From the IMG/VR virus record IMGVR_UViG_3300010885_012823, positions 1-44,668 of that record: a DNA stretch of 44,668 nucleotides; one strand, 5' to 3'. This document shows positions 1 through 44,668 of this stretch, in pieces (within the stretch, counting starts at the first letter, position 1; each line of letters opens with the position of its first letter). The notes under the pieces are model-generated. The model saw only the letters and a list, made by a program, of their open reading frames with translations, did no database searches and had not been told where the DNA came from. The translations under genes and the position numbers were made by a program. The DNA comes from a virus.

Positions 1-1
1 G

Positions 2-220
2 AACTTCAAGTCTTATGATGAGTTGAAGAAGAAACTCAATGAGGTTTTATCTGGTGATTCTTTTGCTAGCAAGTCTGCTGCACAGATCGCTGAAGATGAA
101 GATCGTCCTGTAGCACAAGCACCTAAGATTGCTTCTAAACCAGCACCTAAGATGCCTGAAGTGAACGATGATGATGACGATGTTATGTCATACTTCGAGA
201 AGATTGCTAAAGAAGATTAA
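2..220 (+). CDS. 32: Single-stranded DNA-binding protein, C-terminal end (gp32-like, 5' partial)
   Basis: Only the last 72 or so codons are in the window; the frame is open back to base 2, so the gene starts outside it. The visible part has a lysine-rich helix (SYDELKKKLNEVL), a low-complexity Ala/Pro/Lys linker, and an acidic end with five consecutive Asp followed by VMSYFEKIAKED. A flexible acidic C-terminal tail is typical of phage gp32 and of bacterial SSB, where it recruits replication and recombination partners. The MSYF-AxED ending matches my memory of cyanophage-type gp32. Inference: this is the end of gp32, which coats single-stranded DNA during replication. It is followed at once by a terminator. 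The main doubt is that the OB-fold domain is not visible. Confidence 0.72.
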   Translation, partial: NFKSYDELKKKLNEVLSGDSFASKSAAQIAEDEDRPVAQAPKIASKPAPKMPEVNDDDDDVMSYFEKIAKED

Positions 221-238
221 TCTTTAGAGTAGTAAAAG

Positions 239-266
239 AAAGGGATCCTGTTGGATCCCTTTTTTG
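239..266 (+). terminator. Rho-independent terminator after gp32-like gene
   Basis: A perfect stem AGGGATCC / GGATCCCT with a TGTT loop is followed by TTTTTT. An extra AA/TT pairing extends the stem. It separates the plus-strand gp32-like gene from the convergent minus-strand tape-measure gene ending at 269. On the minus strand the hairpin is followed by TTTCTTTT, so it may stop transcription from both sides. Confidence 0.85.
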
Positions 267-268
267 TT

Positions 269-2113
269 TTAGATAAACTTAGTTCGTAGCCAAGTTGATA
301 CGGATGATTCTTGATTCCTAATTTGAGGTTTCATTACGTTGGTAGTTTTACTTTGAGTATTAACTGGAGCATTGACAATAGTAGTACTGCCACCGCCACC
401 ACTTGTTCTTGCTAATGCAGCATCTGCATTATTTTTAGAAGCATTGGTCACTGTATTGGCATCTTGTGGAGCCACTGTATCAAGCCTTCTTGGATCATTT
501 GCAGCAAATTGAGAAGATCCTTGTCCACCCTTAGCATCACTATTACCACCAGCTATTGGTTTAGCAGAGTCTCCTGCTTTTTGTTCAGTATCTGAACCTT
601 TAAATGGATACCATGGACCAATCTTTAATGGATCATCTTTAAATGGAATCTTAATTTCGACTCCAGGAATTTTAAAGTCTTTAAAGAATCCAATAACTTT
701 TGATGCCATATCGCTAAACATTTTAGTGACTGGAGCGAATGCATTAGCCAGTGGTTGTATAATATACAAATCAATGTTGTCAGCAATCTTTTGTGGAATA
801 CCACCAAGAGATTCATTTAACCATGTCCATGCTTTAGACATTGGATCAAACACCAATGCTTTTAAGTCCAGTTTATCAAATGCTTCTTGTAGTGTTCTGA
901 TTGGATGAAAGATCTTATCCATTAGAGAAGCAAACAAGTCAGAGAATGTGAATGAATCTAAGAATTTCTCTGCGTCATCGAAACCAATTGCACCTAAAAT
1001 CCAAGAGATACCATCTTTGATCAAATCAAAGAATGACATGAACACACCATTGATTAGTCCAGTGATACCACCTTGGATAGCACCCAATGGACCATCTTTC
1101 TCATATCCTTCAATAGCACCAGTAACAAAATCAAATATGCCCATAATAATTTGTATAGGCACAAATATTTTAGATACTAATTTCTTCACAACATCAAATA
1201 CAACTGATAATTTACTGAAGTACTGACCAATTCCACCAAAGAATTCTTTAATACCATTAATAATTTTCATCACAACACCATCACCACTTAATGCAGAGAA
1301 AGCCTCTTTGAATGGTGCAACAAATTTGCCAACAACATCACTAATGAATGTGCCGATACTTTTTAGTATCTGTCCGATTTTAGAATCTTCAAAGAAAGAG
1401 AAATACTTTTTAAACTTAGTTACAGATTCTTCAAAAAACCCAGCAACTGCACTACCGATTTTTGTAATTTTACTTTTAATAGTATCAATCACACCTTCAA
1501 CAAAGGATACTATATTTTTAAATTTCTGCTGCATTTTTGCGGAAAGATCATCTAATCCTAACCACTTACCAAGTTTTGATTCAGTAAAACTTTTAAATAT
1601 TTTTCCAATTCCTTCAACACCATCTTTTAAAAGTTTAGCGAAGAACTTCATAGTTTGAATTTGAGCACTAAACAAACCAGCGATCGTACCAAGTGCGCCA
1701 GCAAGGATTAGTCCCCATTTACTGATAGAGGCTAGCCAGTTACCGTCTTTCTTGTCTTTTTTCTTATCGTCTTTTTTGTCACCAGAGCTACGAGTGTTTT
1801 CTTCAATTTTACTTAATAATCCTGTTTGAAGATCTCGTGCTCTATTACCTTCAACTTCATTTTCTAAACCTTTGCCACCACCAGAGTCTGGCAAGCCAGC
1901 TGGTCCACTCATAATTGCTTTAGTATTGAACTGAACTGCAGTCACTAACTTTCTTATACCAGATGTTAAGTCTTGTAAAGAACTGATTAGTTCTCCTGCT
2001 AGGTTACCCATTCCACCACCTGCACCTGACCCACCACCTCCACCGTAGGATGATATTGGTCTGCTCCCTGATTGAGCCAGCTGGTTAGATTGTTTTTGAA
2101 GTACGAGTTCCAT
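269..2113 (-). CDS. Tail tape-measure-like protein (gp29 analogue)
   Basis: This is a 614-aa protein. Its N-terminus is Gln-rich and then Gly-rich (about residues 20-36). A Lys/Asp-rich linker follows (about 112-124), then a long run of alternating hydrophobic and amphipathic helices (about 130-420). This includes strongly hydrophobic segments near WGLILAGALGTIAGLF and IFVPIQIIMGIFDFVTGAI. The C-terminal quarter is low-complexity and polar. Tape-measure proteins look like this: long, helical, with hydrophobic segments used when DNA enters the cell. T4 gp29, the tail-length determinant, is 590 aa, a close match. The ATG comes directly after the stop codon of the gp51-like frame, which is the usual place for a tape-measure gene, downstream of the assembly chaperones. 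I see no sequence motif specific to gp29, so the call rests on architecture and context. Confidence 0.55.
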   Translation of the reverse strand: MELVLQKQSNQLAQSGSRPISSYGGGGGSGAGGGMGNLAGELISSLQDLTSGIRKLVTAVQFNTKAIMSGPAGLPDSGGGKGLENEVEGNRARDLQTGLLSKIEENTRSSGDKKDDKKKDKKDGNWLASISKWGLILAGALGTIAGLFSAQIQTMKFFAKLLKDGVEGIGKIFKSFTESKLGKWLGLDDLSAKMQQKFKNIVSFVEGVIDTIKSKITKIGSAVAGFFEESVTKFKKYFSFFEDSKIGQILKSIGTFISDVVGKFVAPFKEAFSALSGDGVVMKIINGIKEFFGGIGQYFSKLSVVFDVVKKLVSKIFVPIQIIMGIFDFVTGAIEGYEKDGPLGAIQGGITGLINGVFMSFFDLIKDGISWILGAIGFDDAEKFLDSFTFSDLFASLMDKIFHPIRTLQEAFDKLDLKALVFDPMSKAWTWLNESLGGIPQKIADNIDLYIIQPLANAFAPVTKMFSDMASKVIGFFKDFKIPGVEIKIPFKDDPLKIGPWYPFKGSDTEQKAGDSAKPIAGGNSDAKGGQGSSQFAANDPRRLDTVAPQDANTVTNASKNNADAALARTSGGGGSTTIVNAPVNTQSKTTNVMKPQIRNQESSVSTWLRTKFI

Positions 2114-2251
2114 TTATCTGCTCTCTAATCTTTTCTTTTCTTCTTCTAAGTATTCTTTTAACATGAAGACATAGACTTCTCGTTCAAATGGTAACATATT
2201 ATCAATATCAGTTAATGCATACTTGTGATATTGCATTAAAGCAAAATTCAT
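2114..2251 (-). CDS. 51: gp51-like baseplate hub assembly protein; likely a -1 frameshift extension of gp26
   Basis: This small frame encodes 45 aa from its first ATG (MNFALMQYHKY...). It contains LPFEREVYVFML and a charged coiled-coil-like end (KEYLEEEKKRLESR). That pattern matches the short gp51 of cyanophage-type T4-like phages as I remember it. The frame stays open upstream of the ATG, back into a run of eight T residues that overlaps the gp26 stop codon. The 14 upstream codons (LINLCHDTLVDHYK) read as sensible helical protein. No Shine-Dalgarno sequence precedes the ATG. The best reading is that this frame is entered by a -1 frameshift from gp26, giving a fusion of about 298 aa. Its stop codon abuts the ATG of the tape-measure gene. 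Independent initiation at 2251 is the alternative. Confidence 0.6.
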   Translation of the reverse strand: MNFALMQYHKYALTDIDNMLPFEREVYVFMLKEYLEEEKKRLESR

Positions 2252-2289
2252 TTTATAATGATCAACTAAAGTGTCATGACAAAGGTTTA

Positions 2290-2299
2290 TTAAAAAAAA
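2290..2299 (-). promoter_or_regulatory. Candidate programmed -1 frameshift site
   Basis: On the minus strand gp26 ends AGT TTT TTT TAA. The eight-T run contains T TTT TTT, a perfect X XXY YYZ-type slippery heptamer, and also TTTTTTA, the heptamer used by HIV-1. A -1 slip replaces the TAA with TTA and continues in the gp51-like frame for 59 codons. The T run is seen directly; the frameshift is inferred. I have not identified a downstream stimulatory RNA structure. Confidence 0.5.
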
Positions 2300-3009
2300 C
2301 TTTCCATGCCCTCCAAGACAACTGTATGTGCCTTGTTACATACTGGACAATTATAATTAATAGTATGAGTCATCTTTGGCATCGTGTCAAAGAAACTTTG
2401 TATCTTAGCAAACTGCTCAGATGTTAAGTTATTAATAAAATCCATTAACTCTTTTTCTGTTTGTTCTGACGAATGATATAGTTGTTCATTATCATAGATG
2501 TAGTCGATAGAAGAAGCGATCAATTTAAACGTATCATCTGTAGAAACATTACCACTTTGTAGTTTTCTAATATCATCAATATTAGGATATTTCATAACTA
2601 CACCGACTTCGTCAAACAAAGAGATCTTAGAAGTATGTCCTTCTTTTTCTTGGACTTTAATCTCAGATAAATCTACTGTATGGCTAACTTTAGCCTTTGC
2701 GTTATCTTCTCCGTGATCTTCATCACAAGATAAAACAATATCAACAGTCTCACCAACTGACTTCGATCTTAGCTGTGTAAAGATATATTCAATATCAAAA
2801 ATCGCCAATTTACTAAAATCAATAGGTTCTGTAATACAAGATTTGATAACTTCTTTTAAAGTATCAATCATAATCTTTTGATCTGCGCTTTGTTGTGCAA
2901 TCAAAAGAGTTTTCTGATCCTTAACTAAAAATGGTCTGTACTTAACAGATTGTTTAGTTGAAGGAATCACCAAATTATAAATTGGTGTACTATTCATTGG
3001 TAAAGCCAT
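2290..3009 (-). CDS. 26: gp26-like baseplate hub / tail assembly chaperone
   Basis: The protein is 239 aa; T4 gp26 is 208. The N-terminus (SVKYRPFLVKDQKTLLIAQQ) and the layout match the T4 baseplate protein family. That family provides small hub-assembly proteins which do not all stay in the virion. The C-terminus carries CPVCNKAH (Cys221, Cys224, His228) and ends VVLEGMESFF. A Zn-finger-like ending of this kind is common in the environmental homologues. Translation starts at ATG 3009, with GGAG seven bases upstream inside the end of gp16. The stop codon lies in an eight-T slippery run that could shift ribosomes into the gp51-like frame. The gene sits between gp16 and the tape-measure gene in one minus-strand operon. 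Confidence 0.72.
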   Translation of the reverse strand: MALPMNSTPIYNLVIPSTKQSVKYRPFLVKDQKTLLIAQQSADQKIMIDTLKEVIKSCITEPIDFSKLAIFDIEYIFTQLRSKSVGETVDIVLSCDEDHGEDNAKAKVSHTVDLSEIKVQEKEGHTSKISLFDEVGVVMKYPNIDDIRKLQSGNVSTDDTFKLIASSIDYIYDNEQLYHSSEQTEKELMDFINNLTSEQFAKIQSFFDTMPKMTHTINYNCPVCNKAHTVVLEGMESFF

Positions 3010-3011
3010 AA

Positions 3012-3425
3012 TTATTCTCCTTTAGACATATTCTTAATTAACTTATTCAACTCAGCAGTGCTACCAGTAAAGATAACATTGTTATTCGTCACTTCTTTTC
3101 TAGATCCCTCTTTAGGTGTATCCAGTTTTTGCTTCTGTTGATGTAGATCTAGTAACTGTTGGTTTATATCAGCCAACTGTTTCATTAGATTTCCAACAAC
3201 CTCAAATGCTCTTGGATGCTCAGACTGCATAGCCACATCAAGCGACTTCTGTAGTGCTTCCTGTCCCTGTTGCAATAAAATACGAAGATTACCTCGAGTT
3301 ATATCGAAGTCATCTTGAATTTTATTATTCGATGGAGAGATAACCTCACCATCTTTTGTTATCACTTCAGTCTGCGCCATTGGTTGTATCCCAAACTCGG
3401 CAGATAATGTCTCATCAATCTTCAT
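3012..3425 (-). CDS. 16: Terminase small subunit (gp16-like)
   Basis: The protein is 137 aa from ATG 3425. It is acidic at the N-terminus and then helical: DDFDITRGNLRILLQQGQEALQ, then a segment with SEHPRAFEVVGNLMKQLADIN. This matches the central helical hairpin of short environmental gp16 proteins; T4 gp16 is 164 aa. The small terminase forms a ring that recognises viral DNA and regulates the large terminase, gp17, which is not in this window. A TTG two codons upstream is also in frame, but AAGGA at 3432-3436 is spaced correctly for the ATG. The placement is unusual, because T4 keeps genes 16 and 17 adjacent, whereas here gp16 lies between a tail-tube-like gene and gp26. Confidence 0.78.
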   Translation of the reverse strand: MKIDETLSAEFGIQPMAQTEVITKDGEVISPSNNKIQDDFDITRGNLRILLQQGQEALQKSLDVAMQSEHPRAFEVVGNLMKQLADINQQLLDLHQQKQKLDTPKEGSRKEVTNNNVIFTGSTAELNKLIKNMSKGE

Positions 3426-3431
3426 TCGCAA

Positions 3432-3436
3432 TCCTT
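3432..3436 (-). promoter_or_regulatory. Ribosome binding site deciding the gp16 start
   Basis: On the minus strand AAGGA lies six bases before the ATG at 3425. It favours that ATG over the in-frame TTG two codons upstream, which would leave almost no spacing. Confidence 0.6.
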
Positions 3437-3443
3437 AATGATG

Positions 3444-3451
3444 TATTTATT
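3444..3451 (-). promoter_or_regulatory. Possible T4-type late promoter for gp16-gp26-tape measure
   Basis: On the minus strand this reads AATAAATA, one base from the T4 late consensus TATAAATA. It lies about 19 bases upstream of the gp16 ATG. It overlaps the last codon of the upstream gene, so in an AT-rich genome it could be chance. Confidence 0.3.
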
Positions 3452-4190
3452 AGAACTTCAATAATCCTGGAAGTTTTGTAACTCCATATGACATAACAGA
3501 ACCAGTTAAGAAATTGCCTGCCTGTGTTCCGATAGCTTTGTTTAATGTTTCTTGGAAGCCAGTAAAGTTTTTAGTGAACTTATCCATTAATGACATGGAA
3601 ACTTGTCCCTCACCAATAGGTGCTATAGGTGTAGCTGTCCAATATTTGTATTGCATATTAACTGTCAATTTCATCACATCTTTTGACGCATAATCTAATT
3701 GAATATTACCAATACCTTTAGGATAACATTCCCATAGAGTCATTTCATAGCGAGTTCTATCGTTAAGATCTTGAACATTAATAACCATATTTGAAATGTA
3801 GTTATTGTAGTAGTTATATGTTCGTGTCACTGGATTGGAAATAAGATTAATCCAGTCATCAAATAATGCTTTAACCTTCATGTCATTATCTACATAGAAT
3901 GACATTGAAATATTATCATAAAGTTTTTCATAAGGGGTTTCTCTGAATTCTCCAAATGTTCTATTTTGAACAGTTGAATAATTCGCACCTGGAAGTTGTA
4001 CTTGATCGCAAAACAATAATACTTTCTGTAGATCTGCTGGTAAAATTCCTGCAGGAGGACTGAACATAATAGCGTATCTATTAGTGCGAGCTAAACCACC
4101 ACTTTTAACTTGAGATATAAATTGATTAATTGGTTTTGAATCAGGTGGTTTCCCACTGGTTTGCGATAAAAATGGTAAATTAAGTGGCAT
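3450..4190 (-). CDS. 54: Tail-tube-fold baseplate protein (gp54-like tube initiator)
   Basis: The protein is 246 aa. After a disordered Pro/Ser N-terminus it has GGLARTNRYAIMFSPP near residues 31-46. A GG.AR.NRY.V start of this kind is typical of phage tail-tube-fold proteins (gp19, gp48 and gp54 families). The centre (FGEFRETPYEKLYDNISMSFYVD) and WECYPKGIGNIQLDYASKD follow the alternating-strand pattern of that fold. The gp48-like protein is encoded separately at 5279 on the plus strand, which leaves gp54, the initiator of tube polymerisation on the hub, as the best match. T4 gp54 is longer, at 320 aa. GGGG lies six bases before the ATG, inside the end of the previous gene. A second gp19-like tube protein is the alternative. 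Confidence 0.6.
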   Translation of the reverse strand: MPLNLPFLSQTSGKPPDSKPINQFISQVKSGGLARTNRYAIMFSPPAGILPADLQKVLLFCDQVQLPGANYSTVQNRTFGEFRETPYEKLYDNISMSFYVDNDMKVKALFDDWINLISNPVTRTYNYYNNYISNMVINVQDLNDRTRYEMTLWECYPKGIGNIQLDYASKDVMKLTVNMQYKYWTATPIAPIGEGQVSMSLMDKFTKNFTGFQETLNKAIGTQAGNFLTGSVMSYGVTKLPGLLKF

Positions 4191-4191
4191 G

Positions 4192-4791
4192 TTAACCCCT
4201 TCTTATTTTCTTGATCGAATCCGACCAAATTTCTTGTTTACTTGCTCCGACAAATCGTTCAACTGGAAGCAACATAGCAGTTGCCCAATCATCAGCTGAT
4301 ATTTGTCTAAATTGTGTTTTTACATGACCAGTTAAATATTGTTTAACGCATGGTTGTGCTGCAGCAAATCTAGCAACACCATCTATAATTTGCCATGAAT
4401 ACTTTAGTCTAGTTGTTTCATCCATACGATTATTAGATTTAAACACCAATAAAGCATCGAGTAGTTTAATCCTTAAATGGTACGGAAGATAATGCATATT
4501 CAACCCCATAAATCCATCTGGAGTTCTGCTAAATGGAAAGACCAAAGGAAACCTATCATAGTATGGAAGATCCTTTTTACCCTTTGGATCATAGCCATAC
4601 ATGTATAGTCGTCCAGGCATTATTCTAGTCACTAACTCATCAGGATTGCCATTTAATACTTTCGCTGGAGTGAGTTGTTGCTTAGTTAGCAGAGTAACTT
4701 GTTGGTCGAACCATCCCTTAGACTTTCTGACGCTGGTCGCCAAGTCGTATTTATTTCGTTCGAAAACATCGAGCATTGTTGTTTTAGCCAT
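4192..4791 (-). CDS. Conserved T4-like morphogenesis protein (possibly gp2-like), function unassigned
   Basis: The protein is 199 aa. Its best-ordered part is RLYMYGYDPKGKKDLPYYDR followed by FPLVFPFSRTPDGFMGLNMHYLP, roughly residues 60-105. A helical half with TTRLKYSW and DDWATAMLLPVERF follows. The pattern looks like a conserved protein of environmental T4-like phages, but I cannot name it with certainty. Neighbouring gp4 suggests a head-completion or DNA-end role, because genes 2 and 4 are close together in T4; that is inference only. There is no signal peptide or membrane segment. It sits between gp4 and the gp54-like gene, with only four bases between the gp4 stop codon and its ATG. Confidence 0.55.
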   Translation of the reverse strand: MAKTTMLDVFERNKYDLATSVRKSKGWFDQQVTLLTKQQLTPAKVLNGNPDELVTRIMPGRLYMYGYDPKGKKDLPYYDRFPLVFPFSRTPDGFMGLNMHYLPYHLRIKLLDALLVFKSNNRMDETTRLKYSWQIIDGVARFAAAQPCVKQYLTGHVKTQFRQISADDWATAMLLPVERFVGASKQEIWSDSIKKIRRG

Positions 4792-4795
4792 ACTC

Positions 4796-5227
4796 TTATT
4801 TAGGTGCTAGACCCAACTCGTGCTCGGTTATAATTTTGAATTCCCATCCCCTATCTTTTGAATATTCTGTCGCTGCATTCCATTTTGCTTGGTTTTTCAT
4901 AAAAGTTAGAGATTCAGTTAAATATCTCTGAGTTTGTTTTCCTGGATACACAGGTGGCTTACATTGAGATGCAGGTTTAACTTCTACTAGGTAAGTTTTA
5001 CCAACACTAGTCGTTATCTTAAAGTCTACAAAATAACGATGAATACGGTTATCCGTCGGACACTTATAGGGTATAACTGTCTCTTCTGAATTCCACTTTA
5101 ATATACTGGGATTTTTATCGCACCAAGAAGCAAATCTGGTTTCCCAGCTAGACCTCATGATAATATTTGAAGGATCACCTGTATATTTTTCAGGAAATAT
5201 TGGAACGAATCGTCTCTTATGGAACAT
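4796..5227 (-). CDS. 4: Head completion protein gp4 (gp50), nuclease-like fold
   Basis: The protein is 143 aa; T4 gp4 is about 150. It begins RRFVPIFPEKYTGDPSNIIM and continues RSSWETRFASWCDKNPSILKW, the conserved start of gp4 homologues. The next part, HRYFVDFKITTSVGKTYLVEVKP, contains an E-x(n)-D-x(n)-E-V-K arrangement like the TnsA/restriction-endonuclease fold. The D of FVDF and the EVK are candidate metal-binding residues. gp4 acts late in head filling, before tail joining. It is the first gene of the minus-strand block and diverges from gp48. No clear Shine-Dalgarno sequence precedes the ATG. Confidence 0.8.
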   Translation of the reverse strand: MFHKRRFVPIFPEKYTGDPSNIIMRSSWETRFASWCDKNPSILKWNSEETVIPYKCPTDNRIHRYFVDFKITTSVGKTYLVEVKPASQCKPPVYPGKQTQRYLTESLTFMKNQAKWNAATEYSKDRGWEFKIITEHELGLAPK

Positions 5228-5240
5228 AAATAAGTAATAG

Positions 5241-5248
5241 GATAAATA
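5241..5248 (+). promoter_or_regulatory. Candidate late promoter for gp48
   Basis: GATAAATA differs by one base from the T4 late consensus TATAAATA and ends 30 bases upstream of the gp48 ATG. It lies in the 51-base gap between the divergent gp4 and gp48 genes. A second similar site, CATAAATA, lies at 5225-5232. Confidence 0.45.
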
Positions 5249-5256
5249 ACCACCAT

Positions 5257-5265
5257 TTATTTAGG
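5257..5265 (-). promoter_or_regulatory. Possible minus-strand promoter element CCTAAATAA before gp4
   Basis: The minus-strand reading is CCTAAATAA, about 30 bases before the gp4 ATG. The same nine bases occur on both arms of the inverted repeat at 37644-37672 and before gp25. It may be this phage's variant of the late-promoter element. Confidence 0.3.
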
Positions 5266-5278
5266 TTAAGGGTAAAAA

Positions 5279-6394
5279 ATGTCAAAAATAACAGATGCAT
5301 ACAATTCAGTCGTATCATCAGTAAAAACTGGGATCAGCGAGTGGAGTGTCCAACCTAATATGCAGGGTGGATTCACTAGGAGTAGTAGTACTGAACGTAA
5401 ATCTGAGTACACCGTAAATAGTCATTCTTATCCTTCTGATCTTTTAGCTCAAGATGGTAGATATGGTTCTAACTATGTAATATTTTATATTAATGTAGCA
5501 GTCGATTCTAAACTAGCCAAGTCATTAACGGAAGCAGATTTTGTTGATGAAAAAACTCCGAGAGATCGTGGAGATCTTATTGCTCAGAATTTATCAAAGG
5601 GTAAATTATTCGCTGGTGCTGCAGCCTTAAATATTGGTGGTGCTGCTCTTGGACAATTTCTTGGTGTTGGTGGTGCTTCTGCTGCAGTTGCTGGATTAGC
5701 TACTGTTGGTGATGCAGCCACTGCAGACTTTGCTACTTCAGCTACACGTGCCCAAAGAAGATTGAAAACAGCTATTGCTTTACATGTACCAAACCAATTA
5801 AGTATCCGTTATGGTATGCAATGGTCTGAAGATGACACGGGTGCTCTTCAAATGGCTACTACTGCAGCAACTGAACTTGCAAATGCTGTAAAAAATAAAG
5901 ATGCTAAAAATCTGTCTGAGCCAGCAAAGGCTATTATCACTAACCTTTCTTTATCGAAAGGTCCAAATGCTGGAGCTATTTCTGCAGCAACTGGTATGGC
6001 AGCAAACCCTAAGAAAGAACAAGTATTTAAAGGTGTTGACTTTAGAACATTTAGTTTTGACTATCAATTCTTCCCACGTGATGAGAAGGAAGCGCAAAAC
6101 GTATTGAACATTATTCAAGAGTTCAAATACCATATGCATCCAGAATTTAAAGATAGTAATAATTTTATCTACATTTATCCTTCTGAGTTTGACATTATGT
6201 ATTATCAGAATGGCGAAGAAAACTTAAACATCCATCGTCACACATCTTGTGTATTGACTGAAATGAATATTAATTATACACCAAACGGATCATTCACTAC
6301 GTTTTCAAATGGTATGCCAACGCAAATTAATGTAACAATGTCATTTAGAGAACTTGCTCTTCTTACCAAAGATAAAATTAAGGATCATCTATAA
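5279..6394 (+). CDS. 48: Baseplate tail tube cap protein gp48
   Basis: The protein is 371 aa; T4 gp48 is 364. Its middle holds a long Ala/Gly-rich hydrophobic stretch (about residues 110-150). The C-terminal third has FKGVDFRTFSFDYQFFPRDE near residue 250, followed by a run of alternating beta strands ending TQINVTMSFRELALLTKDKI. That C-terminal part fits the tail-tube fold of gp48, which sits on the hub beneath gp54 and starts tube assembly. Its stop codon overlaps the ATG of gp53 (TAATG), so the two are translationally coupled. A late-promoter-like octamer precedes the gene. Confidence 0.8.
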   Translation: MSKITDAYNSVVSSVKTGISEWSVQPNMQGGFTRSSSTERKSEYTVNSHSYPSDLLAQDGRYGSNYVIFYINVAVDSKLAKSLTEADFVDEKTPRDRGDLIAQNLSKGKLFAGAAALNIGGAALGQFLGVGGASAAVAGLATVGDAATADFATSATRAQRRLKTAIALHVPNQLSIRYGMQWSEDDTGALQMATTAATELANAVKNKDAKNLSEPAKAIITNLSLSKGPNAGAISAATGMAANPKKEQVFKGVDFRTFSFDYQFFPRDEKEAQNVLNIIQEFKYHMHPEFKDSNNFIYIYPSEFDIMYYQNGEENLNIHRHTSCVLTEMNINYTPNGSFTTFSNGMPTQINVTMSFRELALLTKDKIKDHL

Positions 6395-7152
6395 TGTACT
6401 TTAAAGAATTTCCAAAATTTATCTACGACTTTAAATACGGTAAAGAAACTAGAACATCTATTGTAACTGACATTACTCGAAATGTTCGTTTCCGTAAAGA
6501 AGTATTAGATAACATTTCTCTTTATGATGAATATGACATTATGGAAGGTGAGACACCAGAAATTATTGCAGAAAAAGTTTATGGTAACTCTATGTATCAT
6601 TGGATTATTATGTTGGCTAATCAGCGTTATGATTATCTAACAGATTTCCCAATCACTGATCAAGGAGTTGAGAGAGCATCTGCTATAATGTATAATCCAC
6701 CATTCACCCCACCATCAACTGCATTTTCATATGTTGGTAGAGATGTATCAGTTAATTTACCATACGCACATGGTATTCAAGTTTCTCCAATAACTACAGT
6801 TACTGTTTCTGGAACATCTGCGACAACTAATGCACCAAATGGAACATTCACGATAACTGCGGTAACTCCAACACAAATTACATTTAGAGTAACTACAGCA
6901 CCGACTGGTACTATTAGTGGTACTAATATTAAGTTAATCACTTCTGGAAGAGAACGATATACTCACCACTGGGAAGTTCAACTGAGTGACTCTTCTAATG
7001 ATTGGCATATAGTTAATTCAGATTATGTTGGTGCAACTGCTGTTTCTAATTTAGAGTATGAGTTTAGACAAAACAATAAAAAGAGAAGAATTAAACTAAT
7101 TGCACCCGAAGTGGTTGCTGCTATTTTGAAACAATATAAAGAAGCGTTATAA
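6394..7152 (+). CDS. 53: Baseplate wedge protein gp53, with an inserted beta domain
   Basis: The protein is 252 aa, against 196 in T4. The N-terminal half shows EIIAEKVYGNSMYHWIIMLAN followed by YDYLTDFP (about residues 55-90). This is the LysM-like 'YGN...YHW.I...N' signature of gp53, which clamps neighbouring wedges together. A Thr/Ser/Val-rich segment (about residues 105-185: TVTVSGTSATTNAPNGTFTI and following) is absent from T4 and looks like an inserted beta-sandwich. The C-terminus (NNKKRRIKLIAPEVVAAILKQYKEAL) returns to the family pattern. The stop codon overlaps the start of the next gene by one base. Confidence 0.8.
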   Translation: MYFKEFPKFIYDFKYGKETRTSIVTDITRNVRFRKEVLDNISLYDEYDIMEGETPEIIAEKVYGNSMYHWIIMLANQRYDYLTDFPITDQGVERASAIMYNPPFTPPSTAFSYVGRDVSVNLPYAHGIQVSPITTVTVSGTSATTNAPNGTFTITAVTPTQITFRVTTAPTGTISGTNIKLITSGRERYTHHWEVQLSDSSNDWHIVNSDYVGATAVSNLEYEFRQNNKKRRIKLIAPEVVAAILKQYKEAL

Positions 7153-8432
7153 TGCAATCAACTGAAAAATTAAGATTTGCTGGTGATGTCAGCATAAACA
7201 AAGTGCAAATCATCACGTCACGTGGTGTGTATCAAGATATCACAGCGCAAGTTCTTACTCTTCAGTTTTATGAAGATATATTTTCTCCATTTTTAACTGG
7301 AAGTATTATCGTAAAAGAATCTTTAGATCTTGCAAACGTCTTACCATTTATTGGTGAAGAGTATGTTGACCTTAATGTGACTACCCCTACCATCCCCGAT
7401 GCAGCTATAAAGGGTAAGTATTACATTTATAAAATGACAGACAGAGAAATTCTTGGAGATAGATCTATAATCTATCAATTGCATTTTGTTTCAGTTGAAG
7501 CTATTGTCGATTTAAATAAGAAACTGAGTAAAACATTTGCCGATAAAATTTCATCTTTGGTCGAACCACTTTTAAAAGATAAAACCAATGGTCTTGAAAC
7601 TAAGAAAAAGATTTACGTTGAACCCACTTTCAATAGTATAAAATTTATTTCAAATTTTTGGTCACCTGTTAAAAGTATTATGTATTTGGCTAATAATGCC
7701 AGTAATATGAATAAAACTCCAAACTATGTTTTCTTCGAGAACAGAGATGGTTTTTATTTTATTAGTTTAGAATCATTATATTTAAATGGTGTAAAACAAA
7801 CATTTATTCACGACAAATATACTCGTGACACTCTTCCCAATGGTCGAGATGTACGTAATGTAAATGAAGATTTTAAACGTATTATTGATATTAGCATTCC
7901 AGTTGCTTTTGATTATATGGATAGAATTGGTTCTGGTATGTTATCATCAAAACAAATTTCATATGATGTTACCAAAAAATCATATTCAACTAAAAATTAT
8001 ACAATGTTTGAGAGGTTTGCAGATCAAAAACACTTAAATAAGTATGCAATCAATTCTGATAAAGCAATTTTCAGATCAAACTCTGCTCTTATAAATTTCC
8101 CTAAAAATTATGGTAATTTTAATAATTACGGTGACGTAACAAACTCTAAATCTAATCAAGAACGACTTTCTTTAATGAAACTGGCAGAAGCAAACAGATT
8201 AAATATTACAGTTCCAGGAAGAACTGATTATACTGTTGGACAAAAAGTTAATGTTGATTTAAAACGATTTGAACCAATATCAGCTGAGGATACTGATTTA
8301 ACTGATAAAATGTTTGCTGGTAATTACATCGTTGCTGCTATCAATCACTATGTTGATAAAGAAAAACACGAGTGCCATATGGAACTAATTAAAGAATCAT
8401 CGTTGATGGATATGAATAGGAACAAGCAATGA
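7152..8432 (+). CDS. 27: Baseplate hub subunit gp27
   Basis: The protein is 426 aa; T4 gp27 is 391. It begins with a beta-rich domain (VSINKVQIITSRGVYQDITA, then LQFYEDIFSPFLTGSIIVKES). A second such domain contains YYIYKMTDREILGDRSIIYQ. Near the end, RTDYTVGQKVNVDLKRFEP and AGNYIVAAINHYVDKEKHEC match the tail-hub fold. gp27 forms a trimer that joins the sixfold tail tube to the threefold gp5 spike. The gp5 gene overlaps the last four bases, the normal neighbour and a sign of coupled expression. Confidence 0.82.
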   Translation: MQSTEKLRFAGDVSINKVQIITSRGVYQDITAQVLTLQFYEDIFSPFLTGSIIVKESLDLANVLPFIGEEYVDLNVTTPTIPDAAIKGKYYIYKMTDREILGDRSIIYQLHFVSVEAIVDLNKKLSKTFADKISSLVEPLLKDKTNGLETKKKIYVEPTFNSIKFISNFWSPVKSIMYLANNASNMNKTPNYVFFENRDGFYFISLESLYLNGVKQTFIHDKYTRDTLPNGRDVRNVNEDFKRIIDISIPVAFDYMDRIGSGMLSSKQISYDVTKKSYSTKNYTMFERFADQKHLNKYAINSDKAIFRSNSALINFPKNYGNFNNYGDVTNSKSNQERLSLMKLAEANRLNITVPGRTDYTVGQKVNVDLKRFEPISAEDTDLTDKMFAGNYIVAAINHYVDKEKHECHMELIKESSLMDMNRNKQ

Positions 8433-11400
8433 ACTTTCACTATGGCGTAGTTGAGAACAGAGACGATCCATTAAAACTTGGACGTTGCCAAGTCCGTATT
8501 GTTGGGTTACACACTCACGATAAGTCACAACTACCGACAGCAGATCTTCCATGGGCTACACCAATGCAGCCTGTTACTTCTGCAGCGATGAATGGTATTG
8601 GTTGGTCTCCAGTTGGTCCCGTTGAAGGTACTACAGTAATTGTAACTTTTGCGGATGATGCTAAACAACAACCAATTATGCTTGGCACTGTTGGTGGTAT
8701 CCCACAAAGTAAATCAGCTGCATTAGCAACTGAAGATAGTGGTAATATTATTACGGATGGTGGTACAGTTTCTACACCTGACGGACAACCATTAAAAAAT
8801 GAAGATGGCTCAGAAGTCACTCTTGGTAACATGGTTGAGGGTAAAGATAAAGTAATCACTGGTGTCAATTCTGCCATTAATAAAATTAAAAACCAAGCTG
8901 CTGCATTAATTGGTAGTGTACTTGGTGTTAATTTAGATATTTTTGGAAATAGTACTCTTGGCAAAGCTAAAGTAGAAACTTTAACATTACCAGTTAAAGG
9001 TGCTGATGATGAAAAAGCTGAAACTGTTATCCCTAAAGTAGTTCCAAAAGAAGAAGCTAAAATCACTGCTCAGCCAGAACCTGGAAAGGCAGATTCAAAA
9101 GTTCTTTCAACTGCTATTAATCTTGAACCAATGCCGAAGTATTGTGTTAGAGGTAAAGAAGGTGTAGCAAAAGAATCTATTGCAGCATTAATTGAAGCAT
9201 GTGATAAGGTTGGTTTGACCAGTAAATATGCCAAAGCTGCAATTCTTGGTATTTGTGGTGGTGAATCTGCTTGGCTCCCAGTTGAAGAGGGGCACGTTTA
9301 TTCTAAAGCATCATTTCTTTTAAATACATTCCCTTCTATCTTTAAGGGTGACGAAGAACTTGCTAATCAGTATACTTCTGGTAAAAAATCTAAATCAGAA
9401 TTTTTTGAACTTATTTACGGATATAAATTTCCAAAAGGGCAAGGACTTGGTAACAAACTTCCAGGTGATGGTGGTAAGTATTATGGTCGTGGTTTCAACC
9501 AATTAACTGGTAAATCAGGTTATCAACAAGCCCAAGATGAACTTAAGAAACTTGGTATTACAGTTGATTTAATTAATAAACCAGAATCTTTAATTGATGA
9601 TATTAAAACTGCTGCTTTAGCTTGCGCAATCTATTATAAAGTAAACGTAAAACATCCACAAGACGATCCAGGATATTTCGTTAAAGCCAGAGCAAGAACA
9701 GGTGCAGATGCTCATGGTGGATATGCGAAGAAACAAATCATTTATGAGTATTATCTTGGTCAATCTGTTTTAACAGAATCTACCAATAAAACATCTACTG
9801 ATGATGTTCGTGGTAAAACTTATACACCAGAAGAAGTTTCTTATTTACCTGCAGAGAAACAAAAGGCACTTCTTGAAGATCGTTCTGAAAATACTACTGT
9901 TGGATTTAAAGATCCAAATGGTAAATATCCATTACGTAATTTAATAAACGAACCAGATACAAATAGATTATCACGTGGTATTATACAAGATACATCTATT
10001 GCTTATAAAGACCAAATCAGAACTACTGGCATTCCTGCACCATTTGGTTCTGTTTGGGAACAACCACTTGCTCCATTTGGAGGAAAATATCCATACTCTA
10101 AAGTTTATGAAACTGAGTCTGGACACGTTCAAATGTTTGATGATACATCAGGGCATGAAACTCTTTCTCTATATCACCGCAAAGGAACTTTTCTTGATAT
10201 AGATGCCAACGGAACTCAAGTTAATAAAATCGTTGGTGATGGATACACAATTTACGATCGCAATGGATTAATTTACGTTCAAGGCAAGTGTAATCTTACT
10301 GTCGGTAATTCTGTAAATATTATGGTTGTTGGTGATGCTAATATTGAGGTGAATGGACAAGTTCAAGCTATGTTCCATAGTGGTGCAGATATCGGTGTAG
10401 CAAAAGACGTAACTATGGCTATTGGTGGAGACTTTAGTTTAAATGTTGGTGGTAATTTTAGCACTAATGTTGGTGGAAATAAAACTACTACAGTTGGTGG
10501 AAATAGTGCAGATCAGATTACTGGAAATATTACATCAAAAGCTGGTGGTTACATAGCACATGAAACAGCTGGAGAATATACAGCACTTGCTGCAGCTGCA
10601 ATGAAGATTACTGGTTCTGTTCAACACATTAAAGCCACAGGTGGTAATGTTAATGTTGATGGTACTGAATTCCATGGACAAGAAGGTGCTGCAGCAAACG
10701 CAGAATCTGTTGCAACAATAACTAATACTGATGCCACAGATTTAGTTGCTCCATCATATGTTGAAGGTAAGGCTAATTCTTTTGAAATTTTACAAACTCC
10801 AGTTCGTCCTGCACCACCAGCAGATATTAAACTATCACTACTTGATGATTACGAAAAGGCTGCAGCTAATGTAGATTATGCAAATATCCCACCTGCTGCA
10901 ATTGAAGGTGGTGTTGGTGCAGCTGCAGTTAAACCACAACCGACCACTAGTGAAGATCCCCCATCAATGATGGCGCAAAACACTGCCACTGGAGATCTTT
11001 ATGGATTTATTCAGAAACAATATACGCTAGCATTGGAAGGATATTGGTCTGAGAAAGCAATGAAGACTGGTTTGATCGAAGACTCAAATCCAAATATTAT
11101 TGCTATGTGGAAAGATATTGGTTTGTTTAATATTCTTAAAAATGTAGTTAAGAATAGTAAAGGTGAAATCACTTCAGGTGGTGACCAAACTGCATGGTGT
11201 ATGGCATTTGTTACATGGTCTTTAAAACAAAATGGATATAAATGGTGTCAAGTTGCTACTGCTAAATCTATTACAGATAACCCATCTAAATTTGGATGTG
11301 TTAAAGTAACAGAACCAAGAAATGGAGATATTATCCACGTTAAATTTGGTAATGGAAACCACGTGGCTTTCGTTTCTGATGTGACACCTGCTGGTAAATT

Positions 11401-11551
11401 TTCTATGCTTGGTGGTAATCAAGGTGGATCTGGTGGTGGTAATAATCCAAGTGCTGGATCTGTCACCAAGTCATATAAGGGTGTTATGTCTGCCAGTGGT
11501 TATAAGGGTGTTGAAGTTGTTGGTATTTATCGTCCTTCTAAGGAAGTATAA
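8429..11551 (+). CDS. 5: Central spike protein gp5 with GH19-like and CHAP/NlpC-like peptidoglycan hydrolase domains
   Basis: The protein is 1040 aa, against 575 in T4. Residues 1-95 are the OB-fold that packs on gp27 (GVVENRDDPLKLGRCQVRIV, ending IMLGTVGG). Residues about 240-410 form a GH19-like lysozyme domain, not the T4 lysozyme fold. It has GGES with candidate catalytic Glu279, then GDGGKYYGRGFNQLTGKSGY near 347-366. Residues about 590-720 have the short glycine-rich repeats of the trimeric beta-helix needle (GGNFSTNVGGNKTTTVGGN). Residues about 860-1040 form a CHAP/NlpC-P60-like domain, with QTAWCMAFVTWSL (Cys924) and GNGNHVAFVSDV (His978). The spike punctures the outer membrane and the enzymes open the cell wall. 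Two unrelated hydrolases in one spike are unusual. Confidence 0.85.
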   Translation: MNFHYGVVENRDDPLKLGRCQVRIVGLHTHDKSQLPTADLPWATPMQPVTSAAMNGIGWSPVGPVEGTTVIVTFADDAKQQPIMLGTVGGIPQSKSAALATEDSGNIITDGGTVSTPDGQPLKNEDGSEVTLGNMVEGKDKVITGVNSAINKIKNQAAALIGSVLGVNLDIFGNSTLGKAKVETLTLPVKGADDEKAETVIPKVVPKEEAKITAQPEPGKADSKVLSTAINLEPMPKYCVRGKEGVAKESIAALIEACDKVGLTSKYAKAAILGICGGESAWLPVEEGHVYSKASFLLNTFPSIFKGDEELANQYTSGKKSKSEFFELIYGYKFPKGQGLGNKLPGDGGKYYGRGFNQLTGKSGYQQAQDELKKLGITVDLINKPESLIDDIKTAALACAIYYKVNVKHPQDDPGYFVKARARTGADAHGGYAKKQIIYEYYLGQSVLTESTNKTSTDDVRGKTYTPEEVSYLPAEKQKALLEDRSENTTVGFKDPNGKYPLRNLINEPDTNRLSRGIIQDTSIAYKDQIRTTGIPAPFGSVWEQPLAPFGGKYPYSKVYETESGHVQMFDDTSGHETLSLYHRKGTFLDIDANGTQVNKIVGDGYTIYDRNGLIYVQGKCNLTVGNSVNIMVVGDANIEVNGQVQAMFHSGADIGVAKDVTMAIGGDFSLNVGGNFSTNVGGNKTTTVGGNSADQITGNITSKAGGYIAHETAGEYTALAAAAMKITGSVQHIKATGGNVNVDGTEFHGQEGAAANAESVATITNTDATDLVAPSYVEGKANSFEILQTPVRPAPPADIKLSLLDDYEKAAANVDYANIPPAAIEGGVGAAAVKPQPTTSEDPPSMMAQNTATGDLYGFIQKQYTLALEGYWSEKAMKTGLIEDSNPNIIAMWKDIGLFNILKNVVKNSKGEITSGGDQTAWCMAFVTWSLKQNGYKWCQVATAKSITDNPSKFGCVKVTEPRNGDIIHVKFGNGNHVAFVSDVTPAGKFSMLGGNQGGSGGGNNPSAGSVTKSYKGVMSASGYKGVEVVGIYRPSKEV

Positions 11552-12210
11552 TGTCAACTGAAATTTGGACACCTAGTATTGCTACGCTGACCAGAACAGA
11601 TGAACTTATTAGTTGGTCATTTGATATTACTTTCTTTTTAGAATATGATGGTACAGCAGGAAGTGGAGTTCCTGGATCAACAGAGAACGCTACCGTAACC
11701 ATGAGAAGAGAGTATCCAGTTATTGTAACTGCTCTTGAAGATAACTCTACTTTAACTGTTGAAGATAATAAAATTTATGGATTCTATAGCGACGCTTTTT
11801 TAAATAAAGAAGTACAACATCAAACTAGAACTCAAGATTATATTAATACTATTAGATTTAATGAAATTGTAGTTCCAAATTTAAAAGAAATGATTTACTA
11901 TCACGCAGATCCAGCAATAACTAAAACTTTTTATTACAGAGCAGACGCATGGGATAACGATCCTCTTAGTCCTACGTATGAAGATATAATTGCAACAAAA
12001 ACATATAATATCATCGTAACTAATAACTGGACACCTGGACAGCAAGCATTAATATATTATGTTGGGTTGTCTAGAACTAATAACACTGCAATAGCAAATA
12101 AACAATTACCACTTCAGTGGCATATAAAATGGGAAAATTCTTCCTCTTCAGAAGTGGTGTTTGAAAATAACTCTGGAACTTCTTCAGTTAAATGGGATAA
12201 CAACTTATGA
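11551..12210 (+). CDS. Unrecognised spike-region structural protein (219 aa)
   Basis: I do not recognise this 219-aa protein. It has no membrane segment or signal peptide. It is rich in Thr, Tyr, Asn and alternating hydrophobic residues, which suggests beta structure. The end is notable: WHIKWENSSSSEVVFENN followed by SGTSSVKWDNNL, a repeat of W-(D/E)-N. Its ATG overlaps the gp5 stop codon and its own end overlaps the next gene by four bases. It is therefore co-translated with the spike genes and is probably a small virion component near the hub or needle. Confidence 0.6.
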   Translation: MSTEIWTPSIATLTRTDELISWSFDITFFLEYDGTAGSGVPGSTENATVTMRREYPVIVTALEDNSTLTVEDNKIYGFYSDAFLNKEVQHQTRTQDYINTIRFNEIVVPNLKEMIYYHADPAITKTFYYRADAWDNDPLSPTYEDIIATKTYNIIVTNNWTPGQQALIYYVGLSRTNNTAIANKQLPLQWHIKWENSSSSEVVFENNSGTSSVKWDNNL

Positions 12211-12497
12211 GTGTAGCAAAACAATTTCAAAATCAAGTTGGAACTATTAAACTTGCAGATTTAGACACCAATTTTTCTCAGCTAGATACTAGATCAACTT
12301 CACTAGAAGACAGAGCAACTTCACTCGAAACAAGAACTACTGAAATAGAAGGTAATGTTAAAAACTTTAATCACTGGACTTTTGAAGAAGTTTCTGGAGT
12401 TCTTTACTTTAAATATGATGGTGTCGCCAAACTAAAATTAGATTCTGCTGGTAACTTTACGTCAGTTGCAACTGTAACTTCTTATGGAACTCTATAA
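12207..12497 (+). CDS. Small coiled-coil, fibre-like protein (96 aa)
   Basis: The protein is 96 aa. Residues about 15-50 contain a heptad-like repeat (LDTRSTSLEDRATSLETRTTEIEG), as in trimeric fibre stalks. A short beta segment follows (SGVLYFKYDGVAKLKLDSAG), which resembles the 'tGnl...g...lkld..Gnl' motif of phage fibre tips. It lies between the 219-aa protein and the PAAR protein with overlapping ends. It may be a small trimeric spike accessory or mini-fibre; the function is inferred. Confidence 0.6.
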   Translation: MSVAKQFQNQVGTIKLADLDTNFSQLDTRSTSLEDRATSLETRTTEIEGNVKNFNHWTFEEVSGVLYFKYDGVAKLKLDSAGNFTSVATVTSYGTL

Positions 12498-12796
12498 TGC
12501 CTGCAATCGCTTTAGAAGGTAAATTATCGACTGGGCACGGATGTTTTCCTCCATCTGAGGCTATTGGTCCATACACCGAAAAATCCTTTATTAATGGTCT
12601 AAAGATCCAATTACTTGGGCATACAAAATATGAAGCCCATACCTGCGGAATAGTTACCCACAGCCCAAATGAAAGAATAACGACTTCGGCTGCTCCTACA
12701 TTCTTTTTTGAAGGTAAAAAAGTCTGTAGGATTAGTGATAGTATCGCATGTGGTGATACTATTGCTGAAGGATCTCAGAACGCATTCATTGCATAA
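12497..12796 (+). CDS. PAAR-repeat spike tip protein (gp5.4-like)
   Basis: The protein is 99 aa. It has the proline-, glycine- and histidine-rich layout of PAAR proteins. GHGCFPPSEA lies near the N-terminus, then HTCGIVTHSPNERITTSAAP, then FFEGKKVCRISDSIACGDTIAEGS. The spaced Cys and His residues (in GHGCF, HTCG, THSP and IACGD) could bind the structural metal ion seen at PAAR tips. In T4, gp5.4 caps the gp5 needle and sharpens it. The position, two short genes after gp5, fits. It starts at an ATG overlapping the previous stop codon. Confidence 0.8.
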   Translation: MPAIALEGKLSTGHGCFPPSEAIGPYTEKSFINGLKIQLLGHTKYEAHTCGIVTHSPNERITTSAAPTFFFEGKKVCRISDSIACGDTIAEGSQNAFIA

Positions 12797-12811
12797 TACC
12801 TAAATAAGTAT

Positions 12812-13204
12812 ATGGCACGAAATACAAGAATATTCAGCGACATTGACCTAAACTTCACTAAACACCCAGTGACGTCGGATGTCGTTCACCGATATGACGA
12901 GAACGCTATCAAACAATCTCTGAAGAATCTACTTTTAACTCGAAACTTTGAAAGACCATTTCATAGCGAAATAGGATCCCCGATTCGTGCTCTGTTATTT
13001 GAGAATCCTGGACCGATGTTTTCTGTGATGATGAAGCGTGCAATTATTGATGTTATCAATAATTTTGAACCAAGAGTTTCTGTTATTGATGTTAGAGTTG
13101 ATGATTCTCTTGATACGAACACAGTTTATATCAGAATAGAATTTAAAATAGTAAATACCGAGAGACCAATAACTCTTGATTTTGCACTAGAGAGAACCCG
13201 ATAA
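12812..13204 (+). CDS. 25: Baseplate wedge protein gp25
   Basis: The protein is 130 aa; T4 gp25 is 132. It contains RNFERPFHSEIGSPIRALLF near residues 46-65 and NNFEPRVSVIDVRVDD near 88-103. The EPR motif is the family hallmark, shared with the TssE subunit of type VI secretion. gp25 sits in the wedge core and helps start sheath assembly. The next gene, gp6, follows after its stop codon without a gap, as in T4. CCTAAATAAG lies only a few bases before the ATG, and no strong Shine-Dalgarno sequence is seen. Confidence 0.9.
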   Translation: MARNTRIFSDIDLNFTKHPVTSDVVHRYDENAIKQSLKNLLLTRNFERPFHSEIGSPIRALLFENPGPMFSVMMKRAIIDVINNFEPRVSVIDVRVDDSLDTNTVYIRIEFKIVNTERPITLDFALERTR

Positions 13205-15043
13205 ATGGCAACCAATAATAAAAGAATTCAAGTTACAGAGTTAGACTTTGATAACATTAAAACCAACTTAAAGAACTTTTTAAAGGGACAGTCTGAATTT
13301 TCAGATTATGACTTTGAAGGTTCTGGTCTGGCAGTTCTCTTAGATGTTCTAGCTTATAATACTCACTACAATGGTTTATACACAAACCTTGCTGTCAATG
13401 AGATGTTCCTTGACTCAGCGAGCAAACGTGCTTCAGTGGTATCTTTGGCTAAACTTCTTGGTTATACTCCACGAACTGCGGTATGTCCTCGTGCAGTCGT
13501 TAACGCTACTATAGTGGCACCAACAATTTCTCCTGAAGTTGCTACTCTACCTGCATGGCAACCATTCAGTACTGTTATTGATAATATAACATATACATTC
13601 TATAATCAAGAAGACGTTTCTGTTGTTAGAAATGCTTCTGGTAAATACACATTTTTAAATTTAGAACTTATTGAAGGCACTCCCCTATCATTTAAATATA
13701 CTGCATCTGAAGGTGCACGATATATTATTCCTAATGCTAATGTTTGTCAGTCAACAATTAGTGTTCAGGTTCAAGAAAATGCCACATCAAGTGTTTTTGA
13801 AACTTATACTATTTCCACTGATATATCAGTAGTTAATTCTGAAAGTAAAGTTTATTTCTTAAAAGAAATTGATGAAGGCTTGCTTGAGATACATTTTGGA
13901 GACGGTAACATTGGACGTAGTTTGAATAATGGTAATGTAGTAACTATTAAATATGTAGTTTCTTCATTAGAAGCTGCTAATAATGCCAACGTATTTTCTT
14001 ATAATGGTGTATCACTTCTTGGAAGTAATGTTTCTGTAGTTACTGTGGCTGCAGCATCAGGTGGTTCTGCGTCTGAGAATATTAATTCAATTAAATACAA
14101 TGCTCCAAGATTATATGCTGCACAAAATAGAGCAGTAACACCAGAAGATTATAAATCAATTATCTATAGTCAAATGACAGAAGCGGAATCTGTTACTGTT
14201 TGGGGTGGTGAAGATAACAAACCACCAGTTTATGGTAAAACATATATTTGCATTAAACCATATGATGCTACTAAACTAACGAATCAACAAAAAGAATATG
14301 TAACTAATAATATTTTATCATCACGAAGTGTTGTTTCTATTACTCCAGAAATCGTTGATCCAGAATATTTTAATATTGAGTTAGAAGTTTTTGTATATTA
14401 TAATCCTAGAGAAACTAGTAAATCTCCATCGCAAATTGAAGCTATTGTTAGAGATGCAATTAATAACTATAATGATATAGATTTAAAACGATTTGATTCT
14501 ATCCTTCGTTTTTCTAAATTAAGTAGTATAATTGATAGTTCAGATGATGCTATTGTTAATAACATCACACGTTTAAAAATTCATCATCCACATTCTCCCG
14601 TTTATAATATTAGTACTCAATATGTATTGGAGTTGATTAATCCTATTTGTAACGATGGTAGTTTAGATAATCCATCATTCCAATCTTCTGGTTTCTATAT
14701 TCCAAATAGTACAAGAGTTCATTATATGGCTGATGATGGTAAGGGTAATATTGGATTATATTACCTTAATGCTAATGCTGATAAAATTATGGTTAACTCA
14801 ACCATTGGATCTATTAATTATACTGCTGGCGAAGTTGTTATTAGAAATTTAACAATCACGTCTCTCGATGATAACTCATACGATTGGATTATTAAACCAG
14901 AATCATATGATGTAGTATCAGCCCTACAGCAGATCGTTCAAATCGACCCATCATTATTACAAATTACAGCCATTGCTGATAATACTACTAATGGCGATAT
15001 GGGTGCAGGTTACAACTATACATTCAATTCGATTAGATCGTAA
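13205..15043 (+). CDS. 6: Baseplate wedge protein gp6
   Basis: The protein is 612 aa; T4 gp6 is 660. It starts with ITELDFDNIK-like sequence. It then has DYDFEGSGLAVLLDVLAYNT and a long helix with NEMFLDSASKRASVVSLAKL followed by LGYTPR, the conserved start of gp6/BaseplateJ-type proteins. The middle contains DEGLLEIHFGDGNIGRSLNNG and APRLYAAQNRAVTPEDYKSI, both typical of the family. gp6 forms the wedge ring that holds the baseplate together and changes shape at contraction. It follows gp25 directly and precedes gp7 by five bases. Confidence 0.9.
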   Translation: MATNNKRIQVTELDFDNIKTNLKNFLKGQSEFSDYDFEGSGLAVLLDVLAYNTHYNGLYTNLAVNEMFLDSASKRASVVSLAKLLGYTPRTAVCPRAVVNATIVAPTISPEVATLPAWQPFSTVIDNITYTFYNQEDVSVVRNASGKYTFLNLELIEGTPLSFKYTASEGARYIIPNANVCQSTISVQVQENATSSVFETYTISTDISVVNSESKVYFLKEIDEGLLEIHFGDGNIGRSLNNGNVVTIKYVVSSLEAANNANVFSYNGVSLLGSNVSVVTVAAASGGSASENINSIKYNAPRLYAAQNRAVTPEDYKSIIYSQMTEAESVTVWGGEDNKPPVYGKTYICIKPYDATKLTNQQKEYVTNNILSSRSVVSITPEIVDPEYFNIELEVFVYYNPRETSKSPSQIEAIVRDAINNYNDIDLKRFDSILRFSKLSSIIDSSDDAIVNNITRLKIHHPHSPVYNISTQYVLELINPICNDGSLDNPSFQSSGFYIPNSTRVHYMADDGKGNIGLYYLNANADKIMVNSTIGSINYTAGEVVIRNLTITSLDDNSYDWIIKPESYDVVSALQQIVQIDPSLLQITAIADNTTNGDMGAGYNYTFNSIRS

Positions 15044-15048
15044 TAATA

Positions 15049-17628
15049 ATGCGTACCCCATTACAAGCTGTCGTTAGTAGACAACTCCCTGAATTTATTA
15101 GGGAGGATTACCCAACATTTGTTGCATTCGTAGAAGCATACTATGAATATATGCAAACTCAGGGTGTCAATTTAGAAGAACTTAGAGATATTGATACTAC
15201 TTTAGATAGTTTTGTTCAATACTTTAAGAAAGAAGTTGCATATAATCTTCCAAGCAATATCACTACTGACGAAAGATTTTTATTACAACACATTAAAGAT
15301 CAATACCTATCAAAAGGTTCTGAAGCATCATATAAACTTTTGTTTAGATTAATGTTTGGTAAAAACGTAGAATTGACTTATCCAGGTCGTTCTATGCTGA
15401 TTGCTTCAGATGGTAGATGGAATCAGGAAATTTCTATATTCGTTCAAGTTGATTATGGTTCTACTACAGATATTGTTGGTAAATTAGTAGATATTCAAAC
15501 AGGAAATAAAGTTCTTCGTGTTCTAGTTGATAGAAAAGAAGAAATGACAGGTGAGATCGATCGTGTTGTTAAAATCGGTGCTTCATATGAGATTAATTCT
15601 AGTGGAGTTGCTGGAAATTCATTTATATCAGTTACAACTAATACTGGAATTGCAGTTGGACAATTAGTCACTGCGGAAGGTATTGCACCAAACACTAGAG
15701 TAAATTCTGTAGAAGGTACAACAATTCATTTATCTTCTGCTAATTTAAATACAGTTAGCGGAAAGGTAATTTTCTCCAATGAAATTTATGAATTATTTCT
15801 TGACAAAAAATTCTTTGGTATACTAAAAGCTGGTGATAAAATTCGTTATAAAGACCAGTTTCAGGCAACCATTTTACCAGCAACTTCAAAACTAAATGTA
15901 GTCCAGCCTGGAAAATATTTCCGCATTGGACAGGTATTTGAATTACAATCTGGTAATGGTACTGGTGCTTTAATGAAAGTTACTGCTGTCACTGAAACTG
16001 GTGGTATTAAATATGCTGAATTTATTAAATTTGGTATTGGTTATTCTGCAGATTTCGCTATTTCTATTTTATCAGCCAATTCAGTAACATCAAAAACTAC
16101 AACAGCTTCTACAACATCTACTTCTTTAATTAAATCAAACGAATATGTTTCTGCTGGTGCAGGAAGTATTGTTGCTAATTCTACCAGTACATCTATAACA
16201 GGCACTGGAACAAATTTTGGACAAGTTGGTGGATGTGCTGTTGGTGATGAATTATGGACAACAAATACTATACCTGTTCTAATCGGTGTTGTTAAATCTA
16301 TTACATCAGCCACGTCATTAACATTAAGTGGGTTACCTTCTGAATATGAAGCTGGAACTACTTATAGCGGTACATATACTGGTCTTTATAAGTTTAGAAA
16401 CTTTAGAACAGTTGGTGATTTATACACATATGATTTAGATGCAGAACATCAAGATATACAAGCAATCGTACATAGACAAACAATTGCAGATAGAACTCTA
16501 GGATTTAATGAACAGGGTTATATTAACTTAGGTGATTTATTTGACTATTTTTCTTTGGCTGGCTCGAGAACTGGAACAGTTTCTACAACACTTAATAGTC
16601 CTATTGTTACAGGTTCTGGAACAAACTGGTTATCTACATCGGCTAAACCATTTATTGCAATTGGAGATCAGTTAAAAACTTCCACTGGAGCTATTCTTGG
16701 TTTTGTGAAAAGTATTGATTCTAATACTCAAATTACATTAATGACCCCAACAATTAGTGTTGTATCAGGTGCAACCATGAATGTCTTCGGTGCTTGGTGC
16801 GATGGTACATATGGTGGTTCTATTATTCGTGAATTCTCATTAAACTATCGCAATGCTCAGACTGCAGCTGATGAACCAGCGATTATTTCTATTGCATTGG
16901 GTGCTTTACAAAAATATCCAGGATATTTTACTACTAATAATGGTTTCTTAGATGACTCTATTTGTATCATTGATAGTCGTTACTTTCAACCTTTCTCATA
17001 TGTTATTCGTATTGATGAAAGATTGGCGACATATAAATCTGCAGTTAAAACAATGCTTCATCCAGCTGGTATGGCATTGTTCGGTGAATTTAATATTACG
17101 AATAACTATGATTTAAGTATTGCTTTAGAGTCGTTAGTGAAATCTCTTGGTATTGGTTTGGAATCTAATTTTGATGCCAATGCTGCAGAACCATATTTTA
17201 CTATTTCTAAAGGATTATCGACATCCTTACCTAACCAGTCAGAATACAGAACCACTGAATTCTTTAAAGCATTGAACGACGCACCTGAACCATCAGATGT
17301 TTATGCTATGTTATTCACTAAGGGAATTAGTGGTGTCTCAGAAGCAGTTTCAATGTTGGATACCTCTCCACCATTTGAAATAGGGAAAGATTTACGTACT
17401 TCATACTCTGGTATGAGTGATGTTATCGGACCATATGATATCAGCAAAGCACTTGCAGATGAACCAGTTATTTCTGAAATCATTGCTAATACCATGGATA
17501 AATATCTGGTAGACACCCCATCGTGGGCTTATAACGAAGATGGTGAGATTTGGACAAATTCTTACCAAGGACAAGATTATTATTCAGAAGAATACAGTGT
17601 AGGTCTTTCAAGCACCTTCACCATTTAA
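15049..17628 (+). CDS. 7: Baseplate wedge protein gp7-like, with two inserted beta modules
   Basis: The protein is 859 aa; T4 gp7 is 1032. The N-terminus (LPEFIREDYPTFVAFVEAYY) and the segment with RFLLQHIKDQYLSKGSEASY followed by LLFRLMFG are conserved in environmental T4-like wedge proteins found between gp6 and gp8. Two similar Ser/Thr-rich modules lie at about residues 374-430 and 510-567. Both read S-x-VTG-(S/T)-GT-N-F/W, then GD.L, then VKSI, then TL. The same module occurs in the DUF4815-type protein and the S74 fibre. The C-terminal part repeats short segments such as 'Y-x-I-S-K-(G/A)-L', which may be a small internal repeat. The gp7 name rests on gene order plus N-terminal resemblance. 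Confidence 0.7.
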   Translation: MRTPLQAVVSRQLPEFIREDYPTFVAFVEAYYEYMQTQGVNLEELRDIDTTLDSFVQYFKKEVAYNLPSNITTDERFLLQHIKDQYLSKGSEASYKLLFRLMFGKNVELTYPGRSMLIASDGRWNQEISIFVQVDYGSTTDIVGKLVDIQTGNKVLRVLVDRKEEMTGEIDRVVKIGASYEINSSGVAGNSFISVTTNTGIAVGQLVTAEGIAPNTRVNSVEGTTIHLSSANLNTVSGKVIFSNEIYELFLDKKFFGILKAGDKIRYKDQFQATILPATSKLNVVQPGKYFRIGQVFELQSGNGTGALMKVTAVTETGGIKYAEFIKFGIGYSADFAISILSANSVTSKTTTASTTSTSLIKSNEYVSAGAGSIVANSTSTSITGTGTNFGQVGGCAVGDELWTTNTIPVLIGVVKSITSATSLTLSGLPSEYEAGTTYSGTYTGLYKFRNFRTVGDLYTYDLDAEHQDIQAIVHRQTIADRTLGFNEQGYINLGDLFDYFSLAGSRTGTVSTTLNSPIVTGSGTNWLSTSAKPFIAIGDQLKTSTGAILGFVKSIDSNTQITLMTPTISVVSGATMNVFGAWCDGTYGGSIIREFSLNYRNAQTAADEPAIISIALGALQKYPGYFTTNNGFLDDSICIIDSRYFQPFSYVIRIDERLATYKSAVKTMLHPAGMALFGEFNITNNYDLSIALESLVKSLGIGLESNFDANAAEPYFTISKGLSTSLPNQSEYRTTEFFKALNDAPEPSDVYAMLFTKGISGVSEAVSMLDTSPPFEIGKDLRTSYSGMSDVIGPYDISKALADEPVISEIIANTMDKYLVDTPSWAYNEDGEIWTNSYQGQDYYSEEYSVGLSSTFTI

Positions 17629-17644
17629 CCAACAGGAGATCTCT

Positions 17645-18097
17645 ATGATTGAAAATAAAGAAACATTAAAAGCAACTGGTTTAGTAACAGTTGTACATTC
17701 TAATGCAGCTGGCAAAGTTGTTAAAGAATTTCAAGTACCTAACCTAGTAGTAACATCAGGTAAGAACCACATTGCAGCTAAAATTGCAGCAACTACTAAC
17801 GTACCAGTTGCAATGACTCATATGGCTATCGGTACTGGCAATGGAACTCCAGCTGCAGGTGATACTGCTCTTGGAACTCAAACTGGTCGTGTTTCACTAT
17901 CAGGTTCAGTAGTTTCTACAAATACTATTACTTACACCGCAACTTTCCCAGCTGGTACTGGCGATGGTGCTATTACTGAAGCAGGTATTTTTAATGCTTC
18001 TACTGCAGGTGTTATGCTTTGTCGTACTACTTTCCCAGTTGTTAATAAACAAGCTGGTGACACTATTGCTGTCACTTGGGTTGTTACAGTAAGCTAA
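17645..18097 (+). CDS. Small virion structural protein (150 aa) between gp7 and gp8
   Basis: The protein is 150 aa and beta-rich. Its core has HMAIGTGNGTPAAGDTALGT, then GDGAITEAGIFNAS and GVMLCRTTFPVVNKQAGDTI, ending VTWVVTVS. The patterns 'AIGTG...A...DT.LG' and 'ITEAGIFNA...M..RTTF.V..K...D...V.W.V' recur in small structural proteins of many tailed phages, often near fibres; the exact role is not known to me. It has a strong ribosome binding site (AGGAG seven bases before the ATG), better than its neighbours, so it may be made in large amounts. It sits where T4 has no gene. Confidence 0.62.
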   Translation: MIENKETLKATGLVTVVHSNAAGKVVKEFQVPNLVVTSGKNHIAAKIAATTNVPVAMTHMAIGTGNGTPAAGDTALGTQTGRVSLSGSVVSTNTITYTATFPAGTGDGAITEAGIFNASTAGVMLCRTTFPVVNKQAGDTIAVTWVVTVS

Positions 18098-18124
18098 TTT
18101 TAAATTTAAGTTTAAGGTTCGTAA

Positions 18125-21085
18125 ATGGCGACATCATCTTCTCTAATTAAAACAATTCTGCACAAGTCATTGGCAGATGGTGTTTATCGAGACGTAGCAA
18201 CTAAGTCTTCAAACTATTACTACTTTCTCGGAAAAACTCTAAAATGGAGTGATGATTTAAATCCACCATTTGCGACTGACTCATATGCATATGAACGTGA
18301 AACTCGTGATGAAATTATTACGATGAAAGCCATTGGTCCATCAGATGTATCATTTGTTATTCCCAGAGTTAATTGGACTTCAGGTAATGTATATGATATG
18401 TATGATGACGAATATCATAATGAAATTATTGGTTTAAATGTAATTAATGGTGGTTCTGGTTATACAACTCTTCCAACTATTACAATTACTGGAGGTGGTG
18501 GCACTGGTGCTAAATTTTACCCAGTAGTAGCTGAAGGTCAAATTATATCAATTGAAGATATTGGATATGCGGGTACATCAAGAGGTACTGGTTATACATC
18601 TCAACCAACAGTAACTGTTACTGGTGGTGCAGGATCTGGTGCAATATTACAAGCTGTTATTAATAGACCATACTCTGGTGCAACAAAATTAGAAGATGCA
18701 GTATTTTATGTTATGACAGAAGACTTTAACGTCTATAAATGTCTTGATAATAATAATAATTCACCTTCAACAGTTAAACCATTGGGCACTTCTACTTTTC
18801 CAATGTCTACTGTAGACGGATATGTTTGGAAATACATGTATAATGTTCCAATTAATCTCCGTAATAAATTTCTATCAGATCAACAAATGCCTGTGATTTC
18901 AGCATTGACTAATCAGTTCTATTCTAATGGTGCAATGGATAGTATCGTTATTAATAATAAAGGTTCTGGTTATACAACTGCAACTTTGACAGTTACTGGG
19001 GATGGATATCGCCAAGAAGATCAAGTATTCTTAACTTCAATTGATATGGTAACTACTGGAGAAAATTATTCTTCTTCTCCAGTAGTCACAATTAGTGAGC
19101 CAATCGCTGACTCTTCTTCATTTATTGGAGGAGCGACTGTTTTCTTAGGACAAAAAATTCGTAATAGTACATCAGATTACTATGAAGTTGTTACTCCAGG
19201 AACTTTATCTGTAAATGAACCAACTCATAGATTGGGTACTGTTCAAAACAATACAGCAGCTTTAAAGTATATTGGAACACGTGCACGAACAAATGTAACA
19301 ATTGGTGCATCAACTGCTTATACAGCTGGATCATTTATTGTGGGTTATACTTATACCATTGCATCACTTGGTACTACAACAAATACTCAATGGAATACTA
19401 TTGCTGGAACATCGGGTGTTACTTATAGCGTTGGTAGCACTTTCACTGCTGCCACCACTGGAAGTTCTTCAGGCACAGGAACTGCTACTGGAAAAATTAT
19501 TAGCGCAATAACTTTAATTGGTTCAGTTCGAGAGATCAATTTAACCAACTCTGGTAATGGATACAATTCTCCTCCCCCAGTTAATTTTACTGGCGGTGGT
19601 GGATCAGGTGCAATTGGTATATGTAAGATGAATGGTAGTTCGATTAAGTTTGTGACTATACATAATCAAGGAGATAACTATACTAGCGATCCGACTGTTT
19701 CCTTCGGAACTGAATGGTCTGCTTTAACTGCAGTTTTAGTTACAGAACAGTATTATTCTTCAAATAGATTATACACTGTGACTGGCGCAGGAATTCTCGG
19801 GTCTGTTGCACCTGTTCATACTACTGGTGCTGTAGTTAATTCACCAGCGTTTGCAAATTCAACAGCTGTGACTTTAAATAGCACTGTATATGTTTCTAAT
19901 AGATTATATAAAGTTACTACTGCTGGTACAACTCATGCATCAACTATTCCTTCACATACTACTGGAACAGTAACAAATGGAACTGCTGCATTATTATATC
20001 TTGGTGCACCAGCTACTTTAACATATTCTGGATATCCAGCTACAGGTGAAGTTGTTCGTAGATTTGGTGCTGGTTATTCTTCTGTACCATCTGTTACTAT
20101 AACAGATGCAACTGGCATAAATGCACAAGCATCATTTAAAACTTCTAAATCTGAGGCTAAATTACTTCCAGTTATTTCTGGTGGGCAAATAGTTGGTGTT
20201 ATCGTTGAAAATGCAGGTGTTGGATATTCAACTGCAACTATTACAGTTTCTGGTGACGGAGATGATGCTGCATTAGCACCTGATCTTAATATAGGTACAA
20301 TCCAATCTTTACAAGCTAATAATGAAATTTTAGCAACTGATGGAACTATCAATGCAATTAAAGTGGTTTCTGGTGGATATGGTTATGGTGTTGCCACTGT
20401 TCAAATTAATGGAGATGGCACTGGCGCACAAGCAATCGCAACAATTAATAGTGCCAATGGTAGAATTAGTAAAATTACTATAACTGATCCAGGCGAAGGA
20501 TATACCTTTGCAGATGTTGTTATTAGTGGCAATGGACATGCAGCTACCGCAAGAGCAATTATGTGCCCAAATGGCGGACACGGTAAAAATGCCCCAGATG
20601 AATTTTTTGCTAGAACATTAATGTTTTACTCAAACGTATCAACTGACTTGAATCAGGGATTTGCTGTAAATAATGACTATCGTCAACTTGGTATTATTAA
20701 AAACCCGAACATATATGGGACTGACCAAAGATTCCAAGGTGTTATTGGCTCTGCATGTTTTAACGTAGAGGGAACTATTAATACCGCAAATTTCCCGAAA
20801 GATACTGATGTAACAGTTGAACGAGTTGTTAATGGAGAAACCTTTTTACGACATTATCGTATAGTCTCTGTATCTACCTCAGGTGCACTATTACAATCGC
20901 TTGATAACGATACACCTCAGATTAATGATAGTTTTGTAAGTGGAGCCCATACATTTTCGATTTCCTCAGTAGGTGCTCCAACGATTGATAAATACTCTGG
21001 ACAATTAATGTTTATTGATAACAAAGCAGGGTTTACTCCTTCTGCTGATGAGACTGTTACTTTACGTACAGTTATTAGATTCTAA
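18125..21085 (+). CDS. 8: Baseplate wedge protein gp8 with a very large repeat insertion
   Basis: The protein is 986 aa, three times T4 gp8 (334). The ends fit gp8. The start has LADGVYRDVATKSSNYYYFL and TMKAIGPSDVSFVIPRVNW. The end has PDEFFARTLMFYSNV, FQGVIGSACFNVEG, and YSGQLMFIDNKAGFTPSADE before a final strand. Between them, about residues 105-815, lie roughly ten beta repeats of the type G-x-GY-(T/S)-x-P-x-VTITGGGGTGA. Three modules resembling carbohydrate-binding domains (Y.V...G....PTH..G....G...L.YLG) are mixed in. The family core should bind the wedge; the insertion probably projects from the baseplate and may bind surface glycans (inference). The frame is continuous with no break. 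Confidence 0.8.
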   Translation: MATSSSLIKTILHKSLADGVYRDVATKSSNYYYFLGKTLKWSDDLNPPFATDSYAYERETRDEIITMKAIGPSDVSFVIPRVNWTSGNVYDMYDDEYHNEIIGLNVINGGSGYTTLPTITITGGGGTGAKFYPVVAEGQIISIEDIGYAGTSRGTGYTSQPTVTVTGGAGSGAILQAVINRPYSGATKLEDAVFYVMTEDFNVYKCLDNNNNSPSTVKPLGTSTFPMSTVDGYVWKYMYNVPINLRNKFLSDQQMPVISALTNQFYSNGAMDSIVINNKGSGYTTATLTVTGDGYRQEDQVFLTSIDMVTTGENYSSSPVVTISEPIADSSSFIGGATVFLGQKIRNSTSDYYEVVTPGTLSVNEPTHRLGTVQNNTAALKYIGTRARTNVTIGASTAYTAGSFIVGYTYTIASLGTTTNTQWNTIAGTSGVTYSVGSTFTAATTGSSSGTGTATGKIISAITLIGSVREINLTNSGNGYNSPPPVNFTGGGGSGAIGICKMNGSSIKFVTIHNQGDNYTSDPTVSFGTEWSALTAVLVTEQYYSSNRLYTVTGAGILGSVAPVHTTGAVVNSPAFANSTAVTLNSTVYVSNRLYKVTTAGTTHASTIPSHTTGTVTNGTAALLYLGAPATLTYSGYPATGEVVRRFGAGYSSVPSVTITDATGINAQASFKTSKSEAKLLPVISGGQIVGVIVENAGVGYSTATITVSGDGDDAALAPDLNIGTIQSLQANNEILATDGTINAIKVVSGGYGYGVATVQINGDGTGAQAIATINSANGRISKITITDPGEGYTFADVVISGNGHAATARAIMCPNGGHGKNAPDEFFARTLMFYSNVSTDLNQGFAVNNDYRQLGIIKNPNIYGTDQRFQGVIGSACFNVEGTINTANFPKDTDVTVERVVNGETFLRHYRIVSVSTSGALLQSLDNDTPQINDSFVSGAHTFSISSVGAPTIDKYSGQLMFIDNKAGFTPSADETVTLRTVIRF

Positions 21086-21093
21086 CATAAATA
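21086..21093 (+). promoter_or_regulatory. Candidate late promoter for the DUF4815-type giant gene
   Basis: CATAAATA is one base from TATAAATA and lies in the 42-base gap after gp8, 34 bases before the ATG at 21128. Spacing and orientation suit a T4-type late promoter. Confidence 0.5.
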
Positions 21094-21127
21094 GAATAAG
21101 AACCAACTATTAAGAGAAGATTAAAGA

Positions 21128-24100
21128 ATGACAATTAACTTCAATACCGAACCTTACTATGACGACTTTGACGAGACTAAGAAGTTTTATCGTATTTTAT
21201 TCCGCCCAAGTTATGCTGTTCAAGCTAGGGAATTAACACAGTTACAAACTGTTTTACAGAATCAAATTACAAAATTTGGTACTCATGTATTTAAAGAAGG
21301 TGCCATGGTTATTCCTGGTGCTTCGAGTATTGATACAAAAGTTAGTTATATTAAATTAACAGAAAGTTATAACAGTGTTTTAACTGATACTAACATTTCT
21401 AATTTTGCTGGTAAAACTATTAAAAATAGCACTGGACTTCAAGCTGAAGTTTTACACTATACTGTTGCAGAAAATGGTGACCCATCAACTCTATATGTTC
21501 GTTATAAAAATTCTGACTCTAATACAACAACCAAAAAATTTGCCGAATCTGATGTTATTCAAACAATAGATGGTGTATATTCAACACAAGCTGCAGCGAC
21601 TAATGCTACAGGTAAATCATCTCTTGCTATTATTGAGCAGGGTGTTTATTTTCTTAAAGGACATTTTGTTCTTGTCTCACCACAAACCATTGTTCTAGAC
21701 AAATATACTAATCTTCCTACTTACCGTATAGGTCTTGTTTGTAATGAAGAAATCGTTACAGCTGAAGAAGATATTACTTTATTTGATAATGCTCAAAATT
21801 CGTTTAACTATGCTGCTCCTGGAGCCCATCGTTACACTATTGATGCAATTCTTACAGCAATTCCAGATTATACCGATGCCCAAACTTGGCAACAAACTCG
21901 TGAGTATGCTGTTGGAGATTTAATTAGATCCAACACTCTTTATTATCGTGTTATTGTTGCTGGTGTTTCTGGGTCATCTGCACCGACTCATACTTCTGGT
22001 GATGCAACAAATGGTACTTTGACTCTTGCTTATATTAACACGTATTCTTCAGTAACTGATAAAGATTCAGATACTGATTTTATTGAGTTGATTAGAACTA
22101 ATAAAGGTAATGTTAGAAAAGCAGCAAGAAATACTGAGTATTCTGTTTTAGAACAAGAATTTGCTCGTCGTACTTATGATGAATCTGGTAATTATACTGT
22201 TAAGAATTTTGATATTGATGTTCGTGAATATCGTAATAATAATCGTGGGCAGTGGGCTACTGGAAGAGTTTATCTACAAGGAGACATTGTAAGTAATGCA
22301 GGTAACACTTATGTTGCCAAAAATACTGAACAATCATCATCAATCACACCAATTCATACAACTGGTTCTGAATATGATGGTGAATCAAATGGTGGTGTAG
22401 AATGGGAATACACAGAAATTCCAAATTATAATCGTGGCATCTATTCTCCAAATGTTGGTGAAACTGAAGAAGAACAAAAAATTAATGATGCTAAACTTGC
22501 TATTGGTTTAGATGCAGGTAAAGCATATGTGCAGGGTTATGAGATTGAAAAAACTTCTACTGAATATGTTGCTGTAAATAAAGCCAGAGATGATGTTCAA
22601 GTTGTTAATGCTGTTATTCCAGCTACAGTTGGTAACTATGTTTTAGTAACTAACGTAAGTGGTTTACCACCAGTTCAAAACTACCTTGACATTGATATCT
22701 ATGATAGATTAAATGGAACACGGGGTGTTGTTCCAAGTGGAGCAACCCTAATTGGTACTGCACGTGCACGTATCTTAGAATGGGATAATGGTGATATTGG
22801 CACTCAAACATCAGTTTATAAACTATCATTGTTTGATATTAAAATGGTTGGTAATACTGACTTTGTTCGCAAAGCCAAATCATTCTTCTATAATGGTGGT
22901 TCTGCTGCTCTATCTTTTAGTGCAGATGTAAAAGTTATTCCAATTCCTTTAATTAATACTGTAAGTATTTCTGGTACTGCAGTTACTGGTAAAGGTACAA
23001 ATTTCCTTGATGATTTTATTTCTGGTGACTACATTTATGCAAATGGTAGTTCATATCGTGTCGCTTCTGTTGAAACTAATGGTGGATTAACACTAACAGC
23101 TGGTCCAGGATCTGCTATTAGTGATGTATCATATGCTAGAGTTTCTACTACTGTATATGAACCAGAAAACACAAAATTAATATTCCCTCTTCCTTATTTT
23201 GCAATTAAAGATGTTCGTAATTCATTATTGGTAAATGATACTTCATACACTGTTTATGAAAAATTTAGTAATAATGCTACAGTATCATCAACACCAACAC
23301 TAACAATTTCAACTGCATCTGGAACATTTGCCTCTGCAGCTGAAACTGATAATTATATTGTAGTAGATAATACTACTGGATTAATCATCAATGTAACTGC
23401 TGGAAATATCGCACCATCTACATCAACATGTGTTATTACTTTGGGATCTACATATTCTGGTAGATCTATTAGTGTTATTGCAGCTATTAATAAAACAGGT
23501 ATTACACTAACTGAAAAAACTAAACTTCCACAATACTCTGAAACTGTTGAATTTACAACTGCAGCCACTGCTCAGAAAACAGAATTACTATTAGGTAAAG
23601 CTGATGCATATCGTTTAGTTTCAGTTAAGATGAAATCAGGAACTTTTTCATCTTATGGTTCTACATATGATATTGATATTACAGACAGATATGATTTTGA
23701 TGATGGTCAGAGATTGACACACTACGATATTTCTCGTTTAGTATTAAAGAATTCATATGCTCCACCTGAAGCACCAATCGCTGTTACATTTGATTGGCTC
23801 AAACATGATGCGGGTGATTATTTTACAGTAAACTCATATCCAGCGGATATGTATAATAGCATTCCTACATATCGTGGAAGCCCTTTACGAGATACAATTG
23901 ATTTCCGTCCAAGACTTAATGATGCTGGTACAAGTTTTACTACTGGAACCAATCCATCTTATTCAAGAATTCCAAAACGTGGTATTGATGTTATTGCTGA
24001 TTTCACTTATTACCTAGCAAGAAAAACTAAAATTGCTATTGACTTTAGTGGAGAGTTTTTTGCGATTGATGGTGTATCATCATTAAATCCAGGTTCACCT

Positions 24101-27100
24101 CCAGATCCTTCTATGGGTATGGTTCTTTATAGTTTAACACTTCAGCCATATACATTTGGTACGAGTTCAGATAATGTAATCGTTGAAAAAATTGATAATA
24201 AACGATATACAATGCGTGATATCGGTAAACTAGAAAAACGTATTGATAACTTAGAATATTATACTTCTTTATCTTTATTAGAGCAACAGACTGAATCATT
24301 AGACATTGTTGATGCAAACGGAGATACAAGATTTAAGAATGGCTTTATTGTTGATGGTTTCACTGGACATAATACTGGTGACGCAACAAATCCTGACTAC
24401 CTATGTTCTATTGATATGAACAATGCTGAGTTACGTCCATTCTTTGCAATGAATAACGTAAACCTTTTAGAAAAAGCTATTTCTCCAGGCGCACGCAACA
24501 ATAGAAATTATAAAATGTATGGTGATGTTATCACATTACCTGTTGTTGATCATCTTCCTGTTGTTACTCAACAATTTGCTTCTCGCTTAGAAAACATCAA
24601 TCCATTTGCCGTGTTCACTTTTATCGGTGATGTTAAAATTAATCCATCTTCTGATGACTGGTTTGAAGTAGATCGTCGTCCAGATTTAGTATTTGATGTT
24701 GAAGGTAATTTTACCACAATGAAAGTGCTTGCTGAAAAGGCGAATGCTTTAGGTACTGTTTGGAATGGTTGGCAAACTCAGTGGGTTGGTGAAACTACAA
24801 CTACTGCAACTGCATACTATGCATCTGGACGTAACTGGGTTACATGGGGTACTATCTATACAGACGCAACACCGATTGGGCAAGCACGCACTGGTGTTAA
24901 AACTAGTCTTGTGACCAAAATTGATAGACAAATAGTGGCAGATCGTGTATTATCAACTGCTGTTATTCCTTACATGCGCTCTCGCAATGTATTAATTCAA
25001 GTTCAAAAGTTAAAACCACTAACACGTTTTTACCCATTCTTTGATGATATTGATATCTCAGCATTCTGTACTCCTGCCACTCGAATTGTTTATACTCCGT
25101 ATGGCACTGGTACAGGTGCTGCTTTAATAGCGTCTAGACAAGCAACCCACAACAAATTTGATGATGTGACTAACGTAGGTGGTCTTGCAGCTGAAGCTGC
25201 ACGTCGTATCGATGGCGATTCACAAATGTGTTTAAATAAAGGTGAGTTTTTAACTATTAAAAATGGCGCAACTACTGTAGCTACTGCAGTCGTAGTTGGT
25301 AAAGAATATAATCCAGATACTGGTGAGTACTCATTATTTGTTAATAATATTATTGGAACTATCTCTTCTGGTAATACTATCACTGGTTCTAATCCATTAG
25401 CTTATGCTTCTGCTGCGACAGGAACAGTTGTTACTACTCCAACAGTTAAAGTTCTTGGTGATAATTTAGTAACTAATTATAATGGTGATGTTCAACTACT
25501 ATTCAATATTCCAAATACAGAAGCTGTTCGTTTCCGTTGTGGAACACGTGAATTAAAATTAGTTGATACTACAACTCCTAGAGGTGAATTTAGTTCTCGT
25601 GCACGTGCGAACTATCGTGCTGAGGGTGTATTAGAAACACGTCAGCAAACTGTCAATGCCGTTCGTAATGCTGAGTTAGTTGAAGAACAATTAACCGAGA
25701 ATCAAGTTATTATCCAAACTGCAACACGTTCCGCATTAAATCACGTTTGGTGGGATCCTCTTGCACAGACATTCTTGATTGACACTAAAGGTGGATGTTT
25801 CTTATCTAAAGTTGATGTATTCTTTGCTACTAAAGATCCAGCGGTTCCAGTTATGCTTGAGATCCGTGAAGTTGTTAACGGATATCCAGGTAAGCGTGTC
25901 CTACCGTTCTCACGTGTAACATTAAAACCAGAACAAGTTAATCTATCAGAAAATACTGTAACATTAAATGATACAACAGTAAAATCATACGACACTCCAA
26001 CTACATTTGAATTTCCTTCTCCAGTTTATGTTCAAGAGGGTACAGAATATGCAATTGTTCTTGCCTCTGACTCAAACAATTATAATGTTTGGATTTCACA
26101 AGTTGGTGATTTAATGCCTGGAACTGCTCGTACTATTTCTGAGCAACCATATCTTGGTTCATTATTTAAATCTCAAAATGCTTCCACTTGGACAGCAGAT
26201 CAAACTCAAGATTTGAAATTTACCATTTATCGTGCTAAGTTTGATACTGGTGTTGTTGGTAACATAGAATATGTCAATGATGTTCTACCAATACAAATGC
26301 TAGAAGTTAATCCTTTTGAAACAAGAACTGGACAATCTCAAGTTCGTGTATGGCAAAAAGACCATGGCATGCCAGTTAATTCTAAAGTTGATTTAGTCGG
26401 TGGAACTTTTGGTACAGGATTTATTAGCACTGGTTCTAGTAGTACAACTGTTACTGGTATTGGTACTGCATTTACCAGTGAACTTGCTGTTGATGATTAT
26501 TTGTTTGCAAGAGGACGTGAACAGAAGTCAGTTTATCTTGGAAAAATTGCATCAATTGCTAGTAACACATCGTTGACTCTAGCTGCAAACGCTGCATTAA
26601 CTGTATCAACGATGGGATTCAGATATGCCGATACCATTAATGGTATTCCAGCTAATCAGATCTTCACAACTCATATTATCTCTGATGTTGATTTAGATAG
26701 CTATGTTATTGGTGTTGGTGTTGCTGATCCTATTACAACTAATGCTACTGCTTCTGGTTATGCTGGTGGGCAAGGTATACTTGCCACTAGAAACTTACAA
26801 TTTGATTCTATTCACCCATCGATTACGATGCAGACATTTACTGAAACTCCAGTGGAATTTGGATTTAAAGCAACGAGTGGTATGTCTATAGATTCTATTA
26901 CACAGAATGCTTATGAAAATATCACTACTATGGATCATGTTGCAATTTTGCCTAATGAGAATAATAGTTTTGTTGCACCCAAAATGGTTGCTTCAGAATT
27001 AAATGAATCAGATGCGCTTAGTGGTGAAAAATCTCTATCAATGAATGTTTTAATTAGCAGTCAAAATGATGCGTTGTCTCCAATTCTAGACACACATCGT

Positions 27101-27811
27101 ACTAGTCTGATTGTTATTAATAATAAAGTTAATTATCCAACAGAAACAAATGTAAACGTAGCTGGATTAGATGATAATACTATTCTTTCTGCAAATACTA
27201 CTATTGCCTTTAGTTCTGGAAATACTATAACAACTGCTAATAGTGCTGCTAGATTAGCTTTAGCTACTTTGACTGTTGGTAAGTATTTAACTATTAGTGG
27301 TTCTGGAACTTCTGGTAATAATGGTACATTTTTAATTACACAAATTGCATCTGATGGTTCTTCAGTAACTTTGAATAAAACATTCACTTCTGTCGTAGCT
27401 GGAACAGCAATCACTCTAAAACAACGTGAACGATTTGTTGATGAAACTGCACCATCAGAATCTTCAACTTATAGTAAATATGTAACTAAACGTATCAACT
27501 TAGCACAGCCATCGACTTTCATGAAAATTCGCATGGCAGTTAACCTACCTGCTGAAGCTGATATCGAAGTTTACTACAAACATGCTGTTATTGGTGATAA
27601 TGCTTCGTTTGATAGCGAAACATACAACCTAATGACTGCAGATGCTCCAATTGCACGTTATAGTAATTCTAATGGTAGATTTGTTGATGTCACTTATTCA
27701 GTTGATGAATTAGAAGCATTTGACGCTGTAAGAGTTAAGATTGTTTTAAAATCTAAAAACTCTTCTGAAGTTCCTCGTGTTAAAGATCTTCGTATTATCG
27801 CTTGTGCTTAA
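21128..27811 (+). CDS. Giant virion structural protein, DUF4815-type (2227 aa)
   Basis: The N-terminus has NTEPYYDDFDETKKFYRILF, then RPSYAVQARELTQLQTVLQN, then KFGTHVFKEGAMVIPGA. I recognise this as the DUF4815 signature of large structural proteins in T4-like environmental phages. Two carbohydrate-binding-like modules lie near residues 253-303 and 371-430. Two of the shared beta modules lie near 607-660 and 1766-1825. The second half carries RNVLIQVQKLKPLTRFYPFF (about 1283) and HVWWDPLAQTFLID (about 1539), also seen in the family. It follows gp8, where T4 has gp9-gp12, so it probably replaces the peripheral baseplate and short-tail-fibre proteins. That role is inferred. No signal or membrane segment is visible. 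The stop codon overlaps the next ATG. Confidence 0.75.
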   Translation: MTINFNTEPYYDDFDETKKFYRILFRPSYAVQARELTQLQTVLQNQITKFGTHVFKEGAMVIPGASSIDTKVSYIKLTESYNSVLTDTNISNFAGKTIKNSTGLQAEVLHYTVAENGDPSTLYVRYKNSDSNTTTKKFAESDVIQTIDGVYSTQAAATNATGKSSLAIIEQGVYFLKGHFVLVSPQTIVLDKYTNLPTYRIGLVCNEEIVTAEEDITLFDNAQNSFNYAAPGAHRYTIDAILTAIPDYTDAQTWQQTREYAVGDLIRSNTLYYRVIVAGVSGSSAPTHTSGDATNGTLTLAYINTYSSVTDKDSDTDFIELIRTNKGNVRKAARNTEYSVLEQEFARRTYDESGNYTVKNFDIDVREYRNNNRGQWATGRVYLQGDIVSNAGNTYVAKNTEQSSSITPIHTTGSEYDGESNGGVEWEYTEIPNYNRGIYSPNVGETEEEQKINDAKLAIGLDAGKAYVQGYEIEKTSTEYVAVNKARDDVQVVNAVIPATVGNYVLVTNVSGLPPVQNYLDIDIYDRLNGTRGVVPSGATLIGTARARILEWDNGDIGTQTSVYKLSLFDIKMVGNTDFVRKAKSFFYNGGSAALSFSADVKVIPIPLINTVSISGTAVTGKGTNFLDDFISGDYIYANGSSYRVASVETNGGLTLTAGPGSAISDVSYARVSTTVYEPENTKLIFPLPYFAIKDVRNSLLVNDTSYTVYEKFSNNATVSSTPTLTISTASGTFASAAETDNYIVVDNTTGLIINVTAGNIAPSTSTCVITLGSTYSGRSISVIAAINKTGITLTEKTKLPQYSETVEFTTAATAQKTELLLGKADAYRLVSVKMKSGTFSSYGSTYDIDITDRYDFDDGQRLTHYDISRLVLKNSYAPPEAPIAVTFDWLKHDAGDYFTVNSYPADMYNSIPTYRGSPLRDTIDFRPRLNDAGTSFTTGTNPSYSRIPKRGIDVIADFTYYLARKTKIAIDFSGEFFAIDGVSSLNPGSPPDPSMGMVLYSLTLQPYTFGTSSDNVIVEKIDNKRYTMRDIGKLEKRIDNLEYYTSLSLLEQQTESLDIVDANGDTRFKNGFIVDGFTGHNTGDATNPDYLCSIDMNNAELRPFFAMNNVNLLEKAISPGARNNRNYKMYGDVITLPVVDHLPVVTQQFASRLENINPFAVFTFIGDVKINPSSDDWFEVDRRPDLVFDVEGNFTTMKVLAEKANALGTVWNGWQTQWVGETTTTATAYYASGRNWVTWGTIYTDATPIGQARTGVKTSLVTKIDRQIVADRVLSTAVIPYMRSRNVLIQVQKLKPLTRFYPFFDDIDISAFCTPATRIVYTPYGTGTGAALIASRQATHNKFDDVTNVGGLAAEAARRIDGDSQMCLNKGEFLTIKNGATTVATAVVVGKEYNPDTGEYSLFVNNIIGTISSGNTITGSNPLAYASAATGTVVTTPTVKVLGDNLVTNYNGDVQLLFNIPNTEAVRFRCGTRELKLVDTTTPRGEFSSRARANYRAEGVLETRQQTVNAVRNAELVEEQLTENQVIIQTATRSALNHVWWDPLAQTFLIDTKGGCFLSKVDVFFATKDPAVPVMLEIREVVNGYPGKRVLPFSRVTLKPEQVNLSENTVTLNDTTVKSYDTPTTFEFPSPVYVQEGTEYAIVLASDSNNYNVWISQVGDLMPGTARTISEQPYLGSLFKSQNASTWTADQTQDLKFTIYRAKFDTGVVGNIEYVNDVLPIQMLEVNPFETRTGQSQVRVWQKDHGMPVNSKVDLVGGTFGTGFISTGSSSTTVTGIGTAFTSELAVDDYLFARGREQKSVYLGKIASIASNTSLTLAANAALTVSTMGFRYADTINGIPANQIFTTHIISDVDLDSYVIGVGVADPITTNATASGYAGGQGILATRNLQFDSIHPSITMQTFTETPVEFGFKATSGMSIDSITQNAYENITTMDHVAILPNENNSFVAPKMVASELNESDALSGEKSLSMNVLISSQNDALSPILDTHRTSLIVINNKVNYPTETNVNVAGLDDNTILSANTTIAFSSGNTITTANSAARLALATLTVGKYLTISGSGTSGNNGTFLITQIASDGSSVTLNKTFTSVVAGTAITLKQRERFVDETAPSESSTYSKYVTKRINLAQPSTFMKIRMAVNLPAEADIEVYYKHAVIGDNASFDSETYNLMTADAPIARYSNSNGRFVDVTYSVDELEAFDAVRVKIVLKSKNSSEVPRVKDLRIIACA

Positions 27812-28041
27812 TGGATAACATAGTTAAAATTGAAAACGCAGAGGGTCTCGTGAGAGACCTCTCTAGTGGCGCAGTGATAAATACTAATAAGACAGAATAC
27901 GAAAACTATTTGCAAAAGAAAAATGCAAATAAAAAACTTAAGACTCAGTTAGAACAAAATGCTGACGATATTCATAAATTAAAAACAGATATGTCAGAGA
28001 TTAAGCATCTGCTTATGGCTCTCAATAATAAGGAAAAATAA
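27811..28041 (+). CDS. Small conserved coiled-coil protein (76 aa) after the giant structural gene
   Basis: The first in-frame ATG overlaps the stop codon of the giant gene (TAATG), giving 76 aa starting MDNIVKIENAEGL; an upstream TTG is less likely. The first half has VRDLSSGAVINTNKTEYENY, a pattern I associate with small structural or adaptor proteins of T4-like environmental phages. The second half is a charged coiled coil (KKLKTQLEQNADDIHKLKTD, then MSEIKHLL). Its own stop codon overlaps the start of the fibre gene. Both junctions indicate coupled translation with structural genes. The function is unknown. Confidence 0.68.
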   Translation: MDNIVKIENAEGLVRDLSSGAVINTNKTEYENYLQKKNANKKLKTQLEQNADDIHKLKTDMSEIKHLLMALNNKEK

Positions 28042-29306
28042 TGGCGGTAATCGTACTAAGATCGGTTAAAGGTAGCCCACTATCAATCGCAGAAGCGGAT
28101 GCCAATTTCACAAATTTAAATACTGAAGTTGGAACAAAATTAGACTCTGCAGATTTTATTGCAGAAAATGTCTTAACTTTATTATCAGAATATGATTTAG
28201 AGGGTGACGGAAGTGGTTTAAATGCCACAACAATTTTATCTAAAGAACTGCTAGTGACAGCAACTGCAAACAGTATTGCTTTACGCAATGAAAGTGGTGG
28301 TTTAAATGCCACTACATTCACTGGTAACGTAACTGGTAACGTAACTGGTAACGTCGTTGGTAATTTAACTGGTACTGTTACTGGTAATGCCACTAACGTG
28401 AATGGTGTTATTACTATTGAACATGGTGGCACTGGTGCTACCACTGATTCATCAGCACGAACAAATCTTGGATTAGGTTCTATTTCAACCCAAGCAGCAA
28501 ATAATGTATCTATCACTGGTGGTTCAATTACTGGTATTACTGATATTGCTATTGCAGATGGTGGTACTGGAGCATCAAATACAACCCAAGCAAGAACTAA
28601 CTTAGGTTTAGTTATTGGTTCTGATATTCAACCATTCTCCAACGAATTAACTGCTATTGCTGCAGCAGCATCGTCTACAGGTTTCTATGTTCGTTTGGGT
28701 ACTGGTTCTGTTACAGAAAGAACTATTACTGTTGGTGGTAATGGATTAACTATTACAAACCCAGATGGTGTTTCTGGTAATCCAGTTATTAGTATACCAA
28801 CTGCTGGATCAATGCAGTTAGCTACTATTACTGCAACATCTTCTTTTAATACACCATCTATTACAAAATCTGGAACTAATGGTACTGGAGATATTGGACA
28901 AACAGATAATCGTTTTGGTACTATTTTTGGTACAGCTACATCTGCTCGATACGCTGACTTGGCAGAAAAATATACAACAGATAAACAATATGAAACAGGA
29001 ACTGTTATTGTAGTTTCTCTTGATGATTCTGCAGAAGGCACTTCTTCTTTTGAATATGCTCAAAGAGTTCTTGGTGTTGTTTCTGAAAACCCAGCATTCT
29101 TAATGAATGATGAAGCACCTGGACAAGCACTCGCACTTCGTGGACGTGTTCCAGTTAAAGTTGCTGGTCCAATTAAAAAGGGACAGCCATTGGTGGCAAA
29201 TCAAGATGGTCGTGGTATCGCTGGTGATCATCCAAATAGTTTTGCTATCTCTCTTGAAACTAATTTAGACCCCAATGTAAAACTAATTGAGTGCGTAATC
29301 CTCTAA
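28041..29306 (+). CDS. Tail fibre protein with GGTGA repeats (421 aa)
   Basis: The N-terminus (SPLSIAEADANFTNLNTEVG) is the 'LS.AE.DANF..LN' start found in many T4-like environmental fibres and shared with the fibre at 37709. The middle has repeated GN-VTGNVTGN units (near residues 95-115). Two copies of the common fibre motif follow: GGTGATTDSSARTNLGLG and GGTGASNTTQARTNLGLV. The C-terminal 120 residues (YADLAEKYTTDKQYETGTVI ... ALRGRVPVKVAGPIKKGQPL) form a compact beta domain that recurs at fibre tips; it somewhat recalls the Peptidase_G2 domain, but I cannot confirm that. The probable role is adsorption. A hairpin follows the stop codon. Confidence 0.75.
   Translation: MAVIVLRSVKGSPLSIAEADANFTNLNTEVGTKLDSADFIAENVLTLLSEYDLEGDGSGLNATTILSKELLVTATANSIALRNESGGLNATTFTGNVTGNVTGNVVGNLTGTVTGNATNVNGVITIEHGGTGATTDSSARTNLGLGSISTQAANNVSITGGSITGITDIAIADGGTGASNTTQARTNLGLVIGSDIQPFSNELTAIAAAASSTGFYVRLGTGSVTERTITVGGNGLTITNPDGVSGNPVISIPTAGSMQLATITATSSFNTPSITKSGTNGTGDIGQTDNRFGTIFGTATSARYADLAEKYTTDKQYETGTVIVVSLDDSAEGTSSFEYAQRVLGVVSENPAFLMNDEAPGQALALRGRVPVKVAGPIKKGQPLVANQDGRGIAGDHPNSFAISLETNLDPNVKLIECVIL
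28317..28380 (+). repeat. Short in-frame tandem repeat in tail fibre gene
   Basis: A 12-base unit (ACTGGTAACGTA) occurs about three times in tandem, followed by degenerate copies. It encodes repeated T-G-N-V steps of the fibre shaft. The unit length is a multiple of three, so gain or loss of copies would keep the frame. Confidence 0.6.
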
Positions 29307-29309
29307 AAA

Positions 29310-29329
29310 TAGGCTCCTGATGGAGCCTA
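29310..29329. terminator. Hairpin between tail fibre and B12-radical SAM gene
   Basis: A perfect 8-bp stem TAGGCTCC / GGAGCCTA with a TGAT loop lies just after the fibre stop codon. On the plus strand it is followed by AATTATATTA, not a T-run, so it is a weak terminator. On the minus strand it is followed by TTTTTA. The right arm contains GGAG, which lies 13 bases before the ATG of the next gene and would be hidden inside the stem. Confidence 0.5.
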
Positions 29330-29338
29330 AATTATATT

Positions 29339-31198
29339 ATGAAAAAGTTTTTATTAGTAAATTATACAACACCTAATTCTTCTGCAAATGAGATTCCATA
29401 CTTATGGCTAACTCTCAAATCTTATTTCCAACGTAACTCTAAAGTCCCATCTGCATGGCAGTGGCTCGATCCAGAGTATTCAGATGTCGCAGAATCCCCA
29501 CAAGAACTAATTGACAGAATTGTCATTCAAGAACCAGACGTTGTTGGTATTTCTTGTTACATGTGGAACGATAAACTCACAATGTATATTGCTGAGCAAG
29601 TCAAAATAAAACTCCCAAACATTAAAATTATTGCTGGTGGTCCAGCCCTTTACTACGAACATTTTAAAGGATGGTTTGTAGAAAATTGGTTCATTGACGC
29701 TTTGTGTGAATACTCTGGCTACGGAGAAGTTTTTATTACAGATTACCTTGATGGTGTTCCAATCAAAGATATTCCATTTTGTGTTTATCCTTCTTTGCGT
29801 AGAGCATTTTGGAATAAAGCTACCTCAGATTATAATAAAAGAGAATTTAATTATCCAATGCCATATTTGGATAACATTGAATATCTTAAAAAATTCCCAA
29901 AAGAACAAACAACAATTATTTTAGACACATCACGTGGGTGTCCTTATGCATGTTCATATTGTGAATGGGGTGGTGGCACTTCTACTAAGGTAGTATTTAA
30001 ACCTATTGAAGAAACTATTAAAGAACTTGAAGTTATATTTGAGTATCTAAACCCAACTCATATTGATATAATTAATGCTAATTTTGGGATAGTTAAAGAT
30101 GATATTAAAATTGCAAAAAAGATAGTAGAACTCAATAACAATAAATGTGTTAAATACATTAATGTTTATGGTCCAACTAAAACTAGCAAAAAATTTCTAA
30201 GAGAGATATATGATATATTTTTATCAAACGGAATTTTAGATGATATAAAAGTTTCTGTTCAGCACACAAATCAAACTATTTTAGATAATATCAGTAGGAT
30301 TGATATGCCGTTTGATGACCAGATAGAATTTTATACCGATTTAAGAGACAAGTACAATAAAAATTTAAGAGCAGAATTAATAATTGGTCTTCCTGGTGAA
30401 ACTCTTGATACATTTTATGATCTAATTGAACATATAACTAAATCAAAATATCTTGAACCTACTATGTATGAGTGGATGATGCTACCTTCTGCTCCAGCTG
30501 CATCGCCAGAATATATGTCTAGCATGAAAATTAAAACTAAGAAAGCATTAGTAAATTTAGATTTGCAGGGTAGAAATGTTATCCCAAGAAACGAATATAC
30601 AGTAGACAAACAATTAACTGGAACTAGACATTTATTATTTGATCAGAACTGGTTACAACCATATGACATTGTAGTATCAACATATTCTTATGGTGTTGAG
30701 CAGTGGGTTGAAATGGAAATGTTTAAATACTATTTCTCATTCCTGAATAGAAATAGAGTTATAACACCTATTCAAAATAGACTAAGATCTAATGGTGTGG
30801 ACATTACAGAATTTAACAGAACATTGTTTAAAGAATTTTTATTATCAATACCCACTATATCTAAAATCTATAATGAATTTATTGATAACATTAATAACGA
30901 AACACCCAGTGATATTTTATACGCAGACATTGCACCAAACTTACCTTATATAAGTCATTATAGCACTTTAAAGTTTTTGATTTTATTAAATCCAGAAGGA
31001 TTCTTTAACGCATTGAAGATATGGTTAAAGAAATATGATGATGCAATTTTAGATGATATTTGTGATCATCTATCTGATAATATTAAAACACCAATGAAAA
31101 TGGATATACCTCAAAAACAAAAAATTAGTGAGTGTATATCCATGTGTAAAAACTGGGGTGATAATTTATTCCTTGACGACTTCGTCCCCCAATATTAG
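29339..31198 (+). CDS. B12-binding-type radical SAM protein (619 aa)
   Basis: Residues 1-150 resemble the Rossmann-like cobalamin-binding domain found before many radical SAM cores: VGISCYMWNDKLT, then IKIIAGGPALYYEHF. The DxHxxG base-off motif is missing, as in many such enzymes. The radical SAM [4Fe-4S] site is SRGCPYACSYCEWGGG (Cys201, Cys205, Cys208). LRAELIIGLPGETLDTFYDLI further on also fits the Elp3/MiaB-like barrel. The C-terminal 200 residues are helical and unassigned. Enzymes of this class methylate or rearrange unreactive carbons using SAM; the substrate here is unknown. It is on the plus strand, and its last 33 bases overlap the end of the convergent SPASM gene. It faces the other radical SAM genes and probably works with them (inference). 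Confidence 0.82.
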   Translation: MKKFLLVNYTTPNSSANEIPYLWLTLKSYFQRNSKVPSAWQWLDPEYSDVAESPQELIDRIVIQEPDVVGISCYMWNDKLTMYIAEQVKIKLPNIKIIAGGPALYYEHFKGWFVENWFIDALCEYSGYGEVFITDYLDGVPIKDIPFCVYPSLRRAFWNKATSDYNKREFNYPMPYLDNIEYLKKFPKEQTTIILDTSRGCPYACSYCEWGGGTSTKVVFKPIEETIKELEVIFEYLNPTHIDIINANFGIVKDDIKIAKKIVELNNNKCVKYINVYGPTKTSKKFLREIYDIFLSNGILDDIKVSVQHTNQTILDNISRIDMPFDDQIEFYTDLRDKYNKNLRAELIIGLPGETLDTFYDLIEHITKSKYLEPTMYEWMMLPSAPAASPEYMSSMKIKTKKALVNLDLQGRNVIPRNEYTVDKQLTGTRHLLFDQNWLQPYDIVVSTYSYGVEQWVEMEMFKYYFSFLNRNRVITPIQNRLRSNGVDITEFNRTLFKEFLLSIPTISKIYNEFIDNINNETPSDILYADIAPNLPYISHYSTLKFLILLNPEGFFNALKIWLKKYDDAILDDICDHLSDNIKTPMKMDIPQKQKISECISMCKNWGDNLFLDDFVPQY

Positions 31199-32518
31199 AC
31201 TAAATGCTTTTAATTGAACTGCTCGGTGGTAAACCTTTTCAACTGCACAGTTAGTAAAAAATACATTATCTGGAACTTCAATCGGGCAGTTTGATTTACA
31301 CAAACGGAATACTTCACAAGACTTACAGTGTTTTTCATATCGTTCTAAGTCAACTCGTTTTAGTTTAACCTCATCGAGTTTATCAATATGTCCACCAATA
31401 AATGATTCATCTGTATGTGGACACGTGCGAATATTACCTTTCATATCAATAGAAAGAACACCCTCGTCATCGACACCACATGAAGTTATTGATGTTGGTA
31501 AAATTTGCTGGCGCAGAGTTTTAGCGTAAGGTAAAACACCCATACCACCTTGCCATAAATTACTGTTTAATATTTTATTGTCAACACCATTCATCTGTGC
31601 GTGACACGCATCAAGATATCGTTCCACAATACCTTTAAAGTCTTGTAATGCATCACCAGAAATAACGTGATTGGCAGATCCTGACTCATTGTCATAATCA
31701 TAGTTATGCCCAAGATTCCAAGAAATTGCCAAGCGAGTCATATCAAGACCATTTTCGGAAGCGTAGTTATAGAAGAAGTTATTAATATCAAATAGATTAT
31801 AGTTGGTGCGAGAAAGAACTGGGTTAAAACTAAACTTGATGTTGTCAATTTTCTGTGCAGCTTTTAATATTTCTATTTTTTTATGTAAGAATTCTTCACC
31901 ACGTAGTCTCTCATGTCCTGGACCATCATGGGAAACACCAATAGTAACTGTACCTTTTAACTTACTAAAAAACTCAATATGTTTCATTTGAAGTGGTGTA
32001 CCATTGGTAGGGATAAACCAAGTTAATCCTTCTCTATCATACGCAAGCATAATATCAACCATCGTTTTCCAATAAAGGAAAGTCTCACCACCCCACAGGT
32101 CAATCTTTTCTAAACGACTCATATCAAGTTTAGATAACTGTTGAATAAATTGTTCAGTTGTTGTAATCTTTTCTCGTTCATCTGGATTACCGATGTCTTT
32201 CTGCATACAATAATCGCAAGAATAGTTACAAGCGTGTCCAAGAAGAATACGAATCCAAAAAGGTTTATCAGATTTTACACGTGAACGTGTTTCTTTTATA
32301 ACATCATTATAAGCATCAGTGGGTTCTACTGGTTCAGATAAAGGATTCATATCTTTATCATACATGCCATTAGTGTAATTATCATAGTAGAACTCAATAT
32401 TACCAGAACGAAATTTGGTGATAGAATCTGCAGTTCGTTCAATCATGGGAAGACGATCTGGCTGTTTTTTCAGCGAGTTTTTAACTGATGTTAAACTAAT
32501 GTTATAAGTGTGTGACAT
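31166..32518 (-). CDS. Radical SAM/SPASM maturase (450 aa), complete SPASM set
   Basis: The core site is CNYSCDYC (Cys97, Cys101, Cys104), followed by WGGETFLY (the GGE motif, residues 143-145) and SHDGP near 197. The C-terminus has the full SPASM pattern of seven Cys: Cys347, Cys366 (preceded by G-x4), then Cys398-x2-Cys401-x5-Cys407-x3-Cys411, then Cys424. SPASM domains carry two auxiliary Fe-S clusters. They are found in enzymes that modify peptides or proteins, such as anSME, sactisynthases and the PqqE and MftC families. No transport or leader-binding (RRE) domain is obvious; the first 90 residues are long enough to hold an N-terminal recognition region. It is the last gene of the minus-strand operon; its ATG overlaps the previous stop codon. 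Confidence 0.85.
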   Translation of the reverse strand: MSHTYNISLTSVKNSLKKQPDRLPMIERTADSITKFRSGNIEFYYDNYTNGMYDKDMNPLSEPVEPTDAYNDVIKETRSRVKSDKPFWIRILLGHACNYSCDYCMQKDIGNPDEREKITTTEQFIQQLSKLDMSRLEKIDLWGGETFLYWKTMVDIMLAYDREGLTWFIPTNGTPLQMKHIEFFSKLKGTVTIGVSHDGPGHERLRGEEFLHKKIEILKAAQKIDNIKFSFNPVLSRTNYNLFDINNFFYNYASENGLDMTRLAISWNLGHNYDYDNESGSANHVISGDALQDFKGIVERYLDACHAQMNGVDNKILNSNLWQGGMGVLPYAKTLRQQILPTSITSCGVDDEGVLSIDMKGNIRTCPHTDESFIGGHIDKLDEVKLKRVDLERYEKHCKSCEVFRLCKSNCPIEVPDNVFFTNCAVEKVYHRAVQLKAFSLILGDEVVKE

Positions 32519-33615
32519 TATTTAAATTGAAAGAGTGGTACAATCTTGTCTGATGGTTTAACTAAACCATATTGAGTAGACTGCCAACCATTCTTTTCTA
32601 ATCCTTCATGAAAGTTATGATATGGTTTTAATGATAGTGTAGGTATAAAGTTATAATCTTTATTTACAATTAAGTTATCTGCAACCCAATTGAAATAATC
32701 TTTGTAGTTCTTTGTTGCTCCTGAATTCACTAATTTAAGTTTTTCTGCATGTCGTTTGTAAACATCTATTTTATTAGCCATATGAGAGTATACATGACGA
32801 TCTATATTCCAACCATCTGACAATGTATCATACGGAGTGCAATTAGGGTCAATCGCATCAATCAACGTATGGAAGAACGAATCATACTGCAAGTAATCTG
32901 CCTCACCACATATAGTAAGTATATCACCATTATGAGTTGCAAAAGATGTTTGTTGCGAATCAGTATTAAGTAATATAGTACTGAATGTTTTCGCATCGGC
33001 ATGGACAATGTATTTTACCTCATTAGCCACTACCCAGTCAAGTATTTTTTTAACTGGTTCCCATTGCAAAGATTCCGTATCTGTTTGAATAAGTTTAATT
33101 AATGATATCGGCATCATTTTGTGAATCTTATTTAACTTATCAATAATATCTTCTATTTTAATCTTTGCGAGCCATTTATCTGAGAACGTAAATTCGTAGA
33201 TACCTTTAGGTCTTGCAATCTCATTGGTTAGAATATCCCAAGCACGAATAAAGTTATTATCAGTCATAGAGCCAAAATGGAAGATCCCAGCATGGTCTTT
33301 ATACCATTCAAACAGATGGGGTTGCTGATGCTTCATCCAATATAAATCGTCAATGGTACTGGCGAAAGTATAATTTGAAAATACATCTACCCAAAGATCG
33401 CACATTTTTTGCGTAATTGCTTCTGGCACAAATCTTTGAAACTCAGTTTTATTCTTCTCAAAGTATTTGTCAACATAACATATATGACACCCAGCAAAAC
33501 AATTATATCTTCTAACTATTGAAAATATGACTTCGTTCTGCAAACTTTTGAGATTGTCTTCCTCTATAAAGTATTGTCTGAAGTTTGTGTCTTTAGTTAC
33601 TGTTTGGTTTCGCAT
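32518..33615 (-). CDS. Divergent radical SAM-like protein (365 aa), no SPASM
   Basis: RRYNCFAGCHICYVDKYF near residues 35-52 gives the CX3CX2C triad (Cys39, Cys43, Cys46) with an aromatic residue after the last Cys, as in radical SAM enzymes. The rest is divergent: there is no GGE motif and no SPASM cysteine cluster. Segments such as GIYEFTFSDKWLAKIKIEDI and ISLIKLIQTDTESLQW could be barrel strands. It may be a radical SAM enzyme acting on a different step, or a partner that has lost part of its activity. It overlaps the upstream SPASM gene by 23 bases and the downstream one by one base, so all three are co-translated. Its catalytic competence is unsure. Confidence 0.7.
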   Translation of the reverse strand: MRNQTVTKDTNFRQYFIEEDNLKSLQNEVIFSIVRRYNCFAGCHICYVDKYFEKNKTEFQRFVPEAITQKMCDLWVDVFSNYTFASTIDDLYWMKHQQPHLFEWYKDHAGIFHFGSMTDNNFIRAWDILTNEIARPKGIYEFTFSDKWLAKIKIEDIIDKLNKIHKMMPISLIKLIQTDTESLQWEPVKKILDWVVANEVKYIVHADAKTFSTILLNTDSQQTSFATHNGDILTICGEADYLQYDSFFHTLIDAIDPNCTPYDTLSDGWNIDRHVYSHMANKIDVYKRHAEKLKLVNSGATKNYKDYFNWVADNLIVNKDYNFIPTLSLKPYHNFHEGLEKNGWQSTQYGLVKPSDKIVPLFQFK

Positions 33616-34687
33616 CTGCTATCCAATGGAAGAAAGATTTTTTCTGGTGAATCTTGGTGGTGTATCTTACCATAGCATCAATAATTTGATAGAACTGAAC
33701 ACATTTAGTTCCAGGTTGTGTATCAAACATCTTATGTAGATATCTCAATCCACATAGTTTAGCAGACGGACAGGTTACGCATTTCTCTTGCACAATGTCT
33801 TCTGGCATACCGTTACGAATTAATGTTGGAACAAAGTTTGGAGATAAACCATCTGTCCATCTTCCTATTTGATACTCTGGTCTTTTATATTCACAGAAGT
33901 CATATTCAGAATACATAAACCCATCTGGTGATAGAATAATTTTATAATGGTCACCGAAATAATCTTTATCCGTAATACCATAGTTTCCGTCAATAAAAAC
34001 CATTATATTGTAGTTGTAAAGAACATTAATAAAACGCATAAACGAATCAGCGAATTGAGACAAGTCTAAATCTTCAACGAATGTTTTAAATTTGCGTTCA
34101 CCACGATGATGACGAAGTGGGATAAGATTGATTGAACGAACTTTGCAACGAGATATTTTATCAAGAATATCTTTAATACAATCTAAACTAAACACCTTAC
34201 GATCCAAAATAGGCATAACAAATTGCCAATGAATAGGGATGTTATAGTAACCACAAAGATCGATAGCTTGGTAGATATCAAACTCTTCACGATTTTCTTT
34301 TTGATAGATGAAGTCATAAGAGATAGTGAAACGTAAGTATTTACGCCACTTTTCTAAGAACCACTGTTCTTTATGGAACAGGGATGCGTTGGTAGTGATT
34401 GATACATACAATCCTTTACCATCTAGATAATCCTCTTTTAGTTCTTCGAGGATTTGATCCATTCGTTTAACGAATAGGAATGGTTCACCACCATGTAAAG
34501 CAATCCTATCAATTTTGCATTCTGAATCTTTATAAGACTGAACGAAAAAGTTCTTAATTAAACTAAGATGGTGTTTAGTGAACGTCTGGCTACCGATATC
34601 TTTTTTAATATATTCTCGGTCGCAATATTCACAATTAAAATTACATGCGTCACCAAGATAAATGGCGACTGTGTTCACATTTTTCAT
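33593..34687 (-). CDS. Radical SAM protein with reduced SPASM-like domain (364 aa)
   Basis: The triad lies at the extreme N-terminus, GDACNFNCEYCDREY (Cys15, Cys19, Cys22). HGGEPFL follows at about 65-71, and SITTNASL near 96-103, all typical of SPASM-subfamily enzymes. The C-terminal domain keeps Cys265, then Cys303-x2-Cys306-x5-Cys312, then Cys329. It lacks the complete set of seven, so it may hold one auxiliary cluster (a Twitch-like domain) or an altered one. The lack of any N-terminal extension differs from the 434-aa and 450-aa enzymes. It overlaps the upstream gene by four bases (ATGA). It probably modifies a peptide or protein together with its neighbours (inference). Confidence 0.82.
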   Translation of the reverse strand: MKNVNTVAIYLGDACNFNCEYCDREYIKKDIGSQTFTKHHLSLIKNFFVQSYKDSECKIDRIALHGGEPFLFVKRMDQILEELKEDYLDGKGLYVSITTNASLFHKEQWFLEKWRKYLRFTISYDFIYQKENREEFDIYQAIDLCGYYNIPIHWQFVMPILDRKVFSLDCIKDILDKISRCKVRSINLIPLRHHRGERKFKTFVEDLDLSQFADSFMRFINVLYNYNIMVFIDGNYGITDKDYFGDHYKIILSPDGFMYSEYDFCEYKRPEYQIGRWTDGLSPNFVPTLIRNGMPEDIVQEKCVTCPSAKLCGLRYLHKMFDTQPGTKCVQFYQIIDAMVRYTTKIHQKKSFFHWIADAKPNSN

Positions 34688-35988
34688 AATTCCAACGATA
34701 GTTTTCTATAAGATCTTTCTGCTTTTTTCTTACTTATGTCATCTTGAAGATCTAGGTATAACTTAACAATCTTCTGACACATATCATCTGGTCTGAATAA
34801 TGGAGATCCAGTAGATACGTTACCAGCTGGACACTGATAACAATAATTACGATAGTCACAAGTTTTACATTGTTCTTCTTCCGTATGCATTTTATTGTAT
34901 AGTTCTTGGAATACAGTATAACGATCGATATGAACACGATCTTCAAATACATTACCCAAAACTGTTGGTTTTACAGCGTCTGACTCTTTCATATTAGTGA
35001 AAAAGTAACAACCAGTAAAGTCGCCAGATCCATCTATGGCGATCATATCTGATCCAACTAAACAATTGTTTTCAACTTTTTGGCCAACTCCTTCTGAGAA
35101 TGAAATCTCGAAGTCGGCATACTTGTCAATTAGAGATACGATATCAGTGTGTAGAGTATTCCACCTATTGCTGTCCCAGCTAATATAACCAACGCTGGAA
35201 TCATGCACCAATGGATGCACAATAATGTTACGTATACCGACGCTATAAAGTCGTTCCATATATTCTTTAAAATATGGAGAGTGCTCTTGAGCAAGTGTGC
35301 AACGGAAAAAGATTCTATCTTTAGCATGTCGTGGGAGTCCTGAAACTGTTTCGATTATTTGGTCAATTTGTTCCTGCTTCAATTCACGATGGTCCAACTC
35401 AACTTGTAATGTATCTAAAGATATCATTAAGTAGGTAAAATCATATTCAAAATATGCTTTACAAAAATCTTTGGTAAGTAGAATACCATTGGTAATCATA
35501 CTAATAGCTTGTCCCTTATCGAAATAAGTTCTAGACAAATATTCTTTATTATTTTCTAAAAAGTTTACGATTAAGTCTTTATGAATTAGTGGTTCTCCAC
35601 CAAAGAATTGGAATCGTTTATTTTTAGCTTTGGAGTTATTCAGTAACCAGTCATACGCTTTTAATAAAGATTCTTCAGTGAATCTACCGTAGTCTTTCTT
35701 ATGCTGTTCGTAGCAGTAAGTGCAAGAAAGGTTGCAAGCGTTAGTTAGAATTACGTTCATGTGTCCAATATCTTGGAACAGATGTGGATACTCTGAGAAT
35801 GATACAACTCGTTCTTCTTTTGACGGAAGAATTGATATGAGTGTATTTTGTTTGGTTAATCCGTTTGGAGTTATAATGTCTTCAGTTCTAAACCGCAGAC
35901 TTCCATCAGGAGAAACCCCCACTGTTGCTTGATGGTCGGGGTTTATTGATTTTTTTGATTTATGAAATACTATAGGTTGTTCAATCAT
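34684..35988 (-). CDS. Radical SAM/SPASM maturase (434 aa)
   Basis: The core site is NACNLSCTYCYEQH (Cys85, Cys89, Cys92), followed by FFGGEPLIHKD (GGEP, 130-133), MITNGILLT, and MISLDTLQ near 188-195. This matches anSME and peptide-maturase enzymes closely. SPASM cysteines are Cys309, Cys327 (after G-x4), then Cys374-x2-Cys377-x5-Cys383-x2-Cys386, then Cys404. The N-terminal 75 residues (VGVSPDGSLRFRTEDIITPN and following) lie outside the barrel and may recognise the substrate. It is the first radical SAM gene of the operon, directly downstream of the 319-aa, 68-aa Cys-rich and 134-aa genes. That makes it the best candidate for acting on the Cys-rich tail. No RRE domain could be confirmed by eye. 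Confidence 0.85.
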   Translation of the reverse strand: MIEQPIVFHKSKKSINPDHQATVGVSPDGSLRFRTEDIITPNGLTKQNTLISILPSKEERVVSFSEYPHLFQDIGHMNVILTNACNLSCTYCYEQHKKDYGRFTEESLLKAYDWLLNNSKAKNKRFQFFGGEPLIHKDLIVNFLENNKEYLSRTYFDKGQAISMITNGILLTKDFCKAYFEYDFTYLMISLDTLQVELDHRELKQEQIDQIIETVSGLPRHAKDRIFFRCTLAQEHSPYFKEYMERLYSVGIRNIIVHPLVHDSSVGYISWDSNRWNTLHTDIVSLIDKYADFEISFSEGVGQKVENNCLVGSDMIAIDGSGDFTGCYFFTNMKESDAVKPTVLGNVFEDRVHIDRYTVFQELYNKMHTEEEQCKTCDYRNYCYQCPAGNVSTGSPLFRPDDMCQKIVKLYLDLQDDISKKKAERSYRKLSLEL

Positions 35989-36013
35989 TCTCAGTCCATA
36001 ATAAAAGAAGAAT

Positions 36014-36973
36014 TTAAAGTTTTACAATTACAAAATCGTATTTTGGCATTTCTTCTTTAGATGATAATGTATCTAATTCTGTGCCAGTTTCCCAGCGATA
36101 AGAAATAGTTGCGATTTGTTTATCTGTCATATCAACGATAAGTTTTTGTTTATTTTGTTCTACAGGAACTGACGCACGATATTGTAAATCGATAGATGGT
36201 AGGTCTTTATCGCTAATCCATGACTTATTGATAAAATGTAGTTTAGACAAACCAAGAGTATCGATAGTGAATGTATCTTCAGTAGTGCTGATAATATTAT
36301 CACCAACGAACTCTGCTCCATCTAGAGATGGACGGAACACGCAAGTTTTAAAATTACCTTCTGAGGTGTTCATAATTGTGAACGTATCTTCAGAATTATC
36401 AAACTCTGAATCTTCTAAGAAGTTTTGACGAATGATATTTGGGTCTAAAAGGTTGTTATTTGTTACAACGTAGTAGATATCGGTGTCTTTAATCTTATAG
36501 AAAACCATCCAGATAGCTGCAGCATACTTAACATTATACTCAATTTCTTCGTTAGTTTCAAAATTAGTGATACGATTAGTAAGAGTATTTCTACCAAAAT
36601 AAATTGTCTTTTCAACAACATCGGTTTGGGAAATCAATTTACCATCAAACATATAACCGAAATAAACTGCCTTAACTCCTGCAGTTAGTTTTTCTTTAAT
36701 TAAGTCAAAGTTAATTTGTTTTATACCTAAAGACTGACCCTCAGTTGGCTCTGATACACCGATAGCCAAAGCGGAGTCAATACCTTTGTATAAACCAATT
36801 TTGTTATTGATTTTAACGTAAGTATTAATTTGTTGTTCATGGTCGGTTACTGCACCAAAATCGATGTTATCTAATCCTGGATTTGGACCAGCGTAGTAGG
36901 AATTTAATCCTTCTGTTACATCAGACCAAGACTTGGAAATAGATGTTTCTGTTTTGAAAATAAAAGTACTCAT
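36014..36973 (-). CDS. Orphan 319-aa protein of the radical SAM operon
   Basis: I do not recognise this 319-aa protein. It has no Cys pair suggesting a cluster, no signal peptide and no membrane segment. It is acidic and probably beta-rich. Segments include AGPNPGLDNIDFGAVTDHEQ near residues 28-47, KAVYFGYMFDGKLISQTDVV and YAAAIWMVFYKIKDTDIYYV. The C-terminus (LIVDMTDKQIATISYRWETG) also looks like strands. Its ATG follows the TAA of the Cys-rich gene directly, and the purine-rich codons for that peptide's GRGG end (AGAGGCGGA) may serve as its ribosome binding site. This tight coupling suggests a matching amount of product. It might be a carrier or scaffold, a virion protein carrying the modified peptide, or a further substrate. 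Confidence 0.6.
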   Translation of the reverse strand: MSTFIFKTETSISKSWSDVTEGLNSYYAGPNPGLDNIDFGAVTDHEQQINTYVKINNKIGLYKGIDSALAIGVSEPTEGQSLGIKQINFDLIKEKLTAGVKAVYFGYMFDGKLISQTDVVEKTIYFGRNTLTNRITNFETNEEIEYNVKYAAAIWMVFYKIKDTDIYYVVTNNNLLDPNIIRQNFLEDSEFDNSEDTFTIMNTSEGNFKTCVFRPSLDGAEFVGDNIISTTEDTFTIDTLGLSKLHFINKSWISDKDLPSIDLQYRASVPVEQNKQKLIVDMTDKQIATISYRWETGTELDTLSSKEEMPKYDFVIVKL

Positions 36974-37180
36974 TTATAGTCCGCCTCTACCGCATGCGCA
37001 TGCGCAATTGCAGTTACAGTTAGTTGAATAATCGTCGTATAAAATATGGGTATGATCTGTTAGATTATCTAAAATTGTTAACATTTGAAGAAATGTATCG
37101 GGAGTAATAGTATCACCAACAGCTTTCGGTTGAACAACAACACCAGATTGTCCGCTACCTGCGGTATTATCACCAGCCAT
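36974..37180 (-). CDS. Candidate RiPP-like precursor: 68-aa protein with alternating-Cys tail
   Basis: The protein is 68 aa. The first 20 residues are Gly/Ser/Gln-rich. Residues 21-51 hold a conserved unit (VGDTITPDTFLQML ... DHTHILYDDY) shared with the upstream 134-aa protein. The tail, residues 52-68, reads STNCNCNCACACGRGGL: five Cys at 55, 57, 59, 61 and 63, each separated by one residue, then GRGG. A leader-like body with a Cys-rich C-terminus next to several SPASM enzymes is the layout of sactipeptide and ranthipeptide precursors, though I know no family with this exact spacing. The ribosome binding site is excellent (GGAGG six bases before the ATG, inside the end of the previous gene). 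A metal-binding, non-modified structural tip is the alternative. Confidence 0.65.
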   Translation of the reverse strand: MAGDNTAGSGQSGVVVQPKAVGDTITPDTFLQMLTILDNLTDHTHILYDDYSTNCNCNCACACGRGGL

Positions 37181-37182
37181 AA

Positions 37183-37587
37183 TTAACCTCCGTAATAAGT
37201 GTAATCATCCCAATAATGGGTATGATCGTTTGCACTGTTAAAATTGGCTCTCATTTCTTCGTGCTTTGCAGCTGTAATAGTTTCCCCAGCGACAACAGGA
37301 ACCATATCTACACCACCAGAAACATTTCCCAGTGGGGATGTATAGTCTGGATCTTGAGCATAATAAGTTCCAGTTGATGGTATATTACCAAATTGCTCAA
37401 ATGAATAGTCTGAAGTTTGATGATAGTGGTTATTCCACGTTAACCACATTCCCATTACACCATTAAAATCTACAGCCTGAATAGTATTCCCAGAAACAAA
37501 ATTTGCTTTAGCAGCTGTAATAGATGATTTAATATCACCAGATGCAGGGCTTATCATCCCCGAAGTAGTTCTAGTTATAGTAGGCAT
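37183..37587 (-). CDS. 134-aa His/aromatic-motif protein, first gene of the radical SAM operon
   Basis: The protein is 134 aa and has two copies of a roughly 30-residue unit. One is at 32-61 (SGNTIQAVDF ... NNHYHQTSDY). The other is at 100-129 (AGETITAAKH ... NDHTHYWDDY), followed by TYYGG. The 68-aa Cys-rich protein has a third copy. The shared core is G-x-T-I, then about 18 residues, then (N/D)-H-x-H-x3-D-Y. H-x-H pairs in phage fibres can bind structural iron, and similar 'I....HTH...D' units occur in small tail-associated proteins as far as I recall. The end is unusually rich in Tyr, Trp and Asp, so it could be a substrate for aromatic cross-linking radical SAM enzymes (inference). AAGGAT lies seven bases before the ATG. 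The gene is the promoter-proximal one. Confidence 0.65.
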   Translation of the reverse strand: MPTITRTTSGMISPASGDIKSSITAAKANFVSGNTIQAVDFNGVMGMWLTWNNHYHQTSDYSFEQFGNIPSTGTYYAQDPDYTSPLGNVSGGVDMVPVVAGETITAAKHEEMRANFNSANDHTHYWDDYTYYGG

Positions 37588-37643
37588 AAATAATCCTTAG
37601 ATATCCTTTTCCATAGACATATTTAGCTTTCTATGGATACAAC

Positions 37644-37672
37644 TTATTTAGGATCTAGCCGATCCTAAATAA
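37644..37672. promoter_or_regulatory. Perfect 12-bp inverted repeat between divergent operons (back-to-back promoter candidate)
   Basis: The arms TTATTTAGGATC (37644-37655) and GATCCTAAATAA (37661-37672) are perfect inverted copies around TAGCC. Each arm reads outward as CCTAAATAA, towards the minus-strand radical SAM operon (ATG at 37587) and the plus-strand S74 fibre (ATG at 37709). The same nine bases occur before gp4 and gp25. It is not a convergent terminator, because both neighbours point away from it. It could be paired late promoters, an operator for a dimeric regulator, or both. Confidence 0.6.
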
Positions 37673-37678
37673 TAAATA
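37671..37678 (+). promoter_or_regulatory. Candidate late promoter for the S74 tail fibre
   Basis: AATAAATA overlaps the end of the inverted repeat and lies 30 bases before the ATG at 37709. It is one base from the T4 late consensus. Confidence 0.45.
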
Positions 37679-37708
37679 ACATGTAGGCTAACACAGGAAT
37701 ATTCATAA

Positions 37709-38878
37709 ATGGCTTTGATCACAACAAGAGAGACATCTGGTTCTAGTAACGGAACTGGGTCTATAACGTGCACTACTAGCTCGAATACTGTTACTGGTTC
37801 TGGTACACTTTTTACTTCTGAGGCGAATATTGGACAGGCTCTGTTTAATGCTTCTGGAACTTATATTGGTACTATTAACGTAATTAACTCCAATACTACT
37901 CTTACTTTAAATTTCTCTGCTGCAGTTGCTGTAACTGGGGGATCTTTTAGTATTGGTAGTAATAGTATTACAGTAAAAAGTTTACCATTAAGTAACGCTG
38001 AAATCGATGCTAATTTTATTCAACTTAATAATAACAAATTAGATACCACTTATGTGGGTTCTAGTAGACTTGTTACCTTAGGTAATGTAACTACTGGTAC
38101 ATGGAATGCCACTACTATTGCAACAAATAAAGGTGGAACTAATTTAACTTCCTTTAATGCTAATGGTGCATTATATGCCACCAATAGCACTACTCTAACT
38201 ACTGGCACTCTCCCTATCGCTGCAGGTGGCACTGGATTGAGTGATGCTCCTGCTCAATATCAGATTCTAATGGGTAACGCATCTGGTGGTTATACGCAGT
38301 ATTATTTACTGGGTACTGCAAATAGAATCTCTTATACAGTTTCTGGTGGTGCAATTACATTGACTACCCCACAAGCCATGGATTCTTCTGCGAACGTACA
38401 GTTTAATGCTCTTGGTATTGGAACTACTCCTCCTGCAGTTGCTGGTGGTTTAACTGTAAATACTTCACTTGGTGTTGGGACTTCAGCTTCTAGTAATGCT
38501 GGTGAAATTCGTGCCACGTATATAATTACTTCTTATTATTCAGATGAACGTCTGAAAGAAAATATCCAAACTATTGAAAATGCATTGGATAAAGTTAAAT
38601 CAATTCGTGGTGTTACATATAATGCCAACGAATTAGCTGAATCTTTTGGTTATAAAAATAAAGAATCTCAAGTTGGGGTTCTTGCTGGTGATGTTGAGAA
38701 AGTTTTACCTGAAGCAGTTAAACCTGCACCATTTGATATTCTTCAACTCCAAGAAGGTGTAGAGATTTCTAGATCTGGAGAAAATTATAAGACTGTCCAA
38801 TATGAAAAACTTGTTCCTCTCCTAATTCAAGCAGTTAAAGAATTGAGTGAAGAAGTCGACCGCTTGAAGAATAAATAA
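37709..38878 (+). CDS. Tail fibre with C-terminal S74 auto-cleaving chaperone domain (389 aa)
   Basis: Residues about 12-85 hold a copy of the beta module shared with gp7 and the giant structural protein (SNTVTGSGTLFTSEANIGQA, then INVINSNTTLTL). The fibre start motif LPLSNAEIDANFIQLNNNKL follows, then GGTNL and GGTGL fibre repeats. The last 112 residues are a Peptidase_S74 intramolecular chaperone: YYSDERLKENIQTIENALDK, then VGVLAGDVEKVLPEAV, ending in a coiled coil (LLIQAVKELSEEVDRLKN). In this family the Ser of S-D-x-R-L-K (Ser278 here) and the nearby Lys carry out self-cleavage after trimer folding. The mature fibre would end just before Ser278. It is divergent from the radical SAM operon and leads the RCC1 fibre genes. 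Confidence 0.85.
   Translation: MALITTRETSGSSNGTGSITCTTSSNTVTGSGTLFTSEANIGQALFNASGTYIGTINVINSNTTLTLNFSAAVAVTGGSFSIGSNSITVKSLPLSNAEIDANFIQLNNNKLDTTYVGSSRLVTLGNVTTGTWNATTIATNKGGTNLTSFNANGALYATNSTTLTTGTLPIAAGGTGLSDAPAQYQILMGNASGGYTQYYLLGTANRISYTVSGGAITLTTPQAMDSSANVQFNALGIGTTPPAVAGGLTVNTSLGVGTSASSNAGEIRATYIITSYYSDERLKENIQTIENALDKVKSIRGVTYNANELAESFGYKNKESQVGVLAGDVEKVLPEAVKPAPFDILQLQEGVEISRSGENYKTVQYEKLVPLLIQAVKELSEEVDRLKNK
38870..38877 (+). promoter_or_regulatory. Possible late promoter before the first RCC1 fibre
   Basis: AATAAATA overlaps the last codons of the S74 fibre, 19 bases before the ATG at 38897. It could be coding coincidence (AAT AAA TAA), but it would allow separate expression of the RCC1 genes. 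Confidence 0.3.
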
Positions 38879-38896
38879 AAATAATCGGAGACAAAA

Positions 38897-40453
38897 ATGG
38901 CAGTAGTATTACAATCAAATACAATTGATGGTTTAACAAGTTTAGCAGTATCAACTGCTTCAAATTTCACTGGAAATGCTTATGTTCCAACTAGAACGAA
39001 TGGTGATAAATCCACAGTAATTGCAAACACATCATTTGTAGACTCAAATGCGACAAGACCTCATATCACTCAACTTGTGAGTGGTGGGTCTAACGGAATC
39101 TTCTTTATATCAGATGGTAAACTTTATGAGTGCCATGGGTCTTCAGGAACTTCCAATTATATTGGCGGTAGACATATTGCAGATACTGATTATGTATTTG
39201 GAATCTCTCGTACAACACAAGTTCCAATTCCTGATACAAGTCCAGTAATTAAAGCATTTGGTACTAAACACGCATTGGCTCTATGTGCCAACGGTAATTT
39301 ATACACATGGGGATATAATGGATATGGACAACTTGGTTTAGGTGATACATCAAATAGAGTAAGACCAACTTTATCTGCCACTGGAGTTGTTGATTTTTAT
39401 TATCATGAAACACAGGGTGGTGGTCATTACATGTATGATGCTAAGTCTATCATCAAGAAAACTGATGGATATCTTTACTCTTGTGGATATAATGGTTACG
39501 GACAATTAGGTTTGGGTAATACCAATGCTACATATAGTTGGACACAAATTACTGCTGCAGGAACTAATCCACTGTTTGTTGGTAATTTTGGTAATTCTTT
39601 TGGTAAGATCGTTGTTCAAAAATCAGATAAAACTATCTGGATGGCAGGATACAATGGTTATGGTACATTTGGTAATGGTGACACAACTGGTGCTGTTCCA
39701 ACACTCACAAACGTAGATTCAAACTGGCGAGGTGGTAACACTAATCTATTAATTACTGGCATGGCTGGTGGCTCTGGTTATCAAGCCCCATCAGGAACAT
39801 CTTATACTAATTTAGTATTACTATTAGATGATGGAATAAACACTTATGTAAAAACTGCAGGTGCCAATAACTGGTCTAGTCTTGGAACTGGTGATGCTAC
39901 AAATAGATATACTGCATTTACAGTTACAATGCCAGCTGGCTCAGGTAGAATCACAAAAGTTGTTCAAAATCCTGATAGTGTTGGATCAGTATATGCATTA
40001 TCAAATAATGGTAATCTATATGCATGGGGTTACAATGGATATGGGCAACTAGGTTTTGGTGATACTTCAGATAGAAATACTCCAACTCTGACTACTACTG
40101 GTGTCACAGACATGTATTACAGTGTTGCATATGGATATGGGCATTATCATACGCAACATATTAAAAAATCTGATGGATGGTATTGCGCTGGATATAATGG
40201 TAATGCTACGGCAGGTAATGGCGTCTCAAGTAGTAATGAAACCACTTGGGTTCGCACTCGGTTTCCATATACTTCTGATATTAAATTGTTTGGCAATATG
40301 TCAACTACTGGTAACACACGTCAAATGGTTGCAATATCAACCAACAATACTGTTTATGGTTGGGGATATAATTACCAATATGGTGTATACTACTGGAGAC
40401 AAGGTTATGTCAATGCTCCTCAACAATTTGAAATTTTCCGTGGACAAGATTAA
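38897..40453 (+). CDS. RCC1-like beta-propeller tail fibre protein, copy 1 (518 aa)
   Basis: The N-terminal 60 residues (LQSNTIDGLTSLAV ... STVIANTSFVDS) have the 'IA(T/N)T.FV' motif common at the base of phage fibres. The rest is built of about seven RCC1-type blades of roughly 50-60 residues. They centre on LYTWGYNGYGQLGLGDTSNR, LYSCGYNGYGQLGLG, IWMAGYNGYGTFGNG, a divergent ANNWSSLGTG, LYAWGYNGYGQLGFG, CAGYNGNATAGNG and VYGWGYNYQYG. A weak extra blade (LYECHGSSG) precedes them. Seven blades would close one propeller. RCC1 propellers are binding platforms, so this is probably a receptor-binding protein. GGAG precedes the ATG. Two paralogues follow in tandem. Confidence 0.8.
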   Translation: MAVVLQSNTIDGLTSLAVSTASNFTGNAYVPTRTNGDKSTVIANTSFVDSNATRPHITQLVSGGSNGIFFISDGKLYECHGSSGTSNYIGGRHIADTDYVFGISRTTQVPIPDTSPVIKAFGTKHALALCANGNLYTWGYNGYGQLGLGDTSNRVRPTLSATGVVDFYYHETQGGGHYMYDAKSIIKKTDGYLYSCGYNGYGQLGLGNTNATYSWTQITAAGTNPLFVGNFGNSFGKIVVQKSDKTIWMAGYNGYGTFGNGDTTGAVPTLTNVDSNWRGGNTNLLITGMAGGSGYQAPSGTSYTNLVLLLDDGINTYVKTAGANNWSSLGTGDATNRYTAFTVTMPAGSGRITKVVQNPDSVGSVYALSNNGNLYAWGYNGYGQLGFGDTSDRNTPTLTTTGVTDMYYSVAYGYGHYHTQHIKKSDGWYCAGYNGNATAGNGVSSSNETTWVRTRFPYTSDIKLFGNMSTTGNTRQMVAISTNNTVYGWGYNYQYGVYYWRQGYVNAPQQFEIFRGQD

Positions 40454-40485
40454 ATGAAAAATAATAAACAAATCTGGAGAACACA

Positions 40486-42048
40486 ATGGCAGTAGAACTG
40501 GGTTCAAATACAGTCACTGGGTTATACAGCCTACAGGTCTGGGGTTCAACATCATTAAGTGGTTATGCTTATGCGGTAACACCACCAGCTGGCGATTGGG
40601 TTGGTGGAAGAATTGCAACTACTGAATTTGTTGATACCACAGGGTCTCGCCCGAATATAGATTTTATTTCTGTGAACGGATTTAATTCAATGTTAATTCG
40701 TTCTGGTGGTAAATTATACGAAGCACATGGAACTTCTTCATATCCAAATTATACCAGTGGACGCAGTTCAACTGATGATTCTCTTGTAACTGGTTTTGAA
40801 TATTTTTCTCAAGTTCCAATTCCTGATACAAGTCCAGTCACTGAGGCTTATTTACATGGTCCATTTGCTTCTGCTCTATGTGCCAATGGTAATTTGTATA
40901 CATGGGGCTATAATGGTTACGGACAACTAGGTTTAGGTGATACGACAAATAGATCCTTCCCAACTTTAAGTAATACTAACGTAACCAAGATATATTGGCA
41001 CAATACGCAGTCTCAGTATAGTTGTTATGAAACTAGAATGATCATCAAGAAAACTGATGGATATCTTTACAGTTGTGGATATAATGGTTATGGTCAACTA
41101 GGTGTTGGTGATACAACTAACAGAAGTTCATGGACTCAAATGACTGCTGCAGGCGCAAACCCACTTTATGTGGGTAATATTGGTAATACTTATGGTTCAT
41201 TGGTTATTCAAAAATCAGATAAAACTATTTGGATGGCTGGATATAATGGATACGGACAATTAGGTACTGGTAACGGCACTAACTTAACTGTACTAACCAA
41301 CGTAGACTCTGCATGGAGAGGTGGTAATACCAATCTATTAATTAGAAGTTGTCATGCTGGTATGGGATATTATACATCGAGTGGATCTTCACAATGCTCA
41401 ATCGGATTATTTCTTGACGATGGCACAACTACCTATATTCGCATGGCTGGATCCAATAACTGGAATCAATTAGGTACTGGTGATGGTTCTGATAGAACTA
41501 CACCATTTACTACTTGGACTGGAACTGGTTCCGCCAGAGTTGAAGAAGCTGCTTGGCAGGGTGATGTTGTTGGTGGTATGCATATTCGTACCACTGCTGG
41601 TAATCTTTATGGTTGGGGATATAGTGGATATGGACAAGTTGGTAATACCGATGGAGCAAGTTATGTGGTTTCTCCAACACTAACTGCCACTGGTTGTACT
41701 AAACTTTGGGGTGATCACTCTGAACATACATACGGACACTACCATACTTCATTTATGCAAAAGGCAGATGGTCTTTATTCCACTGGATATAATTCTTACG
41801 GAGAATTGGGTAAAGGATTCTCAGGAAATAGATGGGGTTGGGGTAAAGTCCAAATACCTCAAGCTGCACACGAATCAATTAAGTTTTTGGGGCAAAATTC
41901 TACCACTGGTTCTACTAGATGTTATGTTGCTGTCACAAATAATAACACGTTATACTCTTGGGGGTATAACGGACAATATATGGTATTTGGATGGAATGGT
42001 GGTACTGTTTGGGCTCCAAGTCAATTTGAACTAATGAGAGGCGATTAA
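40486..42048 (+). CDS. RCC1-like beta-propeller tail fibre protein, copy 2 (520 aa)
   Basis: This is a paralogue of the preceding gene with the same length and layout. The N-terminus is LGSNTVTGLYSLQVWGSTS with RIATTEFVDT. The blades are marked by LYTWGYNGYGQLGLG, LYSCGYNGYGQLGVG, IWMAGYNGYGQLGTG, SNNWNQLGTG, LYGWGYSGYGQVGNT, LYSTGYNSYGELGKG and LYSWGYNGQYM. The N-terminal half and the blade cores are close to copy 1. Loop segments such as HAGMGYYTSSGSSQCS and SGNRWGWGKVQIPQ differ, as expected if loops contact the receptor. GGAG lies six bases before the ATG. The stop codon abuts the ATG of copy 3. Confidence 0.8.
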   Translation: MAVELGSNTVTGLYSLQVWGSTSLSGYAYAVTPPAGDWVGGRIATTEFVDTTGSRPNIDFISVNGFNSMLIRSGGKLYEAHGTSSYPNYTSGRSSTDDSLVTGFEYFSQVPIPDTSPVTEAYLHGPFASALCANGNLYTWGYNGYGQLGLGDTTNRSFPTLSNTNVTKIYWHNTQSQYSCYETRMIIKKTDGYLYSCGYNGYGQLGVGDTTNRSSWTQMTAAGANPLYVGNIGNTYGSLVIQKSDKTIWMAGYNGYGQLGTGNGTNLTVLTNVDSAWRGGNTNLLIRSCHAGMGYYTSSGSSQCSIGLFLDDGTTTYIRMAGSNNWNQLGTGDGSDRTTPFTTWTGTGSARVEEAAWQGDVVGGMHIRTTAGNLYGWGYSGYGQVGNTDGASYVVSPTLTATGCTKLWGDHSEHTYGHYHTSFMQKADGLYSTGYNSYGELGKGFSGNRWGWGKVQIPQAAHESIKFLGQNSTTGSTRCYVAVTNNNTLYSWGYNGQYMVFGWNGGTVWAPSQFELMRGD

Positions 42049-43623
42049 ATGGCTGTAATAATGCAAAGTAATACCCTAGATGGTATTGCAACTCTTACTG
42101 TTGGACCTGGATCTACGGAATTAAATGGTGTATCTTATGCACCAACTATGTCAGCTGGAAATAAAAGTGTTAATATTGCCACAACTGAATTTGTGGCTAA
42201 AACTGGCACACGTCCATCAATAGATTATGTTTCTACTGGAACATACAATAGTTTCTTTATTCTATCAAATGGTATAATATACGAGGCACATGGAACTGTA
42301 TCTGCTGGAAATTATACAAATGGTTCGACTGATTCTGGTAATATGTTGGTCACTGGTGTTGATCGTGCAACTGCAATCCCTATTCCTAGTTCATCTCCAG
42401 TAATACAAATTGCTGGTGGCATGCAAGATTGGGCAGCTGCTTTATGTGCCAATGGTAATTTGTATACATGGGGTTATAATAGTAATGGTGGTTGCGGGCT
42501 TGGAAATACTTCTTACACAAATAACCCCACTCTTGCTGCAACTGGTGTAGCGCAAATTTATGAACATCCAACACAAGGTAATTATTCTATTGGTAATGCT
42601 CCACTTTATATTAGAAAAACTGATGGTTACATTTATGCCACAGGATATAATGGCTATGGACAACTAGGTGTTGGTGATACCACAAATAGATCCACATTTA
42701 CTCAGATTCCTACAATTGGTGCAAATCCAACATTCTTCTCACCATTCGGTTCACATCTTGGTGGATTTGTTGCTCAACGTGCATCGGATAAAACTATTTG
42801 GGTAGCTGGATATAATGGTTATGGCCAACTTGGCACTACTGATACCAGCAATCGGTCAAGTCCAACAAATGTCACTGCACAGTGGAACAATACTGGAGAT
42901 TCTACATATATACTTAGATCTGTTCATGGTGGGTTTGGTTATAGCACATCAAGCGCAGCTTCATACTGTTCATTAGCAATGCTTTTTGATAATGGAACAG
43001 GTACATTTATTAAATCATGTGGTGATAATAACTGGTCACAATTAGGTTCTGGTGGTACAAGTGCTACGTATACACCATATCTTCCTTGGGCTATTACTAC
43101 TGGTTCTAATAGAGTTAAGAAGGTAATGTGGCAAGGCGACTGCGTTGGTGGATTTTTTATATTATTAGAAAATGGTAATTTGTATGGGCACGGATACAAT
43201 GGTTACGGACAATTAGGTAACGGTAACGAAACTACACTTACTAGTCCAACATTAGTACAAACTGGTGTTATTGATTTACCAAGAGAACAAAACGAATACG
43301 CATACGGACACTACCACACTTCATTCTGTATTAAAGCAGATGGACTTTATGCATGTGGAATTAATAACTATGGTCAATGTGGTGTAGGTGATACTTCAAA
43401 TAAGAATACTTGGACCAAAGTTAATGTTCCAGGAAATGTTACTGGAGCAAAAATTAAATTCCTTGGACAGACTTCTACAACTGGTTCTACAAGACAGTAT
43501 GTATTAGTTACAACAGATAACACAATGTGGGTATGGGGTTATAATGGACAGTATTTCTGCTATCCATGGCATAGCGTAAGTTATGTTCCACCGACACAAT
43601 TCGAATTAACAAGAGGAGATTAA
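42049..43623 (+). CDS. RCC1-like beta-propeller tail fibre protein, copy 3 (524 aa)
   Basis: This is the third tandem paralogue. The N-terminus is MQSNTLDGIATLTVGPGSTE with NIATTEFVAKTG. The blades include LYTWGYNSNGGCGLG, IYATGYNGYGQLGVG, IWVAGYNGYGQLGTT, DNNWSQLGSG, LYGHGYNGYGQLGNG, LYACGINNYGQCGVG and MWVWGYNGQYF. The order of the blades, including the divergent fourth, matches copies 1 and 2, so the trio arose by whole-gene duplication. More Cys in some blades (GGCGLG, YGQCGVG) sets it apart. It follows copy 2 with no gap and ends two bases before the assembly chaperone, which has its own good ribosome binding site. Confidence 0.8.
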   Translation: MAVIMQSNTLDGIATLTVGPGSTELNGVSYAPTMSAGNKSVNIATTEFVAKTGTRPSIDYVSTGTYNSFFILSNGIIYEAHGTVSAGNYTNGSTDSGNMLVTGVDRATAIPIPSSSPVIQIAGGMQDWAAALCANGNLYTWGYNSNGGCGLGNTSYTNNPTLAATGVAQIYEHPTQGNYSIGNAPLYIRKTDGYIYATGYNGYGQLGVGDTTNRSTFTQIPTIGANPTFFSPFGSHLGGFVAQRASDKTIWVAGYNGYGQLGTTDTSNRSSPTNVTAQWNNTGDSTYILRSVHGGFGYSTSSAASYCSLAMLFDNGTGTFIKSCGDNNWSQLGSGGTSATYTPYLPWAITTGSNRVKKVMWQGDCVGGFFILLENGNLYGHGYNGYGQLGNGNETTLTSPTLVQTGVIDLPREQNEYAYGHYHTSFCIKADGLYACGINNYGQCGVGDTSNKNTWTKVNVPGNVTGAKIKFLGQTSTTGSTRQYVLVTTDNTMWVWGYNGQYFCYPWHSVSYVPPTQFELTRGD

Positions 43624-43624
43624 A

Positions 43625-44074
43625 ATGAGTGTTTTTATTAAAGTTCTTTCTGACGGACAGCACGTTACGTTGGGTGGACAGGTTGCCACAGAAGAAATGC
43701 TGGCAGATGGATGGTTTGAGTTTGATGGTGTAGTACCTCCTAGATCCAGAATGGATTGTCTTAGATACGACGCTGAAGCCAATACTTTAACTGAAGATTT
43801 AGAACAACGTAAAGAACTTGAACTTATTCAAATTCGTAAAAAACGTGATGAGGAAATTGCTAAGTCTGACTGGAGAGCTGCAAAAGCTGCAGAAACTTCT
43901 GTACCTTTATCAGCAGCTTGGGTAAATTATCGTCAAGCACTTCGTGATATTACAGTAGATTACGTGGCTGGAACAGAAATTGAATGGCCAGTTGCACCAG
44001 ATTTCACTCCACCTCCACTGCCTCCAGGATGGGTTGAACCTACTGATAAAAAAGACTTAGAGATTCCACGTTAA
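43625..44074 (+). CDS. Tail fibre assembly chaperone-like protein (149 aa)
   Basis: The centre has RKKRDEEIAKSDWRAAKAAE followed by AAWVNYRQALRDITVDYVAG (about residues 75-120). This matches the 'R..RD..I..SDW........W..YRQALRDI' pattern of phage tail assembly chaperones that accompany fibre genes (the Phage_tail_APC type). The N-terminal 55 residues are probably a small beta domain, and the C-terminus is a Pro-rich tail (PDFTPPPLPPGWVEP). Such proteins help fold or attach the fibre encoded just upstream, here the RCC1 fibres. GAGGAG lies six bases before the ATG. A strong terminator follows the stop codon, so this is the last gene of the fibre operon. Confidence 0.75.
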   Translation: MSVFIKVLSDGQHVTLGGQVATEEMLADGWFEFDGVVPPRSRMDCLRYDAEANTLTEDLEQRKELELIQIRKKRDEEIAKSDWRAAKAAETSVPLSAAWVNYRQALRDITVDYVAGTEIEWPVAPDFTPPPLPPGWVEPTDKKDLEIPR

Positions 44075-44075
44075 T

Positions 44076-44098
44076 AAATGCCTCTTCGGAGGCATTTT
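44076..44098 (+). terminator. Rho-independent terminator after the fibre operon
   Basis: The stem AAATGCCTC / GAGGCATTT closes on a TTCG tetraloop, the most stable common tetraloop, and ends in TTTT. It starts within two bases of the chaperone stop codon and precedes a new late promoter. Confidence 0.88.
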
Positions 44099-44116
44099 AG
44101 TTGCAGTCTCTGGTAT

Positions 44117-44124
44117 TATAAATA
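44117..44124 (+). promoter_or_regulatory. T4-type late promoter TATAAATA
   Basis: This is a perfect match to the T4 late consensus TATAAATA, in the only clear non-coding gap of this part, after a terminator and 28 bases before the ATG at 44153. It implies use of a gp55-like sigma factor, which is not in the window. Confidence 0.72.
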
Positions 44125-44152
44125 AGAAGTATACAATTTATCGGATTCCAGA

Positions 44153-44488
44153 ATGGCAACTATTAGTAATCTTTATGTGGACGCTGGAGCGACATACAGT
44201 AACATCATCACTGTAACTGCTTCTAATGGTCAGGCACTTAACTTGACCAGCTACACTGTGGCTTCTCAAATGAGGAAGTCATATTCATCCAGCACAGTTT
44301 ATGCATTCACAGCGAGTGTTTACGATGCTGCGACTGGTAAAATCCGACTACAATTAACAAGTACTCAATCTGAAGCCATTCCTGCGGGGAGATGGTTGTA
44401 TGATGTGGAGATCACTTCACCTTCTGGTACAAAAACCAGAGTGGTAGAGGGAATCGTTACAGTAAATCCTCAAATTACTCAAATATAA
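44153..44488 (+). CDS. Small beta-sandwich structural protein (111 aa)
   Basis: The protein is 111 aa. Its layout is DAGATYSNIITVTASNGQAL, then LTSYTVASQMRKSY, then GKIRLQLTSTQSEAIPAGRW followed by LYDVEIT, ending with TRVVEGIVTVNPQ. This 'G..y...i.......G....lt.y....qiR....... l....t..... ipaGry.Ydv......g....i.eG...v.p.vT' pattern recurs in small T4-like environmental phage proteins. It resembles the N-terminal Ig-like domain of BppU-type baseplate proteins. It is likely a virion component or fibre connector. It is the first gene of a new transcription unit with its own terminator upstream and late promoter. Confidence 0.68.
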   Translation: MATISNLYVDAGATYSNIITVTASNGQALNLTSYTVASQMRKSYSSSTVYAFTASVYDAATGKIRLQLTSTQSEAIPAGRWLYDVEITSPSGTKTRVVEGIVTVNPQITQI

Positions 44489-44489
44489 C

Positions 44490-44668
44490 ATGACAGATAT
44501 TACAGCAGTCGTAACACCTGATGAGGCATTAACAGTTGCAGTGTCGGAGGGTACATATGTGCTCAACTCTTCAACTAATTTGGCTAATCCAGCCGTAGTA
44601 GAATCAGTTTCTAATATCGCAGATGTCGATACAACTACTAAAATTAATGGATCAGTCCTAGTATTTAA
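44490..44668 (+). CDS. Fibre-type structural protein, 3' partial
   Basis: An ATG one base after the previous stop codon opens a frame that runs off the window end (59 codons seen). It starts MTDITAVVTPDEALTVAVSE and then has NPAVVESVSNIADVDTTTKI followed by NGSVLVF. The 'i.DVd.....dGsvLvf' element is common in repeated form in phage fibre and adhesin proteins. It probably encodes another fibre or a neck/fibre connector, but the length and the rest of the protein cannot be seen. Confidence 0.6.
   Translation, partial: MTDITAVVTPDEALTVAVSEGTYVLNSSTNLANPAVVESVSNIADVDTTTKINGSVLVF

Follow-up and report, generated by a model that had tools for sequence, protein, structure and literature searches.

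Among the closest described relatives of the locus analysed here are the freyrasin pair PapA/PapB, the CteA/CteB pair and other SCIFF systems, in which a SPASM radical SAM (rSAM) enzyme has, as here, a CX3CX2C motif, seven auxiliary cysteines and, judged by homology, a Cys-rich C-terminal core as its target. PapB accepts Cys-Xn-Asp with n = 0-6 (PMC9413430), and therefore closely spaced acceptors are plausible. The phage module differs from ranthipeptide systems in its four rSAM enzymes instead of one, its alternating Cys-X pattern, its position in a tail region and its lack of export genes. QhpD provides a precedent for thioethers within a small protein subunit; in the QhpC/QhpD system of quinohemoprotein amine dehydrogenase this subunit is kept in a larger assembly (PMC8172795), although that system has a single rSAM, belongs to a bacterial dehydrogenase, has no CX repeat and is non-viral.

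In phages, the multiple rSAM genes of marine T4-like genomes have been interpreted as Fe-S metabolism (PMC5332604), and those of the isolated Ralstonia phage RP12 were published singly, as rSAM, Fe-S oxidoreductase, MoaA and MgoB, with neither a substrate nor a module proposed in the available part of the RP12/RP31 publication (Matsui 2017, PMC5468394). The preliminary description of the locus knew of no described phage system of this composition, but given these earlier listings in RP12 and in marine T4-like phages the composition is not entirely new.

The locus lies in a 44,668-nt stretch of viral DNA (IMG/VR record IMGVR_UViG_3300010885_012823; hereafter the window), in which T4-type baseplate hub and wedge proteins, matched by PHROG baseplate families with E values of 1e-58 to 1e-164, identify a T4-like myovirus. 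The setting is a baseplate and tail-fibre region, as first described, and the module sits between the baseplate wedge genes and the tail fibres. On the minus strand, the genes run from p134 (37183..37587) through p68 (36974..37180) and p319 (36014..36973) to rS434 (34684..35988), rS364 (33593..34687), rS365 (32518..33615) and rS450 (31166..32518), with the reported overlaps between the rSAM genes amounting to 4, 23 and 1 nt. The gene of a further rSAM protein, which is B12-dependent and has 619 aa, lies on the plus strand (29339..31198), tail to tail with rS450. Two CTAAATA late-promoter-like sites lie 5' of p134 (37620..37651, minus strand), and each of the seven CTAAATA/TATAAATA sites in the window preceded a gene start on its own strand by 6-60 nt, compared with a background of 2.1% of positions falling 7-60 nt upstream. 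Scanning the window with Rfam models and for tRNA genes gave no match. The minus-strand operon (37587-31166) could be read as a late protein-modification module tied to the virion.

When the five rSAM reading frames were re-examined, their positions and CX3CX2C triads (Cys201/205/208, 97/101/104, 39/43/46, 15/19/22 and 85/89/92) were confirmed, the triads being invariant in relatives, as were the GGE motifs of three enzymes (rS434 130-132, rS364 66-68 and rS450 143-145). Pfam Radical_SAM scored above its cut-off in four of the five, and the fifth, rS365, had no match among the Pfam and NCBIfam rSAM models and was assigned to the superfamily by its fold. Its AlphaFold model (pLDDT 92.5) has a minimal rSAM fold, with matches to MoaA, SuiB, ChlB, SkfB and EpeE at Z 9-11, and C39, C43 and C46 were unchanged across 31 homologues; a PDB sequence search gave chance Apaf-1 matches only. 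rS365 corresponds to phrog_36229, whose model scores 922 bits on RP12.

SPASM-type C-terminal cysteines had been ascribed to three enzymes. The full set of seven, arranged as CX9-15GX4C ... CX2CX5CX3C ... C, was found in rS434 (C309, C327, C374, C377, C383, C386 and C404, with CX2 replacing CX3) and in rS450 (C347, C366, C398, C401, C407 and C411, plus C424 in 7 of 8), whereas rS364 has only C303, C306, C312 and C329, a twitch-like set, and rS365 has none. The top match of rS434 was PapB (6e-35), with further matches to CXXX-repeat, QhpD-type and SCIFF maturases, and its 121 bits to the PapB model NF047865 lie below the equivalog cut-off of 340. The closest solved structure, to which rS434 aligns, is 5wgg, which we take to be CteB. 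By sequence comparison, rS434 is nearest to the thioether-forming maturases PapB, CteB and QhpD. rS450 has a region with profile matches to anSME (4k37), and its homologue in Achromobacter phage JWF is annotated as anSME, although the locus has no sulfatase-type target nearby and the equivalog cut-off was missed. In the plus-strand protein, Pfam found the N-terminal B12-binding domain noted earlier together with Radical_SAM, the class B arrangement, and the KedN5-family model gave 93 bits, below its cut-off of 700.

The enzymes matched peptide- and protein-modifying SPASM models, and no metabolic equivalog scored above its cut-off. Because none of them reached any NCBIfam equivalog cut-off, homology does not assign the reaction. 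A viperin-type antiviral role was set aside, as viperin_w_prok, the top match of rS364 and rS450, gave 52-54 bits with a cut-off of 180. Alternating D/L epimerisation is possible, as the spacing of the cysteines at alternate residues and the EpeE fold match of rS365 suggest, but it gained no other support and was also set aside.

The candidate substrate is p68, a 68-aa protein with 41 distinct homologues. It consists of a variable N-terminus, a helix-like stretch, HxHxxxD (H43, H45, D49), YDDY and a CX repeat (NCNCNCACACGRGGL), and H43, H45, YDDY, C55, C57 and RG were invariant in the first 12 homologues aligned. The five-fold Cys-X repeat from C55 to C63 (36992..37018, minus strand), the proposed modification site, was found once in the window by a pattern scan and in 0 of 100 shuffles. 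When 27 coding sequences were compared, the core Cys positions varied only synonymously (TGT/TGC), with 856 pairwise Cys-to-Cys codon differences, and the 72 non-synonymous pairwise differences agree with an additional Cys at the terminus in three sequences; the core tail cysteines are under purifying selection. The number of repeats varies from 3 to 6, and in one relative (L103) the CX protein is 122 aa long and contains a second HxH unit. A PDB sequence search with p68 gave chance SMG9 matches only.

The C-terminal half of p134, a putative structural protein of 134 aa with two helix plus HxHxxxD units and no Cys tail, is paralogous to p68, which may derive from the p134 family, with a single unit and an added C-terminal Cys-X repeat. 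p134 belongs to phrog_31780, a family without known function; H54, H56, D60, H122, H124 and D128 were invariant in 18 homologues, which are almost without cysteine. p319, a putative structural or adhesin partner, is a fast-evolving, beta-rich protein of poorly conserved sequence. Its model (pLDDT 87.7) has the fold of an uncharacterised RP12 protein (Foldseek E 2.4e-17, TM 0.70/0.76), and among PDB folds no clear match was obtained beyond weak Ig-like ones (Z 5-6) to the C-terminal residues 205-319.

The survey of the module covered 41 fully flanked contigs of viral or phage-like type, which were recruited through their similarity in sequence to the query module and include near-duplicates. 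All 41 encode a p319 homologue and a p134 paralogue as well as a protein with the CX repeat, in agreement with the co-occurrence with the small genes that had been proposed beforehand as a check, and the four SPASM, twitch and minimal rSAM enzymes were found together in 40, often rearranged. The B12 enzyme, first counted as a fifth member, is an optional neighbour present in 9 of the 41 modules. p68 lies downstream of the rSAM genes in L083 and is encoded on the other strand in L088, L143 and L154, L088 also carrying a natural rS364-rS434 fusion, and the p68-rSAM association survives this rearrangement. The carriers range from T4-like to phiKZ-like phages. In an independent search, the p68 motif was scanned for as a DNA pattern, which returned 51 stretches, 12 of them on new contigs; three of these encode p68, each with the module present, and nine proved not to be p68. 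In tblastn searches of INPHARED, from which RP12, RSF1 and FLC1-1B were absent under the accessions tried, p68, rS365 and p134 matched nothing and rS434 matched weak gut rSAMs only.

One of the 41 contigs (L080) is RP12 itself, which has the whole module, namely p134, p68, p319, the four rSAMs and a DUF3050 protein (the published MgoB). In the isolated Achromobacter phages JWF and 2-1, a tail-fibre protein has NCNCDCNC(NC)SC at its end, and its gene adjoins that of an rS450-like rSAM. These loci differ in having a single rSAM and a Hint domain after the repeat, and in lacking the HxH unit, p134 and p319; on sequence grounds, they independently link CX motif, fibre and rSAM. The rSAM genes of Campylobacter Firehammerviruses and of Vibrio phage 1.081.O have no CX repeat nearby and were treated as a separate matter.

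The co-occurrence in 41 of 41 contigs and the SPASM model matches support the original interpretation in its main part: several enzymes would together modify a small protein after translation. This protein is probably a virion part, and the target can be narrowed to p68 as the candidate. Overall, we consider it moderately probable that the module is late and virion-linked and modifies a tail protein of the virion in successive radical steps, probably by cross-linking it through thioethers. The helix, HxHxxxD and YDDY of p68 would form a recognition region similar to a RiPP leader, probably kept because the conserved set is without a protease. As in a RiPP biosynthetic cluster, a candidate precursor gene stands with maturases: p68 accompanies rS434 in 41 of 41 contigs (the rS434 count being so by construction), and its core Cys are invariant at codon level. 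The four rSAM enzymes would work on the CX repeat in turn: rS434 would most likely make Cys-to-side-chain thioethers with the intervening N/D/E/Q residues, rS364 working with it; rS450, whose type is the sole partner of CX-repeat tail fibres elsewhere, may also act on the repeat; and rS365 may contribute a further radical step or have a partner role. The B12 enzyme would be an optional extra. Cross-linking would give the tail or fibre protein a rigid tip that serves adsorption or stability.

A phage-encoded RiPP released against the host or competitors, bacteriocin-like or for superinfection exclusion, would also have a precursor-like protein with a conserved leader-like part and a Cys-rich C-terminal core beside several rSAM maturases. 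A haem-oxygenase-like DUF3050 protein also occurs in 28 of the 41 modules. However, the conserved set of the 41 modules contains no peptidase, transporter or immunity gene, no leader-removal or export gene was found among the identified conserved neighbours, and p68 is a p134 paralogue that stands beside p134 and p319 in every module, here in the tail-fibre region, with the same CX motif at tail-fibre ends. Release of p68 is therefore unlikely, and the host-directed peptide proposed earlier as an alternative gained no support from a conserved set without transporter or protease.

HxH metal sites are known in tail fibres and spikes, and the unmodified Cys repeat could be a metal binder. If the repeat and HxHxxxD only bound metal at the tail tip, with the rSAMs modifying p134, p319 or a fibre, the invariance of HxHxxxD in p68 and both p134 units would be expected, and p134 and p319 are as constant in the modules as p68. 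This is nevertheless quite improbable, as the p134 homologues are nearly Cys-free, p319 is poorly conserved, PapB/CteB/QhpD-type maturases target Cys-rich substrates and the Achromobacter CX repeat adjoins an rSAM gene yet is without an HxH unit. Finally, it is very improbable that the rSAM genes have an auxiliary metabolic or cofactor role, in Fe-S or nucleotide metabolism, and are present here by chance: the rSAM-rich marine T4-like genomes have been so interpreted (PMC5332604) and RP12 genes are annotated as MoaA-like and Fe-S oxidoreductase in the available part of PMC5468394, but no metabolic equivalog was reached and the constant company of three non-enzymatic small genes holds in T4-like and phiKZ-like phages despite rearrangement.

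Whether the module modifies a virion protein can be put to a direct test, since RP12, RP31, JWF and phage 2-1 exist as isolates. That many unrelated tailed phages, one of them already cultured, share four radical enzymes beside a tiny Cys-tailed protein suggests that a tail component is rebuilt after synthesis. There is about an even chance that T4-like, phiKZ-like and siphoviral phages in general cross-link the Cys-X tail of a virion tail or fibre protein with dedicated rSAM enzymes, the repeat number (3-6) tuning the tip. If true, this would give PHROGs 1802, 36229, 31780 and 32604 a shared context, would explain the rSAM clusters of marine T4-like and Ralstonia jumbo phages that have so far been classed as Fe-S genes or auxiliary metabolic genes, and would provide peptide engineering with a new maturase family for Cys-X repeats; phage tails would then owe part of their structure to a radical chemistry that is otherwise familiar from peptide natural products.

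The five ORFs of the window were found as set out in the preliminary description, with their Cys triads and GGE motifs, the small genes upstream of them and the overlaps within the operon, and a Pfam B12-binding domain was detected in the B12-like N-terminus of the 619-aa enzyme (29339-31198, plus strand). The proposed tail-fibre setting in a T4-like phage also held, as the upstream region encodes T4-type baseplate hub and wedge proteins and the flanks carry tail-fibre-type genes. The radical SAM (rSAM) identity of the enzymes, named here by length in aa, was borne out by Pfam Radical_SAM in four of the five, the exception being rS365 (365 aa), which no curated rSAM model from Pfam or NCBIfam matched. 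When the AlphaFold model of rS365 (pLDDT 92.5, with 31 homologues as input) was used in a structural search, each of the top 25 matches was an rSAM enzyme (Z 8.2-10.9), with MoaA, SuiB, ChlB, SkfB, viperin, EpeE, PqqE and TigE among the fold matches, and non-rSAM proteins first appeared at Z about 5; Foldseek alone gave a weaker result (DesII, E 4.5e-3). C39, C43 and C46 were invariant in the homologue alignment, and the predicted fold of rS365 is that of an rSAM enzyme.

Scans of IMG/VR used the rS365 and rS434 sequences as well as p68 and rS434 alignments as queries and, together with one genome scan, yielded 41 contigs, some near-duplicates, with rS434 and enough flank. The enzymes did co-occur with the small genes, since p134, p319 and a protein with an alternating Cys-X (CX) tail were each present in 41/41; the automated count of p68 was 40, the 41st being a 122-aa form on contig L103 that has an additional HxH unit and CNCNCNCNCNCTRGII as its tail. 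Enzymes rS364, rS365 and rS450 were each found in 40 of the 41 contigs, DUF3050, a haem-oxygenase-like di-iron family (PMC4520260), in 28, and a class-III aminotransferase in five. The B12 rSAM, previously counted within a five-enzyme set, was present in 9/41 and is an optional neighbour, not part of the core. In L005 (7576-8850, minus strand) the aminotransferase adjoins p319/p68, as it does in five full modules; its top NCBIfam match was BioA, with a daptide RiPP aminotransferase model among the next, below cut-off. An unbiased scan with the p68 DNA motif returned 51 stretches, 12 of them on contigs new to the survey, of which three encode p68, all with the module, and nine do not. The module of L125 was seen as p134, p68, p319, rS434 and rS364, where the available piece ends. 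Gene order was variable: p68 was seen on either side of p319, downstream of the whole set of rSAMs in L083, and on the other strand in L088, L143 and L154; rS364 and rS434 were fused into a single 758-aa polypeptide in L088. In L076 (8420-9694), an additional rS434-like enzyme of 424 aa lies between rS365 and rS450.

The candidate substrate p68 (36974-37180, minus strand) had no family match in Pfam, NCBIfam or PHROGs. From N to C, it consists of a variable N-terminus, a helix-like stretch, HxHxxxD, YDDY and NCNCNCACACGRGGL, and it is paralogous to the second half of p134, a protein whose two HxHxxxD units were both invariant (18 homologues). The number of Cys-X units in the tail ranges from 3 to 6 among 41 distinct p68 homologues, nearly all of which have [small]RG after the last unit. 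The window contains a single copy of the five-Cys repeat, and 0/100 shuffles contained one. In 27 p68 coding sequences, TGT and TGC interchange freely at the core cysteines, with 856 synonymous pairwise codon differences at Cys sites and 72 non-synonymous, a number that agrees, by our count, with the additional terminal Cys present in three sequences (3 x 24). The p68 homologue of L088 (9793-10416, minus strand) carries an intein within its Cys tail (intein_Nterm, 27.2 bits vs a cut-off of 24.5), a position in keeping with the tail being the critical site; the split reads ACQCNCA/CFAGDT...ITKN/CNCTCCTRG.

The nearest relative of rS434 was PapB (121 bits), with CXXX-repeat, QhpD-type and SCIFF maturases also matched and, among solved chains, 5wgg. 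PapB links Cys to Asp or Glu through thioethers and accepts Cys-Xn-Asp spacings of n = 0-6 (PMC9413430), and QhpD introduces thioethers within a protein subunit (PMC8172795). As N, E, Q, D or A occupies most positions between the p68 cysteines, within-repeat thioether links are the leading guess, with slightly under an even chance taken alone. That p68 is the substrate of the rSAM enzymes is probable, and it is rather likely to be a tail component.

CTAAATA/TATAAATA sites, which resemble T4-type late promoters, are found upstream of p134 and neighbouring genes, in keeping with late expression. p319 has its fold in common with the p319 of Ralstonia phage RP12, and its C-terminal part is Ig-like (weak match), features compatible with a virion surface protein. 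Three genes in a row at 38897-43623 encode proteins of 518-524 aa, with RCC1-type propeller repeats in the first and a similar second, and are probably tail adhesins.

The fibre part of a tail-fibre-type protein ends in NCNCDCNCSC in Achromobacter phage 2-1 and in NCNCDCNCNCSC in JWF, and in both (L115:5635-7077 and L116:2844-4295) a Hint domain (PF05203, above cut-off) follows directly, so that the repeat may become exposed or derivatised upon self-cleavage. An rSAM located two genes downstream matched the rS450 profile at 156-171 bits and those of rS434 and rS364 at 27-41. In these loci the CX repeat is thus linked with a tail fibre and with an rSAM in a setting that lacks p134, p319 and the remaining enzymes. 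Two viral contigs, L095 (four rSAMs; a 122-aa protein that ends in QWCNCNCACACCCD) and L096 (seven rSAMs; a Cys-rich protein of 121 aa), look like wider variants, perhaps a broader class of the same idea (small Cys-rich proteins at L095:1069-1383, L095:6844-7212 and L096:8137-8502).

In RP12, a cultured phage, the match to phrog_36229, the rS365 family, reached 922 bits, and p134 and p319 gave full-length matches to phrog_31780 and phrog_32604. The RP12 genome paper (PMC5468394) gives 279,845 bp for this jumbo phage and lists ORF76 (rSAM), ORF77 (Fe-S oxidoreductase), ORF79 (MoaA-like) and ORF80 (MgoB), which correspond in order to rS434, rS364, rS450 and DUF3050. As RP12 is phiKZ-related, the module is spread over more than one phage lineage. 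T4-type gp23 is present on L010 (378,912 bp) and L003. L103 belongs to a 253,226-bp contig (NZ_RCZD01000008.1) of the cultured Ewingella americana E4 genome; from its 41% GC, dense coding and phage-type topoisomerase we infer that it is probably a jumbo phage, and a 19-kb piece of L103 had no match in INPHARED at DNA level. In Burkholderia jumbo phages S13, which is flagellum-dependent, and FLC6, neighbouring rSAM and 2OG-Fe(II) oxygenase genes have been reported within gp70-gp82 (PMC11898562, PMC8066314).

Taken singly, the parts are of known kinds, SPASM maturases and a RiPP-like precursor architecture, and multiple rSAM genes have been noted in T4-like marine genomes and interpreted as Fe-S metabolism (PMC5332604). 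In text searches covering few subscription papers, no phage structural protein was found described as modified by an rSAM enzyme. The reading of a phage structural protein as modified in this way may be categorically new.

Follow-up and report, generated by a model that had tools for sequence, protein, structure and literature searches.

What does a virus do with a very small protein that ends in strictly alternating cysteines, and what have the radical SAM genes next to it to do with this ending? The window, i.e. the whole stretch of DNA analysed here, is a 44.7-kb virus contig with T4-like myophage genes, including those for baseplate hub and wedge, tail tube, tube cap, DNA end protector and tail fibres. 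The protein in question, P1 (MAGDNTAGSGQSGVVVQPKAVGDTITPDTFLQMLTILDNLTDHTHILYDDYSTNCNCNCACACGRGGL), is encoded by a 68-aa open reading frame on the minus strand, the plus-strand translation of the same span being full of stops, and has the C-terminal tail NCNCNCACACGRGGL with cysteines at positions 55, 57, 59, 61 and 63. The five-cysteine alternating tail described in the initial annotation is real and was placed at the right coordinates, the coding strand being the minus strand. Likewise, the strong Shine-Dalgarno sequence claimed for P1 could be located, and the SPASM operon said to follow it was found downstream on the same strand, where a 319-aa protein and four radical SAM-type proteins are encoded. 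P1 is the second in a row of seven closely packed minus-strand genes (P2, P1, P3, R1, R2, R3, R4), whose coordinates are given in Table 1. Apart from one 83-aa frame antisense to a larger gene, P1 is the only open reading frame of at least 60 aa in the window with a C.C.C run.

Table 1 Features of the P1 locus (positions refer to the window).
Feature	Position	Strand	Remarks
P2	37183..37587	-	134 aa; C-terminal part related to P1; two HxH motifs; no Cys tail
P1	36974..37180	-	HxH body (H43, H45) and alternating Cys tail at the C-terminus
P1 tail codons C55 to C63 (CNCNCACAC)	36992..37018	-	Cys invariant among homologues
Shine-Dalgarno sequence GGAGG of P1	37187..37191 (plus-strand cctcc)	-	6 nt before ATG; within the last P2 codons
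P3	36014..36973	-	319 aa; adjoins P1 conservedly in close relatives
R1	34684..35988	-	radical SAM/SPASM; nearest to PapB-type maturases, far under that cut-off
R2	33593..34687	-	radical SAM protein
R3	32518..33615	-	divergent radical SAM-like protein; CFAGCHIC
R4	31166..32518	-	radical SAM/SPASM; the window's member of the general tail-enzyme family
B12-binding radical SAM protein	29339..31198	+	adjoins the cassette; uncertain member of the system

P1 aligns with the C-terminal part of P2, and the HxH motif (H43/H45 in P1) is retained in the homologues of both proteins. Since the two are related and P2 lacks a tail, P1 is read as a one-domain tail-region protein that gained the Cys tail. No match to P1 was obtained among the isolates of the phage collection, and searches of solved structures with the sequences of P1, P2 and P3 yielded no convincing match. 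A homology of P3 to the gene that is usually sited between tail and enzyme in other loci was considered and is not supported by comparison.

The tail is conserved along with its operon. A search with R1 led to 58 viral loci and to an R1 homologue in 52 contigs, 50 of which encode a P1 homologue ending in (C-x)n-RG with n = 3-6. The two remaining contigs (L016 and L051) end before the expected position of the gene; L051 is regarded as incomplete because P1 sits beyond R4 in its relatives L049 and L050. Three loci from a separate search (L008-L010) were discarded as chance matches. An R1 operon without Cys tail, the case named beforehand as speaking against the pairing, did not occur among the complete R1 loci. 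In 40 distinct P1 sequences, the number of cysteines is 5 (31 sequences), 3 (5), 4 (3) or 6 (1), the steps being whole Cys-x units, and x is Q, N, A, E, G, D, S or T. Of the five cysteines and the GRGG expected from the initial annotation to be invariant, RG is kept, but the full GRGG and the number of cysteines vary. Both Cys codons are used over the 40 sequences (TGT 111, TGC 77); as the cysteines are invariant with either codon and x is variable, selection acts at the protein level. An origin of the tail by chance or from a DNA repeat was dismissed in view of the invariant cysteines and the use of either codon for Cys as well as for Asn.

The pairing of tail and enzyme extends well beyond P1. 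Viral contigs were searched for stretches that code for CNCNCNC, irrespective of any enzyme nearby. The sequence was found in frame as the very last residues of a variety of proteins. Radical SAM genes were recognised by motif instead of by profile (CxxxCxxC and, further on, a GGE-type motif). A radical SAM gene was located within 3 kb of 42 of the 57 C-terminal tails; of the 15 others, 14 have a contig or locus edge within 3 kb and one is an apparently spurious frame. Near CNCNCNC at non-C-terminal positions a radical SAM gene was detected once in 63 cases, and near a matched GNGNGNG control never (0/101). The corresponding p values (6e-26 and 2e-18, with loci as counts) overstate the certainty because related phages are not independent. 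Many control loci were short as well, and the contrast far exceeds what shortness could explain. The same DNA pattern in bacterial genomes belonged mostly to repeats, and none had a radical SAM neighbour.

The reverse test, in which an alignment of enzymes (A4) served as the sole query, covered 79 loci, of which 71 were counted and 8 were incomplete. A tail was found in 69 of the 71, namely a C-terminal CxCxC in 66, a shorter NCRNCNC in two and a tail followed by a Hint domain in one; in the other two (L507 and L513) there is none within 5 kb of the enzyme. These tails, which had not been picked by x, contain N (119), A (9), D (9), R (5), V (4), Q (3) and Y (3) at this position, and 44 of 51 end precisely at the last cysteine. 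The number of viral stretches with a match to one enzyme profile is at least 578. The proposed pairing of a Cys tail with a SPASM radical SAM enzyme is therefore strongly supported from both search directions, and not only for this phage.

Regarding the enzymes themselves, Pfam Radical_SAM matches R1, R2 and R4, with an additional SPASM match for R1, and both R1 and R4 pass SPASM model cut-offs, R4 that of the NCBIfam SPASM domain model. The radical SAM core CxxxCxxC reads CNYSCDYC in R4 and is invariant across A4; the 13 enzymes of this alignment, including R4, also share CNxxCxYCxQ, WGGE, SHDGP and the seven cysteines of a complete SPASM domain. R3 has no Pfam or NCBIfam radical SAM match and exceeds the cut-off of no curated family, matching PHROG 36229 only; the CxAGCxxC of R3 is kept among its relatives. 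All enzymes are far under the NCBIfam cut-offs for maturase families: for the PapB family (NF047865, cut-off 340 bits), R1 reaches 121, R4 38.7 and the general enzymes 53-75 bits. The nearest families, though distant, are mostly thioether or Cys-rich-peptide maturases. Among solved structures, A4 is closest in sequence to 8vpo and R1 to 5wgg. Against the phage collection, R1 gave distant matches only, to unannotated faecal phages. In a tree, R4 clusters with the general enzymes (support 0.986), and R1 and R2 form clades of their own. This placement makes R4 the best candidate for the tail enzyme of the window, and R1-R3 would then be extra enzymes of P1-type loci.

The proteins that carry the tail differ widely. 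Single-linkage clustering of their bodies resulted in at least seven unrelated groups, of which P1 represents a small one, so that the tail is the only common feature. The largest group consists of long fibre proteins, several of which match PHROG tail-fibre families. Reading P1 as a RiPP precursor with a leader, as the initial annotation did, agrees with its shortness but is less apt for the tailed proteins as a whole, which are mostly long (up to 891 aa), of fibre or structural type and from at least seven unrelated families. Sited on such bodies, the tail resembles a C-terminal tag of a virion protein that is modified in place, more than it resembles the core of a free peptide. A role of P1 as phage cargo, namely as precursor of a secreted free RiPP such as a bacteriocin, is in our view very improbable: its 68 aa, its leader-like appearance and the distant kinship of the enzymes to Cys-peptide maturases would fit, but most other tailed proteins are long and have tail-fibre N-termini, no transporter or immunity gene is among the annotations listed near the tails of phages JWF or 2-1 (see below), and the body of P1 is shared with the tail-less P2. 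Beside some tail-enzyme pairs, putative 2OG-Fe oxygenases were recognised by eye (L085:4609-5304, L125:10841-11482, L185:7461-8108, L506:5372-5998). A few small tailed proteins contain many extra NC pairs in the body and up to nine alternating terminal cysteines (L120:2306-2707, L112:4373-4894, L069:6363-6731).

We infer a modification of the tail, its chemistry, its presence in the virion and its role at the tip as follows. P1 would be a small protein of the virion, associated with its tail, and the C-terminal (Cys-x)n of P1 would be modified post-translationally by the adjoining SPASM radical SAM enzymes, chiefly R4; the same arrangement would apply to tail-fibre C-termini of many unrelated phages. 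Most likely, the enzyme would abstract hydrogen at the alpha carbon of the x residues, upon which the neighbouring Cys sulfurs would close as thioethers and leave a stiff cross-linked strand, and the finished tail could serve as a hard or metal-holding tip of a fibre or spike. Such a tip is suggested by the siting of the tails at the ends of fibres. We consider it likely that the alternating cysteines are the target of a SPASM radical SAM enzyme, which probably introduces thioethers and thereby finishes a fibre or spike tip. Three findings count against it: P1-type loci have four radical SAM genes, although one suffices elsewhere; all enzymes score far below the known maturase cut-offs; and the enzyme loci L507 and L513 are devoid of a tail within 5 kb.

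With respect to the chemistry, the residues at x comprise N, Q, E, D, A, G, S, T, R, V and Y, and a reaction at the backbone fits this variety better than a side-chain-specific one; the wide choice speaks for the alpha carbon or Cys as the site of reaction. The closest known systems are sactipeptides and ranthipeptides, i.e. thioether RiPPs with the SPASM radical SAM enzymes RumMC2, CteB and PapB, in which such an enzyme gene is likewise found beside a Cys-rich C-terminal stretch. PapB and CteB (5wgg), which belong to these systems, are also the best sequence matches of R1, and RumMC2 forms alpha-carbon thioethers (PMC8188230). Unlike in these systems, the phage substrates are of fibre type with unrelated bodies and strict C-x-C spacing, and the enzymes remain under every curated cut-off. 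The phage tail and its enzyme appear to work like a thioether RiPP system with a putative product chemistry.

Strict alternation and the loose choice of x would also suit a reaction other than thioether formation, for instance an epimerisation of alternate residues that yields a D/L needle or beta-helix. Radical SAM epimerases are known from RiPP pathways. However, the invariant cysteines suggest that sulfur is involved, and the nearest annotated families are, distant as they are, mostly maturases of the thioether or Cys-rich-peptide kind, so that we consider another reaction unlikely.

A further explanation, in which metal binding at a fibre tip as raised in the initial annotation does without any modification, is a serious rival: the thiols, spaced i, i+2 on one side of a strand, would bind a metal or cluster, chains of the fibre trimer would stack, and iron or another metal would be held as by the HxH motif of T4 gp37, the radical SAM enzyme acting elsewhere or helping in metal loading. 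P1 and P2 do have HxH motifs, and the tips of T4 gp37 and of the fibre of Alteromonas phage R22Y resemble P1 in its HxH body, in the i, i+2 spacing of ligands and in the fibre context. In T4 gp37, HxH with the same spacing as the Cys tail holds iron, and in marine phage fibres it binds or may bind iron (PMC11705849). The phage tails differ from such tips in having Cys in place of His and a dedicated radical SAM enzyme, and unmodified metal binding leaves unaccounted for why almost all tails, whichever of the unrelated bodies they are on and whichever search direction is taken, have a radical SAM/SPASM gene beside them. A need of HxH fibre tips for radical SAM enzymes is not known. We judge an unmodified metal-binding strand to be unlikely as well.

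In some phages, a second kind of processing may act on the tail. In the Achromobacter phage JWF, a temperate siphovirus (PMC3899368), the fibre protein gp28 contains QNCNCDCNCNCS, which is directly followed by a Hint domain, then by gp29 and by the radical SAM protein gp030. This Hint domain begins with CFPAGT and matches Pfam Hom_end_hint (E = 3e-12). The cultured Achromobacter phage 2-1 has the same arrangement with one Cys-x unit fewer. Hint-like domains directly after the Cys tail were seen in five separate loci (L083:7676-9127, L525:2296-3738, L506:3013-4437, L114:758-1585, L343:1340-2905); the assignment is based on Pfam for JWF gp28 and on sequence for phage 2-1, L506, L114 and L343. 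The tail of a P1 homologue (L074:7941-8564) is interrupted by an intein-like insert of 130 aa, and the predicted splice product ACQCNCACNCTCCTRG restores the alternation; the insert has no Pfam match, and its designation as an intein is based on the CFAGDT start and the restored tail. With these domains immediately behind the Cys tail or within it, Hint chemistry would determine where the tail ends. The likeness to Hint/intein self-processing applies to relatives only, and P1 of the window has no Hint domain. As a more far-reaching and tentative idea, to which we give somewhat less than an even chance, a widespread maturation in tailed phages, different from the fibre chemistry known so far, may use dedicated radical SAM/SPASM enzymes to turn a C-terminal (Cys-x)n tag on fibre or spike proteins of unrelated structure into a covalent ladder or a D/L-alternating needle as the working tip, trimmed or ligated by Hint domains in some phages.

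In the open literature, with bioRxiv preprints and most subscription journals outside the coverage, neither the alternating-Cys tails of phages nor the enzymes that go with them were found described. Several radical SAM genes in a T4-like genome, as in the window, were reported for the Campylobacter phages CP220 and CPt10, where 11-12 of them were called highly unusual and a metabolic role was guessed (PMC2853527); neither phage is among the matches to R1, R4 or the JWF enzyme. The pairing of Cys tail and radical SAM enzyme points to an undescribed chemical finishing of the phage parts that touch bacteria. If true, peptide-maturation chemistry would be used on virus particles, and a common class of phage genes, radical SAM (PHROG 1802), would gain a function. 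A C-terminal CxCxC next to a radical SAM gene would be an easy genetic tag for fibre tips in metagenomes, the general enzymes would constitute a new family for possible thioether chemistry, and JWF and 2-1 are cultured phages suitable for testing.

Two further observations concern plus-strand genes of the window. The B12-binding radical SAM protein listed in Table 1 shows a distant likeness to KedN5 C-methyltransferases and adjoins the cassette in several relatives, too. Between 38897 and 43623, three genes in tandem encode proteins of about 520 aa that contain RCC1-like repeats; the first of these proteins matches PHROG RCC1 and tail families.
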